A stretch of 64,000 nucleotides of DNA from a virus. Under the pieces are notes generated by a model, which was not told where the DNA came from, did no database searches, and saw nothing but the letters and a program-made list of their open reading frames with translations. Position 1 is the first letter of the stretch. Each line of letters opens with the position of its first letter. A program made the position numbers and the translations under genes. Of the stretch, positions 1-64,000 are shown one piece after another. Location of the stretch: positions 26,301-90,300 of the IMG/VR virus record IMGVR_UViG_3300006793_000018; one strand, given 5' to 3'.

Positions 1-2559
1 GCTCATGTGATGAGTCCTTGGGTTCACGAAGGCGATAACATCGTTGAATCAACAAACCATCATTGGTGGGATCTCTATACGCCATGGGGTGGGGTTGGAA
101 GAAGCGTTGAATCTCTGCGACAAATGTTTGAACAATCTTATCCAAAGTGGTTTGGTCAAGGGTGGATTTCCGATATGCTCATCAACGAGAATGCCTCTGC
201 ATTCATGCAATATGAGCATGACGGAGGAAGTCACTTTCCAAACGCAGTAAATCAGCCAATAGGGGATCCTAATCACCCCTCCCGATCATCAATCAAATCA
301 TCTTTGAATAGTGGAAACTTGTTTGAACAGCGCAGATCAAACTGGAGCCATGGTTCAAACTTGCATTTCTTGCACCCAAGTGAAGTTGAAGGGCAAGGAG
401 GACGGATGATTGTTCCGAGCGACAATCTCATGCTAAGTCGATTGGGAAGATCTTTGGCGAGTCAAGCCGATATGGGTTCTCCTCGAATTGGAATGTTTAG
501 GGAAGAACATCCATCGTCATCAAAGGCTTATTGGGACTCTCACAATGCTTTGTACGCAGCAAATGATATGCATTTGGGGCAAGCAATGTCTAACATGGCT
601 ATGCAAGTTATGAAGCAATTTGGACAGCAAGCGATAAATCCTGATGATCCTACAAATCCTGAGCAAGCCATGATCGCAAGAGGAAATCTCCAACAAGTCG
701 CAAGTGCCGCAGATTTTGCTTTGAAAAAGATGCCAATGGGCGAAACATATCGTGCTTTGGCACCTGGTTATGATCAAATGGGCAACATGAACATGACAGT
801 CAAACCTATGGGTCCAGTCCATCCGATGTCACATGCTACATCACCTCCCGTTTATAACACTGGAAACACACACCTTTGGGGCCACGAAATGCCAGCAACA
901 CTTACTTGGAAGCATGATCCAAAACAAGAGGCGATTGTTTTTGGGATGACGGAAGAACCATTCCAAATTATGCAGAGAACTGCTCATGAAAATCACGTTA
1001 AGGCAGTATTGCCTGAGTTGCTCAAACTACCTGTTGGTGCAAAGCAAAGAGACATTCAAGCATTAAGTTCTCTTGATGGACGGGGGCTTTCTCCTTTGGC
1101 AACAGGAGATATTCACAAATCGGAAGATTACAAAGCAACAGGCGTATTCAAAACTAAGATCATACCTGCTTTCACCGTACAATCTTTGGATGAAATCGAC
1201 AAATTGAAAGGTTTTTCGGGAGATTGGATCGTACAAAAAATGCCTTTGGGCGAGCGTATGTTCATCCAAAAGAAAGGAAATCACATAAAAGGCGGAAAAT
1301 TGCCAAGCGAGGTAAAGAAGGATCTTCGGCAAATAACTGGAGATTTCACATTCGATTCTTACTTTGAAGACAATAAGTTGCATGTTCTTGATCTGTTGGT
1401 TCACAAGGGAACTGACATGCACATGGAGCCACTCGAAGACCGAATCAATGCGTTGAGGACTTTGTACGACTCAACAGATAATGTTCACTTCCCAATGCCA
1501 AGGAATTGTGTATCCACCGATAAAGATGGCTTGGCTAAGGCAATAAGCCCGTGGGATGGAGGGGAACTGTTGCTTCGGGATTCAACATCGACTTTCATGA
1601 AAGAGAAAGAGGTACATCCAAAATGGGTTCGCTATGCTAAGGACAGCATTGCAAAGTCATTTTATCCGCCGATGCCCGAAATTATAGCGTATCCAGATCA
1701 GATCAAATTGGTTTATCCCTCAATACTCGATCCAGTTGTGATCAAAGGAACGTTTCAAAATTCTGTTTTCACAGTTGATAGCATTGAGGGGAATGAGGCA
1801 TTATTTGCAAAGTCCGAAAGAGATGCTCCAATTTGGGGTCCAGTTGCTATTGCCTTGCTCAAGGAAGGTGCTGCTGCTGCTGCATCGGGCGGCGGTGGTA
1901 CAGTGACATCAACTGATTCTGGTACATTTAATCCAATTCATTCATCACAAAAAAGACGCCCTCGTAAATTGAAGATAGCCAAGAAATCTATTCTTCGTGC
2001 GCCAGCAATCGAAGGAGTTGGAGAGCAAGGCGACAATGTTGCAAGCAGGATGGGAAGTGTGAGGAGAGCGATCACCAGTGATAACAAAGCAAAGACAACT
2101 GAGAAGTTGTTGTCCATGGTGAAGGGGTTGAATAAAAAAATGCTTGAGATGTTCGCAGGTGAATACGGCATTGAACGAACGGATGATGGAGAAAAGTGGA
2201 CTGTTAATCAAGCGATTGACGATGACATCATCGAACGAATGTTTCCTCGAATGAATCGAATTTCACCAGATGGTGGCGCATGGGCGGGTATGCAAGCCGA
2301 TATTACTGCCCCAACGGGTCCAACTGAACTTTTGGACGATAGTGCTGTCACTTTTTATGATCCTAAACAAGAGGAAGAACCCGTTGAACAAGATCCGGTT
2401 TTTCATCTCAAAGTGAAGAACGGAGATGATCAATCCACAAGCCTTGACGTGGCTGAGGGTAAGGCTACATTGCGTATGCCAAGAAAAACAGAAACAGAAC
2501 TGCAAGAAGAACAAGAAGTGCAGCCCAGTGATCGTTCCGAGACAGATGATTCATACTGA
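1..2559 (+). CDS. Virion-region protein with DNA-ligase-like nucleotidyltransferase domain (5' partial)
   Basis: The frame is open to the left edge, so the true start lies outside the window. About 850 residues are visible, counting from the GTG at position 7. The middle (about residues 385-545) resembles the adenylation domain of ATP-dependent DNA ligases. KMPLGER at nt 1237-1257 looks like motif I (KxDGxR) with one extra residue. HVLDLLVHKGTDM followed by PLEDR (from nt 1381) looks like motif IIIa, GGELLLRDS (from nt 1558) like motif IV with the usual Glu displaced, and KWVRYAK like motif V. A Gly-rich linker, a basic stretch and an acidic C-terminus follow. Its position just before the prohead protease is where a portal or portal-associated head protein normally sits, but I see no portal signature. 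Nicking, capping or structural use of the fold is unknown. The ligase-like fold is an inference from motif order. Confidence 0.6.
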   Translation, partial: AHVMSPWVHEGDNIVESTNHHWWDLYTPWGGVGRSVESLRQMFEQSYPKWFGQGWISDMLINENASAFMQYEHDGGSHFPNAVNQPIGDPNHPSRSSIKSSLNSGNLFEQRRSNWSHGSNLHFLHPSEVEGQGGRMIVPSDNLMLSRLGRSLASQADMGSPRIGMFREEHPSSSKAYWDSHNALYAANDMHLGQAMSNMAMQVMKQFGQQAINPDDPTNPEQAMIARGNLQQVASAADFALKKMPMGETYRALAPGYDQMGNMNMTVKPMGPVHPMSHATSPPVYNTGNTHLWGHEMPATLTWKHDPKQEAIVFGMTEEPFQIMQRTAHENHVKAVLPELLKLPVGAKQRDIQALSSLDGRGLSPLATGDIHKSEDYKATGVFKTKIIPAFTVQSLDEIDKLKGFSGDWIVQKMPLGERMFIQKKGNHIKGGKLPSEVKKDLRQITGDFTFDSYFEDNKLHVLDLLVHKGTDMHMEPLEDRINALRTLYDSTDNVHFPMPRNCVSTDKDGLAKAISPWDGGELLLRDSTSTFMKEKEVHPKWVRYAKDSIAKSFYPPMPEIIAYPDQIKLVYPSILDPVVIKGTFQNSVFTVDSIEGNEALFAKSERDAPIWGPVAIALLKEGAAAAASGGGGTVTSTDSGTFNPIHSSQKRRPRKLKIAKKSILRAPAIEGVGEQGDNVASRMGSVRRAITSDNKAKTTEKLLSMVKGLNKKMLEMFAGEYGIERTDDGEKWTVNQAIDDDIIERMFPRMNRISPDGGAWAGMQADITAPTGPTELLDDSAVTFYDPKQEEEPVEQDPVFHLKVKNGDDQSTSLDVAEGKATLRMPRKTETELQEEQEVQPSDRSETDDSY

Positions 2560-2617
2560 TTGTTCTCTTTTCGTTTTGAAAGCATTCATATACCATTGCT
2601 TGATTTAGGATAGGTTG

Positions 2618-4003
2618 ATGACGGCAGCAAACCTCTCAGTATCCTCCGCAACATGGTCTGCGGATGGCTCTGATTTTTTGCTAAAATCTGCTGCATCAAA
2701 CGGCGATCTATTCGTCGCAGGATATGCATCGGTCGATATGGTCGATAAGCAGGGAGATCGTATCCCAGTCCCTGCGCTAAAGAAGGCATTCAATCAATTC
2801 ATGGGCAACAAGGCATTCCGCAATGTCCAGTTGGCACACTCTGGCATCCAAGTTGGAGAAGTTGTTTCCGATTACAAAGATACAGAAGGCCGACTTTGGA
2901 AATCCGAAGTCGATGATCATGGATTGTTCGTTGTTTGCAAGATCCGCAACGACATTCAAAAGGCACGTGAAGTGCAGAAGCAAATCCGCAATGGAGAACT
3001 ACGGGCGTTCTCAATTGGCGGTCAGGCACTATTTCGTGTGTCGAAAACAACCCCCGAACTCGGTACTCATCGTGAGATTACCGACCTTGAACTCCATGAG
3101 ATCACACTCTGCAAGAAGGGAATCAACCCTGAAGCAGCGTACACGATCCTAAAAATGGACGGAGATGACAACATGAGCAATACAGAAGTGTTAAACGAAA
3201 TTAAGGCAGGACTTTCCGAAGTTCTCAAAGAATTGAATGAAGGAAAGTCGGATGCAAAGACTGACGACAAATACATGAAAAATGTCGATTGTGACGATGA
3301 GGGCAACCCTATCGGACAAAAAGGCGATGACAAGATGAAGAAAGCCCAACAGGACGACGCTCTTGCATACATCGATACCCTCGAAAAGTTCGCTCACCAA
3401 TCTGGTGTTGATCTCGACGGACTCCGTGATCACTTTGGTTTGGAGAAGGCTTACCTTCCAGAACAAGGATCTGGCGGATACTCTCACCGAGGACAAGGCG
3501 ATGAAGTTGGATCTGGCGAAGATGCAACCGAACCATCGTACCCATCTCTCCCAAGTCCTGGCGGCAACCAATATGTGATCAAGGGGCCAAGTGTTCCTAA
3601 CATGAACATGGGCGCACCATCGGGCAACCAAAACGTCATCAAGTCCCTCACCCCAGAAACTCTGGAAAAGGGATACCGAACCTACGCTGCCCTTCGTGAC
3701 GAAGAAGCCGTGAAGGGTCTTGTCGAAAAGGAATGGCAGGAACGCTACAACGCAGAAACCGCACAGGCTCTCGAAGTTCGCAAAGCCAACGATGTCGGCG
3801 CACAAATCCACGCTCTCCGTGAAGAGATCTCGATGCTCAAGTCAGAGAATGTCGATCTCCAAAAGAGCGCAACCCCTGTGCCATCCGCACCAACCACTTC
3901 CATCCGAGTACCAACCCACGATGAATTTTCCCAAATGGGATCTGACCTCGAAGGCTGGCGAGCCGCAGAAGCACTTGCTATGCGAGCATTGCGAGGGGAA
4001 TAA
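2618..4003 (+). CDS. Prohead maturation protease with C-terminal scaffold-like region
   Basis: HK97-type prohead serine protease (S78 family), which cleaves scaffold and capsid precursors inside the prohead. The N-terminal 180 residues carry the fold: GYASVDMVDKQGDRI near the start, QLAHSG with the catalytic His (about residue 74) and RAFSIGG with the nucleophilic Ser (about residue 132). A conserved ELHEITLCKKGINP strand ends the domain. Residues 185-461 are acidic, Gln/Gly-rich and partly coiled-coil (a heptad-like stretch near 395-415), as expected for a fused scaffolding domain. A separate scaffold gene is absent. A TTG codon lies immediately upstream, but the ATG at 2618 sits better behind the AGGATAGG ribosome site. 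It lies directly before the capsid gene. Confidence 0.9.
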   Translation: MTAANLSVSSATWSADGSDFLLKSAASNGDLFVAGYASVDMVDKQGDRIPVPALKKAFNQFMGNKAFRNVQLAHSGIQVGEVVSDYKDTEGRLWKSEVDDHGLFVVCKIRNDIQKAREVQKQIRNGELRAFSIGGQALFRVSKTTPELGTHREITDLELHEITLCKKGINPEAAYTILKMDGDDNMSNTEVLNEIKAGLSEVLKELNEGKSDAKTDDKYMKNVDCDDEGNPIGQKGDDKMKKAQQDDALAYIDTLEKFAHQSGVDLDGLRDHFGLEKAYLPEQGSGGYSHRGQGDEVGSGEDATEPSYPSLPSPGGNQYVIKGPSVPNMNMGAPSGNQNVIKSLTPETLEKGYRTYAALRDEEAVKGLVEKEWQERYNAETAQALEVRKANDVGAQIHALREEISMLKSENVDLQKSATPVPSAPTTSIRVPTHDEFSQMGSDLEGWRAAEALAMRALRGE

Positions 4004-4024
4004 TCAAAACAGGAGAGATGAAGA

Positions 4025-5179
4025 ATGACGCAAGGATACATCCGAACAATCGAAGACATGGAACGCCTTTACTACGGTGCTGGCGCAGGATCGAACGCAT
4101 GGGCATACAGTGGAACTGACCTACTCAAGGCAGACTCACCTTTGATGTCCTCAACCGCTGGAACTTACAACGCCATCTTTGGCCGTAAGGTTTGGTCGCA
4201 ACTCAACCAAGAATTCAACGCTTTCTCAATTCTTCCTAAGAAGCCTTGGGAAAAGAGTGGATGGCGTGTCGTGACCGGCAAGCCTGACGAAGCCAGTGGA
4301 CTTCCTGAAAACGGAACCCTCCCTGACTCCACCAAGCCAACCTTCCACGAAGTCAGCACCAAGCCAAAGACCATTGCAAGCAAGTTCGACTTGAGCGAAA
4401 CCGCAATGTTCCTTGCAGACAAGGACGATGGACTTGGCGATGCACGTGCTGTGATCAAGATGGAAATGTCGAAGTCTCACGCTGAGTCGATCAACAAGAT
4501 GCTCCTTCGAGATGTCAACGTCGTCGCTGGAAACAACTTTGAATCCATTGACCGTGCAATCTCCTCCTCCTTCGTTGAGAAGTCTGGAATGTCCGACATC
4601 AGTTCCGCAGCAGTTCACAACCAATACAGTCTCACCCGTGACTCCTCTGGTGCTACTTCCCGTGAATGGTACGACGCCAACGTCGATGCTGGTGCAAACG
4701 GTGCTTCCAACGAACGCCCTCTCACCCTCAACATCTTGGATGGAATGTTCCGAGCAGTTTGGGAACGGGGAGGTCAGCCAAAGGTTATCCTCACTGGATA
4801 CGACACTGTTGAGAAGATCCAACAACTCCTTCAACCACAACAACGGTTCACTGAGATGAAGCGCGTCACGCCTTCCGTCAACGGTGTTCAAGGTGTTCCT
4901 GGTATGGATGCTGGATTCGTCGTTGCAACATACAACGGCGTCCCGATCATTCCTTCCAAGGATGTTCAAGATGATGGTCTTTCTCGACTATACTTCATCG
5001 ACACTGACTACACCTACTTCTGCACGGCTAAACCAACTCTTTACCACGAATCTGGTATCGAAACTGGCGATCCATTCGGTATCAACCGTCTTGGACAAGT
5101 CGGCCTATTCCACACAATGGGCGAACTCTGGCAACTCTTCTATGGCGCACACGGCAAGATCCGAGATCTTAGTGCCTGA
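4025..5179 (+). CDS. Major capsid protein, HK97 fold
   Basis: 384 residues, the usual size for a processed or delta-domain-free HK97-fold capsid protein. It directly follows the protease and has a strong ribosome site (AGGAGAGATGAAG before ATG). The N-arm is followed by an E-loop-like region (residues about 75-110, WEKSGWRVVTG to LPENGTLPD), a spine helix (KSHAESINKMLLRDVN, about 145-160) and a C-terminal P/A-domain with ILTGYDTVEKIQ and a late segment naming the ligand-free beta sheet (SRLYFIDTDYTYF). Codon use is very biased to C-ending codons compared with neighbouring genes, which suits very high expression. Identity rests on gene order and overall pattern rather than a single diagnostic motif. 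Confidence 0.88.
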   Translation: MTQGYIRTIEDMERLYYGAGAGSNAWAYSGTDLLKADSPLMSSTAGTYNAIFGRKVWSQLNQEFNAFSILPKKPWEKSGWRVVTGKPDEASGLPENGTLPDSTKPTFHEVSTKPKTIASKFDLSETAMFLADKDDGLGDARAVIKMEMSKSHAESINKMLLRDVNVVAGNNFESIDRAISSSFVEKSGMSDISSAAVHNQYSLTRDSSGATSREWYDANVDAGANGASNERPLTLNILDGMFRAVWERGGQPKVILTGYDTVEKIQQLLQPQQRFTEMKRVTPSVNGVQGVPGMDAGFVVATYNGVPIIPSKDVQDDGLSRLYFIDTDYTYFCTAKPTLYHESGIETGDPFGINRLGQVGLFHTMGELWQLFYGAHGKIRDLSA

Positions 5180-5206
5180 AGACAAAAAACATGGAGATGA
5201 TGAAAC

Positions 5207-5596
5207 ATGGCAAACACAAACCTAACAAGCGGAACAATTGTCGCTGATGTCCCAATGTGGGCTGGCGTACTCGAAGAAAGCAACACCGACTGGCTACAAG
5301 AGCCAATCGGTACGAACACGGCTGCTGGCGCAGTTCAAATGATGATCATTGATTTGGTCGTCACAAGCAACGCCGCAACCGTCTTCGATCTTGCTGATGT
5401 CGCAACTGGCACTCGACTGGATTTCCAGGGCGACACCGCCCACGGAGCAGCCGTTATTGCTGTCCTTGGCATTGAGAACCGAACTGGTGGACACGAAGAC
5501 ATGACCTTGGTACGTGGAGAAGGAGCGCAAGTTCTCTTCACCGCACCATCTGGCGTTTCAGGCGACACAGTTCGATTGACCATCATGTACCGTTGA
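5207..5596 (+). CDS. Small beta-rich virion protein, possible capsid decoration protein
   Basis: 129 residues, Ala/Gly/Thr/Val-rich, with alternating hydrophobic strands and no predicted membrane segment. It sits immediately after the capsid gene behind GGAGATGATGAA, the place where capsid decoration or head-stabilising proteins are usually encoded. Like the capsid gene it has optimised C-ending codons, suggesting an abundant structural product. No family was recognised, so the decoration role is inferred from position, size and composition only. Confidence 0.6.
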   Translation: MANTNLTSGTIVADVPMWAGVLEESNTDWLQEPIGTNTAAGAVQMMIIDLVVTSNAATVFDLADVATGTRLDFQGDTAHGAAVIAVLGIENRTGGHEDMTLVRGEGAQVLFTAPSGVSGDTVRLTIMYR

Positions 5597-5606
5597 GGTG
5601 ATCCCT

Positions 5607-5975
5607 TTGGGATACACAATCACATATGTCGGCGCAAAAGCGTACATTGAATTTGACGTCAACGGAACAAGTTATGGTTTCGCACGTGGCGATCCCAAAA
5701 CAAACATTCCAGACTCATGGATCGAAGAACGAATTCTCGGCGGCATTGACAACGGATCAACTTCTTGGAAAGTTGTCAGCGATGTTGCTGAGAAAAAGAC
5801 TGAGGCCATGAAAGAAGTTGTTGAGGCTACCGTCGAACCCGTTGAGGAAGCAGCACTTGCTCCCGAAGATCTTTCGACATTATCCCGTGCCAAATTGATG
5901 GCTTTGTGCAAGGAACGAGGCATTGATGTCTCTAACCGCGACAAGAAAGCCGATCTGCTTGAAAAGTTGGCATGA
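5607..5975 (+). CDS. Small protein with C-terminal SAP-type helix-extended-loop-helix domain
   Basis: About 122 residues. The N-terminal part is a small beta domain, the middle is a Glu/Val-rich linker, and the last 35 residues (LSRAKLMALCKERGIDVS then KKADLLEKL) match SAP/HeH domains, which usually bind DNA or act as a small hinge. SAP or HeH tails are known on Rho N-terminal domains and on small phage head-joining proteins. The TTG at 5607 is preferred because GAGGTGAT lies four bases upstream. An upstream GTG (5598) would overlap that ribosome site. A second SAP protein lies at 11785. Confidence 0.65.
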   Translation: MGYTITYVGAKAYIEFDVNGTSYGFARGDPKTNIPDSWIEERILGGIDNGSTSWKVVSDVAEKKTEAMKEVVEATVEPVEEAALAPEDLSTLSRAKLMALCKERGIDVSNRDKKADLLEKLA

Positions 5976-5984
5976 GGGATCTAA

Positions 5985-6512
5985 ATGGCAAACAACAGGC
6001 AATCCATTACAGATGGCGAGAATTATCTTTCTCGAAGCCGTGTCAATCGCCACGTGATCACCCTAACGGGGGAATCCCCAAATCAATTAGTGCCTCTTAA
6101 TGGTAAAGTGTCTAAGGTCGTTGTTGATGCATCGGATGCATCGTTGGATGTTGGATCTGGAAACACTGGTGAACTCAAATTTCTTATGGACATCGAAGAC
6201 GGATCGGCAACCGAGATTCCTTACTTTGACACGATTGGAAAACTGAACTACACTGGCGCAGGATCAGGGCAAGTTGCTTTACTCGAAGTCACACCTGGTT
6301 CAAACAAAGGAACAGCCTCAGCCAAGAATTCTTTGCATTTCTCAGTCACAACAACTACGGCAGCAGAATCGGGTGGTGTTGCGATCAACGAACCCGCCGC
6401 ATGGAATGGCTTGGTTTGTGGGCAAGTGAGAGTTTTTGCAGATGTTGACCCAGGTAGCGGAACCGTTCTTGCTCCAGCATCAGTCATTAGAGTCATTATC
6501 TTTATGGAATAA
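5985..6512 (+). CDS. Beta-rich virion protein of unknown function
   Basis: 175 residues, Gly/Ser/Thr/Val-rich with repeated short strands. The C-terminal segment (GQVRVFADVDPGSGTVLAPAS then IRVIIFME) resembles in layout the C-termini of the 129-residue (5207) and 123-residue (6562) neighbours, which also end in a hydrophobic strand such as VRLTIMYR or IILRVMITGTRA. These three may be related capsid-surface or minor head proteins. No named family was recognised. Start ATG behind GAGGGATCTAA. Confidence 0.55.
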   Translation: MANNRQSITDGENYLSRSRVNRHVITLTGESPNQLVPLNGKVSKVVVDASDASLDVGSGNTGELKFLMDIEDGSATEIPYFDTIGKLNYTGAGSGQVALLEVTPGSNKGTASAKNSLHFSVTTTTAAESGGVAINEPAAWNGLVCGQVRVFADVDPGSGTVLAPASVIRVIIFME

Positions 6513-6561
6513 GCATCTTTTATGAAAAGAGATATAAACAAAAGAACACTGAGGAATATAC

Positions 6562-6933
6562 ATGGCAGTTGAAGTTGAACAGCAAGGAAGAACAAACGTA
6601 GCAGGAAACAGACTGACTGTTTCTTTGAAAGTAGCAGATGACGATACCGCTTACATTGCTGGAGGCATTGCTTTCGATGCAAATGAGTATGTTGGAAATC
6701 CAGATATGGTTCATATCGAATCGGCTGCTATCGGCGTTATGTTCACCTATGATCGAGCAAACAAGAAGATCAAGGCATTCGTTGAACGAGATGATGCAAA
6801 CGCCCACGGTGTCCCTGATAGCGGTTCTGCACCAATGCCACTAACAGAGGCAATAGGAATGGATCTTTCAGGAGATATTGCCGCTGGAACAGGCATTATC
6901 CTACGAGTCATGATCACTGGCACACGTGCATGA
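6562..6933 (+). CDS. Beta-rich virion protein of unknown function
   Basis: 123 residues, starting with ATG behind a GAGGAATATAC site. It has an N-terminal strand-rich region (VAGNRLTVSLKVADDDTAYI) and an acidic loop, and it ends in a hydrophobic strand like those of its two upstream neighbours. About 50 bp of AT-rich non-coding sequence precede it (6513-6561), the largest gap in this part of the late block. A structural role is inferred from position only. Confidence 0.55.
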   Translation: MAVEVEQQGRTNVAGNRLTVSLKVADDDTAYIAGGIAFDANEYVGNPDMVHIESAAIGVMFTYDRANKKIKAFVERDDANAHGVPDSGSAPMPLTEAIGMDLSGDIAAGTGIILRVMITGTRA

Positions 6934-6947
6934 GGGGGTGAAACCCC

Positions 6948-7262
6948 TTGGCTCGAATGAAGACAGGCCATATTGATCTTGAAACCTCAATTGAGATCAA
7001 CAAGCGAAGGCAATCTCGCATGTTGGAACTCATGACGAATGCTGGATCAATAGCAGAAGATCAATCTCCATTCAGCCATGAGAACATGGCAAACGCCCAA
7101 AAAAAATTCATCAAGGTCGATAACAAGCGTCGATCCGACATCCAAAACATTGGATCTGGGACCAGATGCACCGCATGTGGTTTGCTTCATTTTTGCTGGA
7201 CGCCTGAATGTGCGGTTTGTGGCGAGGCGATGCATTTCAATATGGGGAGCCACCACAGTTGA
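6948..7262 (+). CDS. Small zinc-ribbon protein in the head module
   Basis: 104 residues. The N-terminal 65 residues are helical and charged. The C-terminus carries a four-cysteine ribbon (CTACG, then ECAVCG about 12 residues later) followed by two histidines. The TTG at 6948 is favoured because GGGGGTGA lies six bases upstream; the alternative is the ATG at 6957. A zinc-ribbon protein between head genes is unusual and might be a small head-joining or regulatory protein. No family recognised. Confidence 0.55.
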   Translation: MARMKTGHIDLETSIEINKRRQSRMLELMTNAGSIAEDQSPFSHENMANAQKKFIKVDNKRRSDIQNIGSGTRCTACGLLHFCWTPECAVCGEAMHFNMGSHHS

Positions 7263-7279
7263 ATGCGGAGCGGAATTGA

Positions 7280-8872
7280 ATGCCTCAAGTCTTCAACCCA
7301 GGACATAGACCAAGTGCGCCGCTTGATCCTACTGCTTTGGTGTATTGCACGGCTGACGAGGTAGCAGAGTTCTTGCAATTGCCACTTCCCGACCCAATTT
7401 CATTGTCAGCCGACACTACGATCACAACAGGAAAAATCAACATCCCTATCAGCGGCGTCGAATACCGAAGGTGGAAAATCGATGCCACTACAAACATCAC
7501 GGTGTACGATGACGATGACCCTATTGGCAAAACCTACACTGTTCTTGACGCAATAGGGGGGGGCAGCGGCAATGTTCATGTTCGAGCAACACAGGCAGAT
7601 GATGGAACGTCCTTTACAATTGCCAAAAACGCTCAAATTCAAATAAATCACGCTTTAACAAACAGCAAGGAGAGGGGTTTGACCAAATCTCATGTTGAGA
7701 ATTTGATCCTCAAGAAGCAAGACTACATCGATCAAGTATGTCGTATGTCTTGGCGTCCTCGAATCGTAGTCGATGAATATCAAAATTTTACCACTTTCAA
7801 ACCATATCGAAGGCGATACTACACGGATTATGTCGGCGCAGTTTATTTGAGGCATCGTGCAATTCAAAGAATACTTCGACTTGGCGTTTGGCAAAGCGAC
7901 TATTATCGTGAATTGGGCGGTGCAAGAACATGCATGAAGGTCAAAGAGCCAACAGAGATTGGTGCAGCAGGTACGGAAAAAATCTTCATTTGCAATGGTA
8001 CTGCCCATACTATCGCAATGCAAAACGGAGCAAGTTCAAACCAATGGCAATCGGACTTTGGAGCAAAAACCATCGCCCAAAACATTTCCAATCTGATCAA
8101 CAAAGATGTCGCCACTTCCCGATCAGCAATTGCAATAGGGGATTTGAAAGAACACGACAAACAATTGTACCTTCACGACGAATTTTTGGCAGTTGCAAAC
8201 AGTGATGAGGGTGATGGAAAAATAGTCATCACATCGTTGCGATCAACAGAAGAAGGTGAATCAAACACCATTGCAACGACCAATCCTGATGTGTTTGTAT
8301 TCTCTTTAGGCACAGATGTCTCAGCAAATATCACCTCAGTTGCAGGAGCCAATTTCACAGTCGATGATGCAGGGTCATTTACCAAAACAAACGGTTTGGT
8401 TTATTTCACAATAGGTTCGACCACACACATTGCTCGATGCACCAGATCAGGGAACACCTTCACAGTGGTTGATGATGCAACAGGAGGAACAATTGCTGCA
8501 TTAGCCACAGATGTCATTGTGAAGCAACAACGCTTGAACGTTGATATGAATGACGAAGAACGCCAATACGATTGGTGGTCGATGGAAGACAACGGAGCCA
8601 TAATGTTCAACAACCAATATCCATTTTATGAGAATCATTCGTTGAAGGTGTCCTACATTTATGGTGAGCGTTATCTTGACAAGGTGATCAAAGAAGTGTG
8701 TATCAAAATGGTGGCAATTGACATTATTATGACGGATGACTACACTGTTCTCTTTCCAGAAGGTTCGTCCAATATCGATCTAAACGCAAAGATCCAAAAG
8801 ATGGAGGAGGAAGTGAAGCGAATGCTTGTTCCATATCAAGAAACCATCATTGTCGCAGGGATGGGTGGTTGA
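7280..8872 (+). CDS. Head-tail connector-like protein with large inserted domains
   Basis: 530 residues. Its terminal parts resemble a head-tail adaptor (HK97 gp6-like): an N-terminal helix (CTADEVAEFLQLPLP), a central adaptor segment (KQDYIDQVCRMSWRP, YVGAVYLRHRAIQRILRL) and a C-terminal helix (LDKVIKEVCIKMVAIDIIM). Two beta-rich insertions separate them (about residues 30-125 and 220-410), the second with Thr/Asn/Ala-rich repeats such as TIAQNISNLI. Family adaptors are normally 100-200 residues, so this is an expanded version. The identification rests on gene order (between capsid and tail terminator) and the helical segments, and is moderate. Confidence 0.55.
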   Translation: MPQVFNPGHRPSAPLDPTALVYCTADEVAEFLQLPLPDPISLSADTTITTGKINIPISGVEYRRWKIDATTNITVYDDDDPIGKTYTVLDAIGGGSGNVHVRATQADDGTSFTIAKNAQIQINHALTNSKERGLTKSHVENLILKKQDYIDQVCRMSWRPRIVVDEYQNFTTFKPYRRRYYTDYVGAVYLRHRAIQRILRLGVWQSDYYRELGGARTCMKVKEPTEIGAAGTEKIFICNGTAHTIAMQNGASSNQWQSDFGAKTIAQNISNLINKDVATSRSAIAIGDLKEHDKQLYLHDEFLAVANSDEGDGKIVITSLRSTEEGESNTIATTNPDVFVFSLGTDVSANITSVAGANFTVDDAGSFTKTNGLVYFTIGSTTHIARCTRSGNTFTVVDDATGGTIAALATDVIVKQQRLNVDMNDEERQYDWWSMEDNGAIMFNNQYPFYENHSLKVSYIYGERYLDKVIKEVCIKMVAIDIIMTDDYTVLFPEGSSNIDLNAKIQKMEEEVKRMLVPYQETIIVAGMGG

Positions 8873-8873
8873 T

Positions 8874-9137
8874 TTGATTATCATCGCCGTCGTTGCAAAT
8901 CATGATAAAATTATGAAATTGTCAAAGGAGTTGTCTGTTTTAGCAGACGATGCCATAAATGGGGGGGTGCGTGATCTTGAAGAAAAGATGCTTCTCGAAG
9001 AGAAAAAAATGAATGAAGCGGATGGTCATGATTATACTGAGGAACAGTTGAAAGAAATTGTTGCAGCGAGGCTAAAAAACAATCATTTTTCTCGCAATAT
9101 CGATGACAAAATACAAAAAATGAAGGAGGTTATGTGA
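8874..9137 (+). CDS. Small hypothetical helical protein of the connector module
   Basis: About 87 residues from the TTG at 8874, or 90 from the GTG at 8865, which overlaps the upstream stop. A short hydrophobic strand at the start is followed by highly charged helices (LEEKMLLEEKKMNEADG, TEEQLKEIVAARLKNN). It is overlapped by the next gene at GTGATG. Its position between an adaptor and a tail-terminator-like gene suggests a head-closure or neck protein, but no motif shows this. Confidence 0.5.
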   Translation: MIIIAVVANHDKIMKLSKELSVLADDAINGGVRDLEEKMLLEEKKMNEADGHDYTEEQLKEIVAARLKNNHFSRNIDDKIQKMKEVM

Positions 9138-9574
9138 TGGCAAAGGATGCAATTGAGTCGATCCGTGATCTGCTGAATGCCCAATGGAACCTTTCTCCAA
9201 AGCCTTCGATTGAAGACATTGCTGTTCTTGATCGGGGCGAGGGAAAGCGAACTCGTCTTCAAGACCAAGACGTGATCCGTATTTTTGAAACCGCTCACAA
9301 TGAAGCGCAACCAGAATTGTTGTTTGACTTTGTAAATATCCATGTCAATTTAACCATCGATGTTCGTACATCAAAGGGGAGAAAGAGACTGGGCGCACTT
9401 CGAGATGAGGTTCGGCGGATCATCCATAAGTTCCGAAAGGGCAATGGAAACGACTTTGACAGGGTTATCTTCAAGACGAGAACCGATTTGTCGGATCGTA
9501 GCAAGGGGTTATTCCGATACACACTTCAAGCAGAAGTTATCACATTCAGCGAAGTTCTGGAAACAATCACATAA
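9137..9574 (+). CDS. Tail terminator / tail completion-like protein
   Basis: 145 residues starting at ATG 9137, with a GTG just before it and AAGGAGGTTATGT upstream. The segment VNLTIDVRTSKGRKRLG then LRDEVRRIIHKFRKG, followed by two long strands (FRYTLQAEVITFSEV), fits the alpha/beta tail-terminator fold that caps the tube at the head end. The order (adaptor, small neck protein, this gene, tail tube) is the canonical one. Assignment is by gene order and secondary-structure pattern. Confidence 0.6.
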   Translation: MAKDAIESIRDLLNAQWNLSPKPSIEDIAVLDRGEGKRTRLQDQDVIRIFETAHNEAQPELLFDFVNIHVNLTIDVRTSKGRKRLGALRDEVRRIIHKFRKGNGNDFDRVIFKTRTDLSDRSKGLFRYTLQAEVITFSEVLETIT

Positions 9575-9588
9575 AATGAGGCGATAAA

Positions 9589-11745
9589 ATGGTGAACACG
9601 ATATTCAAGGGCGACATTGCAGAAGTGTCATGGGGCAAAGAGACTGGATTGATTGCAACAGGAGATACAACGACTGATGGATGGGCGTCCTCCGCCCCAG
9701 TTGGAAACACCAGTTTGATCACAATTGGATCAGATGCACCTTGGGTGGCAACGGGTCCAGTCCTCCTAATTCCAGAGAATGCTTTGGTCGGCTGTGTTAT
9801 GACAATCAGCGCGGGCGGGAATTTTGCTTCCGATGATTTTGCAACCACCCGTCGAACCTACTACATCATTGCAAGTGATCAATCGGCAGGTACAATCACG
9901 GTTCAACCTGCATTGGTAAGTGGCACAGCAATCGCAGCAGCAAATGATGTGATGAAAATTCATTCCATCCGCTGCCCAACATTTGACTCTGCAACTCAAG
10001 TTCGCACGGATCAATTCTTTGGACTCCTTGATTCTTTCAGCCTCCCTGAGCCTGAGATTGATGTTCGACAGCAACACATCATCGGCATGGGTCGAGATGT
10101 GAACGTCCTTACAAGCGGCAAAGAAACCCTCGCTGGAGGAAGCATGTCGCTTAACGCTCACACCCTCCGCTGGTTGAAATACGCACTTGGGGGCGTTAGT
10201 TCTCGATCAAACAATGGAGAGTTATCTCACGCCACAGTCGCAAATACAATCCTAACCGCTCGACCTCTTCATCTCAAAGATGCAGTTGCAACCCTTTTAC
10301 AGTGTACCGCTCAAGTGGTTGGAGCAACAGGAGTTGACACAATTACGGCAATTGCAGGTACGGCCATGACTGGTTTGGGTGTTGATAAGGCTGGCAAGAA
10401 TTTGTTGATCGGTTTGACTTCATCAACTCATGCCACTCCAACAAGCATCACACTTGGAGCCGCTTATACGACGGTTCACGATCAAGTCTCTGCTGATGGC
10501 GGCATATTCAAGCACGTCAGCACAGGAGGTGCTTTGACATACGGATCATACACTGAACTTGTAGGAGCGAATGTTAATGGTTGCTTGGACATTGATACAG
10601 GTGCGGTCAATAACGCCCGAACCGATGGTACGCTCGCCCTGCTTCCAGCGATCACGGCAAGCATCGCAATCGATGACATTCGAGTAAAGGTCGGAACGAC
10701 CACGGCGGCAAAATTCACGGCTGGCGAATATATCGGAATCATTGACAAAAATAGCCATTCCATACCTGGTGCTGATGCAACTTTGCCTACGGTATTCAAG
10801 CATGAAATCCGAAGAGTCATCGCAGCGGTTGGTGATTATGTCTATGTTGAGGAACCATTCCTTTTCGCACACACTCTTGACGAATGTGGAGTCGAGAGGC
10901 TTTCATATCTCGATGACGATAAGCGAGGAAGCCCTCACATTGATTCAACCACCAAGGAATTGAAGAATGGCGTATCTCACACCATGTTTGGTGGCACTCG
11001 TTTGCCAACTTTCATGATTGAGCAATCATTCCGATCAACGGATGAAAGCCCAGGAACAAATCAGTTGCTCCGACTGTATAACGGTTGCAAAATTGAATCA
11101 GCAACTGTCAATGCAAACAGCGAGGGTGAATTGAAAATGGATCTATCCTACGAAGCAACTCGGCACTACACCGATACTGGCGGAGATATGGTTCCACATC
11201 GTATGTTTGAAACAACTGCAAACACAGCAGCAAATCGTAAAGTGAGTGGAATCGCTGTCAATGGTGAAAAGCCGTATCTGTTCCAAGACATTTCAATTGA
11301 GGTCTTTGGCGCACCAGTTCTCCGTGGCACTCAATTTGAGTTCCAGATCACAAACGGAAATGAAGCAAGGCATTACATCCGTGGGTATGAAGGGAGCGCA
11401 TCGGATTCCGATCATGTCCAATTGGGAAGCACCTCAACAGCATTTGAGATCACAGAATCAAAGAGAGCATACGCCTTCCGGTTCTCAGCCATCGTTGAAG
11501 ACGACCGACTCTGGGAGCAAGTTCGCACTCGAAAGCACCATCTCAACTCAAATGACATTGTTCTTCGCTTGAAGAAACGAGGATCACACGCTACGAGGGA
11601 ATCGGCAACCATCACCCTCGAAGACTACACCATCGTGAAAGCAGATCACCAAGTACCTGATGACAAAGGAGCCGTCATTGTTGAAGTTGATTTGCTTGTG
11701 CGCCATCTTAAAGTGGAAGAGAACTCACCTTATTTGGCACTTTGA
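9589..11745 (+). CDS. Major tail tube-like protein, enlarged
   Basis: 718 residues. The gene lies between the tail terminator and the tail chaperones, the usual place for the tube protein. The N-terminal portion (DIAEVSWGKETGL; FGLLDSFSLPEPEIDV; HTLRWLKYALGG) has the layout of long-tailed-phage tube proteins. The C-terminal half (EVFGAPVLRGTQFEFQITN, then ATITLEDYTIVKADHQVPD) returns to a beta-sandwich pattern. The middle (about residues 220-430) is a beta-rich insertion that could project outside the tube. Typical tube proteins have 150-400 residues, so this one is about twice the usual size. Confidence 0.65.
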   Translation: MVNTIFKGDIAEVSWGKETGLIATGDTTTDGWASSAPVGNTSLITIGSDAPWVATGPVLLIPENALVGCVMTISAGGNFASDDFATTRRTYYIIASDQSAGTITVQPALVSGTAIAAANDVMKIHSIRCPTFDSATQVRTDQFFGLLDSFSLPEPEIDVRQQHIIGMGRDVNVLTSGKETLAGGSMSLNAHTLRWLKYALGGVSSRSNNGELSHATVANTILTARPLHLKDAVATLLQCTAQVVGATGVDTITAIAGTAMTGLGVDKAGKNLLIGLTSSTHATPTSITLGAAYTTVHDQVSADGGIFKHVSTGGALTYGSYTELVGANVNGCLDIDTGAVNNARTDGTLALLPAITASIAIDDIRVKVGTTTAAKFTAGEYIGIIDKNSHSIPGADATLPTVFKHEIRRVIAAVGDYVYVEEPFLFAHTLDECGVERLSYLDDDKRGSPHIDSTTKELKNGVSHTMFGGTRLPTFMIEQSFRSTDESPGTNQLLRLYNGCKIESATVNANSEGELKMDLSYEATRHYTDTGGDMVPHRMFETTANTAANRKVSGIAVNGEKPYLFQDISIEVFGAPVLRGTQFEFQITNGNEARHYIRGYEGSASDSDHVQLGSTSTAFEITESKRAYAFRFSAIVEDDRLWEQVRTRKHHLNSNDIVLRLKKRGSHATRESATITLEDYTIVKADHQVPDDKGAVIVEVDLLVRHLKVEENSPYLAL

Positions 11746-11784
11746 TAGTGAGCCTTTAAGACAAATACAGGACAGGGATTTATC

Positions 11785-12153
11785 ATGCGAATTGTAGGAT
11801 TTGTGATGTTTAATGGGCAGAGAGTACCAGTTGACTGGTCAATTGTAGGAACTAAGATCGAACACGGAGTCGGCTTAAGTGCAGATAATGTTCAAATGTT
11901 CATCAATCTTCCAACTTATGTTGATGAATCAGGAGAAGGATTGGCTCAGGCTGTTGAAGAAGTTGTATCGACCACATCAGGAAAATATGGCGATATGCTT
12001 GTGAACGATCTTCGTGTGATGTTGAGTCAAAGAGATCTCCCCACATACGGCAACAAAACAGACTTAATTGCACGTTTGGTCAAAGACGATGCAACCCCAG
12101 TTGTTGAAGAAGTATCAACTACCGAAGAGGTGAGCGATGATGGCGAAGCGTGA
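11785..12153 (+). CDS. Small SAP-domain protein of the tail module
   Basis: 122 residues. The N-terminal 60 residues form a small strand-rich unit (RIVGFVMFNGQRVPVDWSIVG). Residues 75-105 (LVNDLRVMLSQRDLP then NKTDLIARLVKDD) form a SAP/HeH-type helix-loop-helix, and an acidic tail follows. The layout (beta domain, linker, SAP) is the same as that of the product at 5607, suggesting duplication or a shared tether. The gene overlaps the start of the tail chaperone by 14 bp. Function unknown. Confidence 0.6.
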   Translation: MRIVGFVMFNGQRVPVDWSIVGTKIEHGVGLSADNVQMFINLPTYVDESGEGLAQAVEEVVSTTSGKYGDMLVNDLRVMLSQRDLPTYGNKTDLIARLVKDDATPVVEEVSTTEEVSDDGEA

Positions 12154-12496
12154 TGCCTTCATCCTCAGCAATACTCCGACTGAACATCTCCTTGAAACTC
12201 CAATGGGGGAATTGGTCGTTTATGTCAAGCAACTTTCTTGGGTTGAACAGCAAGACGCTATGTCTCGCTTTGTTTCTTTCAAAACAGACTCCGAAGGAGT
12301 TGTTGCACCAGACATCGATTTGGGCGGATATTGGCGGTATGTTTTGACCAACTGTGTGGTCGAAACCGAACCCGCCCTTTCTAAGAAAGATCTTCTAAAC
12401 TTGCACCCCGATGTAGGAAATGCAATCCGAACCGTACTACCTGATCTCAATCAAATTATTGGTCAATTTGCAGGTGGCGTTAGCCCTTTGGAGTAG
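12140..12496 (+). CDS. Tail assembly chaperone, G-like part
   Basis: 118 residues, preceding the tape-measure gene as in lambda (G/GT). The start ATG lies six bases after GAGGTGA; an ATG immediately upstream (12137) is possible. The protein has an N-terminal strand region (HLLETPMGELVVYVKQLSW) and helices (WRYVLTNCVVE, LLNLHPDVGNAIRTVLPDL). Its last codons overlap a -1 slippery heptamer at 12484-12490, through which ribosomes would continue into the T-like reading frame. Chaperones of this class coat the tape measure during tail assembly and are absent from the virion. Confidence 0.75.
   Translation: MAKRDAFILSNTPTEHLLETPMGELVVYVKQLSWVEQQDAMSRFVSFKTDSEGVVAPDIDLGGYWRYVLTNCVVETEPALSKKDLLNLHPDVGNAIRTVLPDLNQIIGQFAGGVSPLE
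12484..12490 (+). promoter_or_regulatory. -1 programmed ribosomal frameshift slippery site CCCTTTG
   Basis: The zero frame reads C CCT TTG GAG TAG, which is a perfect X XXY YYZ heptamer (X=C, Y=T, Z=G). In the -1 frame a TAG stop lies at 12481-12483, directly before it. The zero-frame TAG is at 12494-12496. A switch between the two frames is therefore possible only within 12484-12493, exactly where the heptamer lies. The downstream frame has no good independent start: its TTG at 12508 is only two or three bases from GAGG. Lambda-type phages use the same strategy with various heptamers. Confidence 0.8.
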
Positions 12497-12846
12497 GGTA
12501 CGAGGATTTGGTTGCTTTTCTTGATGAAGATCTGCCAGAAGAGGATCGGCCTCAACTCAATCTTTCCCAAGCAACCATTTTATCGTACCAAGCAATTACA
12601 TTCGCCCTTGGAACGCATTTCAACTGCCCCCCCCATTTTTGGGATGATCAGCCTCCAGATCGGGTTCTGCTCGATTACATGATTGTGCGAGCAGCCGCAG
12701 ATAAGAAGGCGGAGATGCTCGAACGGATGAAGAAACAGGCAGAAAGGCAAATGAAACACGGAAGAGGCAATAAGGGGCAACCACTACGCACAACAAGCGA
12801 TGCCGACTTCTTTGAGCGTCATAATCAAAAAATAAGTGGTGATTAA
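12484..12846 (+). CDS. Tail assembly chaperone, T-like part reached by -1 frameshift
   Basis: In the -1 frame the product reads PFGVGYEDLVAFLDED and continues for about 120 residues to the stop at 12844-12846, giving a G-T fusion of about 235 residues. It contains helices (LNLSQATILSYQAITFALG, DYMIVRAAADKKAEMLERM) and a basic tail, as in tape-measure-binding T domains. The tape-measure gene begins inside its last codons (GTG at 12836/12839). Free initiation at TTG 12508 cannot be excluded but lacks a properly spaced ribosome site. Confidence 0.75.
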   Translation, partial: PFGVGYEDLVAFLDEDLPEEDRPQLNLSQATILSYQAITFALGTHFNCPPHFWDDQPPDRVLLDYMIVRAAADKKAEMLERMKKQAERQMKHGRGNKGQPLRTTSDADFFERHNQKISGD

Positions 12847-14269
12847 GATCGGACAACTTGACGAATATGTTTCATCTCTCGCTAAGATGAATGTTCTCAA
12901 CAAGAAAAACGCAAAATCAGCAAATCTTCTCAACATTCAATACAAACTGATGCAAAAGACATTTGGCCCATTTTTAGATCTGTTTATCGACACCAAAAAC
13001 ACATTTGAAACTGCCAAAGAAGTGCTTCCTAAATTCACCGACGAGGTGGAAAAGGTGGGAGAGGCTGTTGAGGTGGCAATGGGTCCAATTGGGTTGATGT
13101 TGAAGGCAATTCGTATGATGAACACTTCTATGATCATGATCTTAGGTATTTTTGCCGCCGTTGGTGCTGCGGTATATTTGCTTTCGTCTTACGTAGGAGA
13201 GGGCGCAGGGAATTTTGAAATTCTCAACAAAGTCGGTGAAGCATCTAAGGGATTATTCGCAGCGATCAAGGATACTTTTGACACACTAATGGGGGCGTTA
13301 GGAGGATTTGATTTTGAAGGCACAGCAACAGTTGTGTTGGCAGGTTTGCAGGGAATTTTTGATGGTTTAGGGATGATCCTGATCGTATTTATCACTCTTT
13401 ACACAGAGATTATATTGGGAATTGGCACAATCGTACAAAAGATGGAGGAAGCAGGTATGATCCAAAGAATAATCGATTCAATTGGGGTTTTGGTCGGCTC
13501 AGTTGCTGTTGCTTTTGGGTTCATCTTCTCGGCTCTTGATGAGACTGGATTTACCTTTGAAGACTTACTCGACGGTATTCGCTCGTCGTTTGACATGGTG
13601 ATCAAATTTCTTTTCAGTAGCGGCCTCATTGAATTTGTAGTGAGGGTGATCGAACTGATTTCGGCTGTTTGGTCAATTATTATCGTTGTTTTTGGCGCAC
13701 TTGTGTCGATATACATCAAAGTGTGGGCGAGACTCGGACCTCCGATGGTTAGGTTCGTCCTTGCTGTATTCGCATTCTTGGATCCAATTGTTCGGATTGT
13801 CACAGGGATTTTAGGGGTGATTATGGACAAAGTGATGCAATTGATTACTTGGTTATTGCCGTATTTCTCCGCAGGAATGGGTACGCTCATGGAAACACTT
13901 GAACCCATCATCGATAAGGTCGCATGGCTGATAGACGGAATTAGTTCCGTGGTCAGTAGCGTTGGTGGCAAGATAAGCGGTGCTGCTGACTACTTGGGAT
14001 TCAGCGATGGTGGAGTAGCAAGCGGTCCATCCAGTGGCTATCCGGTAGCATTACATGGAACAGAAGCAGTTGTTCCACTTCCTGACGGGCGAACGATCCC
14101 TGTTTCGATAAAAGGCGACATGGGCGGTGGAGGAAGCACAAATAACATCACCATTAACGTCAGCGGAGGAGGCAATGCAAAGGAGATTGCAAAGGCTGTT
14201 AGTGAGGAAGTTAGCAAGGTCATGCGAACCAAATCACGTGGCAATTCCTACACAAGGGGCGTGATTTGA
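12836..14269 (+). CDS. Tail tape measure protein
   Basis: 477 residues, starting at GTG 12836 or 12839 within the end of the T-like gene. It contains several long hydrophobic segments (about residues 95-120, 165-200, 215-235, 265-300 and 300-345), typical of tape measures. Its C-terminus has the common pattern DGGVASGPSSGYPVALHG then TEAVVPLPDGRTIPV and a Gly/Asn-rich stretch. By the usual 0.15 nm per residue it would set a tail of roughly 70 nm, which is short. The position after G/GT and before the distal tail genes supports the call. Confidence 0.85.
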   Translation: MVIKIGQLDEYVSSLAKMNVLNKKNAKSANLLNIQYKLMQKTFGPFLDLFIDTKNTFETAKEVLPKFTDEVEKVGEAVEVAMGPIGLMLKAIRMMNTSMIMILGIFAAVGAAVYLLSSYVGEGAGNFEILNKVGEASKGLFAAIKDTFDTLMGALGGFDFEGTATVVLAGLQGIFDGLGMILIVFITLYTEIILGIGTIVQKMEEAGMIQRIIDSIGVLVGSVAVAFGFIFSALDETGFTFEDLLDGIRSSFDMVIKFLFSSGLIEFVVRVIELISAVWSIIIVVFGALVSIYIKVWARLGPPMVRFVLAVFAFLDPIVRIVTGILGVIMDKVMQLITWLLPYFSAGMGTLMETLEPIIDKVAWLIDGISSVVSSVGGKISGAADYLGFSDGGVASGPSSGYPVALHGTEAVVPLPDGRTIPVSIKGDMGGGGSTNNITINVSGGGNAKEIAKAVSEEVSKVMRTKSRGNSYTRGVI

Positions 14270-15519
14270 TGCCAATGATCCAATTGATCCGTCGTGATGG
14301 AGGGGTTGTTGAACTGGAAGCGACTAATATCTCCTTATCAGTTCAAAGAAACATTATCGGTCCTCACCCGATCCCTCTGTTAGCCACACGTGCAGCCTTA
14401 GACCTGAACACTCCATCTCTCGCCATCACCGTTGAAGGAGTGATTAGTGATGACGAAAAACCAACCCCTGGTGTTGGAGCAAACATGAGCATAGATTTGT
14501 CACTGGCATTTGGCGCAGCAGGTGCAACTTCTTGGTGTGGATCATTGAATTTGCTTTGGAGCGCAATGATTGACGAGATGGAGGATGTCGTTATTTCTTT
14601 CCGCACAAAGGGTCAAGTTGATGCCGGTTTGGGTGAAAAAAATCAATTGTTTTTGAAGAACGGTAGCGCATCAAACGTCGTTGACACCACCAGCATCATT
14701 TACACGGACATATCCTCGACCACTAATACCAGCACCCTTTCAACTGCGATTCAAAATGCTTTGAATGGATCGAGCATCAAGGTCGATGGAATTACAACTG
14801 CATTTACGAACGTTTGTACCGTATCTTCTAAGGCAGGACAAGCAGCATCGATTTCGTTTGAAACTCAAAATGGATCATCAGGAGCATACGCAAATGAATT
14901 GATTGAGATTGGAAACGATGTAGTGGGTGAATCAGGAAACATACTCGTCGTGGTTGAGAAAAGTGCGTCAGCAAGTTCTCAGTCTTGGACAAATCAATTC
15001 TTCGTATCTAACATGCGTGGTGGAGTGGATCCTGTTAAATTGACAAGAGGAGATAAATTGCAAGATCTTCTCAACATGATTGTCAACCCAAGTGTGGGCG
15101 GGGGATTGATTAGCCCACAAGTTTTGGCAGGTTCAATGATTGATTTGCCAAATTCAATAGCGTCAGTTGATTCATCACAGTTCTTAAACATTGGAAATGC
15201 AAAAGCCGTGAGAAAATATATTGTGGGGATCAGAATCCCTTACGAATCCCTTGCATCTTCCGTTAGTGGGAATCGAGAGTTGAGGCAATTTTTGATACCT
15301 TCGGGACCTGGCACTGATATTTCTTCTAACTCGAATACTGAGATTTACGATCCGTTTGAAACAATCAACAACAAGACTGTTCGCCCAAGTCCTTTCACCA
15401 ATCAAGGGGTCGCAATCCCTGCCGTGGTTAGCACCTTTGATCCTGGTTATGAGGCCGGTGATTCTGTCTGGAACTACTCTCTCACCATGCTCCCAGTTGA
15501 ACAATTGATCGGGTTGTGA
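14269..15519 (+). CDS. Distal tail-like protein
   Basis: About 416 residues; ATG 14269 overlaps the stop of the tape measure (TGATG). The N-terminus (MIQLIRRDGGVVELEA) and the Thr/Ser/Asn-rich beta character fit a distal tail or baseplate component, and it is the first gene after the tape measure, where Dit-like proteins are encoded. Residues 125-235 resemble an inserted Ser/Thr-rich beta domain. No diagnostic motif was seen, so the name rests on position. Confidence 0.5.
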   Translation: MPMIQLIRRDGGVVELEATNISLSVQRNIIGPHPIPLLATRAALDLNTPSLAITVEGVISDDEKPTPGVGANMSIDLSLAFGAAGATSWCGSLNLLWSAMIDEMEDVVISFRTKGQVDAGLGEKNQLFLKNGSASNVVDTTSIIYTDISSTTNTSTLSTAIQNALNGSSIKVDGITTAFTNVCTVSSKAGQAASISFETQNGSSGAYANELIEIGNDVVGESGNILVVVEKSASASSQSWTNQFFVSNMRGGVDPVKLTRGDKLQDLLNMIVNPSVGGGLISPQVLAGSMIDLPNSIASVDSSQFLNIGNAKAVRKYIVGIRIPYESLASSVSGNRELRQFLIPSGPGTDISSNSNTEIYDPFETINNKTVRPSPFTNQGVAIPAVVSTFDPGYEAGDSVWNYSLTMLPVEQLIGL

Positions 15520-15524
15520 GATAC

Positions 15525-17861
15525 ATGGCAATGCACACTCTTCGTTCAAAGGCAATCCGATTTAACGGATTTACAGACGGTATTGTGGTTCCAACAGGCC
15601 AGTTCAAAGAAAGCGGAATCAACTTGCTTAGGCCCACATACAGCGGATCAATAAATACAACGAAGAGCCATGCGACCAAGATCGGAAGAATACATTTTCC
15701 GGCTGAGAGCAACCCTTTGAACGCCATATTAGGACCGTTCACCATTGAAGCGTTTATCGTTCCCAATTATGGCGGAACAGTTGTTTCAAAGCCAGGGTGT
15801 TTCTCTTTGAAAGTCGGAGATCCGTTCAAGAATGCGCCCATAGAATTCAGTGTTAATTGCATAGGGCGTGTATTTACAGTTGCTACTGCTTTTGACATCA
15901 ACGTTCTTCTCGAATCTCATTCTGGCACATACTCTGGAGGGCAGCACAAACCAAGCGATCTAACCGAAGGAGCGCAGCCTTTGATGATGGTTTCCGCACA
16001 GTTCACTGGGGATGAGATGAAGATTTTTGTCAATGGAAATTTGGTTGCTTCCCTGAATCTTATTGAAAATCGTATTTTGGACAATGTTTCATCCGATCTC
16101 TTCATTGGAGGGAGAGGAGGCGAATACAGAGGATTGATTGAGAGTGTTCGTATTTCAAGAGGCATCATAGAGCCTTCCGTACAACCTTTCTTTGTCCAAG
16201 ATCAAACAATTGGTTTTTGGGATTTTAATGATGAGATTCACATGCCGAATGTGCATTTCTTCAACAATCGAAATGAAACGGCTGGATCTCAAGGAAGGGA
16301 CTCTTCTGTCTTTACCTCGCTACTCGAAATTCCAATGGTCATGCTTGGGTATGATTTTCAAAATATCAATGATTATGGCTATTTCAAGGTGTACGAACAT
16401 CCCGATCATGCATCAGGTAAAAACGATGAATACTCAGCCCTTGAAAGATTGGCATCTTACATCACAGGGCTTGATTTACCAGATGTAAAAAAGCAAACAT
16501 GGTATGCATCCAGTCTTAATGTCAACTCATCCACTTATGGATCAACAACGGGTTCGTTGGATTATTTAGGGGCTGATCGCATTCGACAGTCTTCATTGAA
16601 TGCGGTGATTAACCAATCGGGAACTCATCCCTTGACCGGACTTTCACAAACTGCAAGCGCACGTTTAGTTAATCTCAGCACTGGAAGTACGGTTGGAACA
16701 GCCGTTGTTTCGGATCTGGATCCTATGGTAAATCCGATTGAAAGAATACGAATTATTTCCTTAGATTTTGCAAATAATCGTATTGTTTGCCAGTCGGTCC
16801 ATTTGGTAAATGATGACACTGCGTCAGCAACTATTGAGAACAATCCCAAAGGTCAAGGTTTGATATTTGACCACGCAGATGGCACTCCTATTTGGCTCAC
16901 TTTGGGGAATGGAGATTTAATCATTGACCCTGGGAACAAAGACACATCTGCCGCTGTCGCAAATATGACTACTCGTCAAAAAGACGCATTCACACGTGCC
17001 GAATTTACTCAAGGACAACGATTTGAAGATCGAAGCAGGAACAGAAACACCGCTTACTTTTCATCGACTCAAAGCCGAATCACAACAGGTACTGCCGCAT
17101 CGATTTCAATCAATCCTGAACCCGATCCTCCAAAGGACAATTTGCTTATGTGGATCAATGTAGGGGCATTAACTGGAGTATCGGACGGAGCAACGGTTTC
17201 TTATCTTCCTGATCAAAGTGGGAATGATTTTTCACTTTATACGATAGGAACATGGGTGTATGAGGAAAATAGTGCTTCATTCAACTCCAAACCTGCTTTG
17301 AAATGCACATCTTCCGATGGGGCTTTGATGAACATCGGAACAAACGATGGAGAATCAAAGCAAATTATTCATGCAGGTACATCGTTCACAGCCTTTTGGC
17401 TTGTTTCAGCGCGTTACAGTGGAGCATATAATACTGATCTCATTGGGCAAAACGGAGGCTTGCCTAAGACATTTTTTGGCTTCGCAGCGTCTGCCGGAGG
17501 CTCCTTTTTGACCAACAACGGGATTACAACTACAAATGCATCCTCAACAAGCCTAAGCGAACCAGGTTTGTTCTCTGCAACATTCGATGCTACAACTACA
17601 AATATGACAGTTCACTACCACTCTGCGAACGAAACAACCTTTGTTGCTAAGATCACCGGACCCGTCAATTTTGATAACTCTCTCTTCACCATTTTTGGCC
17701 GTGGAGCATCATTCGATCCAGCCGCTAAAACGGGAACAGCGACGAACAAAATACTTCAACACAGCGAATTGGCAGAATTCATTCTTTACGAAAAGTCCAT
17801 GAATGACGCCGAAAGGCAACAAGTGCAGGGGTATTTCCTCGACAAATATACGGTGATATGA
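15525..17861 (+). CDS. Tail protein with two concanavalin/LamG-like domains
   Basis: About 778 residues from ATG 15525 (an in-frame GTG lies at 15516). Residues 1-235 form one LamG-like jelly roll (FTIEAFIVPNYGGTV, MKIFVNGNLVASLN, IESVRISRG, GFWDFNDEI). Residues 540-778 form a second (LLMWINVGALTG, SYLPDQSGNDFSLY, LAEFILYEKSMNDAERQQV, GYFLDKY). The second type occurs again in the 2508-residue protein at 22753. Such domains commonly bind glycans, so receptor or S-layer glycan recognition is a reasonable inference. The middle region is unrecognised. Confidence 0.7.
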   Translation: MAMHTLRSKAIRFNGFTDGIVVPTGQFKESGINLLRPTYSGSINTTKSHATKIGRIHFPAESNPLNAILGPFTIEAFIVPNYGGTVVSKPGCFSLKVGDPFKNAPIEFSVNCIGRVFTVATAFDINVLLESHSGTYSGGQHKPSDLTEGAQPLMMVSAQFTGDEMKIFVNGNLVASLNLIENRILDNVSSDLFIGGRGGEYRGLIESVRISRGIIEPSVQPFFVQDQTIGFWDFNDEIHMPNVHFFNNRNETAGSQGRDSSVFTSLLEIPMVMLGYDFQNINDYGYFKVYEHPDHASGKNDEYSALERLASYITGLDLPDVKKQTWYASSLNVNSSTYGSTTGSLDYLGADRIRQSSLNAVINQSGTHPLTGLSQTASARLVNLSTGSTVGTAVVSDLDPMVNPIERIRIISLDFANNRIVCQSVHLVNDDTASATIENNPKGQGLIFDHADGTPIWLTLGNGDLIIDPGNKDTSAAVANMTTRQKDAFTRAEFTQGQRFEDRSRNRNTAYFSSTQSRITTGTAASISINPEPDPPKDNLLMWINVGALTGVSDGATVSYLPDQSGNDFSLYTIGTWVYEENSASFNSKPALKCTSSDGALMNIGTNDGESKQIIHAGTSFTAFWLVSARYSGAYNTDLIGQNGGLPKTFFGFAASAGGSFLTNNGITTTNASSTSLSEPGLFSATFDATTTNMTVHYHSANETTFVAKITGPVNFDNSLFTIFGRGASFDPAAKTGTATNKILQHSELAEFILYEKSMNDAERQQVQGYFLDKYTVI

Positions 17862-20800
17862 TGTCTGATCTCAACGAACCAACAGAGGAGGGATATTCGG
17901 GGATGGCGGGTATGACCGCTTACAACCACGTTGAGGCTGACTTCTTTTTGAGCAAAGTTCCAGCGTTTGATAGTCAAGTGGTGAAACAAACAATCCAAGG
18001 TGTTGTTGACGAATTTATTATGAAAACGGATGAGGTCGCACTACAATCGGTTTTCTCCGAAAATCAACCCGTAAAGATCACAGAAACGGTATATTCCAAA
18101 GAAACCAAAAGCGTGATCAATAAATCTTTGACCTCGTATGGAGTTGGTGATTCAGGAAAACCTTTCAATCGTATTGTCATACAAGCAGGAGCGGGGGAAT
18201 ACAACAATTCTCTTTCGAGCAATGTTTCATCATCAGTTCACGATGAGATTATAGCCATAGCCGTTGAAGACATACGGCCTTTCATGATTAAGGGGCTTGA
18301 CATTGATTATGAATCCGAAATCGTTGATGGAAAGCCAAAAAACGATGGATATATTCGTCATTTGACCCCAGTTGACAAACCGCTAATTGCTTCGATCAAG
18401 TCACCTTCGGTATTGACTTCAAACGGTGGCCCAAGCCGGATCCTAATTTATTATGATGCTATTGATCTTACAGGAGAAGTCGTGGCTGGCACAAGTCTGC
18501 CCAAAAGCGATTTCAATGAAAGCATGAGTAACTTCTATGCTGGAACAAAGAAGCCATACTTAATCGTCCAAAAAACCGTTCCAGCCGCCTCCACGGTCTT
18601 TGACATTGGCGGAACCCCTCGAACATTATCGGACATCCTTCTCAAGCCCTACATATCCCCTCCTGCGGCCAATAACGACGTGCAACTTGAGATAACTGCC
18701 GCTGGAGGTTTGGTCAGCATCCCATCTGCCAACTTCAAACGGCCACTTCATTCTCATGCATTGAAATCTCATGGTCAAGGTGGGAGAATGGAATCGCCTT
18801 ACATTGATGTGAGCGAGTGCTTTATTTCAATGAAGAACTCAATACTTGGATATGGCCGTCCGAGAGCAGTTGATAATCCAAACATACCAGATCAAACATC
18901 TAACCCATCTCATCATGTCATGGTCATAACTCCCTCAGTTGGGTCCAACCTAAAACAGCACAGTTCGACAAAACAAACCCCTTCTGGGCTTTCAAGATCA
19001 AGTCTGCAAGTTTTCAATGTGATCGATAATACACTCTCATTCAATGAAAATCTTGTTTTAGTCGTACCTTCAAATCATAGCCGACATGCCGTGTTGGATG
19101 ATTTTATGACTTCGGCTAATTCAATATCTCCATCGCTGATCACAATCGAAATCGCATTGTTGACTGGCCGTGCTGAACAATTCAATGTTCAAGTTAAAGG
19201 AAATGCGGCTGAGTTAGAAGTTCGAGGCCGTTCCAAATTGATGGACTTTTCTAACCAACAGGTTGATCGAGATTTGAACATGGGGGAGTCGATTCCAATC
19301 AAGGAGATTGGAGATTTAGGAACTCCAACAACTACCTTGTCACTTGGCGGTTTGGGGCAAGGAGGAATAGACGCCAAGCCCATATGGGACGAACATAACA
19401 ACCTCGCAGGTTGGAAAGATCGAATCATTGGAACTGGAAACCCTTCTGTTCGGAATGATAAGCAAACATCAACTCATTATGCTTCAACAAGGGCTTTGAC
19501 AGAAATTCCTTTGTTCCCTTCAATGTTTTATGACATTGAAAAAATACACGGGGATGGAACCGATTTGGCGCATCCTTATGGGCAAGACTTCACCATGGTT
19601 GTTGATGCCACCATGACCGCAGGAAATCGGCCTCAAGCGCAACATATTGAAGGAAAGAATGCCATTGACTGGGGTATGAGAGATACAATCGCTGCAATTA
19701 GGGTCAACCAAGATGTACCGTTAATCACTTCATTTACAAATTCCTATGCGATCCGCTGTCAAAACACCATAATCCAAGGCGTCGTCACTGGATACGCTCT
19801 CACCATTGGGACCACTAACTCGTACATTCAACTTGACGATACAGAGGCTTTTCAAAACGAAGCAGGTCTAAACATAGACGGGGCTGGAAATGTCAATGGG
19901 AAGTGTTTTGTCACCATCGGTGAAGGAATTGTAACGGAAGATGCCAATAGGCAAGACGTGTCCTACTACATGATGAGAATACACAAAATCGATAACACCT
20001 TGAATCGGATATATCCTGATCTGGCTTATGTGAGATCTTTTGGATCCGACACGTTGAGGACTTTTGATACAGCGGCATTGACAAGAGCAGATGCACATTT
20101 GTTCACAGGCGCAGTTGTGATGTTAGGGGGGGTTATTGCGAATTCCAATGTTCACCCTCAATCTCCAAATTATGATGCCTCAAATCAACAGACTATCATT
20201 GAAGATATTCAAGACGCAGTTCAAGAATGCTTAGGTCAGGATGACCAAGGGGTTCGGACTTACCCCAATTCTCAAGTTTATATGGCGAGAGATTTGATTT
20301 TAATCTTCAATGATCGTGTGAGTATGTCGGGTCTTGAGTTCGACATATACAACGAATTCGGAGGAAAGAATGATGTATATTCAAGATTACCAATTGAGTG
20401 CATTCCATACTTTGCGGGATTGAAAGGAATTAGCAGTTCGGGTAGTTTATCATATGTTACGCCTCAGCAGATTCAGTTGAGAGACATTGCAACAAAATCG
20501 CAGAGTTTTTCAGATTGTGTGAATGAAGTCATTCGTAGGATCAACATGAGTGGACACGAAGAATCAAAGACTACAAAGGGATTTAGTGCTTATGATACAT
20601 ACATTGATGATATTAACGCAAATGGATCTCATCTTGGTTATGTTCGTGCTTTTATGGGAAGCCCTGTGGAATCAAAGGATGGCGAAGAAGGTCTTTCAAT
20701 TGTGATCCATTCCACAGTACCTGGTGCTGCTGGAAGAAATTTCGCAGTATGGTTTGAGAACAGGAGTTCATACGCTTACAGGCCAATACAAGCGTTTGGT

Positions 20801-22747
20801 TTTGGTGGTCTTTTAGCAACGAACAGTCGAACATATGGAGCCAACTCTTTCGCTGCACCCCTTCCGATTGGATCCGATGGAGAAACATTTGTTCCTATAA
20901 CCACATTTACTGGCGCACCACATGGTCGTACTATCGCATGGGCTTCAAACGACATAAGATCATATGATGGTATCGGACAGCGGTACACCGCAAAAACAAC
21001 CAATGTAGGCACATCAGGGAACGCTTATGGCACTTATTCTGCGGGTGTCATTTCAAAAATAAATGTTGAGATCGGAACCATAGATTATTTGGCCCGATCC
21101 AACATCCTTGCAAGCCAAACAAATCAAGATGTCAATATCATCATTAGGATTGGTTCAAGTTTGGCAACTGTCGATGAGGTTGGACCCACAAGTGCTGAAA
21201 CAGGAGTTGTGACGCTGACAAATGTTCGCCCCTATGAGGACGCAAGGGCATTCTATGATTCACTTTATGATAATTCGGGAGCGGAAGTTCTCGGCTTGGA
21301 CGTTGTATTCTTGAATCCATTGATGGACAAAGACGGTATTATTTTCTTCGGAGGAGGGCATACTGGTGTCGTTTTTGATGTTAGCGATGGTACAAACAGC
21401 GACTATTCGGAGGAATACAATCATCCGTTATCCAAAGGCCCAACAGGATTTAGCGGATTCCAAAATTTGGGAGATTTCCAAGGTGCTTCTGCTGTGCTTG
21501 ATTTCACAGATCTTCGCAATGAAGATACGATCAATGACAACACTTTTCGGGGATTTCACCATCGAGATGAGTTGGACGAAAACGGTGAGCCTACTGGATT
21601 ATGCCGAATGTATGTGAGGTGCATTGACAATGCGATACCAAACGAAGCATTTGGAATAGGGAGTTTTACACAAGATAACACGGAATGGCGTGAGGATCTG
21701 TATAATCGCAAAGTACGCCTTACATCAACTGGTTTTGCTACAACCACCCCAACAATCACTGATGGCATTGAGGTGACAGGGGGATCGAGTCTTAGGGCCA
21801 AATCATGGTGGCATGAAGACGTGGTTGCTCTATTCAATAACAATGGAGGGACAATCGAAGCAGAACATGGAGAGGTAAAGGAATTTGATCCTCGAAGCGC
21901 ATCAAATGCAAAATGGGGAATATCTGCTGTGATTAAACCAGGAGCGGATTTAACTCATTTCACAGGTCCAATACTACACGGAATTTACAACGATGGAACC
22001 ACGACTCAAGGACATCCATGGGGGTTGCATGTTGCGGGTCAGCCACCAGTAGGACCAGATCAGGAGATGACAGTTGCACTTAGCAATGCAACAGGAGTTC
22101 CCTTCGGCCTTCCTATTGCTACATCGGTTTTAGTTCCTCAAGCCATGCCAAGCGGGGTCTTGAGAGTAAATACTGGTGGATGGACTTTTGTGATGGCAGG
22201 AGTGGACGGAACCACAGGCGAATCATATTGTTACATAGGCAACACCGTTGGGATTACTGATCCAAACGACCCAGGTGCCGGTATGTCTCCTTCAATTCAC
22301 GACTTTTCATTGTGGATGTCAAATGTGCCGGATCAAAACTACGGACCCGCAGCGATTGGTCCTAACAAAAGAAATACCTTTGATACACAATCAAACGGGT
22401 ATGCAGGAGGTGTTGCCGATCACCCTGATGTGCCTTCTGCTTTACAGACTATCCGTGATTTGGATATGGCTACTATTGGGTGTGCTTTGATTGGCGCACC
22501 TTATGTTCAATTTACAGGGGCGCAGAATACCCAAGGAGGATTTCCATGTCCTCCGTTTGTGGGATATTTCAGTGGTATGCTGTCTGGAGCAAGCACATAC
22601 GGAACAATTGATGCAACCGGCACGACAGGAACAAATTCAGCAGGACCGATACACTTTGCTGGATTTTTGTCCGAAGTCGCTTTATGGAAGCGTAGGTTGT
22701 CATTTGCTGAGGCGGATACCCTTTGGGCTGGCCGCAACATTTGGTGA
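17858..22747 (+). CDS. Large tail/baseplate protein with C-terminal LamG-like domain
   Basis: 1629 residues; ATG overlaps the preceding stop (ATGA). Most of the protein is Ser/Thr/Asn-rich beta structure without a recognised family. The last 300 residues are LamG-like (AKWGISAVIKPGADL, GGWTFVMAGVDGTTGESYC, GFLSEVALWKRRLSFAEA, ending in WAGRNIW). Size and place suggest a tail-tip or side-fibre scaffold. Coordinates are certain; the function is inferred from the context of the giant tail genes. Confidence 0.7.
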   Translation: MMSDLNEPTEEGYSGMAGMTAYNHVEADFFLSKVPAFDSQVVKQTIQGVVDEFIMKTDEVALQSVFSENQPVKITETVYSKETKSVINKSLTSYGVGDSGKPFNRIVIQAGAGEYNNSLSSNVSSSVHDEIIAIAVEDIRPFMIKGLDIDYESEIVDGKPKNDGYIRHLTPVDKPLIASIKSPSVLTSNGGPSRILIYYDAIDLTGEVVAGTSLPKSDFNESMSNFYAGTKKPYLIVQKTVPAASTVFDIGGTPRTLSDILLKPYISPPAANNDVQLEITAAGGLVSIPSANFKRPLHSHALKSHGQGGRMESPYIDVSECFISMKNSILGYGRPRAVDNPNIPDQTSNPSHHVMVITPSVGSNLKQHSSTKQTPSGLSRSSLQVFNVIDNTLSFNENLVLVVPSNHSRHAVLDDFMTSANSISPSLITIEIALLTGRAEQFNVQVKGNAAELEVRGRSKLMDFSNQQVDRDLNMGESIPIKEIGDLGTPTTTLSLGGLGQGGIDAKPIWDEHNNLAGWKDRIIGTGNPSVRNDKQTSTHYASTRALTEIPLFPSMFYDIEKIHGDGTDLAHPYGQDFTMVVDATMTAGNRPQAQHIEGKNAIDWGMRDTIAAIRVNQDVPLITSFTNSYAIRCQNTIIQGVVTGYALTIGTTNSYIQLDDTEAFQNEAGLNIDGAGNVNGKCFVTIGEGIVTEDANRQDVSYYMMRIHKIDNTLNRIYPDLAYVRSFGSDTLRTFDTAALTRADAHLFTGAVVMLGGVIANSNVHPQSPNYDASNQQTIIEDIQDAVQECLGQDDQGVRTYPNSQVYMARDLILIFNDRVSMSGLEFDIYNEFGGKNDVYSRLPIECIPYFAGLKGISSSGSLSYVTPQQIQLRDIATKSQSFSDCVNEVIRRINMSGHEESKTTKGFSAYDTYIDDINANGSHLGYVRAFMGSPVESKDGEEGLSIVIHSTVPGAAGRNFAVWFENRSSYAYRPIQAFGFGGLLATNSRTYGANSFAAPLPIGSDGETFVPITTFTGAPHGRTIAWASNDIRSYDGIGQRYTAKTTNVGTSGNAYGTYSAGVISKINVEIGTIDYLARSNILASQTNQDVNIIIRIGSSLATVDEVGPTSAETGVVTLTNVRPYEDARAFYDSLYDNSGAEVLGLDVVFLNPLMDKDGIIFFGGGHTGVVFDVSDGTNSDYSEEYNHPLSKGPTGFSGFQNLGDFQGASAVLDFTDLRNEDTINDNTFRGFHHRDELDENGEPTGLCRMYVRCIDNAIPNEAFGIGSFTQDNTEWREDLYNRKVRLTSTGFATTTPTITDGIEVTGGSSLRAKSWWHEDVVALFNNNGGTIEAEHGEVKEFDPRSASNAKWGISAVIKPGADLTHFTGPILHGIYNDGTTTQGHPWGLHVAGQPPVGPDQEMTVALSNATGVPFGLPIATSVLVPQAMPSGVLRVNTGGWTFVMAGVDGTTGESYCYIGNTVGITDPNDPGAGMSPSIHDFSLWMSNVPDQNYGPAAIGPNKRNTFDTQSNGYAGGVADHPDVPSALQTIRDLDMATIGCALIGAPYVQFTGAQNTQGGFPCPPFVGYFSGMLSGASTYGTIDATGTTGTNSAGPIHFAGFLSEVALWKRRLSFAEADTLWAGRNIW

Positions 22748-22752
22748 TGTAA

Positions 22753-25700
22753 ATGGCAGATGTATTTCCTCGTTCATTTTATCCAGCCAAATATCGGCTG
22801 ATGGGTAAAACAGCAGATGGTATGCCAAAATCGGGCATCATGTCAATGCACATCACTTACCCTGATACTGAATATGATCATGAAGACATAGAAGATTGGG
22901 AGTCGGGAGTAAATTCGACTGACTGGCGTCAAGGCGTGACGGTGTTGATCAGAACAAACTTGGCGGCGGCATCTTCATCAATAGCAGAAGCAAAAAATGT
23001 CATCGCAGTTGATCTCAAGCAACAACGCATTGATCACGCAAGCGCAGTTCATACTTACGATCTGGGAACAGAAGAAGCAACGCGTTTTATTGCTGCTAAA
23101 ATCAATTCTCGAAGAATCAAAATGGTTGGAGAGCGAGACAAGACATCGTACCTAAAAGCAAGATATGTCCGTCAATCGATGGATCAAAAATACAAGATTG
23201 AGAGCCTTACATACTTCAGTGGATCTTCGGTGATCGCTAAAATCAAAACATTGGGCAGCACAGGCTTCCCAACTGAAATGATTGGTCATTACCAATTAAG
23301 AATTGACGGCACAGGAGGAGGTTCAAAGTATCTCAACATAGGCACATATGATTTGAGTGCGATTCCAACTTTGCTTTACAGAAGTGGAAACTACTCATAC
23401 GTGACGTTCAGTTCCACCGGATACACATTTACTGGAAGCCCATCGGCTGGCGATTCATTGTCGAGCGTCGGTGTGTCTTTGACAACAGATGTTGGAGCAA
23501 CTCACACCGTTGTTTTAGCATGGCAGAAAATAACGCCTCATTCTTACTGGTCGGAAGCAAACTTAGGCCCAGTTGTCCAAGGAGTTGGATCGATTGGACT
23601 TCACAAATTTGTTGCAAAACCTATGGATGGGGGAAACATGGGCTTACCGGCAACAAACCACCACACGAAAAACGGTCGAGAGGCAGTTGCTTTCACAACT
23701 GGGAACGGGTACAATCGATTTAGCATTGAGGGGCTGAATTCGTGCAATATGCCGTCGATACCCCCTCCTGACTATCACATTACTTCGCCTCACATCGAAG
23801 GGATAACCTCTCTGCATCCAAATACGATCTCCGATATTGCTTCAAATCAATTGAGAATTGAGAGGCTGGAGGGGGGCGTGGAATTGCCTGTTGTTTCCAC
23901 AAGTCATAAAATCGCTCTTGAGAATGGATACGAGGGATCCTTCTCATCGGCTACGACAGCATCAATTTACAAGGATGGAGCAGATCCTCATTTGACTAAT
24001 TTTTCAATGGCGACCATCCACCAAACGCACGGGATCAAGGATTCAAATCAAGAAGCCTATGCGCGTCCCTTTAGGATGACTGGTACTACAAATGAGAATC
24101 GAGTGACTGGCCTTAACATCAGCAATGAAGAACGGGTTTTTGATGACATTGAGGTCTTGGATGGTCAAGGCAACAAATTGGTTTTGAAGGGAAAATCGCC
24201 ATGGGGGACGATTATTCGGGATTTCACATTCTCAAATGAACGAGAAAATCCATTAACAGGCTTAGTTGAGGTTGGCCCATCTTCGCCAGGGGGAAATCTA
24301 ACTCCGAATCTCAAGATTCAATTACCATCACAAGATGATATACCAGGCGGTATATTTGTTCGTTCTGGTCATGATCGAGTGCAAGCATGGTCAGACAAAA
24401 CATGGGGTATGGGCGGATTATCAGCCCCAAATCCGAGAAAAGCGGGAGTTGCTGAGAACAGCAATGAAACGTCCCAATTCGATACTCATGATCGAATGCT
24501 CATTTTTCATTGTCAGCGGATTCTTCATGACAAACTGGAACAGTACCATGGCCTAAACCTTCGCGCTGAGGACGGTGGTGCGAGAAGTGGGCAAACTCGT
24601 TTGTTTGCATCGCACAGAATCTCTGATCATGCAGAGAGAGGAAGTGTTCTCAAACAGACAAACAATGGTGTCGAAACTGGAAATTTGATACCTCATCACC
24701 GAATTAGATTTGCTCGATACGGACATTCATTCGTTTCTCCAACTCTTCATCGGGGTACTCCGATGAGCATGAGGCGTCAATTACATCGATCACATGGATC
24801 TGCTTATTCACTGATGTTTGAGGGAGAAACTGAATACAAACACCATGGGTTTGGCAGCGGAGACAACACAAATTCTGCAACTGTTTTTGAGTTGGATACG
24901 CTGGAAGCAAAAGTGAGTTCTTCTTATGCGACAGGATCGTTTGCAGGTGATGGGATACCATTGAGTGAGTTGAAAGGTATGAGATTGCCGGATGTTGACG
25001 GTTCATACACCTCTGTTAATCACCGCAATTGTTTGGATTATCTCTTCGCACCAGGTCAGGAACACACCAAGGCAGAGGGCATAAGCCAATCAGTTGAGTT
25101 CGCTCTTGCTTCTGCATCATTATCAGGATCAAAGTCTGCAACACGCTTGACTGTTCAGGGCGGAACACTGACCGAAAATAATCGATTTGGTACTGCGAAT
25201 GAGTTCATGATCAATGGATTTATGCTAAATCAGTATTTAGGCATGGGTGGGCGTTTAGAACCAATTCGCAAATTAAGCGCAGATAGCACAGGAAATTGGT
25301 TTGTTCGAGGTTTTGCAGAAGGGGTTATCCGTCCACGTGTAGCGACTGAATTGGCAACAGTTCCACCATTGTTCGCCCACGATCCAGAACTGTTGAACAT
25401 GAATGCTGCGCCGGTCAGCCTCAGCAACACTGTTCCAAGCACATCTTTCAATAAACCAAGTGACGCAGATCACGGTTTAATCAAAGACGCCGACACGTTC
25501 AGCGGAGCCAAACCAGATGCTTTCCTATGTAACTGGCTTGCAGAATATAGCCACCCTTCATTATTTGGCACAAGCAGAGAACATTTCTTGATGTTCCGAT
25601 ACCGTGAAGCAGGGATGCCTCGATCAAGAGATTACCCTGCTGTAAATGGTTTGTTCTTAAGAAATGCATCGCACCCAACAACAGATGCTCAACCATTGAA

Positions 25701-28700
25701 GAGTTCGGCTTTTGAACGCCTTTACATTGCTCAATGGCTACAAAATTGGGGATTCAATGGATTAAATGCAAGTGGTCATGGAAATATCGAAGGACTTCGA
25801 GGTGCAGGGGCTGTACGGATGGGTCATTCCACAATTCGTGAGGCAAGTGGGACTCTGCGACTAAGAAGTGAGAATTCAAACGGAAATCGATTTTCGAGAG
25901 GAGAAGGTATTGGAGATGGCATAGATCCCACTAAAGAAATCGGTGTTGTCATGGGCATTGACAAGGATACAGACAATGAAGACTTCAACAAGCAATTCTT
26001 CACGTTCCAACCTTGCGTTGCGATTGATGTTAGTCGCCGCTTGCCTGTGCGATCATGGGGCTTCCGAACCGGATCCGATGCCTTGAATATGCTTGCAGGA
26101 GATCCGAATGAGGCAGATGCAGGAAATTCCCAAGCGATGTTAAACAGTGGCAGGTTCGACGGAGGCATACATGACTCTGTTCAAGACCTTGCATCTCCGT
26201 TCTCAATTTCGGATGGAATTGATTGGGGGAATTACGGAACCACTTTAGGAATTGAACGATCTGTTCCTGTTGGTTTCGTAGCAAATGATTTCACAGTTGA
26301 GGCTATGAAGGACGAAAGAAACATTCGTCAAAGCAATGAATTGCTAAGTCCAAATGAAAAAATTGGTATTGGGAACAGAGTTGGCATCACGCAAAACGGT
26401 ATGCTTTCCCCTCATGTTATGGCATCAGGTGGATGGGATTACGAGTTGGATGATACACGCCCAACCGAACTGCCAATATCAGGAGCCAGTCTTTGGCTGA
26501 AAGCGGATGCCCTCGATCTTCAAGACGGAGATGCAATCACCTCTTGGATTGATTCATCTGGAAATGACATCGAATTTGTTCAAGCAACCGCTTCCGCACA
26601 ACCCACATTTGTCAAAAGCAATGCTAACTTCAACAATATGCCCGTAGTTGATTGTGATGGAAACGATAAATTGCTATCGGCGGCGGGGTATTTGGAGTCA
26701 TTGAATACTGCTCAATTTACTCTCTTTGCAGTAGCGTGTTCGGATACAGATGATAACTCATATCAAGGAATTATCTCTTCTCGACGCGCACCTGTCGGAT
26801 CTCCGAGTCGTCAAGGATTCAACCTTTACGCCAAGTGGTCAGGGACCGATCAATGGGGATTTTGGTGGGGTCAAAACACAGGATGGGGGCAACTTTACAC
26901 TTCTTCTGTTGAGAATCGAATGAATGTTGGAATACCTGATGTCGTTGCTTGCGTGATGAGTGGAGGAGATGGTGCAGGGGCTACTGCCGCTCAAACCCTT
27001 CGAGTCAATGGATGTCAAGAAGCAACAGCAACCAATGCCTTTTGGCGGATGACGGCGGGTCAAACCTCAATTGCGAATGTTCCAAGTCCCTATTTCCTTC
27101 AAGGACAAATCGCTGAGATCATCCTTTATCCAAGAGCATTAACCACAGATGAAATCAAAGAGGTTGAGTCCTACTTGTCACGAAAATATGACAAAAAATT
27201 CACGGCAACTGCTTCGCCTCACCCTGCTTTGTATTATGATCTTAACACAAAACCGTTGAACAAGGGGACGGATCCATGGATTGACTTGCAACAATGGACA
27301 GGATCTGCGTCCTATGATCAAACGCTGTCGCCAAGTGCTAAAATTGCTCAAACAACAGATTTCGTCACTGGATCTCAATTTTATCACCTTCGTGGAAATG
27401 CGTTACACACCAATATGAGGCCGATAACAAAGACGTTGGGTACATATTCGTATCCTCCAAACGGTCAAAGTCAAATTTCGGGTTCTTCATTGACAGTGAA
27501 CGAAGCCATGCCGCTGCTGACCTCAGAAATCTCCGATATAAGACAAATTCAATCGAGGGCAGAACCTCGTCTTGGTTTGGTCATGGAAGTTGAAAGTGAA
27601 AGAATAGAAAATAAGAAGGTCCAATACGGAGTGGTTGGAACAAGGTCTGTTTCTTTGCATTCCGATTTAATGCTTGGATACCACTTCCCTGTCTTGCCAT
27701 CGCACCAGATCAAATCTCAATTGCAGTTAGAAGGCTTCACAGTCGATGGTGCAGGAACTGCAACGGCTGAAAAAGACTTCACCACTAAGCCAACTTGGAG
27801 TCCCGATTCAAATGCTTCAAAAGGAGCAATAGTTCTAACTGGGGATTCTGTACGAATGGATCACAAGACACATGCTTTGGATGCATGGGCTGTCAGAGGT
27901 TCCGCCGATCTTCCAGCGTGGGGAGGAGTGTATATTTTGCGAAAAACATACATCTCACGCAATGGCGAAGACACTATGAAATCTCAAGTTGATTCAAACA
28001 CTGGAAAGGCTGTTGCTTCACATCCAGTTCGCAAATATGTTGACTATATTGTTCGACCAGTTCGACCACTGAAATTGTTTGCTTTTGCTTCCGATCTTTT
28101 ACAAGATGGTTTTGTTTTGGGTCCAAGAGCATCCCTATCAGGAACATACGATAAATACGGATCTCAAATTTTTACGAGAGACAAGAGGTATGGAATCTTT
28201 GAAATGAATGCGGATCGAGATTTGGGAGAGGTTGAACCAATCACTTCGGCAGAAGGTTCGTTTGAGATTTCGTACCCAGATTTCAATGAATTTGATGTTG
28301 TTTGGCATTTAATTCCAAGTGCTAATATGCTTCAATTTGCAAAATCCGACGCTCATCGAATATCAAACGATGAGATCATGCAACCATCCATAGAGCCACG
28401 GTATTCTCAGTCATCCCACGTTGGAGGAGGCGGCAAAATCAGCCAATCGGAAACGCTTTACGACACCTCAAAGGGCATAATGGGCGATCACGCCATACAT
28501 TCAAAGGATGGAGAAATCAGTCAATCACAAGATGCTCTCCGCTTGTATCCGAGGGTGAAGGTGATGACTAACAAAGGGGCTAATGTATATTCCTTGGATG
28601 ATGCGTCTGTTCTTCCAAAAGGGGGCGGCAAGATATTTGCGTTAAACCATTCGGGCGTTTTGACTTACTCATCCATAGAAGGCGATGACATCACGATCTC

Positions 28701-30279
28701 GTCAGGAACCTTGGCAGATCTAACTGGGGCAACTGTATCCGATTATGTTGGCATGACTTGGTATTACACAGATGTTTCGTCCTTAACTGAGGTGGGGACT
28801 CTCTTTGATGCAAGAAGTACGGTGAGGAAACAGGTGGTTGCACCTTCTTTCATCGACAATGCAGTTGTTGTATCAAAAATCCAAAGACACACATGGCCGT
28901 TTTACAATCGAGAGAAGAATACAGTGGAAAAAACAACGCTCTCATTCCAAGGATTACTGCATTACGAACCGTCCGATTTCGTCATGGCTCAACAAAATTC
29001 ATTCTCCTTAACCAACGGTAAGGATCGGGGCGTCATTCAATCAAAGGGTGAAACTCAAAGGATCAAACATGATGGACTAAATATCAATGAATCTCAATTC
29101 CCTCCGCATGTTATCGATGGCAACAGAAACAAGTGGACGGTTGCCAGTGTCAAAAACGATTTAGACACCGACTACATGTCCTTTAATGACCTAAGCGAAA
29201 AGAATTTGAAAGATTCTGGCATCGATATTTCCAACCTTCGAGGAGTTCAGTTAGGAAACATAGGTATGAGAAGCACCGATGCAGCAATGAGATTATTGAA
29301 TGACGCTGGAGGCGACTTTGCCGGTATTCGATTAGCAAAACCAGATCAGGTATCAGTTGGCAACAAAATCAACAAAAACACAGACTCTCATCCGATATTG
29401 AAAGAGCGAAATCAACACAGTGACATATTTGTATCGAGAGATGCAAGAGGTTTGAACACTATGGATGTGATCCGAAATCTCTCTCAAATCGATAATCGTC
29501 AAATAATCAATTACCGAGCAGGTCAACTTGTTTATTCCGACAAGGTGTTTGACGATACAGGTTTGAGTTTAGGTGTGGAAAATGGAGCCGAAGACATCAT
29601 CGTTAGTCGTTTGTTCGATTCACCAAACGAAATTGTGATCGTAGGGGATGTGATTTCTGGAAATGAGATTGTGTTTGTTCGTATTCAAGACAGTGAACGA
29701 ATTAGGGAATCTGCGGCTAACGGAGAAGAAGGTTTGGTCAAGACATTGCGTCAACAGATACCTGGTTTGAAGACAGTGAAGGAAGCAAGATCCATCGCAA
29801 AGGCTTTGCTCTCCCGTGTTGAAAATGGTGCGCCGATGATACGAATAAGAGGTTTAATGAATGCCACATCGGTTTCAGCAGGTGATCTTATTTCAGTGAA
29901 TCTTCCAACTCACGGAGTTGTCGGAAAGTTTGCTGTGTTTGAAGCAGAGCATACTCATTCCACTGGTAAAACAAATCTTGTGATTGCACAGTATGAGAAA
30001 GGTATCGAAGGAATACTCGCAGATCTTCGTACAGAATCTGTTGTGGTCAGTGGATTGAACAGTTCATCAGCAGATGAAAAAGACATCAAAAACATATCGA
30101 TGTCCACATCTATTCAAATCGTTGCAGTTCATCGACTATCTGTGAGGAACACAAATAATACAGGTTTTGTGATAGGTGCAAAACACAAAAACGGCCTTGG
30201 AAGCATAGGTGTTCGGGATAATAACAAAAGGGGTGTACCCCTCGGTTCAAGCAAGAGCCGTAAGTACGTGGTGAAATGA
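22753..30279 (+). CDS. Giant tail tip / baseplate protein with internal LamG-like domain
   Basis: 2508 residues, the largest gene in the window, behind a GGTGATGTAA ribosome site. Residues about 1240-1483 (nt 26473-27200) form a LamG-like domain of the same subtype as in the upstream 778-residue protein (GASLWLKADALDLQDG, SWIDSSGNDIEF, AEIILYPRALTTDEI, SYLSRKYDKKF). The last 300 residues (AGDLISVNLPTHGVVGKFAVFE, then TNLVIAQYEKGIEG) have the strand pattern of baseplate-hub C-terminal domains. The rest is Asn/Ser/Gly-rich and unrecognised. It is probably the receptor-contacting central tail protein. Confidence 0.65.
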   Translation: MADVFPRSFYPAKYRLMGKTADGMPKSGIMSMHITYPDTEYDHEDIEDWESGVNSTDWRQGVTVLIRTNLAAASSSIAEAKNVIAVDLKQQRIDHASAVHTYDLGTEEATRFIAAKINSRRIKMVGERDKTSYLKARYVRQSMDQKYKIESLTYFSGSSVIAKIKTLGSTGFPTEMIGHYQLRIDGTGGGSKYLNIGTYDLSAIPTLLYRSGNYSYVTFSSTGYTFTGSPSAGDSLSSVGVSLTTDVGATHTVVLAWQKITPHSYWSEANLGPVVQGVGSIGLHKFVAKPMDGGNMGLPATNHHTKNGREAVAFTTGNGYNRFSIEGLNSCNMPSIPPPDYHITSPHIEGITSLHPNTISDIASNQLRIERLEGGVELPVVSTSHKIALENGYEGSFSSATTASIYKDGADPHLTNFSMATIHQTHGIKDSNQEAYARPFRMTGTTNENRVTGLNISNEERVFDDIEVLDGQGNKLVLKGKSPWGTIIRDFTFSNERENPLTGLVEVGPSSPGGNLTPNLKIQLPSQDDIPGGIFVRSGHDRVQAWSDKTWGMGGLSAPNPRKAGVAENSNETSQFDTHDRMLIFHCQRILHDKLEQYHGLNLRAEDGGARSGQTRLFASHRISDHAERGSVLKQTNNGVETGNLIPHHRIRFARYGHSFVSPTLHRGTPMSMRRQLHRSHGSAYSLMFEGETEYKHHGFGSGDNTNSATVFELDTLEAKVSSSYATGSFAGDGIPLSELKGMRLPDVDGSYTSVNHRNCLDYLFAPGQEHTKAEGISQSVEFALASASLSGSKSATRLTVQGGTLTENNRFGTANEFMINGFMLNQYLGMGGRLEPIRKLSADSTGNWFVRGFAEGVIRPRVATELATVPPLFAHDPELLNMNAAPVSLSNTVPSTSFNKPSDADHGLIKDADTFSGAKPDAFLCNWLAEYSHPSLFGTSREHFLMFRYREAGMPRSRDYPAVNGLFLRNASHPTTDAQPLKSSAFERLYIAQWLQNWGFNGLNASGHGNIEGLRGAGAVRMGHSTIREASGTLRLRSENSNGNRFSRGEGIGDGIDPTKEIGVVMGIDKDTDNEDFNKQFFTFQPCVAIDVSRRLPVRSWGFRTGSDALNMLAGDPNEADAGNSQAMLNSGRFDGGIHDSVQDLASPFSISDGIDWGNYGTTLGIERSVPVGFVANDFTVEAMKDERNIRQSNELLSPNEKIGIGNRVGITQNGMLSPHVMASGGWDYELDDTRPTELPISGASLWLKADALDLQDGDAITSWIDSSGNDIEFVQATASAQPTFVKSNANFNNMPVVDCDGNDKLLSAAGYLESLNTAQFTLFAVACSDTDDNSYQGIISSRRAPVGSPSRQGFNLYAKWSGTDQWGFWWGQNTGWGQLYTSSVENRMNVGIPDVVACVMSGGDGAGATAAQTLRVNGCQEATATNAFWRMTAGQTSIANVPSPYFLQGQIAEIILYPRALTTDEIKEVESYLSRKYDKKFTATASPHPALYYDLNTKPLNKGTDPWIDLQQWTGSASYDQTLSPSAKIAQTTDFVTGSQFYHLRGNALHTNMRPITKTLGTYSYPPNGQSQISGSSLTVNEAMPLLTSEISDIRQIQSRAEPRLGLVMEVESERIENKKVQYGVVGTRSVSLHSDLMLGYHFPVLPSHQIKSQLQLEGFTVDGAGTATAEKDFTTKPTWSPDSNASKGAIVLTGDSVRMDHKTHALDAWAVRGSADLPAWGGVYILRKTYISRNGEDTMKSQVDSNTGKAVASHPVRKYVDYIVRPVRPLKLFAFASDLLQDGFVLGPRASLSGTYDKYGSQIFTRDKRYGIFEMNADRDLGEVEPITSAEGSFEISYPDFNEFDVVWHLIPSANMLQFAKSDAHRISNDEIMQPSIEPRYSQSSHVGGGGKISQSETLYDTSKGIMGDHAIHSKDGEISQSQDALRLYPRVKVMTNKGANVYSLDDASVLPKGGGKIFALNHSGVLTYSSIEGDDITISSGTLADLTGATVSDYVGMTWYYTDVSSLTEVGTLFDARSTVRKQVVAPSFIDNAVVVSKIQRHTWPFYNREKNTVEKTTLSFQGLLHYEPSDFVMAQQNSFSLTNGKDRGVIQSKGETQRIKHDGLNINESQFPPHVIDGNRNKWTVASVKNDLDTDYMSFNDLSEKNLKDSGIDISNLRGVQLGNIGMRSTDAAMRLLNDAGGDFAGIRLAKPDQVSVGNKINKNTDSHPILKERNQHSDIFVSRDARGLNTMDVIRNLSQIDNRQIINYRAGQLVYSDKVFDDTGLSLGVENGAEDIIVSRLFDSPNEIVIVGDVISGNEIVFVRIQDSERIRESAANGEEGLVKTLRQQIPGLKTVKEARSIAKALLSRVENGAPMIRIRGLMNATSVSAGDLISVNLPTHGVVGKFAVFEAEHTHSTGKTNLVIAQYEKGIEGILADLRTESVVVSGLNSSSADEKDIKNISMSTSIQIVAVHRLSVRNTNNTGFVIGAKHKNGLGSIGVRDNNKRGVPLGSSKSRKYVVK

Positions 30280-30280
30280 T

Positions 30281-30622
30281 ATGCCTGTTCTCGACCCCCT
30301 CAAAGCCGCTTTGACCGATCACCTTCAAACGCTGATCAAGAATTGCACATTGGGTTCGTCTGGATCCAAAGCATCAAGCAGAGACAGTGGGGCAGGAAAT
30401 ACTCAACTGAATAAAAATGTTGAGATTCAAAGAATCGATGATCGAACCATCTCAATCAATGCTTTTTTTGATTCTCAGCAAGCATCGGCTCAACCAATCC
30501 AAGAAGTTGTTTTGCACGGAACAAATGCCCTCGACGCACCTGCATTCCGAACGACGTTTGTCCCGATCCAAAAAAATACAACGAACGAGGTTCGGATTGA
30601 AATTTTGATGGAGGTTCGATAA
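30281..30622 (+). CDS. Small virion-module protein of unknown function
   Basis: 113 residues. The N-terminal helix (LKAALTDHLQTLIKNC) is followed by a Ser/Gly linker and a beta-rich C-terminus that ends in a charged strand (NEVRIEILMEVR). The stop overlaps the ATG of the next gene. It sits directly behind the giant tail protein, so a tail-tip accessory or fibre-attachment role is possible. No family recognised. Confidence 0.5.
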   Translation: MPVLDPLKAALTDHLQTLIKNCTLGSSGSKASSRDSGAGNTQLNKNVEIQRIDDRTISINAFFDSQQASAQPIQEVVLHGTNALDAPAFRTTFVPIQKNTTNEVRIEILMEVR

Positions 30623-30840
30623 TGACTGAAACATTTGAGATGGCATGGGAATTGATGAAAAGCGACGAGAAGGGCGACAACGCCCCAACCAACCCAGGTC
30701 TCTGGTCGCAAGCCAAATCAAAGGCTCGATCCAAGTTCAAGGTGTACCCTTCGGCCTACGCCAACGGTTGGGCTTCTAAGTGGTACAAGTCCAAAGGCGG
30801 CGGCTGGAAGAAAAAGTCAAAGGGAGGCAAAAAGAAATGA
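30622..30840 (+). CDS. Tiny basic protein with N-terminal MTE-F-AW-MK motif
   Basis: 72 residues. The N-terminal helix MTETFEMAWELMK is shared with the products at 30837 and 33020. The rest is very basic: KARSKFKVYPSAYANGWAS, then a Gly/Lys tail ending in KKSKGGKKK. The FKVYPSAYANGWAS segment is a recurring motif in uncharacterised proteins of marine phages and large eukaryotic viruses (from memory; name not certain). Basicity suggests nucleic-acid binding. It could be an internal capsid protein (see findings). Confidence 0.65.
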   Translation: MTETFEMAWELMKSDEKGDNAPTNPGLWSQAKSKARSKFKVYPSAYANGWASKWYKSKGGGWKKKSKGGKKK

Positions 30841-31046
30841 CTCACGAAGCACTTGAGAAAGCATGGGAATTGATGAAAGAACGATACACAGGAATGGATG
30901 GCAACCGAACACGTGAGAGGCGTGGCAAATGCTCCGAATGTGGTGCAAAACAGACTTGGGATCCATGTGGTCTTTTGGTACATAGCCCAAGACACTCTGA
31001 TCATGCCTATGCGTTTGAATGCCCCAATTTCCAATACACGGAATGA
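30837..31046 (+). CDS. Small Cys protein with shared N-terminal helix
   Basis: 69 residues; ATG overlaps the previous stop (ATGA), which sets the start. It begins MTHEALEKAWELMK, the same motif as its neighbour, followed by CSECGAKQ, a single Cys (DPCG) and a final Cys near the end (FECPN), possibly a zinc knuckle with intervening His residues. Its function is unknown; the shared N-terminus links it to the other tagged products. Confidence 0.6.
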   Translation: MTHEALEKAWELMKERYTGMDGNRTRERRGKCSECGAKQTWDPCGLLVHSPRHSDHAYAFECPNFQYTE

Positions 31047-31052
31047 TTCACC

Positions 31053-31673
31053 ATGATCAACGCCCCCATCTCGGATCTTATCGAAAAAGACTTGAGGCGT
31101 TGGTTCAAAGAAAAATGGGTTGACGTTTCTCGCAAGGATAAGGATGGCAAGCATCCTCCTTGTGGACGTGGCGAAGCAAAGACGGATAGTAAGGGCTATC
31201 CAAAATGTCGTCCTTCAAAGAAGGTTTCTTCCAAAACCCCTAAAACAACGAGGGGTATGAGCCAATCGGACAAGAAAGCGGCTACGCGCCGTAAGCGATC
31301 CAAACCCCAAGGAGTAGGAGGGAAACCAACCATGGTCAAAGCGTTTAGATGTGAGTGTGAAAGTTGCGATTTGCTGTCAAAAGCAATGATCTCAAAGGCA
31401 AAGAAAAATTCCAAGCCATTCCATGGCTACAACCCAAACCGACATAGCAGAAAGGGCGGTTTGAACGCAAAGGGACGGGCAAAGGCCAAGCGTGAAGAAG
31501 GCGCAAATCTCAAACCACCTGTCACCACCAAGCCAAGCAAACTCAAGGCTGGATCAAAGAAGGCTAAGAGGCGTAAGTCCTTTTGCGCCCGAATGAGTGG
31601 AGTCAAAGGTCCAACCAGTAAAGGTGGAAAAATGACTCCAAAGGGTGCGGCATTGAAACGGTGGAATTGTTGA
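31053..31673 (+). CDS. Lys/Arg-rich protein with two domains common in marine viruses
   Basis: 206 residues, about a quarter Lys/Arg. Residues 15-55 (RRWFKEKWVDVSRKDKDG, CGRGEAK, GYPKCRPSKK) resemble the DUF5872 type. Residues 130-206 (GGLNAKGRAKAKREEG, SFCARMSGVKG, ALKRWNC) resemble the DUF6321 type, in which the order GGL-G-RKRE then RKSFCARM and a terminal WNC is characteristic; family numbers are from memory. Between them is a CECESC pair. Both families are of unknown function in phages and algal viruses. DNA or RNA binding is suggested by charge only. Confidence 0.65.
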   Translation: MINAPISDLIEKDLRRWFKEKWVDVSRKDKDGKHPPCGRGEAKTDSKGYPKCRPSKKVSSKTPKTTRGMSQSDKKAATRRKRSKPQGVGGKPTMVKAFRCECESCDLLSKAMISKAKKNSKPFHGYNPNRHSRKGGLNAKGRAKAKREEGANLKPPVTTKPSKLKAGSKKAKRRKSFCARMSGVKGPTSKGGKMTPKGAALKRWNC

Positions 31674-31674
31674 T

Positions 31675-32811
31675 ATGTCGAACACTAATTTGGCAGAAGG
31701 CCATGAAAAGACCGCATCGTCAACATATCAAAACGATGGACTCCGTGACACCGATGTTCTTGCCAGTCCATCTTTGACCAACTTTGTTGAGAACGGTTTA
31801 GGGAACGGGATTATCCCAATCACCCTAAACAGATACGATGAAAGCGACCGAAACAATCCGATCAGCGGAAATGGGTGTGTACGTCCAAACGGCACGTTAG
31901 GATCGACAAAGGAATTGTATGTGGACACTGGTGTTGCCCAACTTGACGGTATGTTTTATGACATTGGATCGGGATCGGTTTTAGACATCGGTGCTACAAC
32001 AAACTATCACTCTTCATACCATGGCGCAGCGATACCAAATGGAACAAACCCAGGGGATGAAGCAATACTCCTGGTTTATGTCGATCCTCGTCTTCCTAAC
32101 AATGTTGGATTCGTTTATGGATCATATGTCGATACTGCAACCGGCTTGTATCCAAGTTCTCCGAGTGCAGAGTTGGTGAGGCAGAACACCATATTGGCAT
32201 CTGTTCGAGTTGGCAAAGGAGCAAGCAATCCCGTGATACATGCAATTGAAGATAAGAGGTCATTCATTCGCCCAGGTCCCGTTCCATTGTCAGCCATGGA
32301 ACATAGCGATGGAAGTAAATCTGGGACGAGAAATGATTTCGTCGCTGGACTTAATGCAGCAAACCTTCCCATCCCCAACTTAGGCGTAATTTATGCCCGC
32401 GATCCTGATGGATTTGTTCAATATCCTCAAGGTGCTGGTCAAACGCATTTATTTTTCCAATCCGATGTATCGCTTGGACGGCCATTTGGAGGAGGCGGAG
32501 AATATCAAATCACGCCAATACATCGGACAAGTAAGACCCCTCTAATTGCTTATCCGCCAGGGCATCCACTTGATCTTAGGTGGGGAGTGGATCTTAAATT
32601 TGGGCCTTTGGTAAGTGAAGAAGACGGATTAACTTCGCTCGTTTGGGTTGATTGCTATGGAGCGGCAGGTGAATCGCTTGGAAGTTTGGCTGAAAACCTT
32701 CACTATAACGTTGGTTCGAGATTATCCCTGCCCGATCCTTTGTCATTGCCCCCCCCGTTAGATCAATCAACACAAGTCGTCATAACCTATGTTCACGCTT
32801 CCCACGTATGA
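31675..32811 (+). CDS. Putative tail fibre or virion appendage protein
   Basis: 378 residues, Gly/Ser/Pro/Asn-rich with no membrane segment. The segment KELYVDTGVAQLDGMFYDIG then EAILLVYVDPR has the layout of phage fibre/baseplate wedge beta domains that start fibres. The C-terminus is Pro/Leu-rich with a final strand (TQVVITYVHAS). It sits among small basic genes at the end of the late block. The fibre role is inferred from composition. Confidence 0.5.
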   Translation: MSNTNLAEGHEKTASSTYQNDGLRDTDVLASPSLTNFVENGLGNGIIPITLNRYDESDRNNPISGNGCVRPNGTLGSTKELYVDTGVAQLDGMFYDIGSGSVLDIGATTNYHSSYHGAAIPNGTNPGDEAILLVYVDPRLPNNVGFVYGSYVDTATGLYPSSPSAELVRQNTILASVRVGKGASNPVIHAIEDKRSFIRPGPVPLSAMEHSDGSKSGTRNDFVAGLNAANLPIPNLGVIYARDPDGFVQYPQGAGQTHLFFQSDVSLGRPFGGGGEYQITPIHRTSKTPLIAYPPGHPLDLRWGVDLKFGPLVSEEDGLTSLVWVDCYGAAGESLGSLAENLHYNVGSRLSLPDPLSLPPPLDQSTQVVITYVHASHV

Positions 32812-32820
32812 GGCGGTAAA

Positions 32821-33027
32821 ATGTCAAGAGCATATCGAGACAAGGTTAGCCAAACGTGCGAAAAATGCAACGCTGATGTTCTCGCTGTACGCATAAACGG
32901 TTTCTATGCGGGAAGTAGGGACAGAATGTTCTTGTGGGAATGCCCTTTGTGTGAGCATGTATGGAAGAAGCCTGTGCCGCTGATTCAACCTATCCCTTCG
33001 ATCAATGGGGGTTTATTGCATGACTGA
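32821..33027 (+). CDS. Small zinc-ribbon protein
   Basis: 68 residues with a four-Cys ribbon: CEKCNADVLAVRI and WECPLCEHVW, spaced about 26 residues apart. GAGGCGGTAAA lies before the ATG. The gene overlaps the next gene by 8 bp. Such ribbons appear throughout this genome. Function unknown. Confidence 0.6.
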   Translation: MSRAYRDKVSQTCEKCNADVLAVRINGFYAGSRDRMFLWECPLCEHVWKKPVPLIQPIPSINGGLLHD

Positions 33028-33265
33028 GGCATTTGACCAAGCATGGGACTCCATCGTCAAAGGACGCTTTCGAGGATACACCCGTGCAAACATCGGAGAT
33101 CGTCCAGTACGAGCAGGAAAAGCCAAGGCATGGAGTCAAAGTCGAAAGGTCAAACGTGGCCGTACTGCAAGGCGGTACAAAAGAAACAAATCCAGAGGAA
33201 CTGTGCGACCTGCCATGCGTAGGCAGTTAGGCGCAGGTGGCAAAAGAGCCTCAACAAAGAGATGA
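33020..33265 (+). CDS. Small Arg-rich protein with shared N-terminal helix
   Basis: 81 residues from ATG 33020; a longer in-frame extension to 33005 lacks the motif and is unlikely. It begins MTEAFDQAWDSIVK, the third copy of the shared helix. The rest is extremely basic (GRTARRYKRNKSRGTVRPA and a KRASTKR tail), resembling a DNA-condensing protamine-like peptide. It overlaps the next gene at ATGA. Confidence 0.6.
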   Translation: MTEAFDQAWDSIVKGRFRGYTRANIGDRPVRAGKAKAWSQSRKVKRGRTARRYKRNKSRGTVRPAMRRQLGAGGKRASTKR

Positions 33266-34452
33266 TTGAGATGAACGATGATGTCTTTGAGGAAGTATTT
33301 GAGGCACTTCTCAAAGCAGCAGATCGGCTCAATTTTGCTGAACTCTTCGCAGGTTTAGGCGGTTCCTCCCTGATTGAGTTTTTGGGCGAAGGAGGATGGG
33401 GAGGAGCAGCAAAGAAACGAGGACACAATGTCCAAGCATACGAACTGGATCCATCATTGAAACAAGGAGATCCAAATTATCACATTCGAGATGTCATGGA
33501 CATGAATGCAGAAGAGATCATGGATGACTTCGATTGGGAAGGCATCGACGCTGGTGTCGCTTCCTTTCCTTGCAAAGCATTCACTACTGCATCAGGAAAC
33601 AAAGGATGGATTTGGGATAAAAGGTGGATGGATCAGTATTCCGATTTGACAGGGAAGGATTGGGATGAAACCAAATCAACTGGTTGGCATTGGGATCGGG
33701 TCAAACCCCACTACAACAAGAACAGAGGCCAAGGATCCAAATTGGGATTCTCAGGCAACGTTGCAGCCTCAAGCCCAGACTCGTATGAGCGTGATGAATT
33801 AGGACGATATTTGGATATGCAAGGCAAACCAATGATGACTCGAAGAGGAGGAAAACCTGTACCGATGGGCGACGAACAGATCCAGTCGGCCATTGATCGA
33901 CGCGAATTGGGAATGAGTTTATTGACTCAATCTCGCAAATTGTTTGATGACCTAAAAAGTTTGAATCCTGATATGTATCAAGTGTATGAGAACCCTGCGA
34001 CGGGCAGGGCAAGATACACGAACGAATTATCGGATCTCCCAATGAAAACCATCGATGCAGCAGCATATCGAGATCCCGCGCACTCTAACCTCTTTGGACT
34101 TCCTCGAAACGAAAATCTGTTTGAGATGACCCCAGGTTCGCTTCCTGCTTTGAAACCAACGGATCTGTTTGGACATTTCCCCGACACCTTTGTTCCACGA
34201 CCACGATTGCCTCGAAGTCTCAGTGGTAAGTTCTATGAAAAGGCTCCACGTGGATCGAAGTCAGGTATTCAAGGCGTAGGAGATTTGCCAGCAAATACCC
34301 TCTTCCCTGGAAGCCCAACCATTGACAAATTCCATTTGCGATCAGTCATTCCCTATTGGCTCGGTCATGACTTTATTCAATCAGTTGAAGAAGCCCAAGG
34401 CGTCAAACCTCAATCTCCAGTAATTTCCGACGTCAAATTGCCAATGCTTTGA
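33262..34452 (+). CDS. C5 cytosine methyltransferase-like protein, divergent late type
   Basis: 396 residues from ATG 33262, or 393 from ATG 33271. Motif I is FAELFAGLGG, motif IV is SFPCKAFTTA (catalytic Cys about residue 104) and a late motif VI is YENPATGRARY (ENP in place of ENV). This layout, without a classical QRRRR motif, is that of phage C5-methylase-like proteins. The N-terminus MNDDVFEEVFEALLK matches the shared amphipathic helix of the small basic proteins upstream. Its place in the late block suggests packaging or late modification. It ends 43 bp inside the convergent - strand gene. Confidence 0.65.
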   Translation: MIEMNDDVFEEVFEALLKAADRLNFAELFAGLGGSSLIEFLGEGGWGGAAKKRGHNVQAYELDPSLKQGDPNYHIRDVMDMNAEEIMDDFDWEGIDAGVASFPCKAFTTASGNKGWIWDKRWMDQYSDLTGKDWDETKSTGWHWDRVKPHYNKNRGQGSKLGFSGNVAASSPDSYERDELGRYLDMQGKPMMTRRGGKPVPMGDEQIQSAIDRRELGMSLLTQSRKLFDDLKSLNPDMYQVYENPATGRARYTNELSDLPMKTIDAAAYRDPAHSNLFGLPRNENLFEMTPGSLPALKPTDLFGHFPDTFVPRPRLPRSLSGKFYEKAPRGSKSGIQGVGDLPANTLFPGSPTIDKFHLRSVIPYWLGHDFIQSVEEAQGVKPQSPVISDVKLPML

Positions 34453-35108
34453 ATTGGAATCCTCACCTTTTTGTTTGTACGGTGATCACGAACCAGTATT
34501 TGTGGGCGTCGGAAAATACGATGCGCTAATTCAGCACACCAAACTGCTTCCGTTTTCAACTTCTTTATCCCCTTTCTTCTTTGACCATAATGCCATGAAT
34601 GAATCATCTTCATATGCGTAAATCCAATCAAATCTGCAACATTTATTGAGTTCTCACAAGCATTCCAAAATGCTAACTGAAAGAGTCGGAATCGTTTTCC
34701 TCCTTCCCCGCTGTGTTTTTCGTATGCTTTGAACGATTCCTGCAAAATATCGTAATACTCAACATTTAGTTCAAAATCCTCTTCTGCATTGAGATATTCC
34801 TCTAACAATGGAATCCCAAACTTTTCCAAATCATAGCCTACTAAAAACGAGTCTTGGATGAATTCTTTCAATTCCCAAAGAGGAAGAGGGTTGGTCTTTG
34901 TGTTGTCTTCAAGAACATACGATACATCTGCCTTTCCTTTATCGGAAAAGACATGAAAACGATCATTTTTCCAGATCACAACTGCGGCTAAATTGAACCT
35001 TGAAGGAACGCTATAACCTGTCACCAAATCACTTGCGTCGGTATCCGAAAAAATCGCAATAGGTACAATCTTTTTCTTCGATAAAAATTTCTTAGTTTTC
35101 TTCTTCAT
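34410..35108 (-). CDS. DnaQ/RNase H-like 3'-5' exonuclease candidate
   Basis: 232 residues. A basic start (KKKTKKFLSKKK) is followed by a strand with DTD (residues 22-24, exo I-like). FLVGYDLEKFGIPLL (about 88-102) matches exo II of YprB/DnaQ-type nucleases, and a helical region with KTEAVWCAELAHRIF (about 186-200) stands where exo III lies, with Glu instead of Asp. The acidic residues are therefore partly non-canonical. It is the last gene of the - strand block, and its 3' end overlaps the late methyltransferase-like gene. A replication or proofreading role is inferred. Confidence 0.45.
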   Translation of the reverse strand: MKKKTKKFLSKKKIVPIAIFSDTDASDLVTGYSVPSRFNLAAVVIWKNDRFHVFSDKGKADVSYVLEDNTKTNPLPLWELKEFIQDSFLVGYDLEKFGIPLLEEYLNAEEDFELNVEYYDILQESFKAYEKHSGEGGKRFRLFQLAFWNACENSINVADLIGFTHMKMIHSWHYGQRRKGIKKLKTEAVWCAELAHRIFRRPQILVRDHRTNKKVRIPIQSIGNLTSEITGD

Positions 35109-35112
35109 AAAA

Positions 35113-36582
35113 TCACCAGTTCAAAGCAATGAATGCATTTCTCCCGTCCATCAAACGATCAGCGTCAGGAGATTCGGATAACTTCTTCAAGCGTCGTTCC
35201 GCCGTTTTGGTGCTAACGCCTTGATCAACAGCATAGACCTTCTCAAGTTCTTTCTTAGCCACACATTCACGCTTTGATCGAGAATGAACCATCCTGCTAC
35301 ACTTTCCATATGCAATCTTCCATTCGTGCAAAGATGCATCACGCTTCTTTTTCGCCTTGAAATCCTGCTTCTGCTCAAGCCATATGATTAGGTTGTGCAT
35401 GTTGTCGTAAATGATCTCAGTTGCCATCATGACATGATCAGCGGTGATGATCTTGCTGCCCATTATCGTTGCAATGATGTTTGAGAATGTAATCGTATAA
35501 TTTTCGATGTTGGGTATGAATGATGTTGCTGTTTCTTTGATATTTGGATTGGCGATGCCATTGACCAAATCATAATAGTCGGCTGTTGCATTAAGTAAAG
35601 CAGCATGGTATCCTTCCCCCACATCAAACAGATCGTATGCATATTGATTGGCGATTGAATCTCTTTCGTTATCATCCATTTCGTTCCATTCTTGTTGAGT
35701 CGTAGCCGATGCCTTCAACAATCTGTCACGAACCTGATCCTTGCGATCCAAGATAAATTCTGCAATTTCCGAGTACCCCCACACTTTATCGGGTACGGGA
35801 ACATAAGTTCCAGAGATACGATGCTCACTGGTTGTTTGACGCAACTCATTGCTGACATCATTTTGATACAAGAATACACGCTGGAAGAACCCTTTCTCCA
35901 ATACATGGTGCATGATGTCCTTCGGGGGGAAAGTTGTCGCCCAAAGAGATACTCCTGAAACGATGTTGATCGGTGCGCCCTTCAATACCTTTGAAAGATC
36001 ATTTGTGGCAGAACCAATGGGGGCCATTGCTTCTTGCAGGTACAGGATCTTCTCTGAAAAATACGCCTTTCTGTCGTCCAGCAAAACACTACCTTCATCG
36101 AAAAGGAGAGTTTTGTACCCATTAAGCAATCCTTTAGTGACCACATAATTGGTCTTGCCAGTTGGCTTTCCGTTTTCATCCACTTCGGGTTCAGCATCGA
36201 CGTGTCCAAGCAAACCTGCGTCCGAACCAGATGTGAATTTGGCGGTTTCGACCTCGCATTCGATCAGCAGTTTCTTTGTAAATTCATATGCAGCAGACTT
36301 CCCTGTTCGAGATTGTTGTATCCAAAACACATGCACTCTGGTGTCGAGAAACATTCCGTGTATTGGAACTCGAACATAGGGTGCGAGGACTTGGCCTACG
36401 ACATAAAACAGTGAAAGCAAGCCAGCATATTCGTTGAAAAAGGACACCGTGTTGAAACGTTCGATGTATTCTCGAATGAATTTGCTTCCCTTAAACGGGG
36501 ACTTGACTAATGTGTAGTCGTCCCATTTTCTTTCTCCAGAGTCGGTTGATGGTTTCATGAGCATTTGATTCACCTGTCGCAA
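35113..36582 (-). CDS. MCM-like AAA+ ATPase, probable replicative helicase
   Basis: 489 residues. Walker A is IQQSRTGKSA (about 88-97) and Walker B is TLLFDEGS (about 158-165). Between them is a GSDAGLLGHVDAEP segment with an acidic insert, matching the GSSAAGLTA region of MCM proteins. After Walker B come LQEAMAPIGSA (MCM-like EAMEQ), SLWATTFPP (sensor I-like AAANP) and GFFQRVFLYQND (arginine-finger position, SRFDL). The C-terminus is a Lys-rich winged helix (STKTAERRLKKL). The MCM N-terminal OB/zinc domain is missing, so it is a divergent, shortened member. DUF3987-type helicases are the alternative. The neighbours are nuclease and primase genes. Confidence 0.6.
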   Translation of the reverse strand: MRQVNQMLMKPSTDSGERKWDDYTLVKSPFKGSKFIREYIERFNTVSFFNEYAGLLSLFYVVGQVLAPYVRVPIHGMFLDTRVHVFWIQQSRTGKSAAYEFTKKLLIECEVETAKFTSGSDAGLLGHVDAEPEVDENGKPTGKTNYVVTKGLLNGYKTLLFDEGSVLLDDRKAYFSEKILYLQEAMAPIGSATNDLSKVLKGAPINIVSGVSLWATTFPPKDIMHHVLEKGFFQRVFLYQNDVSNELRQTTSEHRISGTYVPVPDKVWGYSEIAEFILDRKDQVRDRLLKASATTQQEWNEMDDNERDSIANQYAYDLFDVGEGYHAALLNATADYYDLVNGIANPNIKETATSFIPNIENYTITFSNIIATIMGSKIITADHVMMATEIIYDNMHNLIIWLEQKQDFKAKKKRDASLHEWKIAYGKCSRMVHSRSKRECVAKKELEKVYAVDQGVSTKTAERRLKKLSESPDADRLMDGRNAFIALNW

Positions 36583-36614
36583 GGTAAGCGAACGCGAGCG
36601 TCATATATCAAGCC

Positions 36615-37328
36615 TCATGCTCTTGCCATCTTTACGCGCTCTTGAGGAACTTCTGTTTCACTGTTAATCGCACGAACGATTCGATCTGCACGAACCTTTC
36701 CAATGCCCTCTGTGACCATCAATTCCTTGGCACTGAGCGAAGCAATTTCAATGATCGAGCCATGTTCTTCGAGTAGCCTCTTGGCGATGGCAAGGCTACA
36801 TCCTGCCGCCTGGAGGATGTCGATTCTCATGTCTTCTGTGGCGGTCTTCCGAAGGAGCCGATAGGTTGAGGATGATCCAAGCGTTCCATGTTTCTCAAAA
36901 CGCTTTGCAATGAAACGAGCGGCGAGAGAGGTTGAGTCAAATGTTAGGATCGAAATGTCGTAGTCAGTGGCATATCTTGCTAAAGACCCTGTAAATGAGG
37001 CGAAGGCACGTTGGAAAGGTATTTTCCTCCCTCCCTTTCGTGCAGATCCAACATACTTGTCCAAAGTCCCATGGATCACTAAGTATGCATGGTTGTAATT
37101 GTCTTCCAAATTCTGCAACTGCTTTTCAAGATGTCCTGAATACATGCTTTGCATGTAGTCTTGAATTGTTTTTGCTTCGATTCCGACGTCTGCAAAAGAG
37201 TAATCGGTGATCATCGTTTGTCTCATTTGATGATTCAAATTTTTCTTGTCGAGATATTTGATGATCAGTTTTTCAAGACCAGATCTCTCTCGATTGTCGA
37301 TAAAAAGTACGCGTTGATCGGACATCAT
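36615..37328 (-). CDS. ERCC4/Hef-XPF-type structure-specific endonuclease with HhH domain
   Basis: 237 residues. The N-terminal ERCC4 nuclease has IDNRERSG and, at about residue 52, IEAKTIQDYMQSM, the ERKxxxD active-site motif with Ala in place of Arg. The C-terminal 60 residues form a tandem helix-hairpin-helix (DILQAAGCSLAIAKRLL and VTEGIGKVRADRI). Archaeal Hef/XPF nucleases cut flaps and branched forks. This protein has the nuclease-HhH part without the helicase. Start ATG-ATG overlaps the stop of the 43-residue zinc gene at 37325. Confidence 0.85.
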   Translation of the reverse strand: MMSDQRVLFIDNRERSGLEKLIIKYLDKKNLNHQMRQTMITDYSFADVGIEAKTIQDYMQSMYSGHLEKQLQNLEDNYNHAYLVIHGTLDKYVGSARKGGRKIPFQRAFASFTGSLARYATDYDISILTFDSTSLAARFIAKRFEKHGTLGSSSTYRLLRKTATEDMRIDILQAAGCSLAIAKRLLEEHGSIIEIASLSAKELMVTEGIGKVRADRIVRAINSETEVPQERVKMARA

Positions 37329-37456
37329 TCCTCCTCCTCTTTTCTTTGCTGGAACGCCATTGCATATGCCTTTCGGCGTTTATCTCCGCATTCATCGCAG
37401 AGAACATGATATGATACCTTGGAAACAACCTCATTGTCGCACATTTCACACTTCAT
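37325..37456 (-). CDS. Zinc-ribbon microprotein, 43 residues
   Basis: The product begins MKCEMCDNEVVSK and contains a second pair CDECG about 14 residues later, then an Arg/Lys-rich helix and a terminal EEEE. The CxxC-CxxC arrangement and basic helix predict a single zinc ribbon. Its stop overlaps the ATG of the ERCC4 nuclease, and its start overlaps the upstream gene by 11 bp, so it fits the operon exactly. The GAGGAGGAATGA that encodes its Glu tail also serves as ribosome site for the nuclease. Confidence 0.6.
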   Translation of the reverse strand: MKCEMCDNEVVSKVSYHVLCDECGDKRRKAYAMAFQQRKEEEE

Positions 37457-37703
37457 TGCCAACGCCCTCCGCCTGTTTAGCGATTTCGAGGCTGTTCAAC
37501 ATATCGCAAACCAATTTCGCCCACTTTGGATCAAGAGTCAAAGAAACCATGTTATCAAATTGCATGATCTCACAATAGCCGGATTGAGGATTCACTCGGA
37601 ATGACCAAGTAAGCATTTGTGGAGGCAACTCATTGTTATGGTGTTGTTTCAACATTTCTTCTGCTTTCTTTCGTCGTATTTCCTCGATCTTGTCATCTGT
37701 CAT
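37446..37703 (-). CDS. Small hypothetical protein with PDCD5-like N-terminal helix
   Basis: 85 residues from ATG 37703, chosen because AGGTGATG lies just before it; an earlier ATG at 37721 overlaps the primase stop (ATGA). The N-terminus MTDDKIEEIRRKKAEEM is a charged helix resembling the start of archaeal PDCD5/DUF122 DNA-binding proteins, but the C-terminal part (TWSFRVNPQSGYCEIMQFD, then PKWAKLVCDMLNS) does not clearly fit. The similarity is superficial. It lies between primase and nuclease genes. Confidence 0.5.
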   Translation of the reverse strand: MTDDKIEEIRRKKAEEMLKQHHNNELPPQMLTWSFRVNPQSGYCEIMQFDNMVSLTLDPKWAKLVCDMLNSLEIAKQAEGVGNEV

Positions 37704-37717
37704 GTCATCACCTATTT

Positions 37718-38812
37718 TCATGCGCCCTTCCCATCGTAATAGGGGCATTTGCCTACACACATGCCTTCTGCGTAAATGGTTGGACAGGTTGGTGTCTTGT
37801 AGTATCGATCTGCACCATGGCGGAGATACTTCATTGTTTCATTTGGGTTATAGTCGGCCCAATTAAGTGATTTGATAAATTCATGAGCGAGTCCGATCAC
37901 CTGTTGGTTTGGCACTTTGCTTGTTTTTGGAGGTCTTGCAAAGTTTCGATAATAATCCATGAGGTACATCATTAAGTATGAACGTGGTTTATGGGGGGGG
38001 TTGCTTCCAACTTCACACGCTGCTTGAGATAAACATGGAAGCATTGGTATATTGTTGATATTAGCAATATCGATTTCCAGATCTTCCATTGAAAAGGTCT
38101 TTGATTTTTGATCATATTGAGATGCAAACATTGTTTGAGAATCTCGCTTTGTGATCGTAATTGTCATGCCGCCACCTTCGACTAATTTCATGCCAGGTCG
38201 TGGCGTATGCGCTTGTTCCTCTATGAAAAGCCATCCCTTTTCAAGATCATCCACATTTACTGGAATCCCCCACAACTGTCGTTTGAAGTTGAAAGTATTT
38301 GGAATTCTTATGTGGCGGTCTGGTCGAAAGGAAACCACCGGATCTAATGTTATGAGATTGAATTGCTTGACCCATTGATTTATCACCATTCTTCCAGAGA
38401 ATAACAAATCATTCATTTCGACAGTTGGCAAGTCGTATGTTTGATCGAGTTTTACCCATATATGAAATCCACCGCCAGTGAACCAAATCGCATGTTGTAT
38501 CGACTTTCTCTTCAACATTTTTGACATCAGTTCAACCTCCCTACAACATTTCGTTTGGGCATCGGAGAGGGGCATCTGTTCCAATCTAACCGCTTGATCA
38601 GCGTCAAAGTCCATGACGAAGTGAGGAACAATTGCCGTACTATACTCACAACGATTGCCCTTTGTTTTCAATTCACGAAAACCATACACCGTAGTGGTCA
38701 AATTGGCTTTGCCGTTTGTTGTTTTGAGATAATGCTCCAACTGTTTCTTATTTGTGATCACCTTTCGAGTCCTCATGTCGATTTCCCGTGGATAATGATC
38801 AAATAAAGCCAT
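37718..38812 (-). CDS. Archaeo-eukaryotic primase with PriL-like Fe-S C-terminus (PriS-PriL fusion)
   Basis: 364 residues. The N-terminal catalytic AEP domain has VMDFDAD (metal-binding D68, D70), FTGGGFHIW (nucleotide-binding His117), LDPVVSFRPDRHIRIPN (third acidic residue and basic motif). The last 110 residues follow the PriL Fe-S pattern: MLPCLSQAAC (C260), HKPRSYLMMYLM and then TPTCPTIYAEG, MCVGKC (C343, C352, C356). Archaeal cells encode these as two genes, PriS and PriL. Here they are fused in one short chain with the PriL N-terminal domain missing. It primes DNA synthesis in the viral replisome. Confidence 0.75.
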   Translation of the reverse strand: MALFDHYPREIDMRTRKVITNKKQLEHYLKTTNGKANLTTTVYGFRELKTKGNRCEYSTAIVPHFVMDFDADQAVRLEQMPLSDAQTKCCREVELMSKMLKRKSIQHAIWFTGGGFHIWVKLDQTYDLPTVEMNDLLFSGRMVINQWVKQFNLITLDPVVSFRPDRHIRIPNTFNFKRQLWGIPVNVDDLEKGWLFIEEQAHTPRPGMKLVEGGGMTITITKRDSQTMFASQYDQKSKTFSMEDLEIDIANINNIPMLPCLSQAACEVGSNPPHKPRSYLMMYLMDYYRNFARPPKTSKVPNQQVIGLAHEFIKSLNWADYNPNETMKYLRHGADRYYKTPTCPTIYAEGMCVGKCPYYDGKGA

Positions 38813-38816
38813 AATA

Positions 38817-40148
38817 TCACCACAATGTCATTTGCTTCCTTGCCTTCGGCTTGCTCCGATTTGACAAGTCTGCTGAGTCCATCATATCAATTCTCTCTCC
38901 GATCCATTGCATAACTGGAACCGCCATGCTATTTCCAAGACCTTTGTATCGATGTGAATCAGGGCATTCCTCTGCTGGTTTTCCCTTCCACGGAACTTTT
39001 GTGTAGTTATCGGGAAATCCTTGGAGCCGTTCGCATTCAAGTGGAGTTAGCCTACGAACGATGGCATTTTCTCGAATTGCTGCATAACCTTGCCCCGCTA
39101 ATCCTCCTCCACTTGTAAGGCTCATGTGTCGTTCTGGCGTTTCCCAAATATCGCCATTGCCTTTGCTCACAATACCCGCCACCTCTTTTTGCTGCATAAC
39201 TGCTGGTGCGCCATGACCTCCCGCTGTTCTTAATGGGCAATGGAGATCTCCTGTCAACTCTTGATTGAATAAATCGACGCCTTGTTGCTGGAAGGCTGAT
39301 TTTTGCACAACTAACGCTTCATGCTCAACCCTTTGGTTTCCTGTTCGAGAATAAGGTGGACCGCTTGCCCCCATAGTGGGTCCGACCTTTTCAGCATGAA
39401 TGATTCCCTTTTCCATAATCAAATGAGCATTGGTTCCTAAGCATTGGTTGTTGATCGAGCCATGATGATACATACCTGCCGTCAAAGATCCAGCAGGTTT
39501 TTCTTCACTTATTCCTCTTCCAACAGGTCTGCTCTCGCTTCCAAAGCCGAACGCAGAGAGGGATTGATCTTCTTCCCTCTTTTGTCTGCTCGACGCAAGA
39601 TTCCCCTGGAGGCTCTGCTTGTCAAATAGTACCGCTGCGGCACTTCTCCAATCTCCGTCAGCACATCCGACAACGAAGATTCGACGCCTTCGTTGGGGTA
39701 CTCCGAAGTGTTGAGCGTCAAGAACTCGATAGGCGAACCCATACCCGAGTTTCGCCACTTCTCCGAGGAAGATGGCAAAATCATCTCCTTCGTTTGATGA
39801 CAATAGACCTGGGACATTTTCATAGAGGAACCACTTTGGGCGAACTGCCCCAACAACTCGGAGATAGTGGAGGGCCAAGTTGCCACGTGGATCATCCATT
39901 CCAAGTCGCTTTCCTGCGACAGAAAAGGATTGGCAGGGGCTTCCTCCGACGACGAGATCGGCTGCTCCTTCATATTTTGACCAGTCAACATTCAACACAT
40001 CCTTGAGGTTGGGTACATTTGGATAATGGTGAGCAAGCACCGCAGATGGAAAATCATCAAAGTCAGCAAAGGCAACAGGATCCCAATTGAGATTTCGCCA
40101 TCCAACTGAACACGCTTCGATTCCGCTAAACAGGCTGATATATCGCAC
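38817..40148 (-). CDS. DNA (cytosine-5) methyltransferase
   Basis: 443 residues with all classical C5 motifs: I (ISLFSGIEACSVGW), IV (GGSPCQSFSVAGKR, catalytic Cys72), VI (YENVPGLLSSN), VIII (FGVPQRRRRIFVVG), a variable target-recognition region (about 185-380) and IX-X near the end (RRLTPLECERLQGFPD; YKGLGNSMAVPVMQWIG). Length is normal and residues are intact, so it is probably active. No cognate endonuclease is adjacent. It may protect viral DNA from host restriction. Distinct from the late methylase-like gene at 33262. Confidence 0.92.
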   Translation of the reverse strand: MRYISLFSGIEACSVGWRNLNWDPVAFADFDDFPSAVLAHHYPNVPNLKDVLNVDWSKYEGAADLVVGGSPCQSFSVAGKRLGMDDPRGNLALHYLRVVGAVRPKWFLYENVPGLLSSNEGDDFAIFLGEVAKLGYGFAYRVLDAQHFGVPQRRRRIFVVGCADGDWRSAAAVLFDKQSLQGNLASSRQKREEDQSLSAFGFGSESRPVGRGISEEKPAGSLTAGMYHHGSINNQCLGTNAHLIMEKGIIHAEKVGPTMGASGPPYSRTGNQRVEHEALVVQKSAFQQQGVDLFNQELTGDLHCPLRTAGGHGAPAVMQQKEVAGIVSKGNGDIWETPERHMSLTSGGGLAGQGYAAIRENAIVRRLTPLECERLQGFPDNYTKVPWKGKPAEECPDSHRYKGLGNSMAVPVMQWIGERIDMMDSADLSNRSKPKARKQMTLW

Positions 40149-40149
40149 A

Positions 40150-41208
40150 TCAATTCCCCTCCGCCTTTTCCTTCATTTCTTTAGGCATGAGATAACGTGC
40201 ATTCTTAGGGCAGTATCCATCGACTTTACACCAAGGCTCACAGATGTACCTCTCAGCGTTTGGAGGCTTTACAGCGAAAGACTTGCCGTTAAAATCGCCT
40301 TTGTATCGAAGGTGTGCTGAAACCATTGCTTTGAGGTTTGCAATCATGCTGCTGACTATGCCAGTTTGAACTCGCTCAACAAAACGATAGATGCGATCAG
40401 GTTCTCCTTCGAGTCCTTTGGTATGATCCCAACCCCAATACTTGATATTGGCTCCTCCCAATTCAGGATCGTCGGATTTGCGTAGCAAATAAACATAGTA
40501 TGCCATTTCTCCTGCCATGCCTTCGTACTTTGTTTTCTTATCTTTCCACAAACCAGTCTTTAATTCATGAACATGCAGATCCCCTTCTGGGCCAACAAAG
40601 AGTCGATCAATTATCCCTGTCAAGTGAACAGGCACAACAACCCCATTTACTTCGATTTCAACGAAGGCATCAACGGTCCTCTCATTTCCAAGTGGCTTGA
40701 AATAAACAGGGTCGCTGTGGAAGAAACGTTTTGCCTCAGCGGTCATCAATCGGGCGAGATGCTTTTCCTCATCCAGAAGGTAAGGATTGCCCGTGTGTTG
40801 AGCGATCTCATCATCCCACCCCTTTGATACTTGACTCGTTGGAATCAATGATTGGAAATAGTCATGGAGAGCCTCCTCTCCTTGATGATCTCGAATCGCA
40901 TGGGCTTCATGGATGTCGAGGAGATGATCGAGGATGTATTCGTATGCATCGTGAACATTTGTTCCTCTTAGCATTGCATCATTTTGAGGCTCCTTTACTC
41001 CAAGAACATATTTGATGAAGTATTGCTGCTCGCAAAAGGTGAATGTTGACCATGATGATTTGGAGACTCGCAGGACAGGCGTGTAAATTTTTCCGTCTTC
41101 CCCCTTGTATTCCTTCATCCCTGGATGCCATGCATAGGTTCCCCTCACATCATCCCTTCGAGGGACGGGCATCAACTTCGGTGGCTTCAATTTCAAACGT
41201 TCTTTCAT
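40150..41208 (-). CDS. PD-(D/E)XK nuclease of the Cas4/RecB type with probable 4Fe-4S cluster
   Basis: 352 residues. Motifs in order: a Cys followed by helix (TFCEQQYFIKYVLG), RGTNVHDAYEYI (RecB His), GIIDRLFVG with a metal-binding Asp, then VHELKTGLW (ExK), and three terminal cysteines (CEPWCKVDGYC). One early and three late cysteines match the Cas4/AddB Fe-S arrangement. Such enzymes process DNA ends. No cas1, cas2 or array is nearby, and phage replication operons often carry Cas4-like nucleases, so a recombination or end-processing role is inferred. Confidence 0.85.
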   Translation of the reverse strand: MKERLKLKPPKLMPVPRRDDVRGTYAWHPGMKEYKGEDGKIYTPVLRVSKSSWSTFTFCEQQYFIKYVLGVKEPQNDAMLRGTNVHDAYEYILDHLLDIHEAHAIRDHQGEEALHDYFQSLIPTSQVSKGWDDEIAQHTGNPYLLDEEKHLARLMTAEAKRFFHSDPVYFKPLGNERTVDAFVEIEVNGVVVPVHLTGIIDRLFVGPEGDLHVHELKTGLWKDKKTKYEGMAGEMAYYVYLLRKSDDPELGGANIKYWGWDHTKGLEGEPDRIYRFVERVQTGIVSSMIANLKAMVSAHLRYKGDFNGKSFAVKPPNAERYICEPWCKVDGYCPKNARYLMPKEMKEKAEGN

Positions 41209-41211
41209 GGT

Positions 41212-42198
41212 TTATTCCTCCTCTAAATTTACTTCGATCAAGTTGTGTATTTTCATCTCATTAGGAGATGCCAGCATATCACAGGCAGGTGGTTCTTCAT
41301 CTATGAATTTTGGATTCATTCTTTCAATGGCTTCATCGCTATCGAAATCAGCCAAGGACATTTGTCCAGTGGCAGTGAAGGATACAGCCTTGCAGGAGTT
41401 GCAATCATACAATCCTTTCTTTGGCAAGGGTTTGTACCCCTCTTTGAATCGGCTTTCCAATTCCTCTAACAGGTATCCATCCTTGCCAGGTTTCATTGAT
41501 CTTAGGCCATGATTGCTGACCTTGACACTTTCCTTGTCCCAATGCTTTGCAATTTCCCACAGATCGGGATAGCCACGCCAAAGCGACCACCATGAATCAA
41601 GAGGCTGTTTGATACAATGAAAGCAACCGAGGCGATTGAAATTGACATACAACTCATTGACCAAATTGCGTTCGTCAAGATAGCGCATACAATCGGCTTC
41701 CGACCATCCCCACTCGACCAAAGGGTATCTGTTCTTGTCGTTTCGTTTGTCTTCCTTCTTGCCGACTCTATGGGCTTCGTCGGCGGCAATGCCGATATAA
41801 ACGACGTCGCAATCCGCTTGAGCCTTTTGCAAAGGCTGCACCTTGGCTTCTCTTGCCCAATAGCAAGGGTACGCTCTAAGGGGTGCGCCACGTTGTTTTC
41901 CTTTGTTGTTCCCTCTGGAGATCACACCATAGAACCAGTCGTCCCATGTTCGAGGAGATCCAACAAAATCAACTTTCAAATCCAATTCGGGATATGTTTT
42001 TTGAATGTACGCCTCGATCATTCGGATGTATTCGATCAACTCAGGCAATTCAAATCCTGTGTCTGCAAATGTGATCTTGGTAATTGGGTATCGTTTATCC
42101 CCCTGTGTCCATAACTCAAGCATACGCAAGAGCATGGCTGCGCTGTCCTTGCCACCGCTGAATGCAACCATTCCTGTCTTAGGGAATTCATCCTCCAT
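41212..42198 (-). CDS. PP-loop protein of the PAPS reductase / DndC-like family
   Basis: 328 residues with the PP-loop VAFSGGKDSAAMLL near the N-terminus. The order FADTGFELPELIEYI, then YPCYWAREAKVQP and GIAADEAHR follows the PAPS reductase fold. Four further cysteines (GCFHC; CNSC) suggest a metal or Fe-S site as in DndC-type enzymes. Substrates could be PAPS or an activated nucleotide or thiol donor. Full Dnd (DndBDE) or cysteine desulfurase is not present in the window, so a role in phosphorothioation is unproven. It sits beside the Cas4-like and methyltransferase genes. Confidence 0.8.
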   Translation of the reverse strand: MEDEFPKTGMVAFSGGKDSAAMLLRMLELWTQGDKRYPITKITFADTGFELPELIEYIRMIEAYIQKTYPELDLKVDFVGSPRTWDDWFYGVISRGNNKGKQRGAPLRAYPCYWAREAKVQPLQKAQADCDVVYIGIAADEAHRVGKKEDKRNDKNRYPLVEWGWSEADCMRYLDERNLVNELYVNFNRLGCFHCIKQPLDSWWSLWRGYPDLWEIAKHWDKESVKVSNHGLRSMKPGKDGYLLEELESRFKEGYKPLPKKGLYDCNSCKAVSFTATGQMSLADFDSDEAIERMNPKFIDEEPPACDMLASPNEMKIHNLIEVNLEEE

Positions 42199-42202
42199 CG
42201 AA

Positions 42203-42481
42203 TCACCGAGTTTTCGTGATCGTATAACCGCTGATGATTGTTGATTCGTGAATGTATTTCAGCACGATGGTGAGAGCGGCGAAGACGTCGTTCATGTGAT
42301 TTCCACTAAGCGACCAATCCAAAAACCAATCGATTTCGGAACCGACTCCCGTGTCAAATGTCATGTCATGCTTCGTGTGCAAAAGACCACGGATGCGGTA
42401 TGCTTCGTTCATGACCTCTGGGGTATGCTCGAACGAGAGGGTGTACCCATGTTCCTGACCAGCCAGTGATGTTTGACTCAT
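42203..42481 (-). CDS. Small hypothetical acidic protein
   Basis: 92 residues; it starts inside the end of the RecA-like gene region (next gene stop at 42482) with no gap. Contains an acidic-aromatic segment GVGSEIDWFLDWSLSG and a C-terminal helix-strand (ALTIVLKYIHESTIIS). No family recognised. Its placement between an ATPase and the PP-loop gene implies co-expression. Confidence 0.5.
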   Translation of the reverse strand: MSQTSLAGQEHGYTLSFEHTPEVMNEAYRIRGLLHTKHDMTFDTGVGSEIDWFLDWSLSGNHMNDVFAALTIVLKYIHESTIISGYTITKTR

Positions 42482-43750
42482 TCACTCAACTCCAGGGATG
42501 ACGACTAATTCACCGTCTTCATTGATCGAAACGCCATCATAGACATCATCAGGATGTCGGAAGGAACCGTCGCTGACACCAGGCCAACCGTTCCAAATTC
42601 CTCCATCATGAGTCCTTTTGAAGAGTACCACTGGAGGAGGGCTGTCGAGGCTTGTGCGGTTCGCTTTCAACACAGCAGTTGCTTTGGATTCACCATTCAA
42701 TGCACCATGGTCATCGCGCATTTCTTCGATGTCAACTGAGATGAGTTGTTGGAAATCACGCTCGGAGTCCTTGAGCCATGCGGGAACATCCGCTCCACGG
42801 ATCTCGTTGCCGTTCTTGTCATAAGACGGCTTGCGGCCCGTGATGCAATACACATGAACAAAGCGACGTGCTAATTCAAGCATATTTGACATGGCTGCAT
42901 TGTAACGATTCTTTCGGATGTTCCAATTGAATCGTCCAATCTTTGTGGTTGCCGCCTTTCCTGCTACGGCGATGCCATCAACGCCCAGTTCAAGGTCTTC
43001 GATCTTCATGACTGTTTCGCAGATGTTCAACCAATGGTCGAGTCCATCGAAACAGAGAGTCTTGAGATAAGGCGTGGGCATCTTCCCGTGAGCAAGGAAG
43101 TAGTCCTCTTGAGCCTCAGCAACTTCCACCGCATAGAGCAGAATGTCCATGGTGTTTTGGAAAGTAGCAGGGAAGTCAAAGGGGACACGGCTTAGAGCCT
43201 TGAAAACAACCCATGGATTGAGGACGACGATATTCGCCGCCTTGTCTTTGTGGTGAGCCATCTTTGTGGTTTCCCCGCCAAGATCAAAGTCCACGTGCCA
43301 GATCTGTGCGCCATTTGCGATTTCCTCCTCTGTGAGGGAGTCCAAGACAAATCCAGTTTTACCTGCCTTTCGAGGGCCATCGACACCTGCAAAAACAAAG
43401 TTGAAATCTCGGAGATTGGTATTGACCGCCTTCGCAATCAATTTCCAAGCAGGGTTGGCTGATTGTGGCAATTGCCACCCGTCTTTGGACGGAGGCTTCA
43501 CCTCAGTGAATCCAGAAACCATGCCTTCTTGATCTCCGACAGGAGGAAGTGGTGCAGGTTCGGCGGGTTCTTGCTCAGGAGCATCGGGTGCTTCATCGAT
43601 CAAAGCCTCAAGAGGAGGTGCTTGTGCGACAGTGACTCCAGTTGAGGAGGTCGAAGGAAGATCTGCAACAGTTGCAGCAGGTTCTCCACGGACGGGTTCC
43701 TTGGTGGTATCAACGGGTTCCCAGTTGTCAAAGAATCCAGTTCCCGCCAT
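42482..43750 (-). CDS. RecA-like P-loop ATPase (Sak4-like recombinase candidate)
   Basis: 422 residues. The first 100 residues are a low-complexity Pro/Glu/Ala region. The ATPase core has Walker A GVDGPRKAGKTGF (GPRKAGKT at 125-132), a strand HVDFDLGGET, and Walker B KTLCFDGLDHW (about 230-240). A C-terminal region includes AVLKANRTSLD, possibly an L2-like loop. Phage Sak4-type single-strand annealing ATPases and RadA-like proteins share this compact layout. The gene is directly downstream of a likely single-strand-binding protein, the usual recombination pair. Confidence 0.6.
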   Translation of the reverse strand: MAGTGFFDNWEPVDTTKEPVRGEPAATVADLPSTSSTGVTVAQAPPLEALIDEAPDAPEQEPAEPAPLPPVGDQEGMVSGFTEVKPPSKDGWQLPQSANPAWKLIAKAVNTNLRDFNFVFAGVDGPRKAGKTGFVLDSLTEEEIANGAQIWHVDFDLGGETTKMAHHKDKAANIVVLNPWVVFKALSRVPFDFPATFQNTMDILLYAVEVAEAQEDYFLAHGKMPTPYLKTLCFDGLDHWLNICETVMKIEDLELGVDGIAVAGKAATTKIGRFNWNIRKNRYNAAMSNMLELARRFVHVYCITGRKPSYDKNGNEIRGADVPAWLKDSERDFQQLISVDIEEMRDDHGALNGESKATAVLKANRTSLDSPPPVVLFKRTHDGGIWNGWPGVSDGSFRHPDDVYDGVSINEDGELVVIPGVE

Positions 43751-45061
43751 TCAAAATCCCTCCGTGTGACCGAGGCTGTTAGCGTCGTCAGGGGCATTCT
43801 GTGCAACGATGGAACGAAGAGGCATGGCATAGACGCTGAGGGCGTCCATGTTGAGGTTGATGTTTCCGTCAGTACCTTGCCATGATCGAGAGCGAACAAC
43901 AGCCCACACTCGGCTTCCCTGAGCAAAGTCCTTCCAGTTGTCTGCCTTCTTGACTTGAAGTGCATGATGGCTTTCAACAAGAACGCGTGGAACGTCAAGC
44001 CAAAGACTTGCCTTTGGATCTTCACGGCGGAGGCTGTTCGAGGTCAATGTGAGGGAATGCTTGAAGCCACCCTCGGTGTAAGCATTCTCCTTTCCAGCAT
44101 AGTCGATGTAATCAACTGTCCCACTGATGGCGAATGTCGGACCCCAATCTCGACCACTTGACAGAATCTTGCGGTTCTCCATGTGATAGTCGAAGGCAGA
44201 GGCCAAATCAACCGTTTCCATGAAGTTAGCCAAGAATTGATCGGGGGAGAAGATTTGAGTCGCCTTTGCGACCATTTGATCTTCAACCCAATCCAAACCA
44301 TAATCTGGATCAAGGTCAAGTGCTTTGAGAATCTCCTCATCAGGTTCAGTGGAACCTGCTGGCTTCCATGCTGCTTCCTTTTCCGCTTTGAATCGGATTG
44401 GGCGGAACAGTTGCAAATCAACCTCTGCGGCAGAGAAAGAACATTCAAGCGTCATTGGAGGCAATGGCCCTTCCGAGAAGAAGGAGCCGGTTGTGTTGCC
44501 GATGAAAAGCCACTTGCGCTTTGGCATGAAGGCTCGCTTTGGTGATCGGTTGTCGGCCTTCAAAAGACAGATGTGAGAGGCTCCACCGTTGATGGCGATG
44601 ACCCACAGCGGAACGTCTTCGCCCTTGACTGATTCCTTGTATGTGATGGCATCGTTGGCATCATAGACAACCCATTCGCCGTCTTTCTTGGAAACACGGC
44701 CAATCGAAACGGTGCGTCCATTGACTTCAATGCCGTAGCGGAGGGCTTGACTGATGTTGACTTCTGCGGCATCGATTGCCGAATCTCTTTGACGACCCAT
44801 TGTGTCGCGTGTGCCGTCATAAGCAACGACCATTCCAACCCATTCTTCGCCTTTGCCACCGGATCCTTTGCGGCGAACACTGTTCACTTCAAATGCAGAC
44901 GAGAAGAAATCGATGTCATCAGGCGACACATTAGCAAGAACAGTACCTGCTTGTGTCCAAATTTCGGGGTAGTTTTCTTTGATGAAGGTGGCGAAGTTCT
45001 CCTTCGTCGTGGCTTCATCCCAGTTCTTGGCGTCCATTACTCTCTTCAATGCTTCATTCAT
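43751..45061 (-). CDS. Probable single-stranded DNA-binding protein
   Basis: 436 residues. Multiple beta-rich, possibly OB-like segments: FAISGTVDYIDYAGK, WLDVPRVLVESHHALQV, then FAQGSRVWAVVRSRSWQG followed by NLNMDALSVYAMP. An acidic N-terminal helical part precedes them. Stops touch the RecA-like gene without a gap, and SSB-RecA-like pairs are common. No cysteines form a zinc site. The OB-fold call is from strand pattern and neighbours, so it is an inference rather than a family match. Confidence 0.45.
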   Translation of the reverse strand: MNEALKRVMDAKNWDEATTKENFATFIKENYPEIWTQAGTVLANVSPDDIDFFSSAFEVNSVRRKGSGGKGEEWVGMVVAYDGTRDTMGRQRDSAIDAAEVNISQALRYGIEVNGRTVSIGRVSKKDGEWVVYDANDAITYKESVKGEDVPLWVIAINGGASHICLLKADNRSPKRAFMPKRKWLFIGNTTGSFFSEGPLPPMTLECSFSAAEVDLQLFRPIRFKAEKEAAWKPAGSTEPDEEILKALDLDPDYGLDWVEDQMVAKATQIFSPDQFLANFMETVDLASAFDYHMENRKILSSGRDWGPTFAISGTVDYIDYAGKENAYTEGGFKHSLTLTSNSLRREDPKASLWLDVPRVLVESHHALQVKKADNWKDFAQGSRVWAVVRSRSWQGTDGNINLNMDALSVYAMPLRSIVAQNAPDDANSLGHTEGF

Positions 45062-45564
45062 GTTTGTTCACTTCCTTTGCGGGATTCATCCGAAGGGGAG
45101 GGGGGTCTTAAAGACTCACTCTGTTCATCTAACAAGTCAATGATCTCCTCAACCTCTTCGTGATTGTGTGGCTGCGGCAATATGCCATTAAAGTGATCGA
45201 CCATTTTCAACTGATTTTCCATATTGCTCAAATTGAAGTAGCGGCGGTATGCATGGCACAATTTAGAGATGTCTTGTGTACGAACAAATGTGTCACGATA
45301 TTCAAGACCAAGACGTTTCAAATTGTCTTCAACCTGGGGCGTTCGCTTGACGAACCAAATTATGGGTCTTATCTCATACCCACACTGATAGATCGTTGAA
45401 AGTTTGCAACGAATTTGACCACGAATCAAAGTTGCCGACATGATGAACGAGGTCAAATCACCTTCTGCTTGATCCATATGAAGGGGATTATCGTCATCAT
45501 CAACAGGAGATAAAGCAATGTCGCCCCCAATATCATAATGACCGCCATCGGTATTGCTAACCAT
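45058..45564 (-). CDS. Hypothetical protein
   Basis: 168 residues from ATG 45564 (AGAGGGG eight bases upstream); an alternative TTG at 45594 would extend it. The N-terminal 40 residues are acidic (SPVDDDDNPLHMDQAEG). The middle holds a strand-rich core (FIMSATLIRGQIRCKLS, EIRPIIWFVKRTP) and the C-terminus is charged. The stop overlaps the next start by ATGA-type contact. It shares sequence with the membrane-type ORF at 45453-45638 in another frame. No family recognised. Confidence 0.55.
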   Translation of the reverse strand: MVSNTDGGHYDIGGDIALSPVDDDDNPLHMDQAEGDLTSFIMSATLIRGQIRCKLSTIYQCGYEIRPIIWFVKRTPQVEDNLKRLGLEYRDTFVRTQDISKLCHAYRRYFNLSNMENQLKMVDHFNGILPQPHNHEEVEEIIDLLDEQSESLRPPSPSDESRKGSEQT

Positions 45565-45638
45565 GAAAATAGCCCCTCTTGTCGTAATGCCCAATCTCTA
45601 ATCTTCTTGCCGATCTCCAATAATATCGCCATATCCAT
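45453..45638 (-). CDS. Possible small membrane protein (overlapping frame)
   Basis: 61 residues with a charged N-terminus (LLEIGKKIRDWALRQEG) and one long very hydrophobic stretch (WLAIPMAVIMILGATLLYLL and beyond), ending WIKQKVI. It overlaps the 168-residue gene by about 110 bp in another frame and the ligase-like gene by 40 bp. Its start is weakly supported (ATG 45638 or 45632). If real it would be a holin-like or membrane-anchored peptide; it may equally be a by-product of an Asp-rich codon run read out of frame. Confidence 0.3.
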   Translation of the reverse strand: MDMAILLEIGKKIRDWALRQEGLFSWLAIPMAVIMILGATLLYLLLMMTIIPFIWIKQKVI

Positions 45639-47064
45639 CTTCCCATCCCTTGGATAATACTTCGAGTTCATCGATGCTAACGCAATCGGACAAGCCCGCT
45701 TGTTCGGCGTGACCAGTGATGACCCCTTGAATGTACGCACCGTAGTCGCCCCATCCAGATCCCAATACTTTGACTTTCACAAACACGGGGGAGATCATGA
45801 CAACCTCTTCTCCATCTGCAACTTTGTGTGGCTTGATGAATCTGTTCAGCGAAAACGAAGGTACGGCTTCGATCAACCCCACTGGATAATATGAGTCGCC
45901 ATCTCGAACAGCAACTCGCCATTTCTTCAACTTAGGTGCGGCAAGCGGGGTTTCAACAGTATAAACGCCTCCTACCACTTGGAAAATGGAATGTTTTGAT
46001 GTTTGTGCATTGAGCAAGGCAACCTCATAAATGGAATTTTCATAGGTCAAAACCCCATTGTAGTTCCAAAGTAATACAGGTTGTGATACTCCAACTTTTT
46101 CCATATAATAGGAGGCATCCTTCAACAAAACCATATCTTTCTTTGCCCACTCTGCACAATTGATTCCAGCCCTACGCTTTTCAAACGACATCATGTCACT
46201 ATCAACGTTCAACTGATCGAGAATTTGAATTTCGATGTCTCTCCCTGATGCGTACTCAACAAGGTAAATGCCCTCATCAATTGAAGCAGATTTAACCATC
46301 TGCCGTGTAGCGTCTTCCACAATGACCTTTGCCCCCACGGAGTCGTACATGAAAATATCATCTCGCAGGACATGGAGTGTCATCCATTGCCCTTCTGGTA
46401 TTTCCATGTAGCATTTGCCAAACGGTAAATCATCAATGCTCAAGACCGATGGAGATGGAAGAATCATTGGAATTCCAAGCGCAGGGGTCAAGATCTCTTG
46501 GATGTCTTCTCCCCTGGATAGCCGTTGGCATACTTTTTCCATACCAATAAGAAACGATGCTTTACGAATGTTCCTCATCAATTTTCCGTTTGCTCTTGCT
46601 AAAGCCTTGACAACATCATGTCGGTTGATCGGCAATGGTCTGGAACTCATACGCAACAAAGCGTAAAACAGATCCTCTCTTTCAATTCTTGAAAACAACG
46701 GGCGAAGTAATGCTGCCCTCTCTGCGTTATCTCTTTCCTCATGAAGAACTTGCCGTGTGATCTCAAAGACTCTTTCCGAAATCGATGTTGTTTTGGAAGC
46801 CTTTGACAAATAAGACAACAGATTTATTGGATCTGGATTTGGTTCAACTTCTTCGGGGTACAGATCTGTGAGCAGGAAGTAAATCTCTCGAAAGTCTTCG
46901 TCCGACAACCTAACTTTAGATGACGGGGAATGCATGAGATAAACAATTTTCCATTGATTCAAGTGATTCTTACGAAGCAAATTCTCGATCAAAGAATACT
47001 TCTTTGTTTTCAATACAGGGGCCACTCTCAAAGACTCGGATATTTCCCTGTAATTTGTCGTCAA
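45598..47064 (-). CDS. DNA-ligase-like protein lacking the catalytic lysine
   Basis: 488 residues with archaeal/eukaryotic DNA-ligase architecture. Residues 80-165 match the ligase DNA-binding domain (ALLRPLFSRIEREDLFYAL, INRHDVVKALARANG). They are followed by the linker ILTPALGIPMILPS (normally PGIPxxPMLA) and a nucleotidyltransferase-like region. At the KxDGxR position the protein has IPEGQW (222-227), so nucleophilic Lys, Asp and Arg are all replaced. A motif III-like stretch (ILDQLNVDSDMMSFEKRR, 281-298) and an OB-like C-terminus (KKWRVAVRDGDSYYPVGL) remain. It probably binds DNA without adenylation. The role could be structural, competitive or regulatory. Confidence 0.55.
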   Translation of the reverse strand: MTTNYREISESLRVAPVLKTKKYSLIENLLRKNHLNQWKIVYLMHSPSSKVRLSDEDFREIYFLLTDLYPEEVEPNPDPINLLSYLSKASKTTSISERVFEITRQVLHEERDNAERAALLRPLFSRIEREDLFYALLRMSSRPLPINRHDVVKALARANGKLMRNIRKASFLIGMEKVCQRLSRGEDIQEILTPALGIPMILPSPSVLSIDDLPFGKCYMEIPEGQWMTLHVLRDDIFMYDSVGAKVIVEDATRQMVKSASIDEGIYLVEYASGRDIEIQILDQLNVDSDMMSFEKRRAGINCAEWAKKDMVLLKDASYYMEKVGVSQPVLLWNYNGVLTYENSIYEVALLNAQTSKHSIFQVVGGVYTVETPLAAPKLKKWRVAVRDGDSYYPVGLIEAVPSFSLNRFIKPHKVADGEEVVMISPVFVKVKVLGSGWGDYGAYIQGVITGHAEQAGLSDCVSIDELEVLSKGWEDGYGDIIGDRQED

Positions 47065-47454
47065 TCAAACACTTCCATTGACTAAATCGTCATACGACGA
47101 CTCATCATTTACCAATGAAAGAATCAAATGTTTTCCCCAATCTGTTTCGACCCAACGCGTATCACCTGCTCGCTTGCGCCTTCTGTCATGATGGAGAGGT
47201 TCACACCTCCGCCCAATGACTCTCATCGATGCGTCTTTCATTTGCGTGAAGGAACGTCTGTTGCCAGTCATATGCGCTATGGTGTAAATGCAATCAACGA
47301 TCAGGGAGTTTGGCGTCCTTGGTGCTTTCAACCTCGCTCCCAACCAAAGATCATAGCAGAAATTTAGCAATTCAATTGGCAATTCAAGATCTATCATCAT
47401 TTGCTCCATCACTTCATGATGTTTTTCAAGCCAGCGTTCAAGCATCTTCTTCAC
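47065..47454 (-). CDS. Small helical protein with one TFB cyclin-like repeat (candidate)
   Basis: 129 residues. The segment LKAPRTPNSLIVDCIYTIAHMTGNR, then SFTQMKDASMRVIGRR resembles one cyclin-like repeat of archaeal TFB (PxSLAAAxIYxAxxxxGxxRTxxEIA). Only one repeat is present, with no N-terminal zinc ribbon. It could be a shortened viral competitor of host TFB. The resemblance is by eye and moderate to weak. It starts in the end of the adjacent PC4-like gene. Confidence 0.35.
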   Translation of the reverse strand: MKKMLERWLEKHHEVMEQMMIDLELPIELLNFCYDLWLGARLKAPRTPNSLIVDCIYTIAHMTGNRRSFTQMKDASMRVIGRRCEPLHHDRRRKRAGDTRWVETDWGKHLILSLVNDESSYDDLVNGSV

Positions 47455-47734
47455 CTACTATTGGAACGATTTCCTCTGCATCATCTTCCCACTGATCATC
47501 GTCGTTCACCACTTCGAGAAGTTGTTCTAACAGCACTCTCGCTTCATCCCTTTGAAGCATAAAACCCTGCTTAGTATAGCCCGTGTATCCTCTGATGGAT
47601 GGTATGATTCTGTTCAAGCGTAAATTGAGAACTCTCGTTCCAAATGCTTCACTTGTCATAACATGTAATTCATGACCAGGTTGGAATTGACAAGGGACAA
47701 CTCCGTTCAATCTTGAATTAAAATCTTGACTCAT
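47438..47734 (-). CDS. Small PC4-like single-strand-binding candidate
   Basis: 98 residues. The pattern TRVLNLRLNRIIPSI, then YTKQGFMLQRDEARVLLEQL resembles PC4/Sub1-type proteins (strand, then KKGIxL, then a C-terminal helix), which bind single-stranded DNA and act in transcription or replication. An acidic C-terminal tail (EDDAEEIVPIVGEEDA) follows. The hit is by pattern, not exact. Placement next to a TFB-like gene is notable. Confidence 0.35.
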   Translation of the reverse strand: MSQDFNSRLNGVVPCQFQPGHELHVMTSEAFGTRVLNLRLNRIIPSIRGYTGYTKQGFMLQRDEARVLLEQLLEVVNDDDQWEDDAEEIVPIVGEEDA

Positions 47735-47737
47735 GAA

Positions 47738-48259
47738 TCATTCCTCTTCTTGACGTTGCTTTTTCAATTGCCAGCCCCGATCATCAACGATGACATGGAT
47801 TCCCTTCAAAGCGGGTTCGATGACTTGCTCCTGCTGGCAGCAGGGGCATCTCAGTTCTTCATCAATCAATTCGTAAATCTCGGAAGGAACTGGTTCTTCA
47901 ACTCGTAATATGGCTCCGCATCGTGCATTGCAGATCGAAACATGACCAATCATTTCGTCAGGGATGTTTAACTGTCCATCTTCGTCCTTAGCCAACTCAA
48001 CAGCCTCGTCTATTGTCCACCCAATGTTATCCGCGAGAACCATAATCCAGTGGTGTCGATCAAATACACTCTGCTCAAATTCGTTTTTATTCGGTTTCGC
48101 AAAATGAATTTCGGTTAATGATAACTTCTTATCACCAGTTCTGCGATAGACTCCCACACCAGGGAGGATCCATTTGCCGCCATCCCGTGACAGAGAGTTC
48201 CATAGGTAGTACGCCCATTCGACGTCTTCCTCATTCGGATTGGGCATGGATACCGCCAA
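47738..48259 (-). CDS. Hypothetical protein with zinc ribbon, start at TTG
   Basis: About 173 residues if started at TTG 48259, which has AGGAGGT five bases upstream. A longer frame to 48334 would lie inside the 49-residue zinc gene. It contains VEWAYYLWNSLSRDGG, ICNARCGAILRV and later RCPCCQQEQVI, a separated four-Cys ribbon, and ends EEE. The upstream T6 tract (48252-48257 region of the complement) also allows a frameshift fusion with the neighbour. Function unknown. Confidence 0.5.
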   Translation of the reverse strand: MAVSMPNPNEEDVEWAYYLWNSLSRDGGKWILPGVGVYRRTGDKKLSLTEIHFAKPNKNEFEQSVFDRHHWIMVLADNIGWTIDEAVELAKDEDGQLNIPDEMIGHVSICNARCGAILRVEEPVPSEIYELIDEELRCPCCQQEQVIEPALKGIHVIVDDRGWQLKKQRQEEE

Positions 48260-48380
48260 AAAACCACCTCCTACATTGTTTGCATCGAAGAGTATCCTTC
48301 TCGATCTTTTCGAGGGGGCAATATCTCTTCCCATTTGGTATCAAATTCTTGCTTCCGCAATCTTCACATTTCATTTTCAT
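48231..48380 (-). CDS. Zinc-ribbon microprotein, 49 residues
   Basis: Reads MKMKCEDCGSKNLIPNGK, then RYCPL and RCKQCRRWFFGG. The CEDCGS to CKQCRR arrangement is like the ribbon of IS-type InsA or of archaeal single-ribbon proteins. Its ATG overlaps the upstream stop as ATGA (48377-48380), a strong sign of translational coupling. It overlaps the next gene by 29 bp. Function unknown. Confidence 0.6.
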   Translation of the reverse strand: MKMKCEDCGSKNLIPNGKRYCPLEKIEKDTLRCKQCRRWFFGGIHAQSE

Positions 48381-48721
48381 TCCTCCTCCAGAAGTGGTGC
48401 AACAATTTTTGGAGCGCGAAGATTCATTCGGAATGATTCTGCCGCTTGATCATACTTCCAACGCCACTTGACATGATCATTATTCAGCCTGTATCCAATG
48501 TTTTTGAGATGTTCTTGAATTGTTGCAAGATGTTCATCCGCAATGGCACGTGAAACAAGGTTTGTTGCATCAACATCAACAACACTCCAACCTGCTCGAT
48601 TTGGAGGCGCAATCATAACCGCAACCTCCCAATCCATTCCAAAGGTTAGGGTTGAACACAATGTCCAAAGTTGCCCTTCATCTTCCTCTTCCCATATTTT
48701 CACAAGAGACGTTGCTTCCAT
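48377..48721 (-). CDS. Hypothetical protein
   Basis: 114 residues ending LLEEE. Contains LWTLCSTLTFGMDWEVAVM and AGWSVVDVDATNLVSRA, then a basic-aromatic segment DHVKWRWKYDQAAESF. Overlaps the upstream gene by 22 bp and the downstream zinc gene by ATGA. No family recognised. Confidence 0.5.
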   Translation of the reverse strand: MEATSLVKIWEEEDEGQLWTLCSTLTFGMDWEVAVMIAPPNRAGWSVVDVDATNLVSRAIADEHLATIQEHLKNIGYRLNNDHVKWRWKYDQAAESFRMNLRAPKIVAPLLEEE

Positions 48722-48960
48722 CGCGTAGCCTCCGAATGTATTCTTTCCTTGACAGCAATAATTCTGTCATCGATCTCGCTGAGGGCTTTACACTTCTCAA
48801 CTCCAATCATTTCATTATATTGTGTGCTTCCTAAGAGCATACCTCGATCAGCAAATAATTCAGCAAGCAGATTCTTCAAAGGAGCAATGAATGATTCATG
48901 CTCTTTACGCATCTGTTCCCGTTTCGCCGCTCTGTCAAAAAGCCACATGATTCTATCCAA
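48700..48960 (-). CDS. Small helical hypothetical protein
   Basis: 86 residues, entirely helical and charged (RAAKREQMRKEHESFIAPLK, LSEIDDRIIAVKERIHSE), possibly a coiled coil. It follows the zinc-ribbon gene by about 25 bp and overlaps its downstream neighbour. No family recognised. Confidence 0.5.
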   Translation of the reverse strand: MDRIMWLFDRAAKREQMRKEHESFIAPLKNLLAELFADRGMLLGSTQYNEMIGVEKCKALSEIDDRIIAVKERIHSEATRWKQRLL

Positions 48961-48985
48961 AGGGATATGGGGCTTAAAGGCTCAC

Positions 48986-49276
48986 TCATAACTTTGAAGT
49001 AAATCCCTTATTTCCAGGCTCATGCTCAACTGTTTTGCATTGCATCATATCATCACGTGAAACAGAAATTTTTCTGTATGTCGTATGCCAACTTGAATAG
49101 GACATCCATCTGCCGATCAAATTCAATTTATTTTTTGGATACTTCATTCCACAGTATGGGCAATACTGGAATCCATCAAGAACCCAATCCAGATTAACTT
49201 CGCATCCGCATTTCCACCACCGTGGAATCTTTGCAGATGGCTTTCGAGGACGTGGATCGGGAATGGTGAAAGTCAT
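48986..49276 (-). CDS. Small zinc-ribbon protein
   Basis: 96 residues. ATG 49276 is chosen because it overlaps the upstream stop (ATGA) and lies six bases after AGAGGA. The ribbon is KCGCEVNLDWVLDG then QYCPYCGMKYPK. A basic Pro-rich N-terminus precedes it. One of a series of single-ribbon proteins. Confidence 0.55.
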   Translation of the reverse strand: MTFTIPDPRPRKPSAKIPRWWKCGCEVNLDWVLDGFQYCPYCGMKYPKNKLNLIGRWMSYSSWHTTYRKISVSRDDMMQCKTVEHEPGNKGFTSKL

Positions 49277-49998
49277 GCCCATTCCTCTTGATCCAAACCT
49301 GGCATGGAATCTTCATTGCTTCCGATGACGAAGATCTGCCCCAATAAGTTCATTCCGTCGAATTCAGCACCGCACGACTCGCAGCCATCCACCTCAAAGG
49401 AGTATGCATCCGTATCGTGAGGATGGCCGCAAGCCTCGCAAAAGGCGAAGCGTTCGAGTCCTTTCAGTATTGCTTCTGGTATTGGATCGTATGGCAGGGG
49501 TTCCTCTTCCGAATCCACTTCTCCATCTTCTCCATACAACACGGTCTTGAACAATTCCGTTCCTGATGGCTGTGTCAAATCACGGAATGCCTTGAGATCT
49601 GTTTCCGATGTCATACAATGCCATCCTGCCTTTTCCATAGCATTGGTGAATTTCTTATGCAGGTACATACGCCTAAAGTGTTCTTCGACAGATGTATCTT
49701 CTCTCACCAAAGGATCGTAATTCTTCCTTGCATTGTCAATTGGCATGAGTCCAACGTTTCCATAAAGATCAATGAATACAATAAAATCAAGTGATTTTAA
49801 TGCATGGGGGAGTTCGACCGCTGGCAAGAACGCTATAACCTCCGAGAAGTCTTCAGGATATGAAAGACTATCATCGATCACAGCAGAACGGGTGGAGGGG
49901 TGATTCTTAATCCACTTTTCACTTGGATCCAATTCACAAACAATCACGGACAAGGGTGTTTTTGGAGCATGGGGGAATTTGAACTCGTCAAGCATCAT
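49273..49998 (-). CDS. Hypothetical protein with C-terminal zinc ribbon
   Basis: 241 residues from ATG 49998 (AAGGGGGAATCC upstream); a longer frame is possible but less likely. The N-terminal 170 residues are unrecognised (SVIVCELDPSEKWIKN, DFIVFIDLYGNVGLM). Near residue 195 FCEACGHPHDTDAYSFE and GCESCGAEFDG form the ribbon. The start overlaps the upstream gene end. Confidence 0.5.
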   Translation of the reverse strand: MMLDEFKFPHAPKTPLSVIVCELDPSEKWIKNHPSTRSAVIDDSLSYPEDFSEVIAFLPAVELPHALKSLDFIVFIDLYGNVGLMPIDNARKNYDPLVREDTSVEEHFRRMYLHKKFTNAMEKAGWHCMTSETDLKAFRDLTQPSGTELFKTVLYGEDGEVDSEEEPLPYDPIPEAILKGLERFAFCEACGHPHDTDAYSFEVDGCESCGAEFDGMNLLGQIFVIGSNEDSMPGLDQEEWA

Positions 49999-50293
49999 GG
50001 ATTCCCCCTTGTAAGATTGCCTCAGCCACATCTTTGGCTCGGCCATCTATGATCATTTTGTTTTCCCCGTTCTCATCAAACGAGATAACCCAACGTGTTG
50101 TTTCCGTGAAGACTTTCTCGCCGTCATCCCCTTCATACCAACGGCGAGGGGGAATCATGTGCATCCAGGTTGGTGGCCGACCATACACGCTATGAACAGT
50201 ATTCCACACACGGTTCGCCATACTCCTTGACTTTGGCTTGCGGTGGAACATGGTCTTTCGAGGGCCGCTGTTGCGCTTTCCAGTGAACGACAT
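49988..50293 (-). CDS. Small basic hypothetical protein
   Basis: 101 residues starting at ATG 50293, whose ATG overlaps the stop of the 40-residue gene (ATGATG after GGAGGAG). A Lys/Arg-rich N-terminus (GKRNSGPRKTMFHRKPKSRS) is followed by a compact mixed fold ending TTRWVISFDENGENKMIID then KDVAEAILQG. No family recognised. Confidence 0.5.
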   Translation of the reverse strand: MSFTGKRNSGPRKTMFHRKPKSRSMANRVWNTVHSVYGRPPTWMHMIPPRRWYEGDDGEKVFTETTRWVISFDENGENKMIIDGRAKDVAEAILQGGIHDA

Positions 50294-50415
50294 CATTCCT
50301 CCTCCCTGTCTTTTTTGCATGTCTTGTTCGCCAACCAATCGTGGCAGAAGCGGAATCCTGATCGTGCAGGTTCATAACAATCCCTTCGATTGCAAGTCCT
50401 GTTGAAAAGCCTCAT
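50293..50415 (-). CDS. Cys-rich microprotein, 40 residues
   Basis: Reads MRLFNRTCNRRDCYEPARSG, then RFCHDWLANKTCKKDREEE. Four Cys plus His suggest a small zinc knuckle. Its ATG overlaps the previous stop (ATGA, 50412-50415) and its own stop lies in ATGATG of the next gene, so it fills the space exactly. Too short for routine gene callers. Function unknown. Confidence 0.5.
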   Translation of the reverse strand: MRLFNRTCNRRDCYEPARSGFRFCHDWLANKTCKKDREEE

Positions 50416-50504
50416 TCCTCTTCCTCCCTTGGATAAAACGAATAGCATCTTGCCCGTTGAGGGCATGCTGCGTCACCGCACCGGCAAGTGATCTTACTTG
50501 CCAA
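50412..50504 (-). CDS. Cys-rich microprotein, 30 residues
   Basis: TTG start at 50504 behind AAGGGGTG, overlapping the end of the upstream gene by 11 bp. Product MASKITCRCGDAACPQRARC, then a tail YSFYPREEEE. Four Cys within 14 residues make a compact metal-binding candidate. GAGGAAGAGGAATGA encodes the tail and provides the ribosome site for the following 40-residue gene. Confidence 0.45.
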   Translation of the reverse strand: MASKITCRCGDAACPQRARCYSFYPREEEE

Positions 50505-50883
50505 AATTCGCACCCCTTGATGAAGATGCAGCAGGTTCAATTTGGTCATCAGTGGGAGCGTGTTCGAGTCCAACGTCAGGATAGTGTTCGGAACCCATCC
50601 CTGCAAATTTTCCATGTACCATGGAATGGCATCGCATTTTGAGTTCGATTTGATCGAAGCCACAGTCCGTTGCCGTTCCGCTGTTAGCGAATCGAACGCA
50701 GGGGATTCCGTCTTCTGGATCCACATAGACCACAAGCCCAATGTGTCCTTTCTCTGCATGATGCCATGGGGCATCGGCCTCGGAAGCACCTTCCACGTGC
50801 TTTTCAAAACCAGGTTCAATGATGTCCACCTTAGCCACGACAAGATCGCCAACGATGTATCGGTTCTTGATGAATGCCATCAT
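50494..50883 (-). CDS. Hypothetical protein, possible small beta-barrel
   Basis: 129 residues from ATG 50883 or 50880, behind GAGGTGGTC. Sequence FIKNRYIVGDLVVAKVDI and KGHIGLVVYVDPEDGIPCVRFAN resembles small SH3-like barrels (YIVGDxVxAKV, HIGxVVYVD) of the KOW/phage type. A Cys-His tail follows. No family assigned. A 146-residue frame on the same strand across this region is a shadow. Confidence 0.5.
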   Translation of the reverse strand: MMAFIKNRYIVGDLVVAKVDIIEPGFEKHVEGASEADAPWHHAEKGHIGLVVYVDPEDGIPCVRFANSGTATDCGFDQIELKMRCHSMVHGKFAGMGSEHYPDVGLEHAPTDDQIEPAASSSRGANFGK

Positions 50884-52520
50884 TGACCACCTCGGCCAAT
50901 GAGTTGGGAGATCGGGAATTGATCCTCTGCGGTTCGCTTGGCGGGAGCCTCTGCAACAGGCTCAGGAACAGGTTCTTCCACCTCAGCGATGTCGAGAGCC
51001 GTTCCTTCATAGATGGCCTGTTGAGCAAGGCGTTGTTGAGTTTCCTCAGCCCATTGCTCGTCCTCATTGACACGCATGGCATGGCAATCGCCACAAACGA
51101 AATCGGGAGCCTCCTTGGGGCATTCTTCCGCTTTGATCATCGTGCCACAATCGGGGCAGGGATGTAGTGAGGGATCTGTGTCGTCAAATGCTTTCAGTGT
51201 CCCGTCATAAGGTGGGTCTTCAAGAAGAACAGGTTCGGCATCAGCGATGATGTCTTCCCATTCAGCCTCAACAGATTCTCTCGAAGTTGGTTCTTCATCG
51301 AACAACGCTGCGAGTGGAATGTCATCGATAGTTGTTGGCCCACCGAAAGGCAAATCCAACTTTGAAGCAACCCTAAAGCAGATTGGTCGGCCACGTGCAT
51401 AACGGCCTGTCGGGGAACGCTCACAGGTGATGAGAAGGCGGAGGGTGTCATTCAAGTTGAATCCGAGTTCTGTCCATCCGCCACTGTGTCCATTGTGTTC
51501 AATGTGATCTTCATCCGTGACACTTGCCTCGAATTGATCCAACACTCGCTTGATGGTTTGCACATGACAACCTGCAAGTTCAGCAATATCCTCAATCGTG
51601 AGGTTTGCGTCTTCATCCTCGTTGTCCAACCAAAGAGAGGACATTTGCCACTTGACCCATTCCATAGGTTCTTTCTTGAAGTTGTGAGGGTTGGCTGTAT
51701 CCACTGGTGGCGTTGGGTCAGCGACAACGGACACCAATTCTTCAACCTCATCGGCCAACTCATGCGGGGATGCGTCGTCAGCCTCAGTCAAAGCAGGTTC
51801 AGGATCGGTAAGAGGCGAAAGTACCTCGCTGACCTCCTGTTCCTCTTCAGGGGTGGAATTGTGGGTGATGCTCGAAAGGAGCCGTTCTGCCATTTGGTTG
51901 GATGGCAATTCGGTTGGAGCAGGTTTAGGGTCAATGGGTTGCAATTCTGTAATTTCAATACCGAAATTGAGGACAGCAGAACCATTTGATCGAGAAGTGT
52001 ATTGACGCTTCATAGATTCAAGCATCTCTGCAACTTCAACAGGATGGTGATGCGCTCCCAATTTTTTGGGATTGATCTTCATCTTTCCGTTGTCCTCATC
52101 AATTTCAGCGGCGGCGTCAATGGCTGCGTTGATGTTTTGAACATATTTCCAAACCACTTCTGTGTTGCCTTCAAACAAAGAAAGCATACCATCAAGGAAT
52201 GTCCCGATGAGCCATTCACGTGGTATCGTTGCAGGAGTTCTCTTGTCGCTTTGACCAACGGGAATCGATACCATCGGTTTGCTTTCATGAGAGGGAATCA
52301 GTGTGATCAAACGGTTGCCAGCACGAATTTGGATGTCGGAGCGTTCAACGAGGGCCAAAGGACCTGGGTTGTTCTTCCTTTCTTCCTTGCTCAAGAATTC
52401 TCCTTCTTTCCAGAATTTTTCTGTTAGGACTGTGCCTAACAACTTCAATGCTGGACCCACATCGGGCGGGAGATCGGTCGTTTCATCATCTATCTGCTCG
52501 GCTAAAAATTTCTTGGACAT
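50880..52520 (-). CDS. Large regulator-like protein with HTH and zinc ribbon
   Basis: 546 residues. The N-terminal 140 residues are unrecognised. A low-complexity acidic middle is followed near residue 310 by LTIEDIAELAGCHVQTIKRVL, a helix-turn-helix. Near 460 CPDCGTMIKAEECPK and CGDC form a zinc ribbon, and a disordered tail follows. ATG 52520 has AAGGTGAAAGC upstream. HTH plus ribbon suggests DNA binding, possibly control of early or late genes. Not assigned to a family. Confidence 0.55.
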   Translation of the reverse strand: MSKKFLAEQIDDETTDLPPDVGPALKLLGTVLTEKFWKEGEFLSKEERKNNPGPLALVERSDIQIRAGNRLITLIPSHESKPMVSIPVGQSDKRTPATIPREWLIGTFLDGMLSLFEGNTEVVWKYVQNINAAIDAAAEIDEDNGKMKINPKKLGAHHHPVEVAEMLESMKRQYTSRSNGSAVLNFGIEITELQPIDPKPAPTELPSNQMAERLLSSITHNSTPEEEQEVSEVLSPLTDPEPALTEADDASPHELADEVEELVSVVADPTPPVDTANPHNFKKEPMEWVKWQMSSLWLDNEDEDANLTIEDIAELAGCHVQTIKRVLDQFEASVTDEDHIEHNGHSGGWTELGFNLNDTLRLLITCERSPTGRYARGRPICFRVASKLDLPFGGPTTIDDIPLAALFDEEPTSRESVEAEWEDIIADAEPVLLEDPPYDGTLKAFDDTDPSLHPCPDCGTMIKAEECPKEAPDFVCGDCHAMRVNEDEQWAEETQQRLAQQAIYEGTALDIAEVEEPVPEPVAEAPAKRTAEDQFPISQLIGRGGQ

Positions 52521-52578
52521 GCTTTCACCTTGCTCATCGGAGCAATCAATCCAAACGGGTGGCCTATATGAATCTGCC

Positions 52579-52929
52579 CTATGGTGTGGGCTTTGGTTGG
52601 TTCAATTTATCGGTGATTCCTCGAATGTAAATTCCAGATTCAAGGTAATCTCGATCAATATCCCAAACGCATATTGGGTACGCATATCCGTCAAGCCCTA
52701 CGGTGACATCGTTTTGATTTGTGATTTTGCGAAATGTTGCATTCTTCCCTAACACGTTGCTGAGTTGATTCGATGTAGCCCCATGTTTCAAGGCAAACGA
52801 TCCACGATGCTTGTTCAATTGATTGAATATGTCTGTTGTCGTCATCGGACCTAAGTCCATCAACATCTCAACAATTCTCGCTCTCATCCGCACTGTTCTT
52901 GCCATGGATTCAAGACAGAATCCACTCAC
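52579..52929 (-). CDS. Winged-helix DNA-binding protein
   Basis: 116 residues from GTG 52929 (GAGG eight bases upstream), or 108 from ATG 52905. The sequence RARIVEMLMDLGPMTTTDIF, then RGSFALKHGATSNQLSNVLG is a winged-helix pattern (helix, TTTDIF turn, recognition helix SNQLSNVL). A basic N-terminus and strand pairs follow (FRKITNQNDVTVGLDGYAY). It lies between thermosome and HTH-zinc genes and could be a transcription regulator. Confidence 0.6.
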   Translation of the reverse strand: MSGFCLESMARTVRMRARIVEMLMDLGPMTTTDIFNQLNKHRGSFALKHGATSNQLSNVLGKNATFRKITNQNDVTVGLDGYAYPICVWDIDRDYLESGIYIRGITDKLNQPKPTP

Positions 52930-52939
52930 ACATAAATCC

Positions 52940-54547
52940 TCACATCGGAGATTTTGCGCCTTCAGGATTCATGCGAATGACATCATCAATTCGCAAGATC
53001 ATAATCGCCGCTTCTGTTGCAGAAGTCAAGGCTTGAGTGTGCAAAGACAAAGGCTCAACCAATCCGGTTTGACGGGCATGGGATGGTGTTTCTGCGTTTT
53101 CGATATTGATATGCCATGGCTCACCAGGTCCGGTGGCGTGGTAATGCAGCAAAGATGAACGTGCATCAACTGGGTCTAATCCCGCATTTTCTGCAATGGA
53201 CTCAGGAATTGACATCAATGCTTCACGATATGCTTCGATAGCCATTCCGACTCTCCCGTTGCCGTGCTTTCGATCCATCTCGTCAACCGACAGTGATCCG
53301 TACAAGTGTGCATGAGTGGCTCCTCCTCCAGGGAGAACCTCTTCATTCCAAGCAAGCCAGCATACCCCAACCGCGTCTTCGAGGGCGCGTTCAATCTCCT
53401 CTGCCACATGGCGAGTTGCCCCACTTGCAATGATAGTTGCATGAGTTTGGTATTTGCTTGATCTCGCCGTGATGAATACCAATTCATTATCGAACTTCTC
53501 GTTTAGATGGTAATCTCCACGGCCCAAGTTATCCTTTCCAATTGGCTGCGATAGCGATGAAACGATGGTTCCACCTGTTTCTTTAGCGAGCGATACCAAA
53601 GAAGACTTTTGCACATTGTCGATCACAACAATTCCCCCTTTCAAGAGATAATGCAAAGCCAAGTCGTCCACCTTCTTTTGGGTGAAAACCACTTCTGCCT
53701 TTGATTCGATGATCTTATCGACCATCTCTTTGATAGCATCCTCTTCCTGTTGCAAGAAAGAAGCCACTTGATCTGGAGAGGTGATTTGAACCTGAGCATC
53801 CATTTTGGTATCCCTTGGCTCAATTCCTGTATCCAAAAGGAGAATTGGAGCGTCTAAGATGTCTTTCTTCATGGAAGGATTGCACAATGGCCTCTCCACC
53901 ACAACACCACTGACAAGCATCGTGTCGAGTTCCCCCTTCCCGCTGGCTGAGAGGATTTGGATGTCTTCAAAAGATTCGACCGCTTGTACCGCTCGATCAC
54001 AGATGTCCACTAAGAAAGACCGAATCCCCTCAGCAGATTTGCCCGTTAAAGACGTTGAAGCGGCGGCTTTGTGCTTTTCTTGGAGTTCTTTCAGTTGAAT
54101 GTCTTTTGTCTTGACCCATTCCTTCAACTCTTTGACACAATAATCACGCGCCATGCGGTATCCTTTGATGATCGTAGTGGGGTGGATATTCTTGTCAAGG
54201 AGCCGTTCTGCCTCAGCCAATAATGCGCCAGCCAATACTACCGCAGAAGTTGTACCATCGAAACACTTGTCTTCTTGTGTCTTGGCGACCTCAACAATCA
54301 TCTTGGCCGCAGGATGTTCAATCCCGATCTCCCGCAGAATGGATACACCATCGTTCGTGATTAGGATATTCCCCGCAGGGTCGATCAACATCTTGTCCAT
54401 TCCAAGAGGTCCGAGAGTTGAGCGGATTGCATCTGCAACTGCCTTCGCTGCTCCAATGTTTCCTCGTTGAGCGGCTGAACCATTGGTCTGTTGCGTTCCA
54501 TTCTTCATGATATACACGGGTTGTTGTGAATTGCCTTGGGGTTGCAT
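52940..54547 (-). CDS. Group II chaperonin (thermosome) subunit
   Basis: 535 residues, full length for a thermosome subunit. Motifs: GPLGMDKMLID, TNDGVSILREI, DGTTSAVVLAG (usual GDGTT with Phe in place of the first Gly, residue 96), GGGATHAHL (GGGA-E with His/Thr), then AGLDPVDARSSLL. C-terminal GGM repeats typical of cellular subunits are missing. It folds proteins in ATP-driven rings. Viral copies are known in marine archaeal viruses. A five-base-pair hairpin overlaps its ribosome site (54553-54565). It may fold capsid or tail proteins. Confidence 0.93.
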   Translation of the reverse strand: MQPQGNSQQPVYIMKNGTQQTNGSAAQRGNIGAAKAVADAIRSTLGPLGMDKMLIDPAGNILITNDGVSILREIGIEHPAAKMIVEVAKTQEDKCFDGTTSAVVLAGALLAEAERLLDKNIHPTTIIKGYRMARDYCVKELKEWVKTKDIQLKELQEKHKAAASTSLTGKSAEGIRSFLVDICDRAVQAVESFEDIQILSASGKGELDTMLVSGVVVERPLCNPSMKKDILDAPILLLDTGIEPRDTKMDAQVQITSPDQVASFLQQEEDAIKEMVDKIIESKAEVVFTQKKVDDLALHYLLKGGIVVIDNVQKSSLVSLAKETGGTIVSSLSQPIGKDNLGRGDYHLNEKFDNELVFITARSSKYQTHATIIASGATRHVAEEIERALEDAVGVCWLAWNEEVLPGGGATHAHLYGSLSVDEMDRKHGNGRVGMAIEAYREALMSIPESIAENAGLDPVDARSSLLHYHATGPGEPWHINIENAETPSHARQTGLVEPLSLHTQALTSATEAAIMILRIDDVIRMNPEGAKSPM

Positions 54548-54552
54548 GGAAT

Positions 54553-54565
54553 CACCGTATCGGTG
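54553..54565 (-). promoter_or_regulatory. Hairpin overlapping the thermosome ribosome site
   Basis: On the - strand the sequence is CACCGATACGGTG, an inverted repeat with five-base-pair arms and a three-base loop, immediately before ATTCC and the ATG of the thermosome. The right arm contains the GGTGAT ribosome-binding sequence. If folded, the hairpin would mask the ribosome site and could make chaperonin translation temperature- or factor-sensitive. Only this small stem is seen, so the effect is speculative. Confidence 0.4.
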
Positions 54566-54574
54566 TCGCCCTTA

Positions 54575-54850
54575 TCAATCCTCACAACTATCTGGGCCGT
54601 GCTGATGACAGTATGTGTGGTCATCATGATCAGAGCGCATCTCATCAGGGTCGCAATCAATACAAAGGACAACGCCACAATGATGGCACTCATGAACATC
54701 GGAGAATGTACCACATTTAGAGCATCCAGATTCTTCTTGAGGCATTTGATCTTGGAGGTGTTCCGCCGCATCGTAATATGCAGGGCATGTACCTCGGTGT
54801 GAACCGCCACATTTCCCGCATTCATGTCCACCGTAACGCCCCATGTTCAT
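54575..54850 (-). CDS. Zinc-finger protein, many Cys/His
   Basis: 91 residues from ATG 54850, overlapping the upstream stop (ATGA); a second ATG at 54844 is possible. It contains CGKCGGSHRGTCP, SGCSKCGTFSD, ECHHCGVVLCIDCDPDE and a His-rich end, so two or three zinc sites resembling crossed-brace (RING/B-box-like) spacing. Such domains mediate protein contact. Function unknown. Directly upstream of the thermosome, probably co-transcribed. Confidence 0.6.
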   Translation of the reverse strand: MNMGRYGGHECGKCGGSHRGTCPAYYDAAEHLQDQMPQEESGCSKCGTFSDVHECHHCGVVLCIDCDPDEMRSDHDDHTYCHQHGPDSCED

Positions 54851-55314
54851 TCCTCCCAAAGAGTTGCTATGAAGTTCTCCATGCTATCACAGTAAAAGTC
54901 CACATATTTTTTGCCACTGAAATGGTGTTCTTTGATTGAAGACCAAATGAAATCCGATGCAAGCAGCACCGAATCCTTAGTATTGTTCGAGAACCAGTTC
55001 ATCCCGTAAGCCAAAGCATCGTGAAGTTCCATACCGTGTGGGCTGTTGTCATGATCTCCTCCTGCATCAAGATCAGTGATGACCATGTGCCAGGTCGAAG
55101 ATTGTTCTTGCAAGGTGATGAGATCGAGTTCGATTGTGTTCCAATTGTTGAACTCAAGGAACGCATTCTTTGCAGGTTTATCGACGGATAATTCTGCACC
55201 GAAGTGAACAAAGTTGCCGCACCTCCAGCATTCGTTGTGGTAGCCATCGTTGTCAATAGACACGTGCCACATCTTGCCTCCGCATTGAGGACACGCCAAG
55301 ATGATCGAAGTCAT
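54847..55314 (-). CDS. Zinc-ribbon hypothetical protein
   Basis: 155 residues with an N-terminal ribbon (ACPQCGGKMWHV, then ECWRCGNFVHFG). The remainder is aromatic and acidic (WHMVITDLDAGGDHD). The start overlaps the upstream stop by four bases, and its end overlaps the next gene. Function unknown. Confidence 0.55.
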   Translation of the reverse strand: MTSIILACPQCGGKMWHVSIDNDGYHNECWRCGNFVHFGAELSVDKPAKNAFLEFNNWNTIELDLITLQEQSSTWHMVITDLDAGGDHDNSPHGMELHDALAYGMNWFSNNTKDSVLLASDFIWSSIKEHHFSGKKYVDFYCDSMENFIATLWEE

Positions 55315-55835
55315 TGGGATTCCCCCATCGATGCTATCTCATTCCATTGCAAACGCAAATCGTTGAGTTCTTGTTTCATATGCTCACGCTGAATTGGAAT
55401 CTTTGCCACGATGTAGTCCTGCTTCTCACGGCGCATGTATTCCTCCCATGTGATTTCCCCTTTTGCAAATAAATCCAAAAGATATGCACCAACGCCGCCA
55501 TTCTTGAACCAAGATGCTCTGTGAGATGCCTTGGCTTCTTTAGCAATCTTTTGAGAATGGCTTCTTGTCATTCGGCTCCCAATCACTTTGTAGCCAAGAG
55601 AAATCTGTTCATCGATATAATCGGAATCTCCGAATCGCACCGACATAGTGACCCATGTGCGGAGATCGCCCCATCCACCACAATCGGTGCAGAAGTTGAA
55701 GATGTTGTCCCAACCTTCTTGCCCCAATGCCGCTTTGTCTTCCCTCCATCCTGTGATGATCTTCATGGCTTCTGCTCTGGAGAGCAAGAACTCGTTCGTC
55801 CCACAGCCAGCACAAACCATTCCCTTTGGAATCAT
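55311..55835 (-). CDS. Zinc-ribbon hypothetical protein
   Basis: 174 residues. VCAGCGTNEF near the start pairs with FCTDCGGWGD about 40 residues on, an unusually long ribbon loop of helical residues (SRAEAMKIITGWREDK). A basic region and a C-terminal helix follow (FAKGEITWEEYMRREKQ). Overlaps both neighbours by four bases. Function unknown. Confidence 0.55.
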   Translation of the reverse strand: MIPKGMVCAGCGTNEFLLSRAEAMKIITGWREDKAALGQEGWDNIFNFCTDCGGWGDLRTWVTMSVRFGDSDYIDEQISLGYKVIGSRMTRSHSQKIAKEAKASHRASWFKNGGVGAYLLDLFAKGEITWEEYMRREKQDYIVAKIPIQREHMKQELNDLRLQWNEIASMGESQ

Positions 55836-56161
55836 TCAAAATCCTCCATTGACTTTCTCAAGTCCTTTGCTCGTTGAATGACAGGGAAAGCGCATTCCGC
55901 TTGAGCGAACTTTTGACCCACTTCGAGAAGAGGGCCGATGATGGTTTCACCCGATCCCCATTCGCCGCGTTCGAGGTATTCCTTCCCATCTTCCGAAGTC
56001 ATCTTTCTCATCCAAGGAATCGAAAAGACACAGGCTTCAATCGTCGTGAGTATCTCTGTACCGAACTGGCAGCGCATGATGACTTTCTTACCAACATCTT
56101 CCATTGTCCACTTGCGGGTGGTTCCTGCTTGTATTACTTCGGGCTTGTCTTCCTTACTCAT
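55832..56161 (-). CDS. Small hypothetical protein
   Basis: 109 residues, with a central fold (VIMRCQFGTEILTTIEACVF, GEWGSGETIIGPLLEVG) and charged ends. No motif or family recognised. Four-base overlaps with both neighbours place it in the same operon. Confidence 0.5.
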   Translation of the reverse strand: MSKEDKPEVIQAGTTRKWTMEDVGKKVIMRCQFGTEILTTIEACVFSIPWMRKMTSEDGKEYLERGEWGSGETIIGPLLEVGQKFAQAECAFPVIQRAKDLRKSMEDFE

Positions 56162-56688
56162 TGTTTCACCTCAATTGTTCCCTTCCACCATGTTGGTGGC
56201 AAAGTCCGTGTCCAATACACGTTTCGCTTTGTGTGATAATACCTACGGTACGATCCAACTGGGTCGGATTCGTCCTTGAATTCATTAGGCATAGCCAAAG
56301 GAAACGGCGTGATGTCCCCTGGAGGGAGCCACTTGAAGGCGTCATGAGGGAGAGCCTCAAGCGAGGTTTGACAGGCGTGAACCTTGCCATACCTGCGGGT
56401 GTATTCCGACGCCAACTCTCGACCGTGGCAGTATCCCCACAGCCAATTTGATCGATTCGTTGCAATCCATTTGGTGCATGGGTGGTGTTGGTGGGTCAAG
56501 CCGTATGGCTTCCCTGATTTGGTGAGGAGTTGGTACTCCACGGGTGCGCCGTTCAAGATCAAACCTGCTTGGAGCATTTGATTCATCTCAAGCAACATTT
56601 TGCAAAGGCGACCGTCATCCATCGATTGAGCAGATTTGAATGGACAGGGCTGTCCCAAATCGTTCCTTTCGAGGAGCATTGCGTTCAT
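56158..56688 (-). CDS. Conserved phage-type protein with HPCTKW and YRRYYHTKR motifs
   Basis: 176 residues. The pattern HPCTKWIATNRSNWLWGYC, then ASEYTRRYGKVHACQ, DITPFPLAMPNEF and VGSYRRYYHTKR is a conserved arrangement seen in unnamed proteins of marine phages and giant viruses (from memory). The core resembles all-helical pyrimidine-dimer-glycosylase-type proteins in motif order, but I cannot confirm the family. A nucleotide- or DNA-related role is suggested by its environment only. Confidence 0.6.
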   Translation of the reverse strand: MNAMLLERNDLGQPCPFKSAQSMDDGRLCKMLLEMNQMLQAGLILNGAPVEYQLLTKSGKPYGLTHQHHPCTKWIATNRSNWLWGYCHGRELASEYTRRYGKVHACQTSLEALPHDAFKWLPPGDITPFPLAMPNEFKDESDPVGSYRRYYHTKRNVYWTRTLPPTWWKGTIEVKQ

Positions 56689-57347
56689 TCATTCACCTCG
56701 ATCAATGTGTCGCAATGAGAGCAATGCAGGAAATCGGAAAGGCTCATGCACTCACCAACTGCATGGTGCAAGCAATGAGGGCAAAACGAGGAGATGAGAT
56801 CGATGTCGTTGTCTTCAACATAATCAATCGATTCAATCCTGTGTTCGGTTTTGTGATCTTCGAGGTATCCTGCTTCAAAGGATTCTGCATCAAATCCTTG
56901 GACGCCATTCCAATCGTGCCATGAAGCCATGAGTCCATTGATGACGGTATGCCCTTGAGGGATTCCGCTGTGAATCATGGAATGGAGGTAATGGGTGTTG
57001 AACATTCGATTCTCATACTCCCTGTAAGCCAATCGAATCAAACGGCGTTCGGCACGTGCTGTATCGCCAACAAAGTCGGTTTTGACATAGATCAATTGAG
57101 CGAGAGGAGTGATTTCTCCTCGCTCGTACATTCCCAACGCAACCATCTCAGAGTCGTGATAATCCTCACGGAAGATGTGGAGGTGCTTCTCTGTGATACG
57201 CATCACAGCAGGTACAAGGCTCCCTTGCAGAGCAGGTCGCATCCACATGTTATCATGATACCAATTGGCTTGTTCATCGGTCAAGGTGTCTTGCTTCACA
57301 AGATCGAGGAGTATCCATCTTGCCGTAAATTCAGTTGTTTCAGTCAT
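56685..57347 (-). CDS. Hypothetical protein with C-terminal zinc ribbon
   Basis: 220 residues from ATG 57347. The N-terminus MTETTEFTARWILLDLVK is followed by a helical region and a C-terminal ribbon: FCPHCLHHAVGEC and LHCSHCDTLIEV. The ribbon has CxxC, then extra His/Cys residues, then CxxC. It overlaps the downstream gene by four bases. Function unknown. Confidence 0.5.
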   Translation of the reverse strand: MTETTEFTARWILLDLVKQDTLTDEQANWYHDNMWMRPALQGSLVPAVMRITEKHLHIFREDYHDSEMVALGMYERGEITPLAQLIYVKTDFVGDTARAERRLIRLAYREYENRMFNTHYLHSMIHSGIPQGHTVINGLMASWHDWNGVQGFDAESFEAGYLEDHKTEHRIESIDYVEDNDIDLISSFCPHCLHHAVGECMSLSDFLHCSHCDTLIEVNE

Positions 57348-57352
57348 CGTAA

Positions 57353-58141
57353 TCACCAGTCCTCCTCACGTGGGAGATACATCTCCAACTCGTCAGGGGA
57401 AAATTCGTGAGGGTGAGTGCGAGCGTATTGCTCCACCACCTCAGCAGTTGTGAGGTTGGCGTGGAGAGGCTGACCCATGAGGTCATAGCCGCCAATCATG
57501 TGCTTTCGGCCACCATTCACATGTATGTGGTCGCCACAGGCGAAGCAATGGTACACATCAAAGGCAGGATGCACTGGCGCACCTGGCATCTCCTGTTCGG
57601 AGGGGTAATGGCGGATGTGTTTGATCATTTGTCGTGAACCACAACATTCGTCATTATCGCAACGGGCTTGATCGACGGAGGAGCAGCGTTCCGTGTCCTC
57701 GTATGGGTTCTCCTTCCATGGGGCCATTGTCAATTCAAGTGGGTTGCTTGCCTCCTGCTTGAGGTTGACACTGTTGAGGTCAAAGACCTTGAATTTGATC
57801 AACGATGGGAACAGAGCAGGGGTTCCCGTGACTCTTGCGCCACAGAGGTGTTCCCAAATGGTGTAGTCCTCGAAATGGATCGTTTGCCCCTCTTCAGGGT
57901 CAAGGTATGTTTCTCGGAGCGTTTCGTATGCTTCCAAGGACGAAGCGAATTCCTTCCTCATTGCGTCGTTGTGGGCTTGCCATGTCGCACGAATCCGCAG
58001 GATTCGCTCACTTTTGATCATGGAGAGAACCATTGCCGCATTCTCAGTGGCTTGAAAGAGTTCATCATCGGATGCACCGGCAAGCGACAACTCAAAGTTG
58101 CGCTTAACCAGATCATTGTTGGAGCGGATGATGTCAGTCAC
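57353..58141 (-). CDS. Hypothetical protein with zinc-binding cysteines
   Basis: 262 residues from GTG 58141, chosen because it overlaps the upstream stop as GTGA and has AAGGGGTG six bases before. The helical N-terminal half (LFQATENAAMVLSMIKSERIL) is followed by RCSSVDQARCDNDECCG and YHCFACGDHIHVNGG, likely one or two zinc sites. The C-terminus is ordinary. Function unknown. Confidence 0.5.
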   Translation of the reverse strand: MTDIIRSNNDLVKRNFELSLAGASDDELFQATENAAMVLSMIKSERILRIRATWQAHNDAMRKEFASSLEAYETLRETYLDPEEGQTIHFEDYTIWEHLCGARVTGTPALFPSLIKFKVFDLNSVNLKQEASNPLELTMAPWKENPYEDTERCSSVDQARCDNDECCGSRQMIKHIRHYPSEQEMPGAPVHPAFDVYHCFACGDHIHVNGGRKHMIGGYDLMGQPLHANLTTAEVVEQYARTHPHEFSPDELEMYLPREEDW

Positions 58142-58776
58142 TTTCGACACCCCTTGCATGAACCATCACGGGTTCTCGCACCAACAGTTCCGCAACAGGA
58201 TGACACGCACACTTCACGCGGTTCTTCCTCAACGATTCCCTTGGGCCTTCCCTTGTAATTGCTGATACGGTTTTCGGCGGCAACGATAGCATCCTCGTTC
58301 AGTTTCGGCTTTGGCTCAACGAGGAATGGGCCATCCGTGGTGTCAACCCAAATGCCGTTCCGCTGCTCCTCTTCGGTTTGAGCCTCCCAACAGGAATTCT
58401 CGTCATCATCATCAGGAAAGTGATGCTTCATGACATCAGCGACCAGTTGAGCGCAATCTGCACAGTAGTCCAAAACATGGCAATTGATCTCAAACGCCAA
58501 TCCGTTGGTGTCAAATCCTTCTTGGCAGACAATGCATTGGTGAGCCTTGTTGGTTGTACGAACGGCACGAAGTCCTCCTTCGTACACGTACAGAGCCAGC
58601 CGTACAGAGTCCTCGTAAGAGATGCAACCATCATGAGGCTTTACGCTATCCCAGACGGCGTACAACTCAGCAACCTTGGCATCCGACATGGTTGCAAGTT
58701 CTTGCACTTCTTCCAAGTCGGGGCTGTCGCCTTCGAGATAGGCGACGATCAATTCTTCACGGAGCGAAGGATTCAT
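58138..58776 (-). CDS. Hypothetical protein with two zinc-binding clusters
   Basis: 212 residues. A helical N-terminus (LREELIVAYLEGDSPDLEE) precedes QCIVCQEGFDTNGLAF, then HVLDYCADCAQLV, giving a zinc site. The end has CVSSCCGTVGARTRDGSC and KGCRK, a second Cys cluster. AGGAGGAATCACA precedes the ATG. Function unknown. Confidence 0.5.
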   Translation of the reverse strand: MNPSLREELIVAYLEGDSPDLEEVQELATMSDAKVAELYAVWDSVKPHDGCISYEDSVRLALYVYEGGLRAVRTTNKAHQCIVCQEGFDTNGLAFEINCHVLDYCADCAQLVADVMKHHFPDDDDENSCWEAQTEEEQRNGIWVDTTDGPFLVEPKPKLNEDAIVAAENRISNYKGRPKGIVEEEPREVCVSSCCGTVGARTRDGSCKGCRK

Positions 58777-59177
58777 TGTGATTCCTCCTTTCGCCCGTAT
58801 AGGGCTTTGAAGTTCTCAACAATCTGCCCGTTGATCAAAACCGATGTTCCAAAGCGTGGGTCATTGGGATAATGAATTGCATTCAGAAGGTCGTCAATGT
58901 CCCCAAAGAGAGCGTTGAGAACCTCGTCAAGGGTACAAGCCCCGTTGTAATCAGGGAAGCGCAGGTCGCTGTCGATAATGGTCTTGGGGAGCATCTCAAC
59001 GATGCGTGAAGGGAGGGTGGATTGCTCCAACTCATCCAAAGCGGCGTTGATGTCCTTCTTGAGGTCGTCATCGATCATTGAGGACTGGGAGTCCGTGCTG
59101 AGGGTTTCCTCCAACACATTCCAGTGTTCAGTCGGTATGCAGATAATCGTGTGTTCAATCGGTTCTTCTTTGCTCAT
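58773..59177 (-). CDS. Hypothetical acidic protein
   Basis: 134 residues from ATG 59177 (GAGGTGATT four bases upstream; an ATG directly before it is also possible). The sequence is acidic and helical (MIDDDLKKDINAALDELEQ) with a conserved-looking core GACTLDEVLNALFGDIDDLL. No motif recognised. It overlaps the next gene by ATGA contact. Confidence 0.5.
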   Translation of the reverse strand: MSKEEPIEHTIICIPTEHWNVLEETLSTDSQSSMIDDDLKKDINAALDELEQSTLPSRIVEMLPKTIIDSDLRFPDYNGACTLDEVLNALFGDIDDLLNAIHYPNDPRFGTSVLINGQIVENFKALYGRKEESQ

Positions 59178-59187
59178 CATAATCACC

Positions 59188-59268
59188 TCAGTATGGCAGG
59201 TACGATTGCTCGTCACCGCTTTCCATTCCATCGTTTCGTTCTTCGTCAGTTCGTGGGTCTTTTTGCAT
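59188..59268 (-). CDS. Micro-ORF, 26 residues
   Basis: ATG 59268 lies about six bases after AAAGGAAGTG and yields MQKDPRTDEERNDGMESGDE and a final QSYLPY. It fills the gap between two genes, and its stop is followed by the GAGGTGATT ribosome site of the next. It is charged and probably unstructured. Coding status rests on spacing and ribosome site only. Confidence 0.3.
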   Translation of the reverse strand: MQKDPRTDEERNDGMESGDEQSYLPY

Positions 59269-59269
59269 T

Positions 59270-59668
59270 TTATTCACTTCCTTTTTGTTTTCTGGTTGGG
59301 TAGCCTTCGTCATCAGTTCCTGAGATCGAAGGGTCAAGCGTCCAGCCGCTTGGTGTCCATAGGGGATAGTCATCATCGAGGTGATATTCGGGCATGGACT
59401 TGATGTGGGCAATCGCTTGGCTTTTGGTCGCACCGTTCTTTGGACAGGTTCCAACCACCAGATCCATCACATCTCCCCAACGATTGAGTTGGTTTCCATC
59501 AATGTCAAAGATTTCAACAACCATGACACGGTTTGAACCCCACTCCATGGAGTAGTGATGAACGCAATCATCCCACTTAATTCGGGCATAGGACATATGA
59601 CCATTCGGAGTCTTAGTGGTGGTGAGATGATAGGACTTCTCACCGTGCTTGCTGTTTCCTTGAACCAT
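59270..59668 (-). CDS. Hypothetical protein
   Basis: 132 residues from ATG 59668 (GGAG nine bases upstream). Beta-rich: KSYHLTTTKTPNGHMSYARI, SNRVMVVEIFDIDGNQLNRW, then CPKNGATKSQAIAHIKSMPE. The end is acidic with a Pro/Gly-rich tail. No family recognised. Confidence 0.5.
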   Translation of the reverse strand: MVQGNSKHGEKSYHLTTTKTPNGHMSYARIKWDDCVHHYSMEWGSNRVMVVEIFDIDGNQLNRWGDVMDLVVGTCPKNGATKSQAIAHIKSMPEYHLDDDYPLWTPSGWTLDPSISGTDDEGYPTRKQKGSE

Positions 59669-59689
59669 GTTAATCATCTCCGCAGGATT

Positions 59690-59755
59690 TCATCCGAGGG
59701 GGGCTGTCTTTATGAAGATCTCCGTATTCTCTTTGACCACCATCCATTCAAGCAT
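59690..59755 (-). CDS. Micro-ORF, 21 residues, behind a near-perfect ribosome site
   Basis: After GAGGAGGA the ATG at 59755 opens a frame MLEWMVVKENTEIFIKTAPL ending with a Gly and stop TGA at 59690. It occupies the only spacer of about 80 bp in this region, overlapping the end of the 162-residue zinc gene. Its stop is followed by a short ATGA-linked frame of seven codons. It may be a leader peptide or only a ribosome-loading site for the 59668 gene. Confidence 0.3.
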   Translation of the reverse strand: MLEWMVVKENTEIFIKTAPLG

Positions 59756-60236
59756 TCCTCCTCTTTAGCATTGGATGATTCATCAAAGCGGCAAGTGGAT
59801 TGGGTTGGGCGGTGATTCTGCACCGTGGGTACTCACTGCACCCAAGGAAAGCACCGTGGCGTCCTGCACGTGTCCTGAGCGTTCCTCCACATGAGCAGGG
59901 GCGTTCCTCGAACTGAGGGTTCAACTTGTGAACTGAATCGATTCGATCAAGCAGGTTCTTCCTCCAATTCTTGGTGCGATGAACGCGCTTGCAGGGTCTG
60001 AGGAAAACATCCCCTCCAGGGCTGACAGCAACGACACGGATGGCGTCCTTGCCGACATCCCTGCCGACATCACCAGTTGCGATGGTGGAATACACACGGA
60101 CAAAGCATCCATGGTCGCCAAATCCCTGGTCGTACACGGCTTCCTTGCAGGGGTGATTGGGTTCAACTTGATCGAACCCAAGGTGTTCCATGAAGGCGTC
60201 AAATTGAGCCTTTGTGATCTCAACGAAGTTGCTCAT
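59748..60236 (-). CDS. Protein with C-terminal topoisomerase-type C4 zinc finger
   Basis: 162 residues. The N-terminal domain is unrecognised (VRVYSTIATGDVGRDVGKD, KRVHRTKNWRKNLLDR). Residues 112-140 carry CSCGGTLRTRAGRHGAFLGC, then SEYPRCR, the zinc finger found at the C-terminus of type IA topoisomerases, which binds single-stranded DNA. It is next to the UvrD-like helicase, so a DNA-repair or replication partner is likely. Confidence 0.7.
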   Translation of the reverse strand: MSNFVEITKAQFDAFMEHLGFDQVEPNHPCKEAVYDQGFGDHGCFVRVYSTIATGDVGRDVGKDAIRVVAVSPGGDVFLRPCKRVHRTKNWRKNLLDRIDSVHKLNPQFEERPCSCGGTLRTRAGRHGAFLGCSEYPRCRITAQPNPLAALMNHPMLKRRNA

Positions 60237-63007
60237 TCGCTCAACTCCTCAAATGCCTCAGTTGGAGTGTCATTTGGGGTGTCTGTCCGTGGAGCGTCAA
60301 GCACTCCAGCGACGTCGTTATCGACGGCAGATTTCATGGCAGATTCAAGATCACAATACCAGTTCTGTCCAGCATCAACGACGATGTTCCACTTCTTAGC
60401 CCTCGTCCATGCCACATAGCACATATTGGCCTCATTGACAGCAGATTCAACGGATGCTTTCATTGATCGGGGAGACATGAATGCTGGCATTGTACCATCA
60501 TCAGTCTTGATGGAGTCAATGATGAACATCACATCAGCCTCTTCACCTTTGAAGCGGTGAATGGTGGAGATGTGGACGGCTGTACCGCCCTCCTCAGTGA
60601 ACAGGGTGTTCTTCACCCAGTCGGACAAAACCGTGGCGAATTTACCTGTTGTGGGCTTGTCTTCACGGCGACCGAAATACAGATTGACGAAGGCAACCAT
60701 GAGATCAATGTTCGCCGCCAATTCCTCGAAGTTGGAGTCGGATGCGATGGCCTTGGCGTGTCCTCCATGCAGGTCGGTGAACTTCTGGACGGCGTGTTGC
60801 TTGAGTTGCTCCAACTCCTTGATGGCGGTGCGACGGGTCATCCCAGAGGCGTCCCTGTCCTTCCAGCCCAGTCCAATGCGAGTCAACTTCTTGACGGCCC
60901 ATGTGCCGCTGAGAATCTTGTCAGAGGTACGGGTGCGGTTGGCGGTGGCGGCGAAGGCTTGCGTGACCATGCCGTCCTTGCCTGTTGGCGTTGAAACAGG
61001 GATGCCCTGCTTGACAAGTCCAATGAGGTACTCTGCAAGGGGTGCTTTGAGGCGAGAAACAAGACCAAAGGTGGTATCCGACCCAAGGAGGTTTTGCGCG
61101 CTCACAACGGCCTTGCCAACCTCGGCAGGGCTGATGGTGATGGGCAGCGGTCCACGCGGCCAATTGAGGTGTCCGAATTGATCGGCAACCAATGGGTGTG
61201 CAGGACTTTTGTGGTTGTGATAATTGGTTGCAGGAACTTGATCTCCCCACACCTCATGGACTTGAGAAAGGGCATCAGCACAAGCAACACGGGCAGAGGC
61301 GGCAACCATCTCAGTGCCACGCCAGCAGACGGACTGTGGGAAATAGGTCGCACCAATCTGTGTGGCGTTGTCGTGAAATGCCGAACTTGAGGCTCCTGCA
61401 AATAGGTAAATTGCCTGTGAAATATCTCCGCAGATGACAATGTGAGCATCAGTTGCAGTGAGCCTCCAAACGAGTTGCGCCTTGAGTACGCTGAGGTCTT
61501 GAACTTCATCGATGAACATACACTGGATGCGCTGAGAATCGGGCAGAGAGAGGTCAAGAGCATGAGGGAGGTACACTTGGTCATCCATGGTCAAAAGACA
61601 GGCTCCTGTGCCTGTTTCAGCCTCATCCAGATCAATGGTGATGTCCTCGACAGGGCGTTCATATCCATCAAGACGGATGTCGATCTCGTCCTGCTTGAAC
61701 ACCAGGCTGAGAACGGTGATGAGGTCATCAAGACGCTTGGCTTGAACCACACGGATTCCCGTAGCACGGTCGTATTTTGCCCAAGGTGCGATGCGCTTGC
61801 CATCGACCTTGTACGTGCCTTGCTTGCCGAATTGACGGCCAATCCAAGTGCCATCCAACTTCTCCTTTTGGCCCTCGTTCTCGAAGGTCATGACGATGCG
61901 TTCGTTGGCGTCCTGAGCGATGACAACTTTCGTCACAGAATCGCCCTGAGTCTTGAGGGACACGGACTTGAAGTCGTTGTCCTTCTTAGCAACAGGAGGG
62001 AACACGGTGGAGGCCACACGGAGAATCTGCCAATGGGCTTGATCGACCTTGGCAGGGTCTTTGGTGCGAACCAATTCTTTGATGGTGTTGGCGTTCTCCC
62101 AATACTTCTCATGGCGAGAATCCTTGACAGGAACGACAGCATCAGTCCACGGGTTGGCATCGCAATGAGGGCGGTGCTTGCCACGCTTGAAGGCCGAGTG
62201 GATGCCAAGGGCGAGGACAGACATGGCGAGGCGACAGGCCACCCTGTCACCAAAGCCACCGATGGCGTTGTCATCCCAACCTTGGTTGGAACCGACGCGC
62301 TTGACGATGGCAACGGCCTCTGTGATCTCCTCATCCCATTCCTCCTCCGTGGAGGTGCGGATGGCGAAGAAGTATCCGTCATCGGTGGTGTCGATGCCCA
62401 TGGTTCGGGGTACAAAGCCCTCGTTCATGAGAATGGTACACAAGTCCCTCAATCCGTAAGAGAGGTCGTTGAAGGCGTGAGAGGTGGTCTTCAAGTCCAA
62501 CTGGTTGGCACAGATGACCAAGGAGTTGAGGTTCATCCCGTACAGGGAGGAACCAAGCGCACCAGAGAGGACAATGCGACAGAAGCGTGTCCAACGGTGT
62601 TCACCTGCATCGAGGAGATCGACACGGCTGAAACCCTCTGCCTTGGCCTTGGCCGTGAGCAGAGCGTGTCCTCCAGCGTTGACGGTGTTCCTGTTCCCAA
62701 GGATGTGGGCATTGAGTCCGTACTCCTTTTTGAGTTCAAGCAGAGCGTCCTTTCGAGATTGAGCAATGTGGGTATTGAAGGCGGTGCTACTCGTCCTGAT
62801 GGTGGGGTCGAATCGTGCCACGGTGCGCTCCATTCCATTGATGAGCGAGGACTTTCCAGAACCTGCAACAGACGAGATGGCAATGCGAGCAGGGGCTGCT
62901 CCTCCAATGATCTTCTCAGCGAACTCATCCAAGGATGACCATTGCTCAGTTGACCAAGAGTTCCCGTTTTGATCTGTTCGAGGGATGATGGCGTGATGGA
63001 AACTCAA
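60233..63007 (-). CDS. UvrD/Rep-type superfamily 1 helicase
   Basis: 924 residues. Motif I (Walker A) ISSVAGSGKSSLING, motif II CMFIDEVQDLS, motif III VICGDISQAIYLFAGA, motif V VHISTIHRFKGEEADVMFI, motif VI YVAWTRAKKW. The chain is longer than Rep/UvrD (about 670-720 residues) because of an insertion between motifs I and II (about residues 200-460). It unwinds DNA 3'-5'. Antisense ORFs over this gene are shadows. ATG overlaps the 63004 gene. Confidence 0.92.
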   Translation of the reverse strand: MSFHHAIIPRTDQNGNSWSTEQWSSLDEFAEKIIGGAAPARIAISSVAGSGKSSLINGMERTVARFDPTIRTSSTAFNTHIAQSRKDALLELKKEYGLNAHILGNRNTVNAGGHALLTAKAKAEGFSRVDLLDAGEHRWTRFCRIVLSGALGSSLYGMNLNSLVICANQLDLKTTSHAFNDLSYGLRDLCTILMNEGFVPRTMGIDTTDDGYFFAIRTSTEEEWDEEITEAVAIVKRVGSNQGWDDNAIGGFGDRVACRLAMSVLALGIHSAFKRGKHRPHCDANPWTDAVVPVKDSRHEKYWENANTIKELVRTKDPAKVDQAHWQILRVASTVFPPVAKKDNDFKSVSLKTQGDSVTKVVIAQDANERIVMTFENEGQKEKLDGTWIGRQFGKQGTYKVDGKRIAPWAKYDRATGIRVVQAKRLDDLITVLSLVFKQDEIDIRLDGYERPVEDITIDLDEAETGTGACLLTMDDQVYLPHALDLSLPDSQRIQCMFIDEVQDLSVLKAQLVWRLTATDAHIVICGDISQAIYLFAGASSSAFHDNATQIGATYFPQSVCWRGTEMVAASARVACADALSQVHEVWGDQVPATNYHNHKSPAHPLVADQFGHLNWPRGPLPITISPAEVGKAVVSAQNLLGSDTTFGLVSRLKAPLAEYLIGLVKQGIPVSTPTGKDGMVTQAFAATANRTRTSDKILSGTWAVKKLTRIGLGWKDRDASGMTRRTAIKELEQLKQHAVQKFTDLHGGHAKAIASDSNFEELAANIDLMVAFVNLYFGRREDKPTTGKFATVLSDWVKNTLFTEEGGTAVHISTIHRFKGEEADVMFIIDSIKTDDGTMPAFMSPRSMKASVESAVNEANMCYVAWTRAKKWNIVVDAGQNWYCDLESAMKSAVDNDVAGVLDAPRTDTPNDTPTEAFEELSE

Positions 63008-63324
63008 GCAATCAACTCCGAACGAACAAACACGGCTTCATCGCCGTCGATCTGCATGATGATGAGGTCGTCCTTGGTTGCACCGTACTCCTCAATGAGA
63101 TGAGGTACATTGGTGCATTCAGCGGCAGAGTCTGCGAACATCTCGAAGCCCTTGACAGGGGCGAGAGAGTCCCGTGCATCCCAAACAGAGATGTCCCCGT
63201 CGAGTTCGTACTGCTCACGCCAATCATCGTCCATTTGGACATTCCAGAACATCGTCCAGCCGTTGCCATCGTGGAGGTCAAGGCCGACCTGCGCCAAATG
63301 ATCAAGGTCAATGTTGATGCTCAT
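63004..63324 (-). CDS. Small hypothetical acidic protein
   Basis: 106 residues with an acidic, aromatic N-terminal half (DLHDGNGWTMFWNVQMDDDW) and a C-terminal strand-helix (IEEYGATKDDLIIMQIDGDE, then AVFVRSELIA). Overlaps the helicase start and the neighbouring gene by four bases. No family recognised. Confidence 0.5.
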   Translation of the reverse strand: MSINIDLDHLAQVGLDLHDGNGWTMFWNVQMDDDWREQYELDGDISVWDARDSLAPVKGFEMFADSAAECTNVPHLIEEYGATKDDLIIMQIDGDEAVFVRSELIA

Positions 63325-64000
63325 TCAACCACCTCGTATGGGACTGTGTTGTTCGCATTATCCAGTCCTTGATGGATGAGGTGCTGGAGGCAATCTCTCG
63401 CATCGGAGATGCTTTGCTCCATGAGGAGGAACTCAATGCAATCCTTGGCCTCATAGAGGTCATGCGCCATGGTGAGGCGGTTGCAGTTGGGGCAGACATC
63501 AGCAGACAGGGCGAAGTGTTCACCCTGATCCTCAGTCCATGTGCAATTGGTATGGATGCAGTAGTCCTCGCCACCATCGACCACAACACGGCTGTTGATC
63601 GAATTCCCATGACCAGCGTTCTCAGCACGGCTGTCACAGTCTGGATGAGGGCATTCGGTACGGTTGGCAGGGTCAGCCTCGAACGACGCCACAGAGGGGG
63701 TCGCAGAGTGGCAGAAGCGAGGGTCGGGCTGAGGAGGCTGAGGCGGTGATGGAGCGTCTTCAACGGCTTGGAGGAATTGCTTGACAATGGTCCTCCAAGT
63801 GGAGGTGCGACCTGCGTTTTGACGGCTTGCAACGAGGTCATTGAAGCCCTCTTGAACAGCGTCTGTCCATTCAGTCTTGAATGGTTCTTCGAGATCATCA
63901 GCGAGGTCGCTTGTACCTGTATCAGCATACCAAGCCTGGGTTGCTCCTCGCTTCCAATAGGTGTATCCTGCGTAGTAAGATTCGGTTGTTTCAAAGGTGC
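63321..64000 (-). CDS. Zinc-finger hypothetical protein (5' partial at window edge)
   Basis: The frame is open to the right edge, about 226 codons, without any ATG in the last 300 bp, so the start lies outside. The visible protein starts TFETTESYYAGYTYWKRGA, continues through a helical part and a Pro-rich linker, and includes CHSATPSV, TECPHPDCDSR, YCIHTNCTW and DVCPNCNRLT, which form one or two zinc sites. A GTG at 63692 is an internal codon rather than the start. Function unknown. Confidence 0.6.
   Translation of the reverse strand, partial: TFETTESYYAGYTYWKRGATQAWYADTGTSDLADDLEEPFKTEWTDAVQEGFNDLVASRQNAGRTSTWRTIVKQFLQAVEDAPSPPQPPQPDPRFCHSATPSVASFEADPANRTECPHPDCDSRAENAGHGNSINSRVVVDGGEDYCIHTNCTWTEDQGEHFALSADVCPNCNRLTMAHDLYEAKDCIEFLLMEQSISDARDCLQHLIHQGLDNANNTVPYEVVE

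Follow-up and report, generated by a model that had tools for sequence, protein, structure and literature searches.

The head module of a magrovirus-like genome, which represents an abundant type of tailed archaeal virus from the sea, encodes, between the portal and the prohead maturation protease, a protein containing a domain with the predicted fold of ATP-dependent DNA ligases. Judging from the residues at its active site, this domain has almost certainly lost catalysis. We named this 1141-residue protein LIGL; its C-terminal part is encoded by positions 1-2559 of the window, i.e. of the whole 64,000-nucleotide stretch that was analysed (positions 26,301 to 90,300 of the IMG/VR record IMGVR_UViG_3300006793_000018). 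The explanation that we find rather probable is that LIGL is a magrovirus-like head component with a dead ligase domain, which derives from a portal-adjacent ligase and now binds DNA or the portal. The nucleotidyltransferase superfamily itself is known; what is new here is the pseudo-enzyme state together with the head-module context, and in the literature searched we found no description of a head-module or virion ligase domain in tailed viruses.

The virus and the LIGL gene

The major capsid protein (MCP) of this virus is 33-34% identical to those of HVTV-1 and its relatives (Druskaviridae). Besides a thermosome-type chaperonin and an ERCC4 nuclease, it encodes a protein with weak likeness to primases, a PD-(D/E)XK nuclease and a cytosine methylase, and its structural and replication blocks are transcribed in opposite directions. 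A Druskaviridae-related HK97-type MCP, opposed blocks, a chaperonin, an ERCC4 nuclease and a Poseidoniales host are features of magroviruses (Magrovirales) (PMC10768690, PMC10160649), and all of these apply to the virus studied here. As to the host, a LIGL relative with 41% identity is present in the 106 kb contig CACGHY010000002.1 (L148) of the uncultured Poseidoniales isolate AG-422-I20; the contig carries the same head module, which ties these viruses to a Poseidoniales host. Magroviruses are also reported to encode a family B DNA polymerase (PMC10768690, PMC10160649). Because such a polymerase (PF00136) was not detected in the 90 kb record, we use the term 'magrovirus-like'; an incomplete record or a split or divergent polymerase may account for the negative result. 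On the (-) strand the same virus encodes a PAPS-reductase-type protein (41212-42198), the C5 cytosine methylase (38817-40148) and the thermosome-type chaperonin (52940-54547).

In the window, the LIGL reading frame (+ strand) is open and truncated at its 5' end by the window edge. The complete gene spans 25434 to 28859 of the 90.3 kb record and begins with ATG; the 867 bases between the gene start and the window start (25434-26300) encode residues 1-289. The preliminary description of this locus was correct in placing the protein upstream of the protease and capsid genes, whereas its estimate of about 850 residues covered only what the window edge had left. It had also regarded the site as the one normally used by the portal, which turned out not to be the case. 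The portal, which it had proposed to look for upstream, is a separate gene there, and the order is TerL - 407 aa - portal - 132 aa - 145 aa - 112 aa - 385 aa - LIGL - protease - MCP, so that portal and LIGL are separated by four genes and TerL lies further upstream (Table 1). We also considered LIGL as a portal or a portal fusion and ruled this out, as LIGL has no portal-family match and the portal is encoded separately.

Table 1. Coordinates of LIGL, its parts, its neighbours and the ligase-domain proteins of other viruses. Coordinates refer to the window unless a locus is named; numbers in parentheses are LIGL residues.
Feature	Position	Strand	Basis or remark
LIGL, C-terminal 852 residues (290-1141)	1-2559	+	Gene coordinates in full record
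N-terminal region, in-window part (of 85-640)	1-1053	+	Full-length AlphaFold2 model
Predicted ligase-type nucleotidyltransferase (pseudo-enzyme) domain (about 669-840)	1138-1653	+	Foldseek, VIA, hhalign, PF01068
Motif I remnant QKMPLGER (701-708)	1234-1257	+	Lys position is Met703, Asp/Asn position is Leu705; Gly706 and Arg708 retained
Motif III remnant FDSY (740-743)	1351-1362	+	Asp741 retained; Glu replaced by Tyr743
Motif IIIa, well preserved, LHVLDLLVHKGTDMHMEPLEDR (749-770)	1378-1443	+	Profile alignment, homologues
Motif IV remnant GELLLRD (810-816)	1561-1581	+	Glu replaced by Gly810, Gly by Glu811, Lys by Arg815
Motif V remnant HPKWVRYAK (828-836)	1615-1641	+	Trp831 retained; two lysines replaced by Arg833 and Ala835
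Beta-rich segment, candidate remnant of ligase OB domain (849-896)	1678-1821	+	AlphaFold2 secondary structure
Linker, Gly/Ser-rich, then basic (913-966)	1870-2031	+	pLDDT below 50; least conserved region
Prohead maturation protease	2615-4003	+	PF04586 E 1.2e-9; phrog_23555 E 5.6e-22
Major capsid protein, HK97 type	4025-5179	+	PF17236 E 6.2e-9; phrog_24667 E 6.4e-51
Portal	L024 11336-13132		Upstream of LIGL; phrog_18178 E 4.7e-62; PF04860 E 1.3e-13
Ligase-domain protein, L230	5030-8464
Ligase-domain protein, L239	5241-8531
Ligase-domain protein, L240	5721-11114
Ligase-domain protein, L241	6069-7532
Ligase-domain protein, L242	3575-6034
Ligase-domain protein, L243	7755-10156
Ligase-domain protein, L244	6024-8549
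Ligase-domain protein, L245 (ANMV-1, KP703175)	3200-5800

The N-terminal region of LIGL (residues 85-640) is for the most part confidently predicted by AlphaFold2 to be predominantly helical, a beta layer being formed by residues 540-614; it has no assigned fold and is known only from these viruses. The ligase-type domain is followed by the beta-rich segment, for which model confidence is middling and into which the archaeal ligase 9dfa aligns with a poor fit (202 residues, rmsd 5.1). The linker then joins the ligase-type domain to a conserved C-terminal part.

HVTV-1 likewise has a large protein of several domains whose gene is flanked by a head-assembly gene and that of the protease. This protein, gp115 (L136 4545-8486), has 1313 residues and carries zeta-toxin (E 3.3e-20) and ADP-ribosyltransferase (E 1.4e-8) domains. 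Profile comparison detected no similarity between gp115 and LIGL, its N-terminal region included, and homology of the LIGL neighbour genes to HVTV-1 gp114/gp115 (MuF-like; zeta-toxin/ADP-ribosyltransferase) found no sequence support.

The ligase-type domain and its active site

As a single sequence LIGL has no useful match in Pfam, PHROGs, PDB or phage records, and the ligase fold is revealed only by families of sequences. An alignment of 27 domain sequences gave a confident AlphaFold2 core model (for model residues 81-240, pLDDT averaged over ten residues is mostly 72-90). In a Foldseek search of the PDB with this model, DNA ligases came out on top (E 4.8e-7 for the archaeal ligase 4eq5), and VIA-align superimposed it on both human LIG1 (Z 15.5, rmsd 2.8, 161 residues) and the Pyrococcus ligase (Z 15.2, rmsd 2.7, 161 residues). 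The full-length LIGL model agrees (Z 16.4, rmsd 2.7, 163 residues aligned to ligase), and the match list of a fold search with it was filled by ligases, which left the N-terminal region without an assigned fold. A ligase fold was expected by the preliminary description, which had named its absence from predicted structures as one of two grounds for giving the idea up; with the fold present in both models, this ground falls away.

The profiles point in the same direction. With an E-value limit of 1, PF01068 matches 16 of the 27 domains (best E 5.1e-4), staying under Pfam's curated cut-off for LIGL in genome searches, and an hmmsearch of PDB sequences with the domain profile returned chance-level matches only. 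The HMM-HMM comparison (hhalign) of the 27 LIGL-type domains with 22 true ligase domains gave a probability of 96.6 and an E-value of 5.2e-10. Since the real profile scored 64 and the reversed profile only 13, with no more than 23.5 in 60 column shuffles, the resemblance to ligases is not due to chance. In this alignment, the four motif strings of the preliminary description, present where it had claimed them, fall on ligase motifs I, IIIa, IV and V. Its proposal of a ligase-like nucleotidyltransferase domain in a head-module protein is borne out by the predicted fold and the profile-profile homology, and for LIGL residues about 669-840 we consider the nucleotidyltransferase fold of ATP-dependent DNA ligases confirmed at the level of models and profiles.

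In comparison with ATP-dependent DNA ligases (PF01068; Pyrococcus furiosus 2cfm, human LIG1/LIG3), LIGL is alike in fold (Z about 15-16, 161-167 residues), in motif order and in motif IIIa. It differs in being embedded in a head-module protein, in scoring below the Pfam cut-off, in having neither a confirmed OB domain nor a recognised N-terminal ligase DNA-binding domain and, above all, in its active site, where the catalytic Lys, the motif III Glu, the motif IV Glu and Lys and the motif V lysines are all replaced. Motif I aligns without gaps (WIVQKMPLGERMFI on YIIEKKYNGYRAVV in hhalign), and the residue opposite the invariant catalytic Lys is Met703. The Lys of KMPLGER, for which the catalytic role had been proposed, is Lys702 and lies one residue off.

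Conservation of this Lys in homologues, a check suggested along with that proposal, was not observed either, and the second ground for giving the idea up, homologues without the Lys, does apply at the true catalytic position. Among 75 distinct homologues, position 703 is occupied by K (51), M (21), V (2) or R (1), and position 702 is variable too; most homologues have lysine at 702 and/or 703, and three distinct ones have it at neither. The Asp/Asn position of motif I (705) accommodates K, E, S, N and others, and position 708 is Arg or His. The motif III Glu position is Y, V, F or T. In motif IV, the Glu position is variable and the Lys position is Arg815 in all 75 homologues. At the first Lys position of motif V the homologues have L, R, H, T or C, with K in a single case, and at the second mostly A, P, T or V. 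Catalysis in the covalent nucleotidyltransferase superfamily requires the very residues that are missing in LIGL. Because the catalytic-Lys position varies (K/M/V/R) and the other catalytic positions are lost throughout the 75 homologues, the LIGL domain is almost certainly a pseudo-ligase, as far as can be judged from sequence.

Profile-guided scans of IMG/VR recovered relatives that match LIGL over its full length with identities as low as 37%; one of these scans yielded 119 stretches. LIGL is present in every one of 57 representative loci, and wherever the flank is long enough these have the order portal - small genes - 385-aa gene - LIGL - protease - MCP. In the 75 homologues, the ligase-type domain is the best-conserved part of the protein: the mean majority-residue frequency is 70.5% compared with 57.1% in residues 85-640, and 22% of its columns are invariant compared with 9%. 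The invariant residues are Q701, P704, G706, D741, D753, D761, R770, R815, D816, S819, F821, H828 and W831, and H757 and K758 of motif IIIa are likewise counted among them. Since the domain is the most conserved part and has lost its catalytic residues, selection maintains it, but not for ligation.

Ligase-domain proteins beside the portals of other viruses

When genomes from the phylum to which the Poseidoniales isolate belongs were searched with PF01068, the viral contig L230 was retrieved. It encodes TerL, a portal, a 135-aa protein and, next in line, a 1144-aa protein that combines a metallo-beta-lactamase domain with a ligase domain. The ligase motifs of the latter protein read KIDGMR, FDAEG, FDVYRYKGKDV, EGAMIIWDK and WCKIKK. 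Relatives of L230 are arranged in the same way. In L239, L240, L241, L242 and L244 a portal is located just upstream of a ligase-domain protein, in L243 the upstream gene is of the minor-head type, and in ANMV-1, a virus of ANME archaea (L245), the portal (PF06381 E 3.2e-22) directly precedes the ligase protein. In each of the eight records the PF01068 match is above the cut-off, with E-values from 1.8e-32 to 9e-11. These proteins resemble LIGL in that the ligase domain is part of a large protein encoded soon after a portal or minor-head gene, and they provide the best profile match to it. Unlike LIGL, they have motifs I, III, IV and V mostly intact; they lack its N-terminal region, and some combine the ligase domain with metallo-beta-lactamase, methyltransferase or XkdF protease modules, the last of these in L240.

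Several side observations concern these post-portal proteins. A domain about 115 residues long, in which EEERKKWWP is invariant, is common to six of them (L239 5928-6275; alignment A7), and we found no family name for it; an exact-pattern scan of IMG/VR retrieved only 11 contigs with it, all of them already known. In L239, L240, L242-L244 and L245, a GS...DxD motif like that of Pol-beta-type nucleotidyltransferases can be seen by eye ahead of the ligase domain (L240 VYIVGSTANNGVTKNDVDMLV). A LigD-type phosphoesterase segment, also suspected by eye, is not found by PF13298. Finally, the ANMV-1 protein AJP62005.1 (L245 1913-3193) is labelled 'MutT-like phage hydrolase' and matches the portal family PF06381 (E 3.2e-22), so that the label is probably a misannotation.

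To relate LIGL to these ligases we used profile comparisons in place of a ligase-domain tree, the domain being too degenerate for reliable placement. A profile of seven portal-adjacent viral sequences matches the LIGL domain with E 3.1e-10 (2.4e-8 after realignment), whereas the cellular ligase profile reaches 2.3e-3 and three control sets, two of which include phage replicative ligases, reach 1.9e-5, 1.0e-3 and 8.4e-3. The three best single sequences against the LIGL domain are portal-adjacent too. This better match to the portal-adjacent profile favours a common origin of the two groups, with a profile preference that is moderate and comes from small alignments. The alternative is that the LIGL lineage captured its domain from a replicative or host ligase, independently of the other portal-adjacent ligases, and that the domain then degenerated. 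In favour of such a capture, ligase genes are common in viruses, and LIGL and the other post-portal proteins show no similarity beyond the ligase domain (hhalign probability 0.1 for the N- and C-terminal parts of LIGL). However, the shared portal-side slot and the closer match to portal-adjacent ligases than to the controls speak against independent capture, and we consider it rather unlikely.

Proposed role of LIGL in the virus head

Based on these observations, we propose that LIGL descends from an active, portal-adjacent ligase. The ancestor would have possessed a functional ATP-dependent ligase domain whose gene adjoined that of the portal, an arrangement that persists with intact motifs in other viruses; its simplest role would have been to repair nicks or ends of the genome at the portal during packaging or ejection. 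In the LIGL lineage, catalysis would then have been lost, with the fold, motif IIIa and the invariant residues kept. Today the domain would most likely serve as a non-catalytic clamp that grips DNA or the portal, or as an assembly platform, followed by the flexible basic linker. We infer that LIGL acts in head assembly or is a minor protein of the virion, so that it would be present in the virion or prohead, and it probably binds DNA or the portal. A structural relic was one of the options offered by the preliminary description, and the present data support it.

Contact with DNA might also be dispensed with altogether. LIGL could be an internal prohead core processed by the protease, with the ligase fold acting as a rigid spacer. 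The gene immediately precedes those of the protease and MCP in relatives, and the LIGL model contains long low-confidence linkers, both of which are compatible with a pure scaffold. Nonetheless, the invariant polar residues H757, K758, R815, D816 and H828 suggest a specific binding function, making such a scaffold unlikely. It is far less likely still that LIGL remains active, transferring nucleotides via Lys702 or another lysine and sealing or capping DNA ends, as had been suggested, or modifying some other substrate. That most homologues have a lysine at one of positions 702 and 703, and that Gly706, Arg/His708, motif IIIa and the fold are retained, would be in line with activity, but LIGL itself has Met703 at the catalytic position and three homologues lack lysine at both sites. 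In addition, the Glu of motif III, the Glu and Lys of motif IV and the lysines of motif V are gone, which is beyond what one compensating change could make good, and sealing or capping by LIGL is therefore left unsupported. Lastly, a domain unrelated to ligases, with coincidental likeness of motifs, would agree with the lack of Pfam, PHROG or PDB sequence matches for LIGL as a single sequence, but is contradicted by the Foldseek, VIA, PF01068, hhalign and shuffle-control results to the point of being virtually impossible.

One may go a step further and suggest, quite tentatively and with the odds somewhat against it, an old class of portal-adjacent ligases in archaeal (perhaps also bacterial) tailed viruses. 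These would be repair enzymes integrated into the head or portal apparatus that seal the genome at packaging or ejection, and the magrovirus-like pseudo-ligase, a converted form of them in the virion, would still grip DNA or the portal.

The proposed nature of LIGL also bears on how magrovirus genomes are read. Magroviruses have been described as having an ATP-dependent DNA ligase among their replication and repair genes (PMC10768690, PMC12999244, PMC10160649). In the record studied here, searches with PF01068, PF01653 and PF09414 found no separate ligase, and in 30 related records all PF01068 matches are sub-threshold and fall within a LIGL-sized open frame or a truncated copy of it. Because PF01068 matched LIGL only, both in the record and in its 30 relatives, the 'DNA ligase' label may denote LIGL, in this clade at least; alternatively, these viruses may have no ligase of their own.

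A pseudo-ligase located between the portal and the protease, together with motif-intact ligases that occupy this slot in other viruses, suggests that repair of the genome can be coupled to packaging or ejection. In LIGL an enzyme fold has been put to structural use, and 'DNA ligase' calls in such genomes should be taken with caution, as they may denote a dead structural protein.
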